A stretch of DNA of 41,385 nt, taken from a virus. Shown here piece by piece: positions 1 through 41,385 of the stretch. Location of the stretch: positions 1-41,385 of IMG/VR virus record IMGVR_UViG_3300034407_001416. The stretch is one strand, 5' to 3'. The position numbers and the translations under genes were made by a program. Positions within the stretch are counted from its first letter, which is position 1, and each line of letters starts with the position of its first letter. The notes below the pieces were generated by a model. It made no database searches. It saw only the letters and a list, made by a program, of their open reading frames with translations, and was not told the DNA's origin.

Positions 1-489
1 GAAGAACCTACAATGGGTCGTCTTGACGGTAAACCATCGGTTGATCAGATGTTCGCTGCTGTACCTGGTGGCGATGGTTCAGCTCCTGCAGCACCAAGTG
101 CACCAATTCCACCAGCACCTAATGCAGCACCTGCTAAGTTAGAGATGACTGCTAAAGCTAACGGTGTGACACTTGAAGCGTATCTTGCGACACCAGGGTG
201 GACTGAAGAGATGTTGATTGAGCAAGGTTTGGCTACGCGCCCAGTTGCTCCTGCTGCTCCTGCTGCTCCTGCTGCTCCTGCTGCTCCTGCTGCTCCTGCT
301 GCTCCTGCTGCTCCTGCTGCTCCAACACCGCCAGTGCCACCTGTACCAAGTGCGCCAGCAGCACCGGTTGCATTGCAGATGACAGCAGCAGCTAATGGTG
401 TGACTTATGAAGCGTACATGGCTACACCAGGGTGGACTGACCAGATGCTACTTGATCAAGGTTTGGCTATCCGTCCGTCTTTCGCTTAA
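1..489 (+). CDS. C-terminal part of RHH-type DNA-binding protein (joins 41185-41385): Ala-Pro linker and two GWT modules
   Basis: The frame is open from base 1 (Glu-Glu-Pro-Thr before the first Met at 13) and continues in phase from the open frame that runs off the other end, so I read it as residues 68-229 of one 229-aa protein. An internal start at 13 is possible, but no ribosome binding site precedes it in the window. Two modules of about 35 residues, LEMTAKANGVTLEAY...GWTEEMLIEQGLATRP and LQMTAAANGVTYEAY...GWTDQMLLDQGLAIRP, are separated by an Ala-Ala-Pro linker encoded by eight identical 9-base units. The modules look like small helical units on a flexible tether, perhaps for protein-protein contact or oligomerisation; no function is established. 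A terminator follows directly. Confidence 0.75.
   Translation, partial: EEPTMGRLDGKPSVDQMFAAVPGGDGSAPAAPSAPIPPAPNAAPAKLEMTAKANGVTLEAYLATPGWTEEMLIEQGLATRPVAPAAPAAPAAPAAPAAPAAPAAPAAPTPPVPPVPSAPAAPVALQMTAAANGVTYEAYMATPGWTDQMLLDQGLAIRPSFA
247..318 (+). repeat. In-frame minisatellite, (GCTCCTGCT)x8
   Basis: Eight perfect tandem copies of the 9-mer GCTCCTGCT encode an Ala-Pro-Ala linker between the two GWT modules. A 9-base unit keeps the frame when copies are gained or lost, so linker length can vary without destroying the protein. The perfect identity at DNA level suggests recent slippage. Confidence 0.9.
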
Positions 490-503
490 CCACTCCCAAC
501 ATT

Positions 504-530
504 GACCCTGTGTAAAAGCAGGGTCTTTCT
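504..530 (+). terminator. Rho-independent terminator after the RHH-type gene
   Basis: Stem GACCCTG (504-510) and CAGGGTC (519-525) with an 8-base loop, followed by TTTCT. It lies 15 bases after the stop at 489 and ahead of the methylase ribosome binding site AAGGA (536-540). The U-tract is short, so termination may be partial and let some transcription continue into the replication genes. Confidence 0.65.
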
Positions 531-546
531 AATTTAAGGACCACCA

Positions 547-1059
547 ATGGCTAATAACAGTTGGGGAACTCCACCACATTTAATTGAATCAGCTCGTACT
601 GCTATGGGTTCAATTGACACTGATCCTGCATCCAACGATGAAGCACAGAAGATTGTGCAAGCTGGTGTTTATTACACTGAAGATGATTCAGGGTTTGATC
701 ACTGTTGGAAAGGTAACGTGTGGTTAAATCCACCATACGGTCGTGGACTAGCTAAACCATTCATTGAAACATTAGCAGGGTGGTTCGATGCTGAACAAGT
801 GGATCAAGCAATCGTGTTACTGAACACGGTGTACACGTCAACATGGTTTCGTGAGTCAGGTATCAATAGTATCTATTCAGCAATCTGTTTACCTAACAAG
901 CGCATTGCTTTCATCAATCCTGATACCGGTAAACCTGAGAAGGGTAATGACCGTGATCAGATTATCGTTTATCTAGGTGACAACCCTACTGCTTTCTGTG
1001 AAGAGTTCAGCAAGTACGGTGTTTGTCATTTACCATATCGACCAGTAACATTTATATAA
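547..1059 (+). CDS. Phage N6-adenine DNA methyltransferase, Dam-like
   Basis: A 170-aa protein resembling phage-encoded Dam-type adenine methyltransferases, which move a methyl group from S-adenosylmethionine to N6 of adenine. The N-terminal SWGTPPHLIE segment and the DTDPAS segment (about residues 24-29) are typical of this small family. The catalytic motif IV NPPYG is at residues 61-65. The protein is as short as other members and has no separate recognition domain. The start at 547 follows AAGGACC at suitable spacing. It heads the rightward replication cluster; likely roles are protection from host restriction or marking of phage DNA. Target sequence cannot be told from the DNA. Confidence 0.85.
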   Translation: MANNSWGTPPHLIESARTAMGSIDTDPASNDEAQKIVQAGVYYTEDDSGFDHCWKGNVWLNPPYGRGLAKPFIETLAGWFDAEQVDQAIVLLNTVYTSTWFRESGINSIYSAICLPNKRIAFINPDTGKPEKGNDRDQIIVYLGDNPTAFCEEFSKYGVCHLPYRPVTFI

Positions 1060-1068
1060 GGTGACATC

Positions 1069-1836
1069 ATGGCACGTAGAACGGATTTCAGACCAGCAAC
1101 GACCTACACCGGTCAAAAGATAAAGGGTACTGTTGAAATATCCTACAAGATTGACGGTGTACGCATTTTAGATCGTGACAATATTTTCGTTACTCGCAAC
1201 AATAAAGTACCACCTGGGTTAGACATTGCACTCAGTGATGATGCTAAAGAAAAGATTAAAGTTTTCGGTGACTGTGAAGTGTATGCAGGTTCATTCGTTA
1301 AAAGTAATTCACCGATGCAACTGCACGAACCTGTACCCAACAGCTTAACATCTGACATGGTTTACCCACTCGATTACATGGACTTCGTTAATGATGATGA
1401 ACATGCAGTGGACCCACGGTTACGTGTTGCAACCATCGACAACCCAACACCTGAACAGATTGCTGAGTATTTACAGTCAGCACTTGATAAAGGTTACGAA
1501 GGTTTAGTGTTGCGAACAGATGAACGGTGGTATCGCGTGAAACCGAAGTCAACTGCTGATGTGTTTATCACCGGTTGGTTTGAACAGCTTGATAAGAACA
1601 AAGTACCAAAGGGTCAACTTGGTGGGTTCGACACTGCTTACGGCAAAGTGACAGCGTTCACCGATGATATGCGTAAAGAGTTATTCATCAACCCTGATCA
1701 GTACATCGGGCGATTAATGGAAGTGCAATATAAAGAACTGTTTGAATCCGGTTCATTCCGTTACGCTGTTACATTCCTTCGATTCCGTGATGACAAAGAC
1801 ACTGAATCATTCGACACTAAAGGACAAATGAAATGA
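1069..1836 (+). CDS. ATP-dependent DNA ligase, compact phage type
   Basis: A 255-aa nucleotidyltransferase-superfamily ligase that seals nicks using ATP. Motif I KIDG is at residues 27-30, with Lys27 as the predicted adenylated residue, followed by Arg32. Motif III-like FGDCEVY, motif IV YEGLVLR (about 143-149) and motif V VKPKS (about 157-161) follow in order. The remaining 90 residues fit an OB-fold domain. It is shorter than T7 ligase (about 359 aa), so it is a minimal two-domain enzyme. The start at 1069 is preceded by GGTGA. The stop overlaps the next start (ATGA), suggesting translational coupling inside the replication operon. Confidence 0.9.
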   Translation: MARRTDFRPATTYTGQKIKGTVEISYKIDGVRILDRDNIFVTRNNKVPPGLDIALSDDAKEKIKVFGDCEVYAGSFVKSNSPMQLHEPVPNSLTSDMVYPLDYMDFVNDDEHAVDPRLRVATIDNPTPEQIAEYLQSALDKGYEGLVLRTDERWYRVKPKSTADVFITGWFEQLDKNKVPKGQLGGFDTAYGKVTAFTDDMRKELFINPDQYIGRLMEVQYKELFESGSFRYAVTFLRFRDDKDTESFDTKGQMK

Positions 1837-2006
1837 AACAATTGATAATTGAAACTGTTGTAAATGGTTTTATCGTTAACGAGAATGATCGGATGTTACC
1901 ACCTGGTCAAGTTCAAAACGGTAAAACTCGCGTGTTTAACAATGCTAAAGATTTAGCTGAGTTTGTAAACAAGTGGGGTGAAGACAATGACAAGACTTCA
2001 TCTTGA
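1833..2006 (+). CDS. Small hypothetical protein, 57 aa
   Basis: A short frame (begins MKQLIIETVVNGFIV, ends NDKTSS) that starts in the ATGA overlap with the ligase stop and ends 20 bases inside the polymerase gene. It fills what would otherwise be a 150-base gap in a tightly packed operon, which is the main argument that it is translated. The sequence shows a beta-like hydrophobic start and an acidic end. I recognise no family. Confidence 0.6.
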   Translation: MKQLIIETVVNGFIVNENDRMLPPGQVQNGKTRVFNNAKDLAEFVNKWGEDNDKTSS

Positions 2007-3963
2007 TTACGAAACCGCTTCTGACCTGGACTTGAAAAAGACTGGTGCTTACAAGTACGCACAACACCAGTCCACCAGAATATTGATGCTAGGTTGGGCC
2101 TTTGATGATGAGCCTGTTGCATTGTGGGAACCGCACAAGGACCCGATACCTGAAAGATTGGAACAAGGCATACGCAACCCGTCAGTCAATAAGCACGCAT
2201 TCAATGCTGCATTTGAAAGACTGATAACCCGTCATTGTCTAGGAATAGAAGTGCCACCGGAACAGTGGCGTTGTACTATGGTGGAATCCTTTTACCTAGG
2301 CTTTGCTGGTGGACTAGATAAGTGCTTGAAAGCCGTTGGACTTCCACCGAAAGACGCACGTGGTAACCGATTGATAGGTGTTTTCTGCACTCCTGCTGCA
2401 AAGAATCACAAAGCAGACTGGTACAACTGGGATAACAAACCTGTTGAATGGCAAGAATTCTGTCAATACTGTATCCAGGATGTTCACGTTGAGCGTGACC
2501 TGTGGCACTGGATGCAAAGATTCCCGACAATGACCGAGTGGGACTATAAGCAGTGGTTCAATGACCAAAGGATCAACGACCGTGGTGTACCTATGGATGT
2601 TGAAATGGCGATAAGTGCGATTGAGATATGGGACTTAGAAAAAGCAGACATCACCGAAACCATGATCGACATGATGGGTATACCAAAAGTAACACGTGAA
2701 CCCTTTGTAAAATGGATTGAAGATAACACCGGTGTAAAACTTGATAACACCCGTAAAGATTACTTAGCAACACTTTTACACAAGGGTGACCTACCTGCTG
2801 AAGCGGAACCATACATCGAGTTGTGGGCGCAAAAAGAAGGTAAAGCGACTTCTAAATATAACGCAGTCATTAACGGTACATGTGATGATGGTCGTGCACG
2901 TGGCATGTTCCAGTACAAAGGTGCTTCACGTACCGACCGTGTTGGTGGTCGATTGATACAACTCCAAAACTTAAAGCGACCTCTCTATGGTGACAACGAC
3001 CAGACCATTGGCAATGTAGTGAATGCAATTAAGTGTCGTGATCCTAAATTCCTATCGATGCTATTCCCTCACTCAGTCTCTGAAATACTGGGCGGTTCAA
3101 TCCGTCACGCACTTAGTGCTAGTGAAGGTCACACCTTTGCTATCTGCGATTTAACATCTATTGAGTCGGTGATACTTGGTTGGGTAGCCCTATGCCCCGA
3201 AATAGATTCGACGTTTAGACAGGGTAAAGACTCATACCGCATGTTCGCGTCTAAGTATTACGACATACCATACGAGCAAGTTACCAAAGCACAAAGGTCT
3301 TTCAGTAAACCGCCGGTGTTAGGTTGTGGTTTCATGTTGGGGTGGAAAGGTCTGATCGCATACGCTGAAGGTTATGGCGTAGATATGACTCAGGAACAAG
3401 CGAAAACTGCTGTTGATACGTTCCGTGGCATGTACCCTGAAATCCCTAAATTTTGGCAATGGATTAGTGAAGCTGTTAAGTACGTCACATCGACAGGCAT
3501 ACAGTGTGAAGGGTATCGACTACGCATTGAGCGTGACACCGATATGCTACGGATCTGGTTACCTAGTGGTCGTGCACTCAGTTACTTTAAGCCTGAAGTG
3601 AGAAGACAAGAAGCACCGTGGTCAACACCAGAACGACCAACCCACATCGACAACTTCACATACATGGGGATGAACGACAAGAACCAATGGGTAAGAATCT
3701 CTGCTCACGCTGGTGGACTGACCGAGAACGTGGTTCAGTCGTTAGCCGGTGACATACTGTGGAATGGTATCATGAATGCTACTGACGCAGGTCTACCCGT
3801 AGCACTGCACGTACACGATGAGATAGCTGTTGAAGTGCCGATTGAAGTAGCAGACCAATCTTTAGAAACGTTACAGAAGTGCATGATTGCAGTGCCGGAC
3901 TGGTGCAGTGATATGTGGCTAGGTGCAGATGGTTTCGTAACTAAACGTTACACGAAAGATTAA
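1987..3963 (+). CDS. Family A DNA polymerase, phage type, with 3'-5' exonuclease domain
   Basis: The replicative polymerase of the phage. I prefer ATG 1987 (MTRLHLDYETASD) over an in-frame GTG at 1978 because GGGGTGAAG lies just upstream. The exonuclease motif I DYETASD is at residues 6-12. Polymerase motif A is DLTSIES near residue 388. Motif B runs from the Arg of QRSFSK to VLGCGF near 436-448. Motif C HVHDEIAVE has its Asp at 611. Counting R-x3-K-x3 puts Leu at the position equivalent to E. coli Phe762 and Phe at the Tyr766 equivalent. At 658 aa there is no room for a 5'-3' exonuclease domain. It lies between ligase and small nuclease genes. Confidence 0.93.
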   Translation: MTRLHLDYETASDLDLKKTGAYKYAQHQSTRILMLGWAFDDEPVALWEPHKDPIPERLEQGIRNPSVNKHAFNAAFERLITRHCLGIEVPPEQWRCTMVESFYLGFAGGLDKCLKAVGLPPKDARGNRLIGVFCTPAAKNHKADWYNWDNKPVEWQEFCQYCIQDVHVERDLWHWMQRFPTMTEWDYKQWFNDQRINDRGVPMDVEMAISAIEIWDLEKADITETMIDMMGIPKVTREPFVKWIEDNTGVKLDNTRKDYLATLLHKGDLPAEAEPYIELWAQKEGKATSKYNAVINGTCDDGRARGMFQYKGASRTDRVGGRLIQLQNLKRPLYGDNDQTIGNVVNAIKCRDPKFLSMLFPHSVSEILGGSIRHALSASEGHTFAICDLTSIESVILGWVALCPEIDSTFRQGKDSYRMFASKYYDIPYEQVTKAQRSFSKPPVLGCGFMLGWKGLIAYAEGYGVDMTQEQAKTAVDTFRGMYPEIPKFWQWISEAVKYVTSTGIQCEGYRLRIERDTDMLRIWLPSGRALSYFKPEVRRQEAPWSTPERPTHIDNFTYMGMNDKNQWVRISAHAGGLTENVVQSLAGDILWNGIMNATDAGLPVALHVHDEIAVEVPIEVADQSLETLQKCMIAVPDWCSDMWLGADGFVTKRYTKD

Positions 3964-3981
3964 ACCATTACTTGACTGACG

Positions 3982-3997
3982 TGGAACAATGTGTAAC
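3982..3997 (+). promoter_or_regulatory. Tandem operator-like half-sites
   Basis: GTGGAAC (3982-3988 by motif, in GTGGAACAAT) and GTGTAAC (3991-3997) are direct repeats one DNA turn apart, downstream of a TTGACT at 3972-3977. They match the half-sites of the 17-bp operators at the early promoters, but both point the same way and no good -10 follows at 16-18 bases. It may be a decayed or variant site in the gap after the polymerase gene. Confidence 0.35.
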
Positions 3998-4030
3998 AGT
4001 TAGTGTATGTTGATTGATGAGGTCGTGGTT

Positions 4031-4189
4031 ATGAAGTTTATTAAATGGATTAAAGAAATGTTCACTCCTGAACCCTTACCTGTGACTGAATGCTGCTGTT
4101 GTCACATTGTCGCACCAACTATTTGTCTACCGTTCACAGGGTCGTCAAGATTCTGTGCAACATGTGTAAATAAAATAATGAAGGATTAA
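4031..4189 (+). CDS. Small Cys-rich protein, 52 aa (zinc-finger-like)
   Basis: ATG 4031 has GAGG at 4019-4022 eight bases upstream, better than the in-frame ATG at 4007. The protein starts MKFIKWIKEMF, basic and amphipathic, then carries a TECCCCH cluster and a later CATCVNK pair, a pattern suggestive of one metal-binding knuckle. No family is recognised. It sits directly after the polymerase gene. Confidence 0.6.
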   Translation: MKFIKWIKEMFTPEPLPVTECCCCHIVAPTICLPFTGSSRFCATCVNKIMKD

Positions 4190-4193
4190 TAGT

Positions 4194-4445
4194 ATGTTTT
4201 GTAAACTTTTCAATACTGAATTGGGTCAGATACTGGTAAAGAAAGACACTAATGAAGACTGTAACCCTGAAGTACGTTTCTACTTTGAACCTGAGAACTT
4301 AGGTGTGTGTTCAATTGCAGCATCGCAAAAGGATGGCAGTGAAGAAAGCTGGAACACGGTTGATGAGTTGTTCGACAAAATCAACGAAGAAGAAGCATTC
4401 AACACTGTTAAGAGTGTCATCAACGAATTTTTAACGGGCCAGTAA
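4194..4445 (+). CDS. Hypothetical acidic protein, 83 aa
   Basis: A small acidic protein, begins MFCKLFNTELGQILVKK. It has beta-like segments (VRFYFEPENLGVCSIAAS) and an acidic C-terminal helix (VDELFDKINEEEAFNTVKS). It sits between the Cys-rich protein and the VRR nuclease, and its TAA overlaps the next ATG by one base (TAATG), which suggests coupled translation. I do not recognise its family. Confidence 0.65.
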   Translation: MFCKLFNTELGQILVKKDTNEDCNPEVRFYFEPENLGVCSIAASQKDGSEESWNTVDELFDKINEEEAFNTVKSVINEFLTGQ

Positions 4446-4738
4446 TGGGTACTCGTGAGAACAAGGTTGAATGCTACCTTGACCGTGAGGTGATGAAGCT
4501 AGGTGGTCTGACTCGTAAGTGGGTCAGCCCTGGTCGTGACGGTGTACCAGATCGGATTGTTATCATCAACGGTGTGGTCTGGTTCGTTGAAGTCAAAACG
4601 GTCTGTGGCAAGCAATCTGAAGTACAGAAACGTGAACACCAGCGACTGCGTGACTGTGGTGCAAATGTATCAACGGTCTACGGTAACATTGGTGTTGACA
4701 TGTTTATTCGTGAGGAATTGAACAATGGACAATCATAA
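4445..4738 (+). CDS. VRR-NUC domain nuclease
   Basis: A stand-alone VRR-NUC protein of 97 aa, the PD-(D/E)xK nuclease fold common beside SNF2-like helicases in phages. The order is E8 in the first helix (TRENKVE), GVPDRIVI carrying the catalytic Asp, then WFVEVKT carrying the E-x-K pair, and a Q-x-x-H-x-x-L helix after it (KREHQRLRDCG). These are all the expected active-site elements. The known family relatives act as structure-selective nucleases; the role in this phage (junction or repair processing) is inferred. The helicase encoded two genes downstream is a plausible partner. Confidence 0.88.
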   Translation: MGTRENKVECYLDREVMKLGGLTRKWVSPGRDGVPDRIVIINGVVWFVEVKTVCGKQSEVQKREHQRLRDCGANVSTVYGNIGVDMFIREELNNGQS

Positions 4739-4874
4739 CTTAACACGTGAAGGTGATGAATGGGTTTGCAGTTGTGGTTTGCGTTGGGACACCGATGAAG
4801 ATGACCCACATCCGAAGACTGCTGAAGAACACATTGCAAAGATTAAGTACGAGATGAAACATGCAAACTCGTAA
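4725..4874 (+). CDS. Small hypothetical protein, 49 aa, CxC motif
   Basis: A frame starting at ATG 4725 inside the end of the nuclease gene (GAGGAATTGAAC upstream gives a ribosome binding site) and ending 14 bases inside the next gene. The protein has WVCSCGLRW followed by a His-containing acidic stretch (DDPHPKTAEEH), a possible half zinc ribbon. It covers an otherwise empty stretch of about 120 bases. No family recognised. Confidence 0.55.
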   Translation: MDNHNLTREGDEWVCSCGLRWDTDEDDPHPKTAEEHIAKIKYEMKHANS

Positions 4875-5073
4875 ACAGTCAGCCATTGAAGCCGTGATGA
4901 ACATCCTGGTGGGTTACACGATCAACCTGATTGCAAACTTCACCATCCTCCCGTTGTTCGGTTGGGACATCTCATTGCAACAGAACCTTCTCCTCGGTGT
5001 ATTCTATACCGTGATTTCATTCGCACGTAGCTACATGCTGCGTCGTTTCTATAATTGGTGGCACAACAGATGA
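4861..5073 (+). CDS. Small inner-membrane protein, DUF7220-like
   Basis: A 70-aa protein with two predicted membrane helices (about residues 11-31 and 40-58) and a basic tail with RSYMLRRFYNWW. The pattern KQS-x-IE-x-VMNI-x-VGY, then a PLFGW hinge, then QN-x-x-L-x-x-FYT-x-x-S-x-x-RSY-x-LRR matches my memory of the DUF7220 family, found widely in phage replication clusters without known function. The start overlaps the previous gene, and its TGA overlaps the helicase ATG (ATGA). Confidence 0.75.
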   Translation: MQTRKQSAIEAVMNILVGYTINLIANFTILPLFGWDISLQQNLLLGVFYTVISFARSYMLRRFYNWWHNR

Positions 5074-6566
5074 AAGATTTATTAACACCGCAAATGCTTC
5101 ACGAGTACCAACGTGAATGTGTGATGCACCAGCTACAGCACGATGATTCAATGCTGTGGTTGCAAATGGGTTTAGGTAAAACACCGATCACCCTGACCAC
5201 TATCGTTGACCGTATGCGTGCAGGTCAAGTGAAGAAGACTCTGATCTTCGGGCCACTGCGAGTCATACAAGCGGTGTGGGCGCGTGAAGCACGCAAATGG
5301 TCACACACTAAACATTTACGCTTCAGCGTGATTCATGGCCCAAAAGAGAAACGTACACGTGCACTGTTTGCCGATGCTGACGTTTACCTTATCAACTATG
5401 AAGCAATGAACTGGTTAGCTGAAACGCTTGACCACTACTACCTGTCACAAGATAAACCGCTACCGTTTGAGATGGTTGTCTATGATGAAGTGTCAAAGCT
5501 GAAGAACTCCACCACGCTGAGAATGAAAGGTGGTAAACGTGATCGTAAAGATGGTCGTGGTGAACCTGTAACAATCAAAGTTACTGGGTGGCGCAAGATG
5601 ATCAACGAGTTTAAATACCGAACGGGCCTCACAGGCACACCTGCATCAAATGGTTACCTGGACTTACACGGTCAGTTCCTGTCGGTTGACGGTGGTGAAC
5701 GACTTGGTGAATTCATCACACATTACAAAGACAGTTACTTTGCATCTGATTACAGAGGATGGTCCTACACTCCGACTGAATTAGGTAAGCAGTGGATCGA
5801 GTTTAAGATCAGTGACATTACTAAAAAGATGGATGCTGCTGACTACCTTGATTTACCTGACTGTAAAATAACTAACATGATGGTGGACCTACCTGCTGCT
5901 GCACGTAAGGCTTACACCGATGTTGAAAAGAACATGTTCACTCAACTTGATTCAGGTCAAGAAGTAGAAGTGTTCAGTCGCTCATCTGTATCAAACAAAT
6001 GTTTACAGTTCTGCAATGGTTCACCGTACCTATCAAGTGACTCACCAGAATACGAGTCATTGCATGATGCTAAACTCGATGCACTTGAAGAAGTGTTGGA
6101 AGAAGCAGCAGGTGCACCAGTGTTATGCAGCTACACATTCAAAGCTGATGCTGAACGTATCATGAAGAAGTTCAAGAAACTGAAGCCGGTCAACCTGACT
6201 GCTGTTAAGTCTTCTGATACTGAGCGTATCATTAATGAATGGAACACTGGAAAGATTAAACTGCTGATAGGTCACCCTGCTTCAATGGGCCACGGTGTTG
6301 ATGGTCTTCAGGACACAGGATCGATACTGGTGTGGTTTGGGTTGAACTGGTCACTGGAATTGTACGAGCAGATGTGTGGTCGATTGAATCGTCAAGGTCA
6401 AACTAAACCGGTGTCAATCATTCACATACTGTGTAATGACACCGTTGATCTTGCTGTTGCTGATGCTATTGAACGTAAGTCTGATGATCAGGAAGGTTTG
6501 AAGAATGCACTGCAACGTTACCGTGATGGTGTGACCACCAATGAGTTAGCAGTGAATTTCTTTTAA
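5070..6566 (+). CDS. SF2 helicase, SNF2-like, DEAD/H phage type
   Basis: A 498-aa superfamily 2 ATPase. ATG 5070 is chosen over TTG 5055 because it makes an ATGA overlap with the previous stop. Motif I MGLGKT is at residues 33-38. Motif II is YDEVSKLKN near 138-146. Motif III-like LTGTPASNG follows, and motif VI is EQMCGRLNRQGQ near 435-447. The DEVSKLKN and GR-x-NRQGQ forms are typical of SNF2/Rad54-like phage helicases. It probably remodels DNA at replication forks or recombination intermediates, perhaps with the VRR nuclease. Its TAA shares bases with the stop of the convergent lysis gene. Confidence 0.88.
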   Translation: MKDLLTPQMLHEYQRECVMHQLQHDDSMLWLQMGLGKTPITLTTIVDRMRAGQVKKTLIFGPLRVIQAVWAREARKWSHTKHLRFSVIHGPKEKRTRALFADADVYLINYEAMNWLAETLDHYYLSQDKPLPFEMVVYDEVSKLKNSTTLRMKGGKRDRKDGRGEPVTIKVTGWRKMINEFKYRTGLTGTPASNGYLDLHGQFLSVDGGERLGEFITHYKDSYFASDYRGWSYTPTELGKQWIEFKISDITKKMDAADYLDLPDCKITNMMVDLPAAARKAYTDVEKNMFTQLDSGQEVEVFSRSSVSNKCLQFCNGSPYLSSDSPEYESLHDAKLDALEEVLEEAAGAPVLCSYTFKADAERIMKKFKKLKPVNLTAVKSSDTERIINEWNTGKIKLLIGHPASMGHGVDGLQDTGSILVWFGLNWSLELYEQMCGRLNRQGQTKPVSIIHILCNDTVDLAVADAIERKSDDQEGLKNALQRYRDGVTTNELAVNFF

Positions 6567-6898
6567 GAAGGGAATTTGTCAACTAACCAGGCAAAGAATA
6601 TACCAACGAAAGCGAACCCACTTAACCACTTAATGAACTTACTCAACGCTGACATTGTTTTAACTGTACCATTCGCTGCGTTCCATGCAGCAACAATGTC
6701 ACGTGTTGATTCAGTCAATGCTTTAGTTGACGTGGTGAGTTCTTCAATACTCTTGGTGTTACGTTCTTGAGCGACAATCAAATGATCCCAACGTTTTTCT
6801 TCATCTTCACAATGCCTATGAAAGTCATCAATGTGGTCGTCAAGTTTCTGTTGCAATAAAAGCACCTGGGTATCTGATTGTCGTCTGTCCATTCCCAT
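6563..6898 (-). CDS. Putative lysis-associated protein: coiled coil plus C-terminal TM (XhlA-like)
   Basis: A 111-aa protein with a long charged helical part (residues about 10-78, heptad-like, rich in Glu, Thr and Lys) and a single hydrophobic helix near residues 86-105 (LSGFAFVGIFFAWLVDKF). Its layout resembles XhlA-type haemolysin/holin helpers and some spanin-like proteins, but no motif decides between them. Its place immediately downstream of the lysozyme and holin genes supports a lysis role. It is the last gene of the leftward late operon. The frame starts directly after the lysozyme stop. Confidence 0.6.
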   Translation of the reverse strand: MGMDRRQSDTQVLLLQQKLDDHIDDFHRHCEDEEKRWDHLIVAQERNTKSIEELTTSTKALTESTRDIVAAWNAANGTVKTMSALSKFIKWLSGFAFVGIFFAWLVDKFPS

Positions 6899-7375
6899 TT
6901 AGTCCTTGTTAAACATGGTCATAGCATAACATTCAACACCGCTATTCCACAACTCAGCTTCAGCAGTTCTGCGACGTGATAAACCACGAAGCACACGACC
7001 ACCGGCTTTATTCCAACGTGACAACTGGTACGGGACATCTTCCCAGTCATTACTGTTGATGCGTCGTCTAAGTGTTGAAGCCTTGAATGCACCACTACCG
7101 AGGTTATAAACAAAACTTGAAAGTGCTGCACGTTGCATACCATTAAGGTACGGTTTGCAATACTTGATCACAGCACGCTCACACTTCTCAAGTTCATGAT
7201 TCAACCATGCTTCAGCTTGCTCACGTGTACACTCAGGGTCGTCACCAGTAACTCGACGACCATCAGGGTAGCGTGTTGTTCCGAAGCCTATGGTCCATAC
7301 ACCAGCAGCACAGCGATAAGGGGTAGATGAATACCCCTCAAAGCTGACGACTAGATCAACCCCTTCTTTAATCAT
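6899..7375 (-). CDS. Endolysin, phage lysozyme (GH24)
   Basis: A 158-aa muramidase that cleaves the MurNAc-GlcNAc bond of peptidoglycan. The signature FEGYSSTPYRCAAGVWTIGFG gives the E-x8-(D/C)-x5-T triad with Glu13, Cys22 and Thr28, so the usual Asp is Cys, a known alternative in this family. The C-terminal half has the conserved ALSSFVYNLGSGAF and SRWNKAGGRVLRGLSRRR segments of the P22/lambdoid lysozymes. There is no signal peptide or SAR anchor, so release should depend on the holin just upstream. The start overlaps the holin stop by four bases. Confidence 0.93.
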   Translation of the reverse strand: MIKEGVDLVVSFEGYSSTPYRCAAGVWTIGFGTTRYPDGRRVTGDDPECTREQAEAWLNHELEKCERAVIKYCKPYLNGMQRAALSSFVYNLGSGAFKASTLRRRINSNDWEDVPYQLSRWNKAGGRVLRGLSRRRTAEAELWNSGVECYAMTMFNKD

Positions 7376-7836
7376 TTTCGTGCAGACCTATAACCGAATA
7401 AGAAACCTAACACTGCTTGTATTGCTTCACCGATAAGTGAACCCCATAGCAGGTCAACAGCCTGTAACGGGTCAACGGTGGTCAACACAGCATACGTGTA
7501 GAACGAAGCCATAACAGCAAACAGAGTGATGATGATGGTGACAGCAAACGGCCTTAGTGCACCATTCCATGCGTCAACCCATGCTATACCTGTTGCAACT
7601 AAACTGGCTGATGCGATCTTGGCTTGTGACTCATACGCTGCAATGTCAACCTCACGATCCATCTCAGCAACACGAGTCTCACCCTGCTTCTCAGCAATTT
7701 TCAACTGAAGGTCTGTCTGAATGGTGAGCATTTCAAGTTCACGTTTGTGTTCTCTCGATGCACCCCACTCCTTCAGCAAGTTGGGAACTGTACCGGATAT
7801 TAAACCGGTGAGTGTGGATATTAGTGCTGTAATCAT
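7372..7836 (-). CDS. Holin, 3-TM type (GTA holin-like)
   Basis: A 154-aa membrane protein. The N-terminus (MITALISTLTGLISGTVPNL) is a weak hydrophobic helix, followed by a charged coiled-coil-like segment (residues about 28-75), then strong membrane helices at about 93-117 (PFAVTIIITLFAVMASFYTYAV) and 128-148, ending GFLFGYRSARK. This layout and ending match the GTA_holin_3TM family as I know it. It is directly upstream of the lysozyme gene with an ATGA-like overlap. Pore formation in the inner membrane is inferred from family and context. Confidence 0.8.
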   Translation of the reverse strand: MITALISTLTGLISGTVPNLLKEWGASREHKRELEMLTIQTDLQLKIAEKQGETRVAEMDREVDIAAYESQAKIASASLVATGIAWVDAWNGALRPFAVTIIITLFAVMASFYTYAVLTTVDPLQAVDLLWGSLIGEAIQAVLGFLFGYRSARK

Positions 7837-7846
7837 TGTTATAACC

Positions 7847-9655
7847 TCAATATGTAACCCAAGTGCCAGGCGAACCAGAAACTGTACATCTTGCTCTGAA
7901 TGGTGCTAAAGTTTGCGATCCGATTACTAGGTCTGTACCCTTGTACCAATACCCAGCAGTTGGAGCTGCGCCAGAAGCAATTCCGTCAACCCAGTCGTCT
8001 GATACTTCTTTAACAAATGGCCCGATTGAGGTGCGCCATGAGTTACCCGCTCTCCCCCTCATATGTTCAACAGCCAGATCACCACGGAAGAACCCAAGAG
8101 TATCTCGCCCCCCTGTTGCCTTGTAGTAATCAACAGTTAGATTTTCCAAATAAGATGCTCTTGTTAGATTACCCAACCCTTTCAACTCAAGCGTCAACGA
8201 GGACGTTAAAGTTGGCGTTATTACTTTGATATTCATCCGTCCGATATGAACCTCTTCACAAGCTGCGAAGTTTGCCCAGAGGCTTGGATTGGTAACTTTT
8301 GCTGGATCATAATGGAACTCTACATCTATATTATCGATAGACAATGTTTCAAGAATTCCGGTATCAAATGCAATTAACCTTGAACCAGCTATCGCCCCCA
8401 TCACGCTACCTATCCGCAAAGTTCCTGCTTTGACATTTCCGTTCCTTGTTCGCATGAGTCCGGATATAGAATTTCCTTGGTCGTCAAAATCGATAATTAG
8501 ATTACCAATTTCAACAGCTTTATGGTCTTGTAGGTTTACAGCATACGAACCTTCTCCAATCACATACATCGTCCCAATTCTTATATCAGCACCACCAAGC
8601 ACCACTAATGCTTCTTGATTACCACGATAGATGAAGTCACCAATATAAATTTCACCGCCGCCAGCATATAGACCATTATCCCCACACCTATCAACATCAA
8701 GCAGGTCGATTGTTCCTGTTGACGTTGCCGAAAGAATTGTAGATCCGTCAACCGATTCGCTTTTAATAAACCTTGCTTCAAAGTTAGTAGCATCACCGCG
8801 TAGAGTGACAACACGAGGTACAGACTCATTACTATGACCTGTGTTTTGAAAATCTCGACCTCTTGCGGAAAAAGTAAGATTATCTACAGCTCCGACATTT
8901 AACGCAGCAGGAAAAGCATTATTGGTGTCGGATATGTCGTCAGCGTTAATGTTTGTAGCATCTATATTTACTTCACAGTTGTTTGATCCATCAGATACGA
9001 ATATAGCACTGCGAGATTGCCCATCCCCATTTACTTTCAAACCCCAATCCCAAAAGCATGAATTGTTATTCAGCGATACCATTGATGAACTTACAAAAGA
9101 GGGTGTACCCATCTTAATAAATGATTTCCCACTCTTTGGAATAAATACGGTTGGTATTGTTGTCGAAATGTCTTTTATGATATACGGAGTTGATGCGGTG
9201 TTAGCCGGAAATGAAACAAGACCAAGAAGGTCTGCAACGTGCTGTACAACATCAGTAACATCAGTGTTTGCAACAGCTCCATACTTGTCAATCTCACCAG
9301 TTTTATCACGTAAAACCAACGAAATGTCTAAAGTGTCATGAGCAACAATGTTAAACCCGTTTGCTGATCCAGTGCCGGTTACAACATCCCACAACCCACC
9401 ACCGTTACCACTGGTGCGTTCTTTCAACTCGATAGAGTAACCTGCTTTAAGTGATGTGTTTCCCACAGCAGCGAGTAACGTGTCAAAACTTAACTGAGTG
9501 TTACGTTTTTTAGGGATTGGAATACCACCCTGTGTAGCACCGTTGTTAAGTATTAATTCTTCTTCAGTGGTATTCACCACAATTTCACCGATAGCACCCG
9601 TAAAAGCGTCTATTTCAGACTGTGTACCACGACGGTGTTTTACTTGAGTAGCCAT
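7847..9655 (-). CDS. Tailspike / tail fibre with pectate-lyase-like beta-helix
   Basis: A 602-aa receptor-binding candidate. Residues 1-50 (ATQVKHRRGT, FTGAIGEIVVNTTEEELILNNG) form the short N-terminal module found on many tailspikes. Near residues 112-130 the segment DKYGAVANTDVTDVVQHVAD matches the entry into a pectate-lyase-type beta-helix. The body to about 540 is rich in Asn, Gly and alternating hydrophobics (GNVKAGTLRIGSVMGAI), as in right-handed beta-helices. The C-terminus (AGYWYKG to GTWVTY) looks like a short cap. It may bind or cleave a host surface polysaccharide. Codon and base use differ slightly from its neighbours, with fewer of the TGG/TCA-rich patterns, compatible with exchange. 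Confidence 0.82.
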   Translation of the reverse strand: MATQVKHRRGTQSEIDAFTGAIGEIVVNTTEEELILNNGATQGGIPIPKKRNTQLSFDTLLAAVGNTSLKAGYSIELKERTSGNGGGLWDVVTGTGSANGFNIVAHDTLDISLVLRDKTGEIDKYGAVANTDVTDVVQHVADLLGLVSFPANTASTPYIIKDISTTIPTVFIPKSGKSFIKMGTPSFVSSSMVSLNNNSCFWDWGLKVNGDGQSRSAIFVSDGSNNCEVNIDATNINADDISDTNNAFPAALNVGAVDNLTFSARGRDFQNTGHSNESVPRVVTLRGDATNFEARFIKSESVDGSTILSATSTGTIDLLDVDRCGDNGLYAGGGEIYIGDFIYRGNQEALVVLGGADIRIGTMYVIGEGSYAVNLQDHKAVEIGNLIIDFDDQGNSISGLMRTRNGNVKAGTLRIGSVMGAIAGSRLIAFDTGILETLSIDNIDVEFHYDPAKVTNPSLWANFAACEEVHIGRMNIKVITPTLTSSLTLELKGLGNLTRASYLENLTVDYYKATGGRDTLGFFRGDLAVEHMRGRAGNSWRTSIGPFVKEVSDDWVDGIASGAAPTAGYWYKGTDLVIGSQTLAPFRARCTVSGSPGTWVTY

Positions 9656-10365
9656 TACGCAACACTCCCATAGTCTAGTTCGTCACCAACCGTACTTGTT
9701 ACAAGTCCATAGTCAATGAATTGTTGAGGGTCAAACCCTGGTATTGATTCAATTCTGTCGTCAACAACTTCAACCACTTGACGCTGTGGCATGTAATCGT
9801 CTGGTTTCTGTGCCGGTGGTCCAGCTAAAGGTTGTTCCATCGTGTCACCGGATATGTTGACGTATTCAGCATCAGTATCAAAATTCTCTAATCCTGTCTC
9901 GTCACCGTTCCACCGTAGCACTTTACCACTGTCAGGGTTTTCAAGTGTTAAGGGTAAAGGTCCACTGTATGAATCAGATAGTGAGAATGTGCGTCCTATT
10001 TTATCAAGCAACTGCTGAATCAAGAACGTCAGTTTATCCGCCATGTTTTCATGTAAGTCAGGGAAGAAAGGCCCTTGTGACGTGAATGCTGTTAACTGAG
10101 TTTCATCGTAGTTAGATCGGATGTACCACGTGTAGTTGTTAGGTAGTGCACCAGCTATGCGCGTGATCGTACCACCACTGTCATTACCTACACTATTGAC
10201 CGTGTAATCGGTGTCTACTGTCAACACGGTTTCAACACCAACGTCATCAGTTTCATATACAATCAGTTCAGTCTTATCTTGAACCTTGAACCCATAGCTG
10301 AACGTGTCAGCGATGCTGTTACCAGCATAGGGTCCTGATGTGATTTTCTTAGTGTTTACTGTCAT
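9655..10365 (-). CDS. Tail fibre adaptor, T7 gp17 N-terminal-like
   Basis: A 236-aa protein whose first about 150 residues match the N-terminal, tail-attaching domain of T7 gp17-type fibres (begins with KKITSGPYAGNSIADTFSYGFKVQ; later LTAFTSQGPFFPDLHENMADKLTFLIQQLLDKIGR). It lacks any distal fibre shaft. The tailspike gene starts on its stop codon (TAATG), so the two probably form a two-part receptor-binding complex: adaptor fixed to the tail and spike docked on it. Ribosome binding site AGGAG lies upstream at about 10373-10377. Confidence 0.85.
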   Translation of the reverse strand: MTVNTKKITSGPYAGNSIADTFSYGFKVQDKTELIVYETDDVGVETVLTVDTDYTVNSVGNDSGGTITRIAGALPNNYTWYIRSNYDETQLTAFTSQGPFFPDLHENMADKLTFLIQQLLDKIGRTFSLSDSYSGPLPLTLENPDSGKVLRWNGDETGLENFDTDAEYVNISGDTMEQPLAGPPAQKPDDYMPQRQVVEVVDDRIESIPGFDPQQFIDYGLVTSTVGDELDYGSVA

Positions 10366-10400
10366 ATTGACAACTCCTGTCTATTAGTTTAAGTATATCA

Positions 10401-13400
10401 CTATTTTCTATCAGGACCAAATAGCAACTGATGAGTTGTAAAGTCTTCACCTTCTGCAATGACATCATACAGATGTTCACCGGTGGCCCACGCTTGACCT
10501 GTACCTGGTACACCTAATGCGATACCTGCTAACTTACTCACTGCTTTAGCTTGACCCTTGGTGATTTCACCATCAGCAAGCACAGCGTTTGACATACCTT
10601 CTAACCCCTGTAAACCTTGTTCAATTTGTGATGTAACCGGTGAAGCGTTATAACCGTAACCACTTGCCACACCGTTAACGATGTCACGAATAAATGGTAC
10701 AGATTGAACAGGGTACAGTGCTACTTTAGTCAGCATTGTTTGTAAACGGTCATCTTCATCATCAGGTTCTGCGAACTCACCGCGCATCATCATCTCAAAT
10801 AACACCGGTATGGTGAACAAGAACATTGCTTTAGCTGCAACTGTTGTTGTTGAGTATGCACCGGACTTAGTACCCTTCACTAGATCACGTTGCATATTCC
10901 ACAGCGAACTGAAGAACGTCATGAACATTGTGAAGATTGTATGTGTTTTAGTTTGGTTACGCATCAGTGCAGCCATGTCTTTTGTAGCACCTGAACCTTG
11001 CACATTCTCAATCACCCAATCAGCATACTGGAATGCTTTAGTCTCATCACCGGATTGGCCCAACTCTTTAATATATGCAGCGTGCCATGACGGTAAATCA
11101 ACCATGTAAGTCTGAATCAATGCAATGTGTTTCATTGATGCTTCTTGAACAGCAGCAAGTACACCGCGCTTACTTTCAAGTTGTTGCATGGCATTCATGA
11201 TCTCACGGTCCATTGTCTGAGTACGATGCTTCAGCACTTTAGAATTCTCAATTGCAAAATCCCATGCACTCTTCATTGTGTCAGTGCTACCTAATATGGT
11301 ACGCATTGCTTGTAGTGTTGGCTGCATACCCACTTCAGTGATTGTGTTAGATAGACCACTGATCTGAATGATACCAGTTGATGCTTTGAAACCCATTACA
11401 CCGAGTGTAGTACCTAAACGTAACTTATTGAACGTCGCATCAACAACCGATTTATTCGGTGCATTACGTCCATCTTTAGCAATGTCATTTAACCACGGTT
11501 TCAACTGTGCAAATTCTTCAGGACCTAGTTTTTCAGTAACTGCTTTCTTCACACGGGGGTCACGTAGTAACCTGTTAACCTCACGAACAGCATCATGGTG
11601 TGTGATGTAGTGGATTGTTTCCTGAATATGATTAGGTACAACATTCAGCGTTAAGTGCATTGGTGCATAGTAACCTGTACGCTCATTAGTTGACCCAGTG
11701 TTCACCGATGCTTGGATGCTTGCGTTACTGGCAAACATTGAACCCACTTCAGCATCTTTACGTTCTTCAAACTCAGCAGCTTTATGGTCACGTGTTGGGT
11801 CATATTTAACAGGGTAATAACCACCTTTAAATGTACCGTGTTCAGTGACGACTGGTGTAGCCTCAACTTTAGGTGGTACAAGGCCTGTTGTTTTACGATG
11901 CACTTCAGCAAGTTTCGGGTAAAGAATATCAATCTGATCCCAAATCTTTTGAACCATCTGCCAATCTGATTTAGTCATATGCTTCAACACTGCTTGCAGT
12001 TTCTCATTTTGCAGGTTGATGTCAGTACCGTCTTCTTGCGCCCACTGTTCACCGAGTAGTAGCTTTCTCAAGTTGCCTTCATTGCCGGTGTTCAATGCTA
12101 CTGCAAGAATCTCGTGACCTTTTAAGTTACCGGTGTGAGTACCACCAGCAGTGTCTTTAATTTCAGGGATAAAGTAAGTAGTGTTGTGACGCTTCATGTC
12201 CTCTTTGCTACGGTTCTGAATCATGTCAGCAACAGGTTTACCTACTTCGCCATACATTTCTAGTTCAGAATTATAAGCATCTGTCATCGGTTGTGAGAAT
12301 GTGGTGAACCATGTACCAACACGATCCATCCCGTCCATCCACGACATCATGAAAGGTATTTTAGTCATCTGACCCATGGCCCAACGACCCTTGCGTTCAG
12401 CCCATGAAACATCATCAGCAGTTGATGCTTTCTTCTTGAATCGACCTGTACCGGTTTCTTCAGCAGTGACCACCAGTTTAGATACAAGGTTGTTGTATTC
12501 AATCTCTTCACCCATGCGAGTGAGTTTGTTTGAGTAGCGTGCAACATGCTCAATGTTCTTCACTGAATCATTGATACCCTGTAAATCGCTGTAAGCAACA
12601 TTTTTCCAATGTGTGACGTATGACTCATTTAACACTACGTTAGCCAACACCAGACCATCACCGTGTGTGTCCATGCGTTCAGAAGCCCACGTGTTAATGT
12701 CCTGGTTAATTTGATCAACGTCTTTCAGTGATGCAGACTTCTTGAATTCAAATCGTTCTAAGATTTTAGTGATCTGATCCCAATACCCACCTTCGGCTTT
12801 CTGAATTTCTTCTCTGACTTTCTTCTTATTGTAACGAACCATGCGGTCAACGATCTTCGTTGTCTCATTTTTTGCCTCCGTTGCAGCCATACCAAGATAG
12901 TAATTCAGTGCCTGACGTGCTTTAGCTTGTGCAGCACCTTCTTTGTTTCCTTCAGCCAACATACGAGCAGACTCTTGTGCAGCTCTGATCTCAGCCTTGC
13001 GATATTTACCAGGGTGATTCTCTCTGAATGATAGGTTACCGATACGTTCTTCAGCAACTGACTTCATTGTTTGACGGTCAAGTGTGCGCTGGTTCGTGCC
13101 ACGTGAAAGCATCTTCAGTTCATGCAGGATCAACTTACCACGTTCTTCATTCATCACCGCTTCATTAGCTAGTTGCTCAATCGTACCATCGGTGAATGGG
13201 TCACCATGACGTTGAACCATTGCAGCTTCAGCGTTAGTCTCAGCAACCTCTTTGATTGGTGGTGCAGAAACTAAATCACTCAACATCTCTGATCCTGAGT
13301 TGTAACCGAAGAATGCAGCAGCTTCATCAGGGTGAACACCTTTCTGACCTTTCGCAGTCATACCACGAAGTTTGTCAGGTACACGTGTTGATGTGCGACC

Positions 13401-16400
13401 CAGTTTGTCAGTCTTCTGCTCACCGACTATCTCCTTCACTGAAGCATGATCTAACTTGATGTCACCATCACGTAGTCGTGTAGCAGTTGAGTAAACTTGT
13501 TCACCAGATAAACGACTCATCTCTTCATCAACCAGGTCAGACTTTTCTTCTTTCCACCATTGCTTAGTCTTACGAGTAAGTGCTTTGATTAGTTGGTCAC
13601 GCAGTGTTTCAGATTGAACGTCCTTCACTTTCTCCTGACGTTTCTGATAATCAGCAAACTCTTCAGCAGTCATACCTGCCATTGCAGCATCGGTGAACAT
13701 TGGTTCAACTCGTGCACGTGACTCAGCAGCAGCGATTTGTTCTTCAGTAGCAAGTAAACGGTCAAACACTTGACGCATCTCAGCATCTAGGTTCACGTTT
13801 AACTTCCCACGTAGTGACTGATAAATCTGTGACAACCAGCGTGCAAAAGTTCTGAATGCGTTACGCAGTTCAATACTTGGTGCTTTACCTTCCATCAGGT
13901 AAGTCTCAAAACCACGTGCAAATTGTTCATGAGTAGCACGACGAATTGCAGCATCTTTGTCACGGTTACCGGTTGAACCTGTTTCAAGGTAGTTCACCAC
14001 ACTTGCTTCATTAACCGTTGCTTTACCTTCAGTAGTACGTTCACCCTGCTTCATTGGGTCAAATTGACCATTGAGGTATTTAGTTGCTTCAGCAGCTACA
14101 TCTTCAGCGTTACGGATAAACCAGTTGTTGATACTGTCATTCATCTCAGTACCAGACTGCACTTCCATCTCGTACATGAAGTGTGAGAACTCATGAAGGA
14201 ATGTTGAAAGGTCAGCAGAATCAGTCAGTCTGATGATACTGTTCTCAGGGTCATAGTAACCACGTGCACCACCGGTGTCAGGTTGGTTTTGACGAAGTAA
14301 GTCTGACTCATAGTTCAAGGGTTTATCTGGTGCTAAATCACTCCACACGTCTCGCAGTGATTCGTATTTACCCCATGTACCTTTCGGAATGTAAACCCAC
14401 TCATTGAAGTCAGCACCATACCAATACAAATCTTCTTTGTTGACTGTTTTCTGACGTGTTACGGCTTTCTCACCAGTGGTATTACTCTCGTGGCTTTTAG
14501 CATATTGCTTAACTAACCCTACCCAATCACCTGCTTCAACTTTACCAGATTCAGGCATCGCCCTATATATGGTGATACGGTCACCACTATTTGCAATTGC
14601 GCTAGCTGCGTTACGTTCTTCAGGTGTACCAAAACGCTGTGCATCTTCAATCATTGCAGGTTGAAGTTCTGTCACATTAGCTGCGGTTTCTACTTCAGGA
14701 TCTAAAGCAATTACTGCACGTGCAATACGGGTTCTGTTACGGTCAGATACATCTAACATATCAGCGTTCAGGAGTCGTTTGAACTCTTGGAAGTTCTCCG
14801 CATATTCAGCAAAAGATTTCACGTCAGCATCGAAGTCGCCGGTTGCTTTAGGTGCGTCATTGATTCGCTGTTCACGTCTGCTAGTCTCATTACGTTCAGC
14901 CTGTACACGTTTCTGTTCTTGCTCACGTGCCATTTTTGATTCTTCAGGTTCAGCTTTTCGTTGAGCACTGTTTATTTTATTCTTTAAAAATGTACGGGAT
15001 TCAAATTCATCAACTTCAGTTATTTTATTAGTTTTATTGTTAACACGGTATGCAGCCCCATCGCCCATTAGATACGTTGTTCTGATGCGGTTGTGGAAAC
15101 CTAACACCGGTGATTTACTGGTTTCTTCTTTGATAGCATCAATATGTGGGAATGTTTCTTGATCAAACGTTGTAAACAGTGGTGTACCTGCTTTAGCTTT
15201 GACTGCTGCGACCGCTAATTGCTGATTGCTCATATCAACTAAATCGGTGTTATCAAGTAGCGGTTGAGCAAACTGTTGTTTCGGTTCACGGTAAAATGTT
15301 TCGCTGATCTCAAAGTCTTTGTTTTTACCTTTGTTCTCAATGAACCCTAAATTTTTATAGAATGATTTTAAACGTGGTACTGAGCCACCAAAGTCTTTAC
15401 TTGGTGTGAGTGCAACAGTCTTACCATTCTGGTCAGCCCAATCGATGACACGTTGCATGACCTGTGAACCAGTACCCTGACCACGTTGGTCTTCAGGTAT
15501 TATAATTTTGTTCAACGTCACAGTGCTACCTTTACCAGAAAGTGACATTTTCAAACCTTCAAACTCTTCAGTTAATGATGATTGAACATCACGAGCAGTT
15601 AACCCTTCCTGAGTCAACACTTGCTCACCTTCGAGTCGTGCAAGCTCACCGGTCTGTGGTCCTTCGATAGTCAGACCTGCTGACTCATAGACATCTAGGA
15701 CAGTGCGACCTGTACGACGTGCTTGTGCAGTGGCCCATGCAGGTACAATCTGTGCCATTGTTGAAGCGTTAGCAGGACTGACCACCCCGGTGTCAACCAG
15801 TTGATCACGAACCTGTGTGTAAATCTCTTGTGCTTCAACGTACTCTGATGCGTTCTCGTTCGCTTCATCCAGCAACGACTTCACATAGTTCTGAGTCTCA
15901 ACCTTGTGCTGTTCCTGACGGAATGGTGAAACGGTTTCCTCACTCATCGTCATGTGGTCACGCAACTGTGTGAATGCTTCAGTACCGGCAACATCACCCA
16001 TGAAATCTTCTACAGGGATTGCAACATCAGCACCGGTTGCACGCGACTCACGTACAGCGTTATCTAATACCTTCAGTGAAGGATCAGCATCAATCTGTTC
16101 TTGTGTTTTACCTTGTAGGTACAATGATGTTTGCACACCGTCAATGAATACGTTTGTATTGTTCTCACCATCAGCTTCACGCACGAACTGCTTAAATGAT
16201 TCAACATCACGCTCACGAAGTTTAGACTTAACTGAGTCAGAACTCAGCTTGTCAATATTTGATTGCTCAACACTTGCTTGTGTTTCTGCTTGTTGTTCAG
16301 TCTGTGTTAACTTTTCCACAGTTTTATTCACAGCAGTTGCAGCAGTTATCTGTGAACCACCAGCAACAACGGTGGCGATTGCAGTCACGGCTTGACGACG

Positions 16401-17456
16401 CAACTGGATTTCAATTATCTCTTGTGCACCGGTTGCATTTTCAAGTTCTTTATCTAAACCGAACCCGTAAGAGTTAATTGTCTGTAATGCAGTAGCAAGT
16501 TGCTCAGTACCCATCTCCTGCACGACAAACTTCAATGCACTCTTTGTAAGACCTTTACTTTCACCGGTGACAATTTTCTCTAATGTACCGAGTGGTAACA
16601 GTTCAGTACCAACTTCAATTGTAGCATCAATACCAGCGTACCAGCGTGCTTCTTCAACACTCAACCCTTCAGCACGACCTTCACCGTATGAACCTGAGAA
16701 TGTTTGTGCACCGATAGTTACTAACAATGGTGCAGCACGACCACCTGATAAAAGTGTTAAACCTAAACCTGGGGCCATGTTTGCAATTGACTCGACACCT
16801 GCACGCACACCTTCTTGAACAATGTTCATGTCTTCAGGTGTTAAGTTTTGACGTTCTTTTTGTAATGTTTGGATTTCACCAATGAGTCGATCACTTGCTT
16901 CAGTTTTAGCTTGCTGAAGTTGTTCATCAGTTTCAATACCGAAGTTAGCAGCCATTTCACGTGATAGACGTTGCGCTTCAAACTCCATACCCATCGGCAT
17001 AGCACCAGCAGGTATCAGGTCATCAATGCGACTTGACGTTGCTTCATTACCGGATAAAAGTAAACCACGACCTTGAATACCGAAACCGATTTCTATTGCA
17101 CCACCTAAACCGTCGAATGTTTTTTCAATACCTTCAAGTAGATTACTGGTGACATCTTCTTGTGCAATGACTGCATTGTTCACATCAGCAGTTAAGAATT
17201 TAGAAGTTTTCGGTGCACGAGTAGTCATACCATCAAGGTTGATCTGGTCTAACTTCAGCTTATGCTCTACTTGTTCAGGGTTTGATTTTACAGCGAACTC
17301 AGGTACACCAGACGCTTGACTCAGCTTAACTGTCTGTGCGTGTTGGTCAGGGTTGACTTTCACCGCTTCAGTCATGTTAGCGTTAAGCTGTGTCTGTTCA
17401 GATTCGTTTATACCGAAGCTACCAAGGTCAATGTTCTCTAAGTTCAAATCTGCCAT
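10401..17456 (-). CDS. Giant polyvalent internal virion (ejection) protein, 2351 aa
   Basis: The largest gene, 17% of the window, in the position of T7 gp16. It is probably packed in the head and injected with the DNA. Visible parts in order: Gly/Ala-rich hydrophobic segments at about 210-280; a GNAT-like acetyltransferase segment near 630-700 (IIPEDQRGQGTGSQVMQR, then YKNLGF); a region near 950-1025 (ITIYRAMPESGKVEAGDWVG, then LYWYGADFNEWVYIP) resembling ADP-ribosyltransferase-like domains of large polyvalent phage proteins; a zinc-peptidase motif HEFSH at 1088-1092; long helical charged regions; and hydrophobic helices near 2170-2225. The C-terminal third resembles large phage proteins of the LPD type. 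No frameshift is seen. Enzymatic activities are inferred from motifs only. Confidence 0.85.
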   Translation of the reverse strand: MADLNLENIDLGSFGINESEQTQLNANMTEAVKVNPDQHAQTVKLSQASGVPEFAVKSNPEQVEHKLKLDQINLDGMTTRAPKTSKFLTADVNNAVIAQEDVTSNLLEGIEKTFDGLGGAIEIGFGIQGRGLLLSGNEATSSRIDDLIPAGAMPMGMEFEAQRLSREMAANFGIETDEQLQQAKTEASDRLIGEIQTLQKERQNLTPEDMNIVQEGVRAGVESIANMAPGLGLTLLSGGRAAPLLVTIGAQTFSGSYGEGRAEGLSVEEARWYAGIDATIEVGTELLPLGTLEKIVTGESKGLTKSALKFVVQEMGTEQLATALQTINSYGFGLDKELENATGAQEIIEIQLRRQAVTAIATVVAGGSQITAATAVNKTVEKLTQTEQQAETQASVEQSNIDKLSSDSVKSKLRERDVESFKQFVREADGENNTNVFIDGVQTSLYLQGKTQEQIDADPSLKVLDNAVRESRATGADVAIPVEDFMGDVAGTEAFTQLRDHMTMSEETVSPFRQEQHKVETQNYVKSLLDEANENASEYVEAQEIYTQVRDQLVDTGVVSPANASTMAQIVPAWATAQARRTGRTVLDVYESAGLTIEGPQTGELARLEGEQVLTQEGLTARDVQSSLTEEFEGLKMSLSGKGSTVTLNKIIIPEDQRGQGTGSQVMQRVIDWADQNGKTVALTPSKDFGGSVPRLKSFYKNLGFIENKGKNKDFEISETFYREPKQQFAQPLLDNTDLVDMSNQQLAVAAVKAKAGTPLFTTFDQETFPHIDAIKEETSKSPVLGFHNRIRTTYLMGDGAAYRVNNKTNKITEVDEFESRTFLKNKINSAQRKAEPEESKMAREQEQKRVQAERNETSRREQRINDAPKATGDFDADVKSFAEYAENFQEFKRLLNADMLDVSDRNRTRIARAVIALDPEVETAANVTELQPAMIEDAQRFGTPEERNAASAIANSGDRITIYRAMPESGKVEAGDWVGLVKQYAKSHESNTTGEKAVTRQKTVNKEDLYWYGADFNEWVYIPKGTWGKYESLRDVWSDLAPDKPLNYESDLLRQNQPDTGGARGYYDPENSIIRLTDSADLSTFLHEFSHFMYEMEVQSGTEMNDSINNWFIRNAEDVAAEATKYLNGQFDPMKQGERTTEGKATVNEASVVNYLETGSTGNRDKDAAIRRATHEQFARGFETYLMEGKAPSIELRNAFRTFARWLSQIYQSLRGKLNVNLDAEMRQVFDRLLATEEQIAAAESRARVEPMFTDAAMAGMTAEEFADYQKRQEKVKDVQSETLRDQLIKALTRKTKQWWKEEKSDLVDEEMSRLSGEQVYSTATRLRDGDIKLDHASVKEIVGEQKTDKLGRTSTRVPDKLRGMTAKGQKGVHPDEAAAFFGYNSGSEMLSDLVSAPPIKEVAETNAEAAMVQRHGDPFTDGTIEQLANEAVMNEERGKLILHELKMLSRGTNQRTLDRQTMKSVAEERIGNLSFRENHPGKYRKAEIRAAQESARMLAEGNKEGAAQAKARQALNYYLGMAATEAKNETTKIVDRMVRYNKKKVREEIQKAEGGYWDQITKILERFEFKKSASLKDVDQINQDINTWASERMDTHGDGLVLANVVLNESYVTHWKNVAYSDLQGINDSVKNIEHVARYSNKLTRMGEEIEYNNLVSKLVVTAEETGTGRFKKKASTADDVSWAERKGRWAMGQMTKIPFMMSWMDGMDRVGTWFTTFSQPMTDAYNSELEMYGEVGKPVADMIQNRSKEDMKRHNTTYFIPEIKDTAGGTHTGNLKGHEILAVALNTGNEGNLRKLLLGEQWAQEDGTDINLQNEKLQAVLKHMTKSDWQMVQKIWDQIDILYPKLAEVHRKTTGLVPPKVEATPVVTEHGTFKGGYYPVKYDPTRDHKAAEFEERKDAEVGSMFASNASIQASVNTGSTNERTGYYAPMHLTLNVVPNHIQETIHYITHHDAVREVNRLLRDPRVKKAVTEKLGPEEFAQLKPWLNDIAKDGRNAPNKSVVDATFNKLRLGTTLGVMGFKASTGIIQISGLSNTITEVGMQPTLQAMRTILGSTDTMKSAWDFAIENSKVLKHRTQTMDREIMNAMQQLESKRGVLAAVQEASMKHIALIQTYMVDLPSWHAAYIKELGQSGDETKAFQYADWVIENVQGSGATKDMAALMRNQTKTHTIFTMFMTFFSSLWNMQRDLVKGTKSGAYSTTTVAAKAMFLFTIPVLFEMMMRGEFAEPDDEDDRLQTMLTKVALYPVQSVPFIRDIVNGVASGYGYNASPVTSQIEQGLQGLEGMSNAVLADGEITKGQAKAVSKLAGIALGVPGTGQAWATGEHLYDVIAEGEDFTTHQLLFGPDRK

Positions 17457-19087
17457 TATTTTGTCGCCTGTCGTTGAGCTTTCAGAAGGTTGTCAGCAGT
17501 TACCGGTATTCCTTTATCACGTAAGAACTGACTCAATACTCTTACATTAGCAGGTGGTATGTCCGTGACATTTTGATCCACATTTGGGTATAAGAAACTT
17601 ACACCGAATGCACTACGCTCAATAGTAACCTCTCTTGTTAGATCTGACAACACATCGGTAAATTCCTGTGATGTCAATGACCCATCTTTTTGCTGCTCAC
17701 GATACTTCACTTCACTGTCAAGCAGATCATAGAATGAGTCAGCTTGAGTACGTTTGTCACCGTTCCACTTGTTCTTTTTACCCAGTATCTGCTCAACTGC
17801 AGCCGTGGTCTGTGCGCTACGTGTACGACCTACCTGGTGATCAATCTTATCTGATGCTGAACCTGTACCTTTCGCACTCTTCACCGCACTGATTAACTTG
17901 TTACGTTCAGCAGGTGCTAACTTATCTAAATGGTCAGCAGGGTTAACTTTAGCAAGGTCAGCTTTAGGTAATGTCATCAGGTCAGAATAAACATTCCAAT
18001 CGGTTACCACCGGTTTACCTGACTCAAGACTTTTCTTCTGTTTAGCACTCAGACGTTCCCAACCTTCAGGGTCTTCTGCTTGGAATGTTTCAGCACTCCC
18101 ACCATCATAAATATGTGATTCAGCAACTTCAAATGATGCAGATTGTGCTTCACTCTCACCCTGCTTCTTCAGGTTGAACTGACGCATTGCTTCAGTCATT
18201 GTCTTGTTACGAAGTTCAGGATCTTTAATGTTGTTTACTTCAGTACGAATTTCTTCACGACTATCATACTCATTGACCAGTTTTACACCGGTGGCAATTG
18301 CAGTCTGTGAATCGGATTGGATTTTTTCAGCTTTAGTTTTAGCAGCAATCTCTTTTTCAAGTTTGATTTTATCAGGACCTTCTAAGCGACCACTGTATTT
18401 ATCAAACAATGCTTGACCATCTGCTGCACTGTTGCTGGTGGCTGTTGAGATAGCTGTCTTATTGAATGATGAGTCATAAGTCTGCAACCGTTCATTAGTT
18501 GCTTCAGGACCAATGCCTTCGAGTTCAGCAGAATCAAGTACAGCCTGACGACCTAACGCATTTTGCACCGCTAACTGGTCCGGTTGATTCCAATACAATG
18601 AAGCATTCTCAACAGTGTTCTCAACTTGTGATCTGATTGTGGCAACTTCCCACGCTTGCAGACCTTTAGCTGAGTGACGCGCAATATCAGCCTGACTACG
18701 TGTGATATGAACATCTGCTGACTTGTCAAACATAGCACGAGAATTAGTGTTCAGGTTCTCACCGTATTTCTTCTTCAGTTTAGCAAGTGCTTCGTTTGTT
18801 GCACCTGCAGCATCGAATGCGTTTTTACCCTGAGTATTGAAGTAACCCTTTTCAGGTTCAAAGAATAGATTGTTTTTATCGCGCTCAAACTGCACCAGTG
18901 CTTCTTCAGCTGACGTAGTGTCAAAGCGTTGTACCATCTTTGCACCTTCAGTGGCTACTGATGCAAGACCTTGTGCAACTTTTTGATTAGCTTGAAACTG
19001 CGCGTTACCTGCTGAAGCATTAGCACGTGGTTGTCTAGCTATTTGAGTTTGAACCTTCGGATCACCGTACTGTGCTACTTTAGGCAT
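17456..19087 (-). CDS. Internal virion protein, T7 gp15-like
   Basis: A 543-aa, mostly helical protein rich in Ala, Gln and Lys. It sits between the gp14-like and giant ejection proteins, the same order as T7 gp14-gp15-gp16. The N-terminus (PKVAQYGDPKVQTQIARQ, then ASVATEGAKMVQRFD) and the segment NLFFEPEKGYFNTQGKNAFDA are of the type seen in podovirus internal core proteins. It is predicted to form part of the trans-envelope conduit. It is joined to its neighbours by one-base TAATG overlaps. Function is assigned mainly from context. Confidence 0.75.
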   Translation of the reverse strand: MPKVAQYGDPKVQTQIARQPRANASAGNAQFQANQKVAQGLASVATEGAKMVQRFDTTSAEEALVQFERDKNNLFFEPEKGYFNTQGKNAFDAAGATNEALAKLKKKYGENLNTNSRAMFDKSADVHITRSQADIARHSAKGLQAWEVATIRSQVENTVENASLYWNQPDQLAVQNALGRQAVLDSAELEGIGPEATNERLQTYDSSFNKTAISTATSNSAADGQALFDKYSGRLEGPDKIKLEKEIAAKTKAEKIQSDSQTAIATGVKLVNEYDSREEIRTEVNNIKDPELRNKTMTEAMRQFNLKKQGESEAQSASFEVAESHIYDGGSAETFQAEDPEGWERLSAKQKKSLESGKPVVTDWNVYSDLMTLPKADLAKVNPADHLDKLAPAERNKLISAVKSAKGTGSASDKIDHQVGRTRSAQTTAAVEQILGKKNKWNGDKRTQADSFYDLLDSEVKYREQQKDGSLTSQEFTDVLSDLTREVTIERSAFGVSFLYPNVDQNVTDIPPANVRVLSQFLRDKGIPVTADNLLKAQRQATK

Positions 19088-19632
19088 TATGCGACTCCTA
19101 AATTGTAATCGATAGTTGGTGAGCCGGCTAACGGTTGAGATGCTGCACTGCTACTGGTGAACCATTTATCTGCTACACCTGAACCTGCTACACCTGCAGC
19201 ACCTTGAAGAAGTGAACCTACTGCACCAGCTTTACCTGCTGACTCTGCTGCAGCACCTTGGTTACTGATCAATTCAGACTCACCCATCAATGAAGAAACC
19301 TGATAGTCATAGTTGCTACGAATACGAAGTGCATCAGCTTCACCGAGTGCTTGTGTATCTTCTTGAAGTTGTAACGCTGATCCTGATGACAGGTCAATGT
19401 TTGCAGCACCGAGTTGTGCACGCTGTTTAGAAAGCAGTTCAGCAGTCTTACGACGTTGAGTATTCTCAGCTTCAACACTTTGATTCTGTACTTCTTGCGC
19501 TTCATTCTCAGACACAGCAGCATTGTAGTCAGCAACACCTTTCTGATACTTACCTTGTTGCACTGATTGCTGTGCACTGAATGCTGCAGATACAACTGCT
19601 GTTGCTGCCATTATAGTTGTCGGTTCGCACAT
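19087..19632 (-). CDS. Internal virion protein, T7 gp14-like
   Basis: A 181-aa protein starting MCEPTTIMAATAVVSAAFSA. It has a hydrophobic Ala-rich N-terminus, a long helical middle (about 30-110; KQRAQLGAANIDLSSGSALQLQ... matches the usual internal-protein pattern) and a Gly/Ala-rich C-terminal segment. It resembles the small internal virion proteins of T7-like phages that insert into the outer membrane during ejection. Its position and TAATG coupling to the gp15-like gene support this. Confidence 0.82.
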   Translation of the reverse strand: MCEPTTIMAATAVVSAAFSAQQSVQQGKYQKGVADYNAAVSENEAQEVQNQSVEAENTQRRKTAELLSKQRAQLGAANIDLSSGSALQLQEDTQALGEADALRIRSNYDYQVSSLMGESELISNQGAAAESAGKAGAVGSLLQGAAGVAGSGVADKWFTSSSAASQPLAGSPTIDYNLGVA

Positions 19633-20096
19633 TAGCGTGACCCCTCTAAGTAAAATCGGTGGAACAGTTCACCATCAGGGCCGTGGGGTATTGGTTCATC
19701 AATTGTGAACCCCAACCACTTCAACCACTGAACACTGCTTTTATTTTTGCCATGCACCATGTTACACAAACGGGGACAAATAGTCAGCATTTCATCTATA
19801 ACAGGTTTAGTCTGACGAAAGAATTCTTTCTTGTGATTCATTGCCCTATTAGCACCAAGCATCCACACCACACCGCTACCTGATAGAATGTCACGCTTGA
19901 CCAGGCCAATCATCACCAATGGCTCACCGTTGTCATTTATCGCCACGGTTGAGAAGTCTGACAACCCCCAACCTATCATCATAGACTCTAATGGTGTGTG
20001 ATGGTTTGAAGCCCACACTTCATCAGCGTCAGCTTGTCGCATATCTGCTGCAATGGATTCAACCATCTCAACTGTGGGTCTTACAAACTTAATCAT
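19632..20096 (-). CDS. Internal virion protein A, T7 gp13-like (GNAT-fold)
   Basis: A 154-aa protein of the gp13/DUF2833 type: starts IKFVRPTVEMVESIAADMRQAD, then PLVMIGLVKRDILSGSGVVWMLG, and ends with SVQWLKWLGFTID. The fold is acetyltransferase-like, but family members are regarded as virion assembly proteins rather than proven enzymes. It lies between the tail nozzle gene and the gp14-like gene, the T7 order gp12-gp13-gp14. Confidence 0.82.
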   Translation of the reverse strand: MIKFVRPTVEMVESIAADMRQADADEVWASNHHTPLESMMIGWGLSDFSTVAINDNGEPLVMIGLVKRDILSGSGVVWMLGANRAMNHKKEFFRQTKPVIDEMLTICPRLCNMVHGKNKSSVQWLKWLGFTIDEPIPHGPDGELFHRFYLEGSR

Positions 20097-22411
20097 TAGT
20101 TACCGCCTACATCGATTTGAGGGATTATTGATAGTATAGACATAGGTAACGGTGCACGCTGTTCAATGCGAACTCCACCACCTTTAGCCCATTGTGGTTG
20201 TATAAATACATCTTGCTTATAAGTCTTCAATGCAATCGGGTCATAGTTGTCACTGTCAAAACGTGGCTTGATCTCACTCATTTGTGGTATTGAACCATTA
20301 TCTTGACGTGGACCAATCCAACCACCACGTGAACCGTCAACTTCAACGGTAACCTTTGACACCGATATTGATTGCGCTTTCAATGTCTGATTAGGTGATG
20401 GTGTGTCAATATCCAGTGTTTCAATCACCGGTAAATAACTCAGACCCACATGAACCTTTGAAGCATCACGTGTCAGTGTAATCTGTCCACCAGTTACTAC
20501 TTGATCCGGTACAGTGTAACCATCAGTTAAAATACTAACAGTCTCACCTTCAAGATGGTCAAGACCACTGATCACGGTTGCAGGTGCACCATCATACGTT
20601 AAACCTGAATCAAGGTAGAAACAGTCTTCAGCAACTTTTGACTCTCGTGGTTCAAGTCTCTCAACATAGCGAACTGTTGAACCGTTGACTGTACGCTTCA
20701 CAATAGCATACACAGCATCACGGCTACCTTCAGTGACCGATGCAACGTATTCAAATTCACCCTGTGTAGAATGCTTATGCCAACCCCACACCTGGTGTTC
20801 ACGTTGATACGTTAAACCTAACAGCATACCATCATCACGAACACACCACACAATGCTGTACGGTTCATCTGCGTAGGCCATAGATATAATACTGTGGTCC
20901 TCAAATAGATGTTCAGACATCAGTGATAAATCGTTACCGGTATACTTGTCACTACTGAACTCGTAACCAAGATCACGAAGTCGTGTACCTTTGTCTTGAA
21001 TGTATAACGCTGTACTGTTGATAACAATCGGTGGAATGATTGAACACCCGTTGTATGACTGAATACGCACACCAATTGTTGACGGTGTTAATACTCCACT
21101 GTCACCTTCGGTTGTCTTCCACTCAGCACCCGATGTTAAAATCAACAGCGTATCAAGTGGTAACAAGTGGCGTATCTCATTCACTTGTCGTGCTGCAATG
21201 GTAAACGTCACAGCATCATCATCACGTGCAGGATTAGATACTCGCAATGAATCAAAGTTGTTTGTTTGTGTGGTGAACGTTGTTTGTGGCTCATTGAACG
21301 TATTAGCAAACACTTGACGCTGTTGGTAGTACGTTACAGCAGATGGTTTGTTACCTTCACCATTAAACGGTTGACGGTCACTTGGTGGTGCATCACTGGT
21401 GATAGGTGCAATATTGTAGTCATCGAATGAATTATTGTTCGAGTCACCGATCCAACCGTAGATACCTGTACCCACTGAAGGGTCCTTGTAAACACGATAA
21501 TACTCAGCTTCAGGCACACTATCCCATGTTAAGCGTACACCGGCTGTTGTTGCCAGTGAACCCGTTGTGATACTTACTTCAGCAGATGCAATGGATTCAG
21601 AACCTTCACCGTCAACAGCAGTCACAACGTAAGCGTAAGTCTTTTCAAAGTCACCGAAACCTTCACCGATTGTTGTTGCACCATTCTGACGACTTGCTAC
21701 ACCACCTGATGTGTAAGGTGTATGTGATGTCGCGTCTTCACCGTTAAGTTCAAACGTGTCAACAGTCAATGCTGTGATGGTAAATGATCGACCGTTAAGC
21801 TCAGTCATACCAACAACATCGTTAATTGAAATAAGGTTACCGGTTGCGAACCCATGAGCTACAGCAGTGACTACAGCAGGGTTTGTCGCAGTAACACCTG
21901 TGATGGTTTTATTAATCACACCACTGCTGAATGTTGGACTATCAACCGTTGGTGCATAGTTGATAACAGTCAATGACCAATCATCATCAGCCATACGGTT
22001 AAGGTTACTAGGATCGTGGTCAGGGTGAACAATAGTCATCACGTCAGCATTCTGTGTGAAGCCTAACGTTGGTAACTGTGCTTCAGTGTAAGGTGTAGCA
22101 AGTTCAAAGATGTTAGCACCGTCTAATACGAAACCACCATCTTTGATCACGCGCACTTTGAGATGTTCAAACACTAACATGTAAGTCTGCTCAGTGTTGA
22201 AGCTGAATGGGATTAAACGACCAACACGGTCAGAATTATCTAGCTCACCGACGAACTTGAAGCCAGGGCGCGAGTAAACACCACCTTGTGAACGTACTAA
22301 GAAGTTTTCACAAAGATGTAAACCCGTAGCATACTTGGTGAGGTCAGCACGAGATTGTAATGCAGGTGCAATTTCACCGGATGTAAAACTGCGTTGTGTG
22401 ATTTGAGGCAT
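20096..22411 (-). CDS. Tail tubular protein B (nozzle), T7 gp12-like, with inserted modules
   Basis: A 771-aa tail nozzle. The start PQITQRSFTSGEIAPALQSRADLTKYATGL and the segments RSQGGVYSRPGFKFV and SFNTEQTYMLVFE are hallmarks of gp12-like proteins. Residues about 160-235 (ITGVTATNPAVVTAVAHGF, then VGMTELNGRSFTI) form a beta module often inserted in these proteins, and about 240-315 (FEKTYAYVVTAVDGEGSES, VPEAEYYRVYKD) look like a fibronectin-III-like module. The C-terminal half resumes the gp12 pattern. It closes the tail and helps deliver DNA. It follows the gp11-like gene by three bases. Confidence 0.9.
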   Translation of the reverse strand: MPQITQRSFTSGEIAPALQSRADLTKYATGLHLCENFLVRSQGGVYSRPGFKFVGELDNSDRVGRLIPFSFNTEQTYMLVFEHLKVRVIKDGGFVLDGANIFELATPYTEAQLPTLGFTQNADVMTIVHPDHDPSNLNRMADDDWSLTVINYAPTVDSPTFSSGVINKTITGVTATNPAVVTAVAHGFATGNLISINDVVGMTELNGRSFTITALTVDTFELNGEDATSHTPYTSGGVASRQNGATTIGEGFGDFEKTYAYVVTAVDGEGSESIASAEVSITTGSLATTAGVRLTWDSVPEAEYYRVYKDPSVGTGIYGWIGDSNNNSFDDYNIAPITSDAPPSDRQPFNGEGNKPSAVTYYQQRQVFANTFNEPQTTFTTQTNNFDSLRVSNPARDDDAVTFTIAARQVNEIRHLLPLDTLLILTSGAEWKTTEGDSGVLTPSTIGVRIQSYNGCSIIPPIVINSTALYIQDKGTRLRDLGYEFSSDKYTGNDLSLMSEHLFEDHSIISMAYADEPYSIVWCVRDDGMLLGLTYQREHQVWGWHKHSTQGEFEYVASVTEGSRDAVYAIVKRTVNGSTVRYVERLEPRESKVAEDCFYLDSGLTYDGAPATVISGLDHLEGETVSILTDGYTVPDQVVTGGQITLTRDASKVHVGLSYLPVIETLDIDTPSPNQTLKAQSISVSKVTVEVDGSRGGWIGPRQDNGSIPQMSEIKPRFDSDNYDPIALKTYKQDVFIQPQWAKGGGVRIEQRAPLPMSILSIIPQIDVGGN

Positions 22412-22414
22412 TAC

Positions 22415-23071
22415 TTATCTCCTGACGTTAATGTAATCACTCTCACTAGGTATGAAGTATTGGTCATTCATATCAGTAGCCATAGCGGATGAAAGGTAAT
22501 TACGGTACAACTGCAATGAGTCATTACGCAATGCCCGACCCAGTTCAGCACCGACAATCGGTATTGCTACTTCAGATGAAATCAGATGAGACAATGCCAT
22601 GATAAAGTCATCACTGAATAGATTAGGATCTTCAACCTTAGCAGCAAAGTCGATGCGTAAGTCTGGTTGATTTGAACCTATGATTTTGTTGTCATCGAAG
22701 TTGAATACTTCATAAGGTATTTGTTTGCGTAGGTCACCCTGTGGGATGATACGACTATCGAGCGCACGAGACACTACATCAGATTGACCGACAAGTAATT
22801 CTTCATACGAACCAACCAGACGTTGAATCTTCAAACAATCAACAGGGTATGAATAAGCATAACCCCAGTTGAAGATTTCAGTGGTGACTGGTGCTAATGC
22901 TCTGAGTTTGTGGTTAAACTGCCACGGTATTTCACGCAGACATCGATCACGAAGGATTGAGTATTTCAGCTTACACAACTGTGCTTGCAGACTACCTTCA
23001 TCTAGTGAATTGATACTACCTGCACGAATGTTACTTAATGCCAGGTTACATATTTCAACAACAGAAGCCAT
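22415..23071 (-). CDS. Tail tubular protein A (gatekeeper), T7 gp11-like
   Basis: A 218-aa protein resembling gp11-type tail adaptors: VVEICNLALSNIRAGSI near the start, then LRDRCLREIPWQFNHK and YSYPVDCLKIQRLVG. The motif run A-L-x-x-I and the PW-x-F region are typical. It should connect the portal to the gp12-like nozzle. The order (gp11-gp12) is as in T7. Confidence 0.9.
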   Translation of the reverse strand: MASVVEICNLALSNIRAGSINSLDEGSLQAQLCKLKYSILRDRCLREIPWQFNHKLRALAPVTTEIFNWGYAYSYPVDCLKIQRLVGSYEELLVGQSDVVSRALDSRIIPQGDLRKQIPYEVFNFDDNKIIGSNQPDLRIDFAAKVEDPNLFSDDFIMALSHLISSEVAIPIVGAELGRALRNDSLQLYRNYLSSAMATDMNDQYFIPSESDYINVRR

Positions 23072-23083
23072 GTGGTCACCTCG

Positions 23084-23395
23084 TTATGATTTAGGACCAT
23101 AAAGCTGTTCAGCTCGATCACCCGTTTCACGTTGTACTTTGATGGTAGTCATCTGAAGACCGATTGTTTTATCAGACATCTCAGTGGTGCTGTATTCTGA
23201 TTTACGTTCTACAAATGCGTACCCACGAACTTCAACGATGTCACCAACAGCTAGGTTATCAATACCTAACTCTTTAATCATTTCATCATCGAAACTTAAA
23301 CTTGTGCCATACGGGTAATGCTCACCATCGGAACAGCAAACCATACCGTCAGACTCGTGTGATTGTTTCTTAATCTTTACTTGATCATCAGGCAT
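23084..23395 (-). CDS. Small structural-operon protein, 103 aa (possible capsid-associated)
   Basis: A small acidic protein with a beta-rich middle (LAVGDIVEVRGYAFVERKSEY, then KTIGLQMTTIKVQ) that looks OB- or small-barrel-like. Similar small proteins near capsid and tail genes of podoviruses include capsid staple or decoration proteins, but I cannot prove identity. It sits between the 102-aa Ala-rich protein and the gp11-like gene. Confidence 0.65.
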   Translation of the reverse strand: MPDDQVKIKKQSHESDGMVCCSDGEHYPYGTSLSFDDEMIKELGIDNLAVGDIVEVRGYAFVERKSEYSTTEMSDKTIGLQMTTIKVQRETGDRAEQLYGPKS

Positions 23396-23404
23396 GGTTC
23401 ACCT

Positions 23405-23713
23405 CTAAAGTGTTTCAACTGCGCTTGACTGACCCGTTTCACCTTCACCCATGAATGATGCGTCAGCAACATCTTTCTGGTCCTGCTCTGCTTTCTTGGC
23501 TGCAGCGTTAGCAGCTTTAGTTTCAGCAGCTTTACGAGCTTTCGCTTGTGCAGCAGTCTCAGCTTTGTCGATTGGCTTTAACCACGACGGTACTTGTTCA
23601 ACCTTGTTCTTTAATGGAAAAGGTTTATCAGTGTGTAGCACTGGACGTTTACCGGTTGGATCGTATAAGCGACCACCGAAGAAACCTGGTTTTAATACTT
23701 TATAGCTAGGCAT
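23405..23713 (-). CDS. Small Ala/Lys-rich structural-operon protein, 102 aa
   Basis: The first 45 residues are ordered and aromatic (YKVLKPGFFGGRLYDPTG, HTDKPFPLKNK, VPSWLKP), followed by a low-complexity Ala-Lys-Gln helix and an acidic tail. The N-terminal pattern is a common phage virion-module protein after the capsid genes, with unknown function. It lies downstream of a UUCG hairpin that separates it from the cement gene. Confidence 0.7.
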   Translation of the reverse strand: MPSYKVLKPGFFGGRLYDPTGKRPVLHTDKPFPLKNKVEQVPSWLKPIDKAETAAQAKARKAAETKAANAAAKKAEQDQKDVADASFMGEGETGQSSAVETL

Positions 23714-23732
23714 GTTAGTTCTCCAAATTACG

Positions 23733-23761
23733 AATTGAGGGCCGAAGCCCCCGACTCAATT
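23733..23761 (-). terminator. UUCG-tetraloop hairpin between cement and downstream genes
   Basis: On the leftward transcript an AATTGA arm, a five-base bulge, GGGC, loop TTCG, GCCC and TCAATT form a stable hairpin 4 bases after the cement stop. No U-tract follows, so it is more likely a partial terminator, RNA-processing or 3'-end-stabilising element that raises capsid and cement expression over downstream genes. Confidence 0.5.
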
Positions 23762-23765
23762 GCGA

Positions 23766-24197
23766 TTATGCACCGGTGATATTAGTCTGGTTACCCATTG
23801 TAATACCGGTGGTGAACTTACCTGTTGACGGTGCAGTACCTACAACAGTATAGCGTACACCTAGGTAACGCTCAGTAAGTTGTGTAGGTAACACTTGGAT
23901 CACAGACTGTTTACCAGCTTTCAGATCAGCAAGTAAGATTGTTTCACTGAGAACAGCAGTACCTAGTGCAGTAGTTGCACCAGTTTCAATCGTAACTTGA
24001 ACAGATGTAGCATTGTCAAAGTCTTCAGTAACCTGTGCTAAAAAGCATACTTTGTTACCTTTACCGATGTCTTGGTTCAACGGTGCAACAGCACCATAAG
24101 GTGTACCAGGTACACCAAGGTCGATAACGTTAGTTGATACAGCAGTTGCTGTGATCGCTTGGTCATCTGAGAACAATTGTTGTGCAGAAAAAATCAT
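23766..24197 (-). CDS. Capsid cement/decoration protein, Bbp16-like
   Basis: A 143-aa beta-rich protein (MIFSAQQLFSDDQAITATAVSTN start; later LAQVTEDFDNATSVQVTIETG and TERYLGVRYTVVGTAPSTGKF). This pattern matches Bbp16-type cement proteins that lie next to the capsid gene of Bordetella phage BPP-1 and relatives. It should decorate and stabilise the shell. It follows the major capsid gene and has its own AGGAG upstream. Confidence 0.85.
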   Translation of the reverse strand: MIFSAQQLFSDDQAITATAVSTNVIDLGVPGTPYGAVAPLNQDIGKGNKVCFLAQVTEDFDNATSVQVTIETGATTALGTAVLSETILLADLKAGKQSVIQVLPTQLTERYLGVRYTVVGTAPSTGKFTTGITMGNQTNITGA

Positions 24198-24235
24198 GAT
24201 GATTCTCCTAAATTAAGTTAAAGAAACGTGCGGTA

Positions 24236-25234
24236 TTAAACCACACGAGCTTCAGTGTTAAGAAGTGCATCACTTTCACGAATAGGGATACCACGGTAAG
24301 TCATTACTTCTTTACCTTCGATCTCCATCGGTTTTAAGCGCGTAAAGTTATCAGATGCACCCGCGTTAGTAGCTAAGGCATCAAGTGCTTCAAGTACATC
24401 ACGGTTACAGTAGATTGCCATTTTACCACCGGCAACACGACGACTTTGTAATTTGTAGTACGCTTTACGCATGAAGTCGTAAAGTTTAACAGTACCAGCA
24501 GCCATGTCGCTAACGTCGATGTTTGCAACACGTGCAACATAACGCCAATCTTTCACAGCCATACCAACATGCCATGTGAATTTTTCTTCTTTCGCGTAGT
24601 ACGGGTTACCACTTGGATCCGTAACACGTTGCTCACCCATGTCTTCACGCTGAACACCAGCTTGAGTACCTTTAGGGTAAAGAAGATTACACTGGTTATC
24701 ACCCCAGGTAACAAACCACACTGACGTATTGTCAGAACCAGTACCACCAGCATCGATGATTTGACCACCGTTAGCAGCAGACTTGTCATTGAAACGTGGT
24801 GCAAGGCCCATGAATTCTTCAGGGTCTGAAGCAGTATCACCGTAGAAGATTTTACTTGCTACTTCTTGTGACATTGCTTCAAGGTATGCCTGAGCTTCAG
24901 ACAGACGTACAGCACCTTCATTTGTAGATAGTTCAAGTAAACGTTTATCGATGGTACTTAAACCTTCAACGAAACCTGTTGTATCTTCAACCTGAGCAGT
25001 ACGACCTTTGCTGTTTGGCACGCCTTGGTATAAACGACCCCATGTAACAGAAGGTAGACCAGTACGAACTGTGTGTAAGTGGGTAGTACCCTTGTTACAC
25101 TCAATCGCAATTGCATCTTCTAAGATTGGGTTCATTTCCATCAGCATTTCGATAATAGGGTTAAATTGACCCTGACCGTCTTGCATCTTGTAAATATCGA
25201 TTAAGTCGATAAAGCTATTTCCTAAAGTAGCCAT
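24236..25234 (-). CDS. Major capsid protein, BPP-1 Bbp17-like (HK97 fold)
   Basis: A 332-aa protein. The N-terminus ATLGNSFIDLIDIYKMQDGQGQ, then HLHTVRTGLPSVTWGRLYQGV and EAMSQEVASKIFYGD are characteristic of this major capsid family; the fold is HK97-like by family knowledge. Its neighbours are the scaffold upstream and cement downstream, the usual head module order. A good ribosome binding site (AAGAGGTG) precedes the start. Expected to be the most abundant product of the genome. Confidence 0.93.
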   Translation of the reverse strand: MATLGNSFIDLIDIYKMQDGQGQFNPIIEMLMEMNPILEDAIAIECNKGTTHLHTVRTGLPSVTWGRLYQGVPNSKGRTAQVEDTTGFVEGLSTIDKRLLELSTNEGAVRLSEAQAYLEAMSQEVASKIFYGDTASDPEEFMGLAPRFNDKSAANGGQIIDAGGTGSDNTSVWFVTWGDNQCNLLYPKGTQAGVQREDMGEQRVTDPSGNPYYAKEEKFTWHVGMAVKDWRYVARVANIDVSDMAAGTVKLYDFMRKAYYKLQSRRVAGGKMAIYCNRDVLEALDALATNAGASDNFTRLKPMEIEGKEVMTYRGIPIRESDALLNTEARVV

Positions 25235-25253
25235 GTTTCACCTCTTGAGTTAG

Positions 25254-25952
25254 TTAGGCAGTTTTGTCATTCGGATAAAGAAGAGACACACGATCTTGTG
25301 CTTTCGATGTTGGTACAGTCGTGCCACCAGGTACATCTTCAGCAGTTAACTTCCCTACGTTGACCATAAACCGGATAACTTCAGGGTGGTTACCCACACC
25401 GTGTTCTTCCAGCAGTTGCTTCAATTCTGGCGTTCCAAATTTATCAATAGCAGATCGTGCGATACCGATGTTTTCTTCAAACTTATCACCACCGAACTCT
25501 TTGTCATTTTTAGATTTTTCTTGCCAGTCATTCATCAACTGATCGAAAGCATCGACTTGACTCTGCGAACTCGCCTGGACTTGTTTAGCTTGGAAATCAA
25601 CGAGCTTCTGCGCCTGGTCCTGAGTAAGCCCCAACTCTTTAAAGAGTGGTGCTGCATCATTCAAAAGTGCGCTATCAACTGTGACCCCTTCAGGCATCGC
25701 AAAGTCGGCATAAGTGTCGGGTATTGTCTGGCTACCTTCACTATCAGTTTCCCCAGCAGCATCATTGCTACCAGTATCATCAGCAGGGTTACCTGCATCA
25801 GAATTATCTACAGCAGCCGGTGCAGTATTATCACCGGTGTCTGTGTTGTCTGTTTCGGCTTGTACACCCGTGGTAGCTGCGCCACCTCCTGCATCTTCAC
25901 CTGCATCTGCATTACGGTATACATTGAATAACCAATTTTTGTTAATAATCAT
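25254..25952 (-). CDS. Capsid scaffold protein
   Basis: A 232-aa acidic protein. Residues about 17-75 are Asp, Gly, Ala and Thr-rich and disordered. A helical C-terminal half follows (APLFKELGLTQDQAQKLVDFQAKQ, then SAIDKFGTPELKQLLEEHG, NHPEVIRFMVNVGKL). This acidic linker plus helical end is the usual phage scaffold layout, and the gene lies directly upstream of the capsid gene. It should guide prohead assembly and then leave. Confidence 0.85.
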   Translation of the reverse strand: MIINKNWLFNVYRNADAGEDAGGGAATTGVQAETDNTDTGDNTAPAAVDNSDAGNPADDTGSNDAAGETDSEGSQTIPDTYADFAMPEGVTVDSALLNDAAPLFKELGLTQDQAQKLVDFQAKQVQASSQSQVDAFDQLMNDWQEKSKNDKEFGGDKFEENIGIARSAIDKFGTPELKQLLEEHGVGNHPEVIRFMVNVGKLTAEDVPGGTTVPTSKAQDRVSLLYPNDKTA

Positions 25953-25956
25953 GTCG

Positions 25957-26232
25957 TCACCTATTTTCTTTTAGCATTTTGTAATAATCGTCAGTTGCAG
26001 CTTCACGTAACTCTTCATCAAGCCATAGTCCATGACTTCTTAAACCTGCGTTGAAACTGTGCTGACTTGCTTCGTTACTGTATATACTCTCAAAAGTACA
26101 GCAGTTTTGCAAACACCGCCACATTAAAGCACGACCAGTCTCAAGTTTCATTATATTACGGATTGTTAATAGTTCCAACTCACGAGCGTTTTGTTGCTTT
26201 TTAGCACCTTCATTCTCTTCATCATCAAACAT
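25957..26232 (-). CDS. Small head-module protein, Bbp19-like
   Basis: A 91-aa protein with ALMWRCLQNCCTFESIYSNEASQHSFNAGLRSHGLWL, a sequence type found between portal and scaffold genes of BPP-1-like phages (Bbp19 family). Role unknown, probably in head assembly. Its ATG is immediately at the portal stop. Confidence 0.75.
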   Translation of the reverse strand: MFDDEENEGAKKQQNARELELLTIRNIMKLETGRALMWRCLQNCCTFESIYSNEASQHSFNAGLRSHGLWLDEELREAATDDYYKMLKENR

Positions 26233-27902
26233 TATGCTAACCCTGCGTTACGCATCACAGTACCCAGTGCGTTATCTCCACCGGTATCAGTCTCGGATGC
26301 AGTCTTGGCAATGTCAGCACCTTGTTGTGCATTCACCATTGCTTGTTGCTGTGCTGCTGCTTGTGCGTCGGCTTGCATCATTGCAGCAACTTCATCATCA
26401 CTACGAACCAATGCAGGATCAACACCAAGTGATTCAGCGTACTCATCGATACCTTGATTGATGTTAACTTTATGACGTGCTTCAGGCCATAGTTGTGAAG
26501 CCTGACCAACGAACCCTACTAAGCGATCAACCGCACCGGTTGCAACTAGACGTTGTGCTTGTGCTAATACTGACACATATTCAACATTTAGCTCACGGTT
26601 CTGTAATTCTGGTGGTGGTGGTGGTAGCACACCATTCTGTTGAAGAATGTTGAACGTTCTGTCAATCAATGGGTCAAGTAGTTCAGTGTGAAGACGTTCA
26701 AGTACAGGACCTAACATCAGCAACTTCTCTTCATGCTTCTCTGCAACTTCACGTGCTGTGATCTGACGACGATCTGTGTTTGCCAACATCAAGAATAAAT
26801 CTTCATAGAAACCACGTTTAACACGGTCCTCTACATTCAGTATCTCATTGTTAAGCGCACCAAGGTCAGGTCTGAAGTCGTATATGCTTCGTAACCCTTC
26901 ACTGCTTTGCTCATGCCACACGATGTCATTAGGTCCAACAGTGTTACCGTTCAGCTTGTTCTTCAGTGATGAAGGACCTTGCAACGGTGGGTTAACCATC
27001 TTATCGATTGCTTGATACTTACGACGTTCAGCAAGCTGTAATGCTTTAGTGTCACCAAGTGCAGTAATACCAGGGCAATCAGTCGCATAAATGTCTTCAG
27101 CAGTTACATCCCAACGTGGTGTCAATACAGGGAAATCATCAAACCCTGATTCACGTAAAAACTTTGACTGACCTTCTTTTGTTCCAGCACTCTTCTCATA
27201 GTAAACACTTCGATATGCTTTGTTACGTGCTAATGGACTGATGTTGTCACGGTCATCATTAGGCTCAACAGCATGAACAATCTTGATCCACGCTTCAGTG
27301 TTGCCTTTCTCCCACAGTTGCTTCACCGAGTCGCTGACGTTATCAATACCAAACTGTTTAATACATTGAGCAACACTGATCTCATATTCACGATAGAAGG
27401 TGTCACTGATGTTCTGAGCATTCAGACCAATCATGTAACTACCAACTGTGTAAGGTTTACACCAGATTACATTCTCGAAGTCGTGATACACACCCATTGC
27501 TGCAGTACCAAACACACCAAGTTCAGCATATAGCTGGTGGAGTGAGTTATACACATTTGAGTGTGAGAATACTTTGTACATGATTTGTTGTACTTCATGC
27601 AGCCATGTTTTCACTGCTTGAATATCATCAAGGCTACTTTCACCAGTACCTAGTCTGAACCAAGGTCTAGCCGGTGACGTGATACCTGACATCATTCCTG
27701 ATGCAAGTGTACGTGCTGACATGCGTGACGTGTTGTTAATTTGTTTCGTGTTGCGCTTGTAACCCTTGTTACGGTCCGATGTGAGGAATCGACCACGATG
27801 TGCAAGGTGATAGTCTGACAGTTCACGCCACAACGGTATGAATGATGAACGCTCTGATCGCAGTGCTTCAAGTCGCTTATTAAATTGTATGATTGTTGGC
27901 AT
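26232..27902 (-). CDS. Portal protein (head-to-tail connector, podovirus type)
   Basis: A 556-aa portal. The N-terminus has FNKRLEALRSERSSFIPLWRELSDYHLAHRGRF, followed by ARTLASGMMSGITSPARPWFRLG, the classic podovirus portal signature, and a wing region with TARQITAREVAEKHEEKLLMLGPVLERLHTE-type helix near residues 375-410. The C-terminus is a Gln/Ala-rich helix. It forms the dodecameric DNA gate and motor dock. It lies downstream of terminase and upstream of scaffold. Confidence 0.93.
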   Translation of the reverse strand: MPTIIQFNKRLEALRSERSSFIPLWRELSDYHLAHRGRFLTSDRNKGYKRNTKQINNTSRMSARTLASGMMSGITSPARPWFRLGTGESSLDDIQAVKTWLHEVQQIMYKVFSHSNVYNSLHQLYAELGVFGTAAMGVYHDFENVIWCKPYTVGSYMIGLNAQNISDTFYREYEISVAQCIKQFGIDNVSDSVKQLWEKGNTEAWIKIVHAVEPNDDRDNISPLARNKAYRSVYYEKSAGTKEGQSKFLRESGFDDFPVLTPRWDVTAEDIYATDCPGITALGDTKALQLAERRKYQAIDKMVNPPLQGPSSLKNKLNGNTVGPNDIVWHEQSSEGLRSIYDFRPDLGALNNEILNVEDRVKRGFYEDLFLMLANTDRRQITAREVAEKHEEKLLMLGPVLERLHTELLDPLIDRTFNILQQNGVLPPPPPELQNRELNVEYVSVLAQAQRLVATGAVDRLVGFVGQASQLWPEARHKVNINQGIDEYAESLGVDPALVRSDDEVAAMMQADAQAAAQQQAMVNAQQGADIAKTASETDTGGDNALGTVMRNAGLA

Positions 27903-27915
27903 TATCAGTCCTTAT

Positions 27916-28719
27916 CTACACTATTGCGCTTATAGGGAATTCAGCCCAGTTGTACGCGAGTTTAATTCTGTTCGACCCATTGTCAAGATTGGTAACTTTA
28001 GCAATGAAGAATGAGTCAGGTGAGTAGATACGTGAACCTGTTTCTGCTGATATGTCACCACTCGTATTGTTACCTGTGCCACTCTGAGTCACGAAGTCAA
28101 CTTCTCTCACTGTACCTTCAGTTGTAGGTGGTGCAATAACACTGACAATCATCAACCCTGTATCACTCTCAAAGTTACGGTTCTCATTGAAAGATGGTAA
28201 CGGTGTACCTGGTGTAAACCCTGTTGAGTCCCACAGTATTTCAATCTCAGCAGCAGCATCACGTGACTTGAATCGACGTTCTTGCAGTGTCACCAAGTAA
28301 CCTGAAGCTAGTGGTGGCATCTGGTAAAGTATGTATTTAGTCTCGTTACCTGCATAAACTTCATCATAATCAATTACGAATCGTTTACCGACTGCTGAGA
28401 AATATTCACCTTGTGACATTGATGATGTTCTGACTCGTGCACCAGGTAATGCTGTCGTTACTACTGAACCGAAGTTAGTGACAGTTAACGCTGAACACTC
28501 TGTCATTGCCAACACCCATACATCGGTTTCAGTGTACGGGATGCTTAAAGGTTCATTGTTTCCACCGAGTTCATGAAACGTTATATTTGATTTAGCGGGT
28601 TTGATGTCGCTGAAAACAACGCGAACAGTGTCACGGTGTGATTGCAGAAGCAAGTACACTCCTGAGTCAGCTACCTTCACATACTGAGTAACATCGAGGT
28701 TTGCACGACTCGTTGACAT
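27916..28719 (-). CDS. Structural-operon protein, 267 aa, beta-rich, unknown
   Basis: The sequence is rich in beta-forming residues (KVADSGVYLLLQSHRDTVRVVFSDI, TDVWVLAMTECSALTVTNFGSV, SDTGLMIVSVIAPP) with no membrane segment or known motif. It sits between the terminase and portal genes in the late operon and may be a virion component such as a head fibre or decoration protein. I do not recognise a family. Confidence 0.7.
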   Translation of the reverse strand: MSTSRANLDVTQYVKVADSGVYLLLQSHRDTVRVVFSDIKPAKSNITFHELGGNNEPLSIPYTETDVWVLAMTECSALTVTNFGSVVTTALPGARVRTSSMSQGEYFSAVGKRFVIDYDEVYAGNETKYILYQMPPLASGYLVTLQERRFKSRDAAAEIEILWDSTGFTPGTPLPSFNENRNFESDTGLMIVSVIAPPTTEGTVREVDFVTQSGTGNNTSGDISAETGSRIYSPDSFFIAKVTNLDNGSNRIKLAYNWAEFPISAIV

Positions 28720-28721
28720 GA

Positions 28722-28937
28722 TTACTGTCCTAGCAACGTTTTAGTTGCAGTTGAACCACTTTCAGTTACACCACGTGAACCTGTAAGAATAGTGCTACTG
28801 CCTTGACCACTAGCTGCAGCACGACGACGCTTGTCACGGTCTGCTTGTGTTTCACTTGAACCATCTGCGGTTGTAGGTGCTTGCGCTGCTTCTGGTACTG
28901 CTGCCGGTGCAGCCGGTGCTGATGAGCCTCCACACAT
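28722..28937 (-). CDS. Small Ala/Pro/Ser-rich protein, MCGG start, 71 aa
   Basis: Starts MCGGSSAPAAPAA and continues as a low-complexity, hydrophilic protein with a basic patch (RDKRRRAAASGQG) and a Ser/Thr/Gly-rich end. MCGG-starting small proteins recur beside portal or terminase genes of podoviruses. AGGAGATTTATC before the ATG is a good ribosome binding site. Function unknown. Confidence 0.7.
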   Translation of the reverse strand: MCGGSSAPAAPAAVPEAAQAPTTADGSSETQADRDKRRRAAASGQGSSTILTGSRGVTESGSTATKTLLGQ

Positions 28938-28971
28938 GATAAATCTCCTGTTGACATTTGCAATTAATCAG

Positions 28972-28999
28972 ATAATAGCATATGACGTGTTAAAGTCTA
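28972..28999 (-). promoter_or_regulatory. Possible promoter of the structural operon
   Basis: Read leftward: TAGACT (28999-28994), 16-base spacer, TATTAT (28977-28972), at the end of the large terminase gene and ahead of the 71-aa protein gene. A fair sigma-70 match that could boost virion gene expression. No operator-like site overlaps it. Confidence 0.35.
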
Positions 29000-30514
29000 C
29001 ATGTAGTCATCTGAGTCCATACTGCTTAACGGGTTATAGTCACCACGTTCTTTGTTACGAACATAAGGGTTGTGGTCTAAGTGTCCACGTGGTACTTCAC
29101 GTTTTGGTACTGGTTCTGCGAATGTTAAGTATAGCGCATCGGCCCAGTCAGGTGATACACCCAGTCGCTTCTTCATGTCCTTCTTACGTTCAAGCACCAG
29201 TTGATCTTTATCATTGTGACCGAACTCACGTGATGTCAGTTCAACCTCAAGCTGTGGATCGTTAACGATAGCACCACCATCAAGTAACCACTGACGACAA
29301 CGTGAACCCATCTCAGCAGTACGCATCTTAAAGTGTTTAGCATCAGCAGCATTATCACCGAAACCAACATCAATGACATGGTAACCGAGTTGACGCATTC
29401 TATCTGCAACAGGACCACCCATTGACCCCTTATCCATGAAGCTAACATCAGGTTTATGTCTATCAAGTATCATGGTTAACAGTGACACAACCTTCATTGA
29501 ATCACGTGACTTCTCACCTGGTATCTTGTAAGTCTTCTCTGACTTGGCATCTTTACCACGACGAAACACAATCATACAGTTATCATCACCACCACGTGCC
29601 ATATCGATACCACAGATTAACGGGTCATCACCAAGGTAAGCACCTGAACCACGACGCATTGCATCATAGACAACATCAGATGGTATGAACTGCATGTCAC
29701 CACCTTTCGGAAACATGCCGCGTACACGTACTCTTGCTCTGTCACTATCCTCACCGAAATCTTCGATGATGCGGTCAAGGTATTTTTTGTTAGCAATCTT
29801 AGTAGTACGACTATCAATCTGTTTGGTTATCCACCGGTGACTGTTCTTTCTGAAGCACTCGAAGAAAGAACCTGAATTCCTAGTGGGGTTACCGAAACAA
29901 AAGTGCATAGGTTCACCATCGGTTAGACCACCACTGGCTACTTCCCATATCTTTTCTGGTATAGCGGATGCTTCATCGAATATATAATAGGGGGTTGAAG
30001 ATGCAGCATGTAACCCTGCAAAGGCCTCAGAATTTTCTTCACGACATGTAATAGCATCTAAACGCCACTTGTCCGAATATGCACGATGGTGAACACTCAT
30101 CGCATTAACTACGAACCAATGACCTGTTATTGATAAGCTATTCCACTTACTGATCTCAGCCATTGTAACTGTACGAACCTGATCACCGGTGTTAGCTGTT
30201 AACCTGCCACGACTGAACGGTCTGGTGGACATGATCCAGTTCACCACCCATGCAGTGAAGCAGCTTTTCCCGATACCATGACCTGATGCTACTGCCATTT
30301 GAATAGGGTCAACAGCATTGAATCCGTCAAACTTTCGTTCTTTAACTGCGTTACCAATGTCTATAAGTGTTTCACGCTGCCAAGCGTCAGGCCCGTCGAA
30401 ACCTTCGAGAAGTGTACCAGGTTCACCCCATTGGTACGCGAACAATACAAAACCAAGTGGGTCCGAGTAATACTTACTTACTTCTTCTGCAAGCTGGATG
30501 TCAATGTCACTCAT
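28997..30514 (-). CDS. Terminase large subunit
   Basis: A 505-aa packaging motor. Walker A is ASGHGIGKS near residues 75-84 and Walker B YYIFDEAS near 175-182. The nuclease domain starts with GIDMARGGDDN near 301 and includes later acidic residues (VSFMDKGSMG, and YLTFAEP near the C-terminus). The N-terminus (DPLGFVLFAYQWGEPGTLLEGFDGPDAWQ) is a known podovirus large-terminase form. It is separated from the small subunit by an HNH gene and a structured intergenic region, which is unusual. The start overlaps the HNH stop (ATGA). Confidence 0.93.
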   Translation of the reverse strand: MSDIDIQLAEEVSKYYSDPLGFVLFAYQWGEPGTLLEGFDGPDAWQRETLIDIGNAVKERKFDGFNAVDPIQMAVASGHGIGKSCFTAWVVNWIMSTRPFSRGRLTANTGDQVRTVTMAEISKWNSLSITGHWFVVNAMSVHHRAYSDKWRLDAITCREENSEAFAGLHAASSTPYYIFDEASAIPEKIWEVASGGLTDGEPMHFCFGNPTRNSGSFFECFRKNSHRWITKQIDSRTTKIANKKYLDRIIEDFGEDSDRARVRVRGMFPKGGDMQFIPSDVVYDAMRRGSGAYLGDDPLICGIDMARGGDDNCMIVFRRGKDAKSEKTYKIPGEKSRDSMKVVSLLTMILDRHKPDVSFMDKGSMGGPVADRMRQLGYHVIDVGFGDNAADAKHFKMRTAEMGSRCRQWLLDGGAIVNDPQLEVELTSREFGHNDKDQLVLERKKDMKKRLGVSPDWADALYLTFAEPVPKREVPRGHLDHNPYVRNKERGDYNPLSSMDSDDYM

Positions 30515-31059
30515 AGTGGTCTAACACTCCCGTGGTTCTTGTGAAAGTCATATCGATTCTCTGCTGACTTACGAGCGCAAGCAGCTTCAAAGATGTGGTC
30601 GTGGTATTTCAGTGAAACTCTTTTACCGTTAATCATTATGTAAGCAAACCATTTACCGAAAGGTTTGAACCACGAAACGCCTGATATACCCGATGTGTTG
30701 TTAGAACTCAATCGTTGATTCTTACCGTTCTCTGCGTTATCGACATCACGAAGATTAAACCATCTGTTGTCTGTACCGTTTCCGTTCTCATGGTCAACTT
30801 GGTCAGGTTCTTCACCGGTCATGTACACCCATATCACACGATGTAGCTGTGTTGTCTTACCGAACAAACCTATTTGTAGGTAACATTTACCATCTTTACC
30901 TTTAACGGTGTTACCTGCAATTTTACCTGCAAAGCGACTATTCCACGTTCTAAATGAGCGTTGTGTTTTGAAGAGTTCACGAGGTCGCTTCAACCAGGTA
31001 ACTGCACCGGTATCAGGGTTGTAATGTATGAGTTGTTTTAATTCATTTTGTGTAAGCAT
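30511..31059 (-). CDS. HNH homing-type endonuclease with AP2-like domain, between terminase genes
   Basis: A 182-aa protein. The HNH_3-type core is near residues 74-115 (LHRVIWVYMTG, DQVDHENGNGTDNRWFNLRDV, then AENGKNQRLSSNN). The C-terminal SGISGVSWFKPFGKWFAYIMINGK is an AP2-like DNA-binding domain. This is the usual layout of free-standing phage homing nucleases. It splits the terminase gene pair, so it probably arrived as a selfish element. Catalytic His and Asn residues are present, so it may be active. Confidence 0.88.
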   Translation of the reverse strand: MLTQNELKQLIHYNPDTGAVTWLKRPRELFKTQRSFRTWNSRFAGKIAGNTVKGKDGKCYLQIGLFGKTTQLHRVIWVYMTGEEPDQVDHENGNGTDNRWFNLRDVDNAENGKNQRLSSNNTSGISGVSWFKPFGKWFAYIMINGKRVSLKYHDHIFEAACARKSAENRYDFHKNHGSVRPL

Positions 31060-31091
31060 TAACTATCGTCCATAGTATCGTCATGAAGGTT

Positions 31092-31228
31092 GAGTGCATC
31101 AACTGGTGACGTGCCAGCGTTCATCCGCTAAGACTAGATGCACTCTTAATTAGGTGCTTGCCACTGATGAACAATTACAGGGTGACGTGCTGATCAGGTC
31201 CATTTCGTCAGTGGCAAGCTAGACCTAA
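31092..31228 (-). promoter_or_regulatory. Structured intergenic region between small terminase and HNH gene: two inverted repeats
   Basis: Of the 178 bases between the HNH start and the small-terminase stop, nearly all are covered by two side-by-side inverted repeats. One has arms GAGTGCATC (31092-31100) and GATGCACTC (31137-31145). The other has arms TTAGGTGCTTGCCACTGA (31150-31167) and its near-complement at 31208-31228, interrupted by three bases. Both loops contain GGTGACGTGC (31105-31114 and 31181-31190). No gene is visible here. It may be a packaging recognition site, a regulatory RNA structure, or the remains of an inserted element. Confidence 0.65.
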
Positions 31229-31237
31229 AGAATAGCA

Positions 31238-31681
31238 TTAGAAGAACGTCACGTCATCTTGTTCTTCATTGGTCTGGTTTAACCGCTTACGTGCAGCCAC
31301 CAACCTATCCATTACATCAGCATCAGTGCTTACTTTAATCTTATCAGCAGCAAACGCATCCACACGTTTATGTTTACCCACCATGTTAAGTGCGGTGTTA
31401 CTTGCTGTGATGTTACCTTGCTGACGTGCGATACGGTGATTGTCCACCATCTCATACAGTAACCAGTCAGTATCAATCATGTTTGTTTCAAGGCGTTGCT
31501 GGATGATGTATTCAATTGCTTCACTGACTTCTTTCTCAGCAAGTAGCTTGTAACCATGATCAGCAGCGAACCCTGATGCTTCAGCAGCACGACGTGGTGC
31601 AAAGTCTTTCACATACTCCACCACGAAGTTCGCTTTCTTCGGTGGTAATTTTAATTCATCTAGTAATGTTATTTTTCTCAT
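31238..31681 (-). CDS. Terminase small subunit
   Basis: A 147-aa protein with LPPKKANFVVEYVKDFAPRRAAEASGF near the N-terminus, the helix-turn-helix pattern typical of small terminases, followed by a helical oligomerisation segment and an acidic tail. It should recognise the packaging site on phage DNA and feed it to the large subunit. It overlaps the upstream HNH-like gene by four bases and is followed by the paired inverted repeats at 31092-31228. Confidence 0.88.
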   Translation of the reverse strand: MRKITLLDELKLPPKKANFVVEYVKDFAPRRAAEASGFAADHGYKLLAEKEVSEAIEYIIQQRLETNMIDTDWLLYEMVDNHRIARQQGNITASNTALNMVGKHKRVDAFAADKIKVSTDADVMDRLVAARKRLNQTNEEQDDVTFF

Positions 31682-32214
31682 AGGAAGCTCACTTCAGGAT
31701 CATTTAATGCGTCTAAAGCATCATCTACATTACCATGATAACTCAGTATCTGCTTATTGTATTGGTCGTCCACCTTCACCACTGTGAACTTCTTATGTTC
31801 ATAGGACCATGACACCACATTCAAACCCTTTGCACGACTCTTCGGTGCACGCATACAACGTGAACCTCGTTTGTTTCGTGTTGGTGTCAAACAGATGTTG
31901 TCAATACTGAATCGTGTTTCACCTGGTTTGATTGTCATGATGCGACGATTACAGTTGCTAGTCTGGTGTTCCCATATCACAGGTAACGCTCTGTGAAGCT
32001 CACCACCGAGTTTTAATTCATAGTCGTAACCCTTGCGACAATTACCTGCTACCTGTCCTTGCTGTGCACCACGTTTCATTGATGAAGGTAATTTGTCCCA
32101 TTGGTTACGGTCATCAGTCCATCGTAGTTTACCGAGTGCGTGATCATAATCAAAAAACTCTGTTAAATAGTTCAACACTTCGTATGGTTCCAGGTCTTCA
32201 ATCCACCATGTCAT
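31678..32214 (-). CDS. HNH-like protein with AP2-like C-terminus
   Basis: A 178-aa protein. YDYELKLGGELHRALPVIWEHQTSNCNRRI near residues 64-95 matches the HNH_3 start, but the usual central Asp-His and second Asn are only partly visible (ETRFSIDNICLTPTRNKRGS), so activity is uncertain. The C-terminus (GLNVVSWSYEHKKFTVVKV) is AP2-like. It is the first gene of the late operon, upstream of the small terminase with an ATGA overlap. Its leader contains the repeat-rich control region. It may be a domesticated or decaying homing nuclease. Confidence 0.72.
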   Translation of the reverse strand: MTWWIEDLEPYEVLNYLTEFFDYDHALGKLRWTDDRNQWDKLPSSMKRGAQQGQVAGNCRKGYDYELKLGGELHRALPVIWEHQTSNCNRRIMTIKPGETRFSIDNICLTPTRNKRGSRCMRAPKSRAKGLNVVSWSYEHKKFTVVKVDDQYNKQILSYHGNVDDALDALNDPEVSFL

Positions 32215-32336
32215 ATTGCGTTCCTCACCGTTAATTTAAACCATGACGCATTTTACATAGACTGATGAAATTTAGCAAGGGTCTATATTGTGTATGTCTT
32301 CGTTTTCTATCCTATCAATTTCTAAAAATCTGTCAT

Positions 32337-32494
32337 TCGTCATAGGAGTATATACTATTTCTATTCAGCCTTTAAAATCAGTAACTTATCGAAAATAAAT
32401 CCATGACACATTTTTTTGGATTCGTCATGGAATGCGTCAATGCGTCATAGGAGTATATATAGAGCAATTAAACCCTGTAGAATCAGTAACTTAC
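32337..32494 (-). repeat. Two 53-bp direct repeats spaced 105 bp
   Basis: Copy 1 (32337-32389) and copy 2 (32442-32494) share CGTCATAGGAGTATATA at one end and AATCAGTAACTTA at the other, with diverged middles but identical length. Read on the leftward strand this is TAAGTTACTGATT, then about 25 bases, then TATATACTCCTATGACG. The separation of exactly 105 bp, ten helical turns, places both on the same DNA face. A third core, TATATACTCCTGTGAC, lies inverted at 32597-32612. Confidence 0.85.
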
Positions 32495-32505
32495 GTTAAT
32501 GTGAT

Positions 32506-32533
32506 AGTATAGACTGTTGACGGTTTTGTTCAA
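32506..32533 (-). promoter_or_regulatory. Sigma-70-like promoter for the late operon
   Basis: Read leftward: -35 TTGAAC (32533-32528), 16-base spacer, -10 TATACT (32511-32506). The spacer lacks the GTGKAAC/GTTMCAC operator found at the early promoters, so this one should be controlled differently. The transcript leader would carry both 53-bp repeats before reaching the HNH-like gene. Confidence 0.6.
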
Positions 32534-32596
32534 TAATCCACCAGACTAACGCTGTGAGAGTCATGTTCTCAGCATCATTTAACACGATTTCCTTAA

Positions 32597-32640
32597 TATA
32601 TACTCCTGTGACAGATTCCATGACGCATCCATTCGTCACC
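32597..32640 (+). repeat. Inverted copy of the control-region core with TGACGCA half-sites
   Basis: TATATACTCCTGTGAC (32597-32612) is on the strand opposite to the two longer repeats; it is followed by CCATGACGCATCC (32618-32630) and ATTCGTCACC (32631-32640), both variants of the half-site seen around the other copies. Confidence 0.7.
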
Positions 32641-32656
32641 TTTCAGATACAAAGAA

Positions 32657-32673
32657 GCCACCGCGAAGGTGGC
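32657..32673 (-). terminator. Rho-independent terminator, possibly bidirectional
   Basis: Stem GCCACC/GGTGGC with loop GCGAA (TTCGC on the leftward strand), followed leftward by TTCTTTG and rightward by CTTTAA. It lies after the mini-gene at 32699-32866 and before the late control region, so it probably ends the leftward middle transcript. Confidence 0.75.
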
Positions 32674-32698
32674 CTTTAACGACTTGATACTGTGTTGC

Positions 32699-32866
32699 TC
32701 AGATTTGTTTTAACTCTTTCCCTGTATCACACAGTTCACGCATCTCTTCAATATCTGAATACTCATACAACACGTCACCGTGTAGAATGCCTGACAATCT
32801 GTGTAACCTCACTTCAAGCTCACGTACCTTATCATGACTATTTATTGCTTCAGCTATTAACTGCAT
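32699..32866 (-). CDS. Mini-protein, 55 aa, helical
   Basis: Frame MQLIAEAINSHDKVRELEVRL... ending CDTGKELKQI, highly charged and helical throughout. It starts two bases after the stop of the preceding mini-gene, as in coupled translation, and ends 26 bases before the terminator stem. No strong ribosome binding site of its own and no family recognised. It is the last gene of the leftward middle block. Confidence 0.55.
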   Translation of the reverse strand: MQLIAEAINSHDKVRELEVRLHRLSGILHGDVLYEYSDIEEMRELCDTGKELKQI

Positions 32867-32868
32867 GT

Positions 32869-32970
32869 TTACGCTTTCATCAGGAGCAACAGGTCACCCA
32901 CTGCATCCACTATCTCTTCACCATTGTGAATTGTCTTCACTGGTAGCATTATTTGTGACTTCATATCCAT
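32869..32970 (-). CDS. Mini-protein, about 33 aa
   Basis: Frame MDMKSQIMLPVKTIHNGEEI followed by a hydrophobic end (VGDLLLLMKA). AAAGGAG precedes the start region; an ATG nine bases further up (32979) is too close to it. It overlaps the previous mini-gene by ten bases and is followed closely by the 55-aa frame. Tentative. Confidence 0.4.
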   Translation of the reverse strand: MDMKSQIMLPVKTIHNGEEIVDAVGDLLLLMKA

Positions 32971-33077
32971 AAATTCCATACTCCTTTAATAAGCACACAA
33001 CGTTTAACTTGTTTTACCTGGTGAACTTCAAACGCTTCACGCATTGCATCACCTAAACTCTTTGACTTGATAATCAT
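32961..33077 (-). CDS. Mini-protein, 38 aa
   Basis: Frame MIIKSKSLGDAMREAFEVHQ... ending GVWNLWI. Basic and amphipathic. GGAGAAGAAGC precedes the ATG. The start forms an ATGA overlap with the stop of the second (shifted) frame of the winged-helix-like gene, which supports both. No family recognised. Confidence 0.5.
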   Translation of the reverse strand: MIIKSKSLGDAMREAFEVHQVKQVKRCVLIKGVWNLWI

Positions 33078-33380
33078 GCTTCTTCTCCATCTAGTAACTG
33101 TGTACCTGCTTCACTGATCTTGTAGCCGTAGTCTGACCATTCGGTAGATCAATCCTTTCTCTAACAATGAAGCGAGTGAATGTGTGTTCAAGTTCTGCCC
33201 GTGAGTCTCGACACCCTTCAACGTTTCCAGTTCATTCTGAGTTATCATGTAACCACGGTCTACGTCTTGATACTCACCTTCATCATTAGTAACACATGCA
33301 AGCAGATGACCACTGGCCTTAGCCACTTCAGTATAAGTAGCACCGACTGTTAACCCTTCAACCCATTTAATACAGATCAT
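33074..33380 (-). pseudogene. Small winged-helix-like protein gene with an apparent frameshift
   Basis: The intact frame from 33380 gives 89 aa ending at 33111. At 33140 a one-base shift would instead join ASLLEKGLIYR to WSDYGYKISEAGTQLLDGEEA, ending at 33074, a classic winged-helix C-terminus (KGLI-x(2,3)-R-SDYGYKIS-x-AG). That shifted frame ends in an ATGA overlap with the next gene, whereas the 89-aa end RMVRLRLQDQ looks like random out-of-frame sequence. So the ancestral product was probably 101 aa. A sequencing error, a real mutation or a programmed shift are all possible. The N-terminus (ICIKWVEGLTVGATYTEVAKASGHLLAC) is beta-like. Coupled by ATGA to the methylase-like gene upstream. Confidence 0.6.
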
Positions 33381-34048
33381 AATCTCTCACTCCATTGTTG
33401 TGTGCATAGTGCAGGTGTTGGAAAGCTGCGACCCATCTTCATTGATAAAGTGTTACCCTGGGTCACGTGTGCTGCGACTCCTGCTGCACTTAGATTGATG
33501 TAACATAAGTCTGCTGTCATGTGACTCAGCTCGACACAGTGAGCATACAGGTCAACATTTAACTCAGTTGCACGATGATGTGCAGCAATGACCATCCCAC
33601 CGCCACCAGCAGCCGGCTCACTTAACGACACGTAGCCTTTATCATTCACCGAGTCAGCAGATAGTGTCAGTTCAGCATTTAATCTGCACAATGAGTACGG
33701 TGTAAAGAATTGGCCCAACTCTTTACGACCCATGCTAAGTTCCATCAGTGTTTCACCAAGGAAGTCACCAGGTTGCAGTTCATGCGCCATTGATACCATA
33801 GCCAACATCTGAGCAAGTTGTGACTGTTCATCACTGTTGTACTTCTTGATGGTCTTCAGGTAGATGTCTTCAGCATCTTGCGAGTAGAACGGTGTTAACT
33901 GGTTCACAATGGTGATGCGCCCCAGTTCAGCAAAGTCTCTGATCACGTCGTGCAAGCTGCGAACATGTGACAGGTCTTCACACCGTTTGATGAATGCTTT
34001 CTTGACCGCGTCGTATGACGACAGATCTTCTTGTTTCTTTTTAGCCAT
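33377..34048 (-). CDS. N6-DNA-methylase-like protein (type I HsdM-related), short
   Basis: A 223-aa protein with ELGQFFTPYSLCRLNAEL (the QFFTP segment before the SAM-binding fold of HsdM-type enzymes) and motif I-like LSEPAAGGGGMVIAA near residues 140-155. The following fold is recognisable (LYAHCVELSHMTADLCYINL), but the protein ends with GNTLSMKMGRSFPTPALCTQQWSERL and has no NPPF/NPPY catalytic motif IV. A short phage branch of this family of the same length exists to my knowledge, so this is probably not a recent truncation. It may have lost catalysis or use a changed motif. Transcribed from the operator-bearing promoter at 34086-34114. Confidence 0.75.
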   Translation of the reverse strand: MAKKKQEDLSSYDAVKKAFIKRCEDLSHVRSLHDVIRDFAELGRITIVNQLTPFYSQDAEDIYLKTIKKYNSDEQSQLAQMLAMVSMAHELQPGDFLGETLMELSMGRKELGQFFTPYSLCRLNAELTLSADSVNDKGYVSLSEPAAGGGGMVIAAHHRATELNVDLYAHCVELSHMTADLCYINLSAAGVAAHVTQGNTLSMKMGRSFPTPALCTQQWSERL

Positions 34049-34085
34049 TGGTTGTCACCTCATTAATAATTTAACTTACCACACG

Positions 34086-34114
34086 AGTATAGTGTAACAA
34101 TGTTCCACAGTCAA
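34086..34114 (-). promoter_or_regulatory. Early promoter with embedded 17-bp operator (methylase-like operon)
   Basis: Read leftward: -35 TTGACT (34114-34109), spacer GTGGAACATTGTTACAC (34108-34092, exactly 17 bp), -10 TATACT (34091-34086). The spacer is a near-perfect inverted repeat, GTGGAAC and GTTACAC around ATT. A protein bound here would block RNA polymerase. It lies just after the dUTPase terminator, so it restarts transcription into the 34048-32699 gene block. Confidence 0.88.
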
Positions 34115-34123
34115 CAGCAGACA

Positions 34124-34153
34124 CAAAAAAGCCCGACTTGTTACAGTCAGGCT
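34124..34153 (-). terminator. Strong rho-independent terminator after the dUTPase gene
   Basis: Leftward: AGCCTGACT (34153-34145), loop GTAACA, AGTCGGGCT (34138-34130), then a run of T. The 9-bp stem has one G-T pair. It ends the nucleotide-metabolism transcript directly before the operator-bearing promoter at 34114. An upstream CCCGAC (near 34176) could compete for the same arm, but evidence for a switch is weak. Confidence 0.85.
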
Positions 34154-34189
34154 ATTATCTTGCAGCGGTCCTTGTCGGGTTTGCTGTAC

Positions 34190-34618
34190 TTAGTTTAGAC
34201 CAGTGCTACCGAAACCGCTATCACCACGTGAAGCGTTGGTCAGTTCGGCAACTTCAATCAACTCACCACCATAGTGAGTAACCACCACCATCTGAGCAAT
34301 ACGGTCACCGGTCTTGACCTCGATAGGTTTGTCACCCATGTTAACCAATAACACTTTAACTTCACCACGGTAGTCTGAATCAACAACGCCAGCCATAACA
34401 TGTAAACCTTCACGGCACGCTAACCCTGAACGTGGTCGGATAAGACCCACCATACTGTGCGGAATTTCCCATGCGAACCCTGTTTCAATCAGCCCACGTT
34501 CACCAGGCATCAAACAGTATGTACCCACAGCAGAACGCAGATCGTAACCAGCAGACCCTTCAGTTTCACGTTTCGGTGCTTCTAACTGGTGTTCACCTAT
34601 TCGTTTAATCTTCATCAT
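34190..34618 (-). CDS. dut: dUTPase (deoxyuridine 5'-triphosphate nucleotidohydrolase)
   Basis: A 142-aa trimeric-type dUTPase that hydrolyses dUTP to dUMP and pyrophosphate, supplying dUMP to ThyX and keeping uracil out of DNA. All five motifs are visible: SAGYDLR, RPRSGLA, GVVDSDYRGEV (with the catalytic Asp), GDRIAQMV and RGDSGFGSTG near the C-terminus. I choose ATG 34618 over GTG 34624 (in frame) and note ATG 34615 as an equal option. It overlaps the upstream 83-aa gene. Confidence 0.95.
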   Translation of the reverse strand: MMKIKRIGEHQLEAPKRETEGSAGYDLRSAVGTYCLMPGERGLIETGFAWEIPHSMVGLIRPRSGLACREGLHVMAGVVDSDYRGEVKVLLVNMGDKPIEVKTGDRIAQMVVVTHYGGELIEVAELTNASRGDSGFGSTGLN

Positions 34619-34856
34619 TGTCACTCAACTTGATAGTAATACCTTCAACAAGCACAGGCATAACAAGACCATGCAATTCAACTGCTTCTTTAGCCATTTG
34701 ATATTCAGCTAAGAATTGAACGGCCCACCCGTCCTTATTTTCCGCAACAAACGATGCAACCAGTTTATGACCGCTTGCTTCAAACTTGTCATCCCACAGT
34801 GTTGACATCTCGATGAATGTTTTATCCACCAGCTCTTGATTTATTCCTTCAGACAT
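34605..34856 (-). CDS. Hypothetical protein, 83 aa
   Basis: An acidic protein beginning MSEGINQELVDKTFIEMSTL, with a beta-like middle (HKLVASFVAENKDGWAVQFLAEYQ) and an acidic end. First gene behind the operator-bearing promoter at 34902-34930, and it overlaps the dUTPase start. No family recognised; context suggests a role in DNA or nucleotide metabolism. Confidence 0.65.
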   Translation of the reverse strand: MSEGINQELVDKTFIEMSTLWDDKFEASGHKLVASFVAENKDGWAVQFLAEYQMAKEAVELHGLVMPVLVEGITIKLSDNDED

Positions 34857-34901
34857 ACGTCACCTCATTTAATTACCGGCATCACATGACACCGGCTTAA
34901 T

Positions 34902-34930
34902 AGTATAGTGGAACTTTGTTACACGTTCAA
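34902..34930 (-). promoter_or_regulatory. Early promoter with embedded 17-bp operator (dUTPase operon)
   Basis: Read leftward: -35 TTGAAC (34930-34925), spacer GTGTAACAAAGTTCCAC (34924-34908, 17 bp), -10 TATACT (34907-34902). The spacer is the same inverted repeat as at 34092-34108, in the opposite orientation, which shows that the site is functionally symmetric. It starts directly after the RNR stop codon and drives the 83-aa gene and dUTPase. Confidence 0.88.
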
Positions 34931-36817
34931 CTAGATTTCACATCCACCAGCAGTACAAGCTAAAGTTTGCATAGCTTCAGTGTTGTCATCGACTTCATTT
35001 AACTCAGTCCAATCGACTTCAGGCATCGGGTTAGCTTCAACCCATGCAGCATGTTCATCAGCAGTTAGGTCCTGATACGGTGCTTGCACGTAAGTGTGAT
35101 CGGTGTGAGGTAAGAAGCTGATACCTGAAACTTCATCAAAGTGTTTGTACACCCATGCACCCACTTCGACCCATTCTTCATCACGGACCGTAATAGTCAC
35201 CGATGGTTTATGTTCACACCATTCACGTTGATACAGTAACCACAGTTCAAGTGCTTCCATTGCTGACACTTGATCACGAGTCACCGATGACTCAGGTGCT
35301 TCAATGGCAAACGATACCACAGCAGTGCTGTCAGGGCGCATCTGGTCATCTTCAGTATGGAAACCTTTATCTTTCATGAATTCGTACAGTGGGTCTTTCT
35401 TATCCACACGAACAGTACGAATGTAATGGTTGTTATGACGCGCATGAATACCTGAAGCAGTGTTACACAGTTGGCTCACAGTACCAGAAGGTTTGACACA
35501 CGTGATAGCAGTTGAGACATTCACACCAAGTGCTTCGGCCCACACTTTGTTCACTTCACGCGCATGGTCACGAAGTTGGTTCAATACCCCAGTTAGCACA
35601 GATGATCCACCAGCACCGGACATAATTTTGTTATCCATGATACCGGTGAGACTCACACCCAGTAACGATTCTTCAGCAGTGTTCTGTTCCCATGCTTCAG
35701 ATACGAAGTTGAAGTCAGTCAGTGTTGATTGAAGCGTACCCAGGATAGTTGCAATCTCGACTTTCTCAGTCAGTGATTCAAGTGTGTCATCTTCACGTAT
35801 GATAACTTCAGACAGGTTACACAGTTGCTTGTCACGTAGAATGATTTCACTGCAAGGGTTGCAACCGTATGACAGGTCAGCAGGACGACGACCCCACTTA
35901 GCTGCTTGTTTACCGGCTGCTTCACGGTTGAAGATACCACGTTCACCTGATTTAGACTTGACCAGTGATAACCATTCTTCCATGAAGATTTCAGATGAAG
36001 GTTTCTCAGTGTATGCAACTGAGTTATTAGCAAGACCACGTTGAGGGTTATCAGTCCACCATTGACCGGCTTTAGCATCACGCATACGCTGATCAGACAG
36101 GTTGCTCAGACTAATAAGCGCACTGCGACGGACACCACCAACCACAACAATCTCACCGATCATGCACATCAGGTCATGCACTTCAATACTGGTGAGTTTA
36201 CGACCTTTAGCTTTCTGGAACGTATCAACGGTGAAGTCGAATAGTCGCTTCAATGGATCAGGACCAGACGCACGACCACCGAACACCTTCAGACGCTCAC
36301 CTGCAGCACGCACACGACTGCAATCAACAGAAGGGATGTCACCGTTCCATAGATGACCGAGTAATGCGTGATATGCTTTGGCCCAACCTTTCTTACTATC
36401 ACCGACAACAATGGTGCTATCAGTCTTTTCAAGTTCATCAGGGATAGCAGGAAGACCGGCTACTTCTTGACGCTCACATGAGAAACCGACACCAGTACCG
36501 CACATCAGGATGTACAGTGCTTCAGAGAATGAACGTTTAGTGTTTACCGCTAAGTATGAACAGTTGAACCCTGCTAGGTTCTCACGCTCTAATGCTGGAC
36601 CTGCTGACATCAAAGCACGCATTGAGGGCATAACCTTCAGATCAGTGATGAATGACTTCACTTTACCATTGAGAACGTTAGTGTGTTCACCGTTGGTCTT
36701 CTTGTCGAAGAAATCAATGTAACGTTGTACTGTTTCTTCCCAGGTTTCACGACGACCTAAGTCATCACGCCAGCGAGAGTATCGAGAAATGTGAATGTAC
36801 TGTTGATATAAATCCAT
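34931..36817 (-). CDS. nrdJ: Class II adenosylcobalamin-dependent ribonucleotide reductase, monomeric RTPR type
   Basis: A 628-aa enzyme that reduces ribonucleotides to deoxyribonucleotides using adenosylcobalamin. Cys86 (FNCSYLAV) and Cys333 (LCNLSE) match the active-site redox pair. The NPCSE motif carries the thiyl-radical Cys322 and catalytic Glu324. The 322-333 spacing of 11 equals Cys408-Cys419 of the Lactobacillus leichmannii enzyme. A C-terminal pair Cys621/Cys626 (CTAGGCEI) would re-reduce the active site. The CVKPSGTVSQL segment is also conserved. It is shorter than the 739-aa reference. It depends on B12 but not on oxygen. Flanked by ThyX and dUTPase in a deoxynucleotide operon. 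Confidence 0.93.
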   Translation of the reverse strand: MDLYQQYIHISRYSRWRDDLGRRETWEETVQRYIDFFDKKTNGEHTNVLNGKVKSFITDLKVMPSMRALMSAGPALERENLAGFNCSYLAVNTKRSFSEALYILMCGTGVGFSCERQEVAGLPAIPDELEKTDSTIVVGDSKKGWAKAYHALLGHLWNGDIPSVDCSRVRAAGERLKVFGGRASGPDPLKRLFDFTVDTFQKAKGRKLTSIEVHDLMCMIGEIVVVGGVRRSALISLSNLSDQRMRDAKAGQWWTDNPQRGLANNSVAYTEKPSSEIFMEEWLSLVKSKSGERGIFNREAAGKQAAKWGRRPADLSYGCNPCSEIILRDKQLCNLSEVIIREDDTLESLTEKVEIATILGTLQSTLTDFNFVSEAWEQNTAEESLLGVSLTGIMDNKIMSGAGGSSVLTGVLNQLRDHAREVNKVWAEALGVNVSTAITCVKPSGTVSQLCNTASGIHARHNNHYIRTVRVDKKDPLYEFMKDKGFHTEDDQMRPDSTAVVSFAIEAPESSVTRDQVSAMEALELWLLYQREWCEHKPSVTITVRDEEWVEVGAWVYKHFDEVSGISFLPHTDHTYVQAPYQDLTADEHAAWVEANPMPEVDWTELNEVDDNTEAMQTLACTAGGCEI

Positions 36818-36819
36818 GA

Positions 36820-37512
36820 TTAGTAACCTTGTTTTTCGTAACGTTTTTTGAAAGCAGCAACCGCAACCGGTGCTACATCTTTGATTAATTCAAGCATTGC
36901 TTCAGCGTAAACCCTGATCTCATACTGTGCATGAGGATGTAAACGTTCAGCTAAAAATTTGAATAAATTGTTTAAATTCATCGTAGCGAACATGTGACTG
37001 TACGTTGACACCGGTAAAATTGAGCGTGCCAGTTCACGAGGGCAACCATCAGCAATCATCTGTTTGTACTTGGTGAAGGTTACTTCATTGTTCTCACGCA
37101 TCAACTGACGGAATAACTCAGCTTCAGGATGAACTTCATCAGTACGCATCTGTTTGTTATCGGTTGATTGAGTTGTGATCTGCGTTGCTTCAGGGATGTA
37201 GAACTCTTCAGGTAGCTCACGGTAACGTGCAGACAGTTCATTGTAAGACTGAGTACGGTGACGATGCCACTGACGGAACACGAAGATCGGTGCTTTGACT
37301 TCAAACGTCAGGGTCACAGCTTCAAACGGTGTGTTGTGACCGTTGTTGTAAAGGTAGTTGATCAAACGTGCATCACTCCCTTCATCTTCACCAGCACGCC
37401 ACTCAGCATCGTATGAGACTCTGGCATTTCGGGATATAGATAAATCACTACCCATAAAATCCACGATTCTGATATAACCGTGGTCGAGAACTTTTATTGT
37501 GTCACCTTTCAT
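36820..37512 (-). CDS. thyX: Flavin-dependent thymidylate synthase ThyX
   Basis: A 230-aa enzyme making dTMP from dUMP with FAD, NADPH and methylene-tetrahydrofolate. The signature RHR-x7-S is at residues 84-94 (RHRTQSYNELS). The N-terminal SRNARVSYDAEW and C-terminal HAQYEIRVYAEAML segments fit the family. It lies between the endonuclease VII-like and RNR genes, and its start overlaps the upstream stop by four bases. With RNR and dUTPase it makes a self-contained dNTP supply route. Confidence 0.95.
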   Translation of the reverse strand: MKGDTIKVLDHGYIRIVDFMGSDLSISRNARVSYDAEWRAGEDEGSDARLINYLYNNGHNTPFEAVTLTFEVKAPIFVFRQWHRHRTQSYNELSARYRELPEEFYIPEATQITTQSTDNKQMRTDEVHPEAELFRQLMRENNEVTFTKYKQMIADGCPRELARSILPVSTYSHMFATMNLNNLFKFLAERLHPHAQYEIRVYAEAMLELIKDVAPVAVAAFKKRYEKQGY

Positions 37513-37961
37513 TTGTGCATCTCCAAATAGTTAATACATTTTTTTAGTAGTTCAATGTCATCATCTGCATTACCTAAAATAAGGTTGCATGAATCACAAA
37601 GAATTTTTCTTACGTCACCGGTTTTATGGTCGTGGTCTACACAAAAATTCTTTTGCTTTACACGAGGGGATTTTGCATCACAACCACAGATGAAACACTT
37701 CTGGTCTTGCCTTTCTAACATTTCATCATATTCATCGAGTGTTATTCCGAACTTGGTCATCAAGTGTCTTTTGCGTGCATTCTCTGCAACACGTTGTTTG
37801 TTCTTCTCAGCCCACTTTTTAGTGCTATCACTGTTGCAGGTTTTACAATGAGAAGATTTACCACCACGAGGTCCACTGGTGTAAATCTTTCCACGGTATC
37901 GAGCGTCGGGGAATTGATCACGATTTTTCATTTGTTTACATTTAGTGCACTCTAATAGCAT
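37509..37961 (-). CDS. Recombination endonuclease VII-like HNH protein
   Basis: A 150-aa protein with C-x2-C pairs at the N-terminus (ECTKCK; HCKTCN) and an endonuclease VII core at the C-terminus (CFICGCDAKS, then FCVDHDHKTGDVRKILCDSCNLILGNADDD). The DHDH and C-x2-C elements form the beta-beta-alpha metal active site with its zinc. It may resolve branched DNA before packaging, or be a homing nuclease as many phage endoVII-like genes are. AAGGAG precedes the start, and it couples to ThyX. Confidence 0.88.
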   Translation of the reverse strand: MLLECTKCKQMKNRDQFPDARYRGKIYTSGPRGGKSSHCKTCNSDSTKKWAEKNKQRVAENARKRHLMTKFGITLDEYDEMLERQDQKCFICGCDAKSPRVKQKNFCVDHDHKTGDVRKILCDSCNLILGNADDDIELLKKCINYLEMHK

Positions 37962-38017
37962 GTCATTATCTCCTTAATTACAAGTCAATAGTAACATAGT
38001 CAGAGTTGATTACAACG

Positions 38018-38326
38018 CTAAACATCTTTCGACTGTTCTAGTTGTATTAAAAGTTCAATATAGTGTTTAGCTTTTTCAAGATCAGCCAGACCGTTTTTCT
38101 TGCGCCAACGTGATACATACTTGATAACGTTACCTTCACAGAAACCTATGTTATTAGCATGTATGTATTCAATTGGTTGTATCGGTGTTTTATAGTGGTC
38201 ACCATCCACTTGTTTATCTAATGCGCTCATGTCGTCACCGTTGTATTTGTCATATAGCTCAACCATGTACCGAGAAGGCCATACAGAATAAAGATTGATA
38301 GGTGGGAATTTCATCTCAGCCCACAT
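38018..38326 (-). CDS. DUF3310 protein, T7 gp1.7 C-terminal-like
   Basis: A 102-aa protein carrying the DUF3310 signature: QVDGDHYKTPIQPIEYIHAN, then GFCEGNVIKYVSRWRKKNGLADLEKAKHYI. In T7 this domain forms part of the gp1.7 nucleotide kinase; here the kinase-specific extension is absent, so activity is unproven. GGTGAG before the ATG 38326 supports the start. A later ATG (38314) is possible. Neighbour of primase-helicase and dNTP genes. Confidence 0.85.
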   Translation of the reverse strand: MWAEMKFPPINLYSVWPSRYMVELYDKYNGDDMSALDKQVDGDHYKTPIQPIEYIHANNIGFCEGNVIKYVSRWRKKNGLADLEKAKHYIELLIQLEQSKDV

Positions 38327-40954
38327 CTATCTCACCACTGTTAATTGTTGTTCACCACGTGCTGCTGACATCTGACGTTCATACTCGTGATAGAGTTGAG
38401 TCGATGACATGTGCGCGTAGTTCTCTTCATTACGAATCACCCACAAACGTGCATCACTGGTACGCACTTGCTGGTAACTCCCAATCTCTTTTAATATCAT
38501 GCCGATCTTCTTGTCCGTGAAGAACTTAGGATCAGTCATCATATCTGCCGGTGTCATTGCACCAGCTCGTAAAGTTTCACCCATATCATTAGCTGTAAGC
38601 ACATCACATCTGAATGCACCGTGTTGTTTATTGATGAATGCTTCAACTGTTTGCTGCATCGGTGACTTAGATGATTCTTTAATCTCACGCAAGAACTCAG
38701 TCATAGGTGGTGCTTCATTAGGGTTGAAGGTAGACAGATCAACAACGTTCATCAGATGGTGCACAACTGCTTTCCATCCACCGTTCTTCATCCACGTCCA
38801 TCGGTCTTCCCAGTATGTAAGCCATTCCTTTTTCATGTTGTCGTTCTTATCACGAGGATTAAGATCAGACCATATTGCATAGAAGCGACGTGAAGGACCA
38901 TTCAAGCGTAAAGGCATCACTGAGTTTGTTGTCATCGTTGAATTGATGATGTTACGAACCTTGATAGCTTTAATACCTTTCTGGTTCACACGTAGCGTAT
39001 CAGGTGGCGCAGCAGCTAAAGGTTTCAGCTTGTTACTGACTGCCAATGCTTCACGACGGTCACCCAACTCAGCTTCATTGATGTGTAAATATTTAGTAGA
39101 TAATAGATAGTCATTGAATCCGCTTAACAGGTCTTCACCACTGACTGTTGTCGTGTTCTCACCCATTGCTTTGATAAGTGGGTACAGTAGGAAATCTTTA
39201 CCACAACCTTCACCGCTACCCATCAGTAACATGTGGTTGATCTTGCGGTCAGGGTGACGCAGTGTAAAGGCCATCCATTTTTCAATGTGGTCACGGTGTT
39301 CAGTCCATTCAAGCGCGTCGAAGTGCATCAACCAACGACTAGCATCACCAGCTTCACCGGTAGATTGAGTTGAGTCACACCAAGTGTTTGCATAACGACA
39401 CCCGTTCTCAAGGAAGATACGTGGTTGTTTCGGTGCGTAGTCAAGGCGGTCAACCTTTTGAACACGACCATCTTGCAGTGCGATCTTACGTGCTTCAGCA
39501 TCTTCGTGACTGAAGGAGTTTTGGAATGCTTCAGTGCTGAAGAATATGCGTGACTCCCAGTCATAGAATTGGTTTAACTCTTTAACGAACACAACGTCAT
39601 CATAAAATTCTGCTTTGATTACCTTCTCACCGTACCAAGTCTTACGAAGGTCAGTGATGATGTCTTTAAAGTCTGCTTTGCTCCACCGCATGATGTCGAT
39701 CACAATCTCGTGCCAATGTTTCTGATCAATCTTAGGCATATCATCGGTGAACTTCAGGACCTTTGAAGCAACTTCACGCTGTTCATTAGTACCAGGTAAA
39801 TGACGACGAAGGTTATCACACATCAGTTGCAGTGCATCAGGGTCAACTTGTTCAACTTGTTCAACGACAACCGGTGCAGCGATAGGTTGCGCCATGAAGC
39901 TGACTTCAGGTGCAGATAGCTCATTGATTGCTTGTGCTGTGACTGGGTTAGGCTGGTGGACTACCGGTGTCATGAAGTTGATAGGTTCTGCAAAGGTTTC
40001 AAGTTCACGCATCACTTGCCAATTTTTTAACTTAGATGTGAAACCTGCTGATTCATTTTCTATGTATCGTAAAAGGTCTGCACCGGTTCTTCCTTGGCAA
40101 TTTCCGTGGTGACACTTAAAACCAATAGTACCGTCGCTATTAGTAAAGACTGCACTTCCTGAATCATCCTGTCCCGTGTGGTCGGCAACCCACGGGCATG
40201 TAATATCGAATCGTCCATCACTTCTTATCTCCTTAATATTTACAATATTTGGGATGTTGATCAAAGGATGGTCAGAAACTTCAGCAGCACCATCAACACG
40301 TGACTCACGTCGCTCTTTGTTCAGATCAACAGCAAAAGGTTCAGCTAGTTGTTCAAGTGTCACACGGTTGAATGGTTGCCACAGTAACATGCGACACTTA
40401 AACGGTTGACCATTCACCAGCTTACTTGCTTTATTGTTCACACCTTCAGGTAAGCGTAGGTAACGTGTTACCCCTTTCATGCCTGGATCACGACCATCTG
40501 GTGCTAGACCATTAGCCACCAGCCCATCGAGTAAGTTCTCAACACGACCACGATCAGCACATGGTGTATCAAGAATGTAACCCCATTGCTCAGAACCTAT
40601 TGATGATTCTAATATCCATGCAGGTTTAGGTAATTTGTTCACCTCAGTCATTGACAGCTTTTCTTTCACGTCATCCAACACAATCACCGGTGTGTGACGA
40701 AACAGTGCTTTACGACGACGGGCTTGACCCTGTTCATCACAATAGAAGTTACTGATGGTAAAATATTGGTTGGTGTTAGGTGACATTTTGTAACGTGAAA
40801 AGTAGTCACCCTTCCATGCGATAAGATGTTGATCTTTCGGTATGTTACCAGGGTCATGAGGGAAATCCGTTACATGACACCAAGGTGCATCAACACCGAA
40901 AAGTGTTTCAATGAATTCGTTATTACTTATTTTTAGGGGTAGTTGTTCCGTCAT
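38327..40954 (-). CDS. Primase-helicase: zinc-binding motif plus SF3-like helicase (DUF5906 type)
   Basis: An 875-aa replication protein starting at MTEQLPLKISNNEF, where AAGG is suitably placed upstream; the longer frame from 41023 has no ribosome binding site. Residues about 40-210 have primase-like features (ILDTPCADRGRVENLLDGLV, RYLRLPEGVNNK). A zinc-knuckle-like CPWVADHT...FKCHHGNCQGRTG lies near 245-290. The helicase domain has Walker A LMGSGEGCGKD near 580, then a HINEAEL Walker B-like segment and a SVMPLRLNGPSRRF sensor region. It probably unwinds DNA and primes for the family A polymerase. First gene of the leftward arm, divergent from the RHH-type gene. Confidence 0.85.
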   Translation of the reverse strand: MTEQLPLKISNNEFIETLFGVDAPWCHVTDFPHDPGNIPKDQHLIAWKGDYFSRYKMSPNTNQYFTISNFYCDEQGQARRRKALFRHTPVIVLDDVKEKLSMTEVNKLPKPAWILESSIGSEQWGYILDTPCADRGRVENLLDGLVANGLAPDGRDPGMKGVTRYLRLPEGVNNKASKLVNGQPFKCRMLLWQPFNRVTLEQLAEPFAVDLNKERRESRVDGAAEVSDHPLINIPNIVNIKEIRSDGRFDITCPWVADHTGQDDSGSAVFTNSDGTIGFKCHHGNCQGRTGADLLRYIENESAGFTSKLKNWQVMRELETFAEPINFMTPVVHQPNPVTAQAINELSAPEVSFMAQPIAAPVVVEQVEQVDPDALQLMCDNLRRHLPGTNEQREVASKVLKFTDDMPKIDQKHWHEIVIDIMRWSKADFKDIITDLRKTWYGEKVIKAEFYDDVVFVKELNQFYDWESRIFFSTEAFQNSFSHEDAEARKIALQDGRVQKVDRLDYAPKQPRIFLENGCRYANTWCDSTQSTGEAGDASRWLMHFDALEWTEHRDHIEKWMAFTLRHPDRKINHMLLMGSGEGCGKDFLLYPLIKAMGENTTTVSGEDLLSGFNDYLLSTKYLHINEAELGDRREALAVSNKLKPLAAAPPDTLRVNQKGIKAIKVRNIINSTMTTNSVMPLRLNGPSRRFYAIWSDLNPRDKNDNMKKEWLTYWEDRWTWMKNGGWKAVVHHLMNVVDLSTFNPNEAPPMTEFLREIKESSKSPMQQTVEAFINKQHGAFRCDVLTANDMGETLRAGAMTPADMMTDPKFFTDKKIGMILKEIGSYQQVRTSDARLWVIRNEENYAHMSSTQLYHEYERQMSAARGEQQLTVVR

Positions 40955-41082
40955 GTTAGCTGACCTTAAAATTGGTCTGACCAAAAAAGAATGCGGCAAC
41001 CTGGTCAGGTAGGCTGTTTCCATGATGTACGGTCACAGATAAGCCGCTTTAATATTTAAGCATTACTGCTTGTGGAAATCAA

Positions 41083-41109
41083 TTTATACTCAATGTGTAA
41101 CTTTGTCAA
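41083..41109 (-). promoter_or_regulatory. Possible leftward promoter of the primase-helicase operon
   Basis: Read leftward: TTGACA (41109-41104), 15-base spacer, TATAAA (41088-41083). The spacer is short, so strength is doubtful. The -35 lies inside the operator-like site at 41095-41111, so the same regulator could act here. The long leader to 40954 has no other gene. Confidence 0.4.
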
Positions 41110-41111
41110 AC
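41095..41111. promoter_or_regulatory. Operator-like 17-bp site, half conserved
   Basis: GTGTAACTTTGTCAAAC: the left half GTGTAAC matches the early operators exactly; the right half GTCAAAC matches loosely. It lies 31 bp (start to start) from the better site at 41126-41142, about three helical turns, which would allow cooperative binding across the divergent promoters. Confidence 0.6.
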
Positions 41112-41118
41112 ATTTTAG

Positions 41119-41148
41119 TTGACATGTGGTAAGTTGTTACACTATAGT
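41119..41148 (+). promoter_or_regulatory. Rightward early promoter with embedded operator, upstream of the RHH-type gene
   Basis: TTGACA (41119-41124, consensus -35), 18-base spacer, TATAGT (41143-41148). The spacer holds GTGGTAAGTTGTTACAC (41126-41142), a 17-bp site abutting the -10 as in the two leftward promoters; the right half GTTACAC is exact and the left half has two differences from GTGGAAC. It drives the RHH-type gene and, beyond a modest terminator, the replication genes. Confidence 0.88.
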
Positions 41149-41184
41149 TGTCCACGGTGACACAACGCAATGAGGAACATTCAA

Positions 41185-41385
41185 ATGTCTAATGACCAGT
41201 TTGAAGTTTTGGACGATGACTTGAGAATTAGAATTTCATCGTCTGAACTAGAAAACTTTAAGAAAAAATCGATTCGTGTAACAGGTAAACCTTACCAACT
41301 GTTAACACGTGAAATGATAACCGCTTTCAATCAAGGACGTTTACGCATCGTCCCGACTGAAGAACAAAAAACTGAACTTGGAGAA
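41185..41385 (+). CDS. N-terminal part of putative ribbon-helix-helix DNA-binding protein (continues at 1-489)
   Basis: GAGGAA lies seven bases before ATG 41185. Residues 11-17 (DDLRIRI) look like the DNA-contacting strand, SSELENFKKKSIRVTG like helix 1 and KPYQLLTREMITAFNQGRL like helix 2, the CopG/Arc-type fold; GKPYQ-x-L-T before the second helix is typical of CopG-like regulators. The frame reaches the end of the window with no stop and continues in phase at base 1, giving 229 aa with an Ala-Pro tail. Directly behind an operator-bearing promoter, it is the best candidate for the early-gene repressor. Fold assignment is by pattern only. Confidence 0.75.
   Translation, partial: MSNDQFEVLDDDLRIRISSSELENFKKKSIRVTGKPYQLLTREMITAFNQGRLRIVPTEEQKTELGE

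Follow-up and report, generated by a model that had tools for sequence, protein, structure and literature searches.

Virus-encoded proteins of the ribbon-helix-helix (RHH) superfamily regulate transcription in several described systems. In phage P22 the Arc operator lies inside the arc/ant promoter, which transcribes the repressor gene (P22 record), and autogenous regulation of arc has been documented (Youderian et al. 1982, as cited in PMC2629481). SvtR, AvtR and F55 are encoded by archaeal viruses; besides repressing its own promoter, SvtR binds further viral sites, and F55 binds several early promoters (PMC5569661). The RHH protein RelB leaves 9–10 bp between its protected regions, with dimers bound cooperatively on one face of the DNA (PMC2812701). 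Here we analyze a marine Vibrio-type podovirus (virus record IMGVR_UViG_3300034407_001416, positions 1–41,385, in the following called the window), in which at least five operator-like sites are spread over the genome and, judged from sequence, would control replication and nucleotide genes. We consider it probable that these sites are the operators of a phage-encoded, autoregulated RHH repressor, encoded at 41185, which shuts down the early promoters.

A preliminary description of this DNA had reported a near-palindrome of the form GTGKAAC-N3-GTTMCAC in the spacers of three promoters, at 34092, 34908, and 41126. All three sequences are present as described. The form itself is exact at 34092 and 34908, whereas the site at 41126 carries two mismatches and lies in an 18-bp spacer. 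Allowing up to three mismatches, this pattern is found 14 times in the window compared with a shuffle mean of 8, a modest excess which we dropped as proof of operators. Because the excess was weak, the consensus was rebuilt from related phages, whose half-sites show three free middle bases. The refined, sequence-derived consensus is GTNNNAC-WWW-GTNNNAC, that is, two self-complementary 7-bp half-sites with their centres 10 bp apart. It matches exactly four times in the window (3981, 34092, 34908, and 41095) compared with 0.25 matches expected under a first-order Markov model. All four copies are intergenic and belong to the 3.5% of 17-mers without any coding position, and no exact copy is found in the 26-kb structural region of the window. 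The ranking of the sites given previously is thus reversed: the two sites taken for weaker relatives, 41095–41111 and 3981–3997 (the latter had been placed at 3982), are perfect, and the half-degenerate fifth site is the one at 41126. In addition, the inverted orientation of one copy had been read as the sign of a dimer site; this means little, because each GTNNNAC half-site is self-complementary. The operators are as follows.

3981–3997, plus strand: operator, perfect match to the refined consensus, in the gap that follows the DNA polymerase gene
34092–34108, minus strand: operator GTGTAACAATGTTCCAC, exact match to the pattern first described
34908–34924, minus strand: operator GTGGAACTTTGTTACAC, exact match to the pattern first described
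41095–41111, minus strand: operator, perfect match to the refined consensus
41126–41142, plus strand: operator with an intact downstream and a degenerate upstream half-site, two mismatches to the pattern first described

Four of these operators are associated with the following promoters.

34086–34114, minus strand: accessory promoter TTGACT-GTGGAACATTGTTACAC-TATACT, with the -35 at 34109–34114 and the -10 at 34086–34091; the operator at 34092–34108 is the entire 17-bp spacer; heads the accessory/methyltransferase genes (33377–34048 and below)
34902–34930, minus strand: dUTPase promoter TTGAAC-GTGTAACAAAGTTCCAC-TATACT, with the -35 at 34925–34930 and the -10 at 34902–34907; the operator at 34908–34924 is the entire 17-bp spacer; heads an 83-aa gene and the dUTPase
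41119–41148, plus strand: the regulator's own promoter TTGACA-T-GTGGTAAGTTGTTACAC-TATAGT, with the -35 at 41119–41124 and the -10 at 41143–41148; the operator at 41126–41142 lies within the 18-bp spacer
41081–41109, minus strand: primase/replication promoter, divergent from the regulator promoter, with the -35 TTGACA at 41104–41109 and the -10 TAAATT at 41081–41086
38327–41023, minus strand: primase/helicase-like gene, with which the divergent operon behind the 41095 operator begins

Two types of placement can be distinguished. In the regulator, dUTPase, and accessory promoters the operator fills the spacer against the -10, as had been described for these three, but not every site touches a -10: at the primase promoter the 41095 operator covers the -35 and the spacer; the SSB promoter of related phages is likewise covered at its -35. 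The operator at 3981 begins 3 bp past a -35-like TTGACT (3972–3977), for which no convincing -10 was found. When the region from 33 to 41 kb was scanned mechanically for promoters, the top three, with 10–11 of 12 matches to sigma70, all carried an operator; the fourth operator promoter in this region (34930–34902) has 9 of 12 matches. A further half-site, GTGACAC, follows the regulator's operator after 31 bp, at 41157–41163, near the expected transcription start. We do not claim it as a third operator past the regulator's -10, as it is of half length and only 14 of 32 loci have it.

A separate set of repeats is located at 32241–32640, between the late and the accessory genes. It comprises GTCATAGGAGTATATA, found twice (32339 and 32444) and once in inverted form (32597), together with repeats resembling CCATGACGCAT at 32241, 32401, and 32618; the motif GGAGTATATA is absent from the four Vibrio phages PS25B.1, 1.021, 1.185, and MZH0603. 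This region could be a late promoter, an origin, or a packaging region.

For comparison we used these four phages (L005, L006, L007, and L008, respectively) together with IMG/VR contigs. Conservation in related phages had been named as one point on which the proposal should stand or fall, and the sites are in fact conserved: across 18 near-full-length records that bear the regulator gene, including the four cultured Vibrio phages, exact sites occur in all 18, 63 in total compared with 2 for the reversed pattern, and the loci around the regulator gene contain 41 sites where 0.6 are expected, counts which come from close relatives with shared ancestry and hence are not independent. The control was a set of 78 loci (985 kb) from other phages that encode a related ribonucleotide reductase, in which 2 sites were found and 1.0 expected. 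Given the shared ancestry, the column pattern weighs more than the site counts. In the downstream half of the regulator's operator, compared over 26 distinct divergent promoters, the G, the T, and the A are each kept in 25 of 26 and the C in 22 of 26, and the three middle positions hold 0.35–0.41 bits; GT and AC are thus near-invariant while the N bases turn over. The upstream half of this operator is often degenerate across the relatives.

The individual sites show the same behavior. The operator at 34092 is kept in L005, L006, L007, L010, L014, L015, and L027 despite a differing first downstream gene, and this promoter–operator unit heads four different first genes among the relatives. The one at 34908 is kept in L005, L006, L010, L023, and L027, with the half-site variants GTGTGAC, GTGTCAC, and GTGTAAC. 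An orthologue of the 3981 site retaining the GT/AC frame is found in all four Vibrio phages (with a differing sequence in L008) and, by position, in L014. The two divergent operators of the 41095/41126 type are spaced 29–31 bp apart in 32 loci. The full genomes contain a further operator towards the 3′ end of the gene for the DUF2800 protein (L005:1462–1478), which is not seen in the window because both contig ends fall there. In frame it reads GTT GCA CAA AGT NNN AC, and the string GTTGCAC-AAA-GTNNNAC persists in distant relatives while the surrounding codons and one residue inside vary. A promoter pattern TTG.AC-18-TA...T encloses this operator and points towards the SSB gene.

Two genes at the contig ends bear on which protein reads the sites.

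41185–41385, plus strand: predicted RHH repressor gene, 67 codons present and the rest cut by the contig end; 72 aa in the relatives
13–489, plus strand: Gp2.5-like SSB gene, C-terminal part, truncated at the left contig end; no part of the regulator

The likely reader is the protein encoded at 41185, for which binding to the sites is predicted. Its gene lies under the 41126 promoter, is present in all five genomes compared and wherever else the sites occur in a genome, and in the relatives adjoins both divergent operators. The regulator proposed previously was a joined product of 41185 and 1–489, of which only the 41185 half can be kept. The joined reading frame does not exist; it is a false join across the fragment ends, which fuses the N-terminal 67 regulator codons to the C-terminal part of the SSB, and in the relatives ∼2 kb including the DUF2800 gene separates the two. 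A motif of the type SVxQMFAxVP occurs in the C-terminal parts of both the SSB-like protein (13–489) and the DUF2800 protein (L005:223–1575) and may be a docking tail that the two have in common; the tail of the SSB also has an Ala-Pro-rich repeat.

The regulator likely belongs to the RHH (Arc/MetJ/CopG-type) superfamily, as the AlphaFold layout, the best match to RHH_1, the profile–profile score, the fold matches, and the symmetric half-sites point in this direction. For the window-type regulator, AlphaFold models an extended N-terminal segment up to residue 17 followed by helices at residues 19–33 and 37–50, with a pLDDT of 94–97 across residues 11–50, and the model of a divergent homologue in L024 has the same layout. 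Members of the superfamily have a topology of one beta strand and two helices over ∼40 residues; DSSP assigns no strand in the modelled monomer, as the strand could pair only in a dimer. The L024 homologue has Pfam RHH_1 as its best match in the expected register (E = 0.0035), at a score of 17.7 bits that is below the Pfam cut-off of 20.5; the window regulator itself has no RHH match in Pfam, and its sequence returned nothing above threshold from Pfam, PHROGs, NCBIfam, and the PDB. In the profile–profile comparison with RHH_1 members by hhalign, the regulator scored 18.2 (P = 0.003) over the full domain in register, with a probability of only 10%, and 40 column-shuffled controls scored 14.0 at most. 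A fold search of the PDB with the L024 model placed DinJ, Arc, TacA1, and CopG among the top seven, at individually non-significant E values of 2.9–7.3; the first model of the regulator gave no RHH match in the PDB, and the top matches in BFVD were small uncharacterised phage proteins. The operator has paired symmetric subsites ∼10 bp apart, such as RHH proteins read as dimers. Single-sequence comparison showed no homology to Arc or Mnt of P22 (hhalign probability 0.2 and 0.4%).

The distant homologue in L024 (7840–7950) has a different predicted strand (IQIQIRV), and its divergent promoter on the minus strand contains TTGTCTAGTATTGTCTTGACAA, in which TTGTC is repeated 10 bp apart. It is possible, from these sequences, that operator and protein changed together.

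From these features we infer binding, repression, and their timing. Each RHH dimer would insert its two-stranded ribbon into the major groove of one self-complementary GTNNNAC half-site. Polymerase would be blocked at the 34092, 34908, and 41126 promoters by the filled -35/-10 spacer and, at the primase promoter (41095) as well as at the DUF2800-internal promoter of the full genomes, by the covered -35. After infection the strong sigma70-type promoters would fire and the regulator would build up from its own promoter; once accumulated, it would turn off transcription of the replication, nucleotide-metabolism, and accessory genes, which from their functions are presumably early, together with its own gene, which amounts to a putative negative autoregulation.

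Other explanations have to be weighed against such a repressor. Some phages exploit the host LexA, and the sites could in the same manner be read by a Vibrio transcription factor, the adjacent small gene being incidental; the promoters are indeed of the sigma70 type that the host polymerase would read. Yet a search of 84,980 genomes of bacteria and archaea gave 12 occurrences of the strongest variant of the site, GTGGAACAWTGTTACAC, none of them in a Vibrionaceae record, and the sites go together with the regulator gene in 18 of 18 records and are at chance level in the 78 other phage loci, which makes a host factor a poor candidate. No better placed is a different phage protein, either the product of the next gene of the operon (L005:60–221, with longer versions), a gene that the four named relatives have kept as well, or an unrecognised one. 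Among the conserved small proteins only the 72-aa protein has a predicted DNA-binding fold, its gene adjoins two operators, and HTH_3 proteins are encoded in just 3 of the 18 records and are absent from the window. In MZH0603 there is an extra Cro/C1-type HTH protein (L008:3364–3585) with divergent small genes, an accessory cassette absent from the window; as reader of the sites this protein was rejected, since it is absent from the window and most relatives.

The regulator might also activate or time transcription, alone or in a dual role, instead of shutting it off, and some RHH proteins do act in both ways, such as AmrZ (PMC3325190). We regard this as unlikely, as the sites are between or on the -35 and -10 elements, where a bound protein blocks polymerase, and the promoters already match the sigma70 consensus at 9–11 of 12 positions. 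Finally, the repeats could merely reflect similarity of promoter consensus or shared ancestry, given that they border on -35 and -10 elements, whose conservation is to be expected in any case. This is very improbable and largely refuted already: the GT/AC pattern occupies the spacer, for which sigma70 promoters show no consensus of this kind, palindromes of equal layout used as controls are rare in this DNA, GT and AC stay while the N bases turn over, and one copy lies inside a coding gene (DUF2800). We retain the phage-encoded RHH repressor as the probable reader of the sites.

The preliminary description had left open whether these phages use an early shutoff or a lysogeny-like state. Its dispersed repressor-type regulon, with conserved operators placed at promoters, is supported. 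A lysogeny-like state is not supported: neither a tyrosine integrase, nor a conserved cI-like gene, nor a bacterial copy of the regulator was found. The tyrosine integrase family PF00589 is found in none of the 18 records (14 of 14 positive controls were recovered) in a search confined to integrases of this tyrosine type, and the window has no cI/Cro-type HTH_3 protein. One of the three HTH_3 occurrences in the 18 records is within an annotated HNH nuclease of 1.185. A profile search by short peptide patterns, which distant relatives could escape, gave no relative of the regulator in the same 84,980 genomes. PMC6029569 lists 1.021 and 1.185 among the podoviruses of a virus collection that is described as lytic. 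As neither an integrase nor a conserved cI-like gene was found, an early shutoff accords better with these results than lysogeny does. A further reading, less likely than not, is that the circuit, besides shutting early genes, makes the infected cell immune to a second, related phage or allows a slowed carrier state in the absence of an integrase or a cI-type repressor. Should related lytic phages become cross-immune through this circuit, it would affect how phages compete in the sea.

How early genes are turned off in small lytic phages that rely on the host RNA polymerase is often unknown. Here one small gene and a defined operator make the matter directly testable in the cultured phages PS25B.1, 1.021, 1.185, and MZH0603, and the operator code, with GT/AC fixed and the middle free, should help to find such regulons in many uncultured phages. 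The literature accessible to us, with subscription journals mostly outside reach, reports no RHH repressor regulon for lytic phages of this group.

Compared with the known systems, the present regulon shares with lambda-type cI/Cro control the near-palindromic operators in divergent early promoters, but lambda uses a helix–turn–helix repressor and an integrase, neither of which is conserved in these phages. The autorepressors CopG and RelB likewise bind pseudo-palindromic subsites about one helical turn apart; they act, however, in plasmid-copy or toxin–antitoxin control at a single self-promoter and not in a phage-wide regulon, and no toxin gene is seen beside the regulator gene. SvtR, AvtR, and F55 resemble the predicted regulator in being virus-encoded RHH proteins, yet they work on archaeal promoters with other operators, and the role of F55 is to maintain lysogeny, whereas no lysogeny machinery was found in the present phages. 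Arc of P22 is also a small phage-encoded protein of the RHH type with an operator inside the promoter of its own gene. Sequence homology to it is not detectable and P22 is temperate, with Arc and Mnt acting on ant in one small region (immunity I), whereas here at least five operators are dispersed over the genome.
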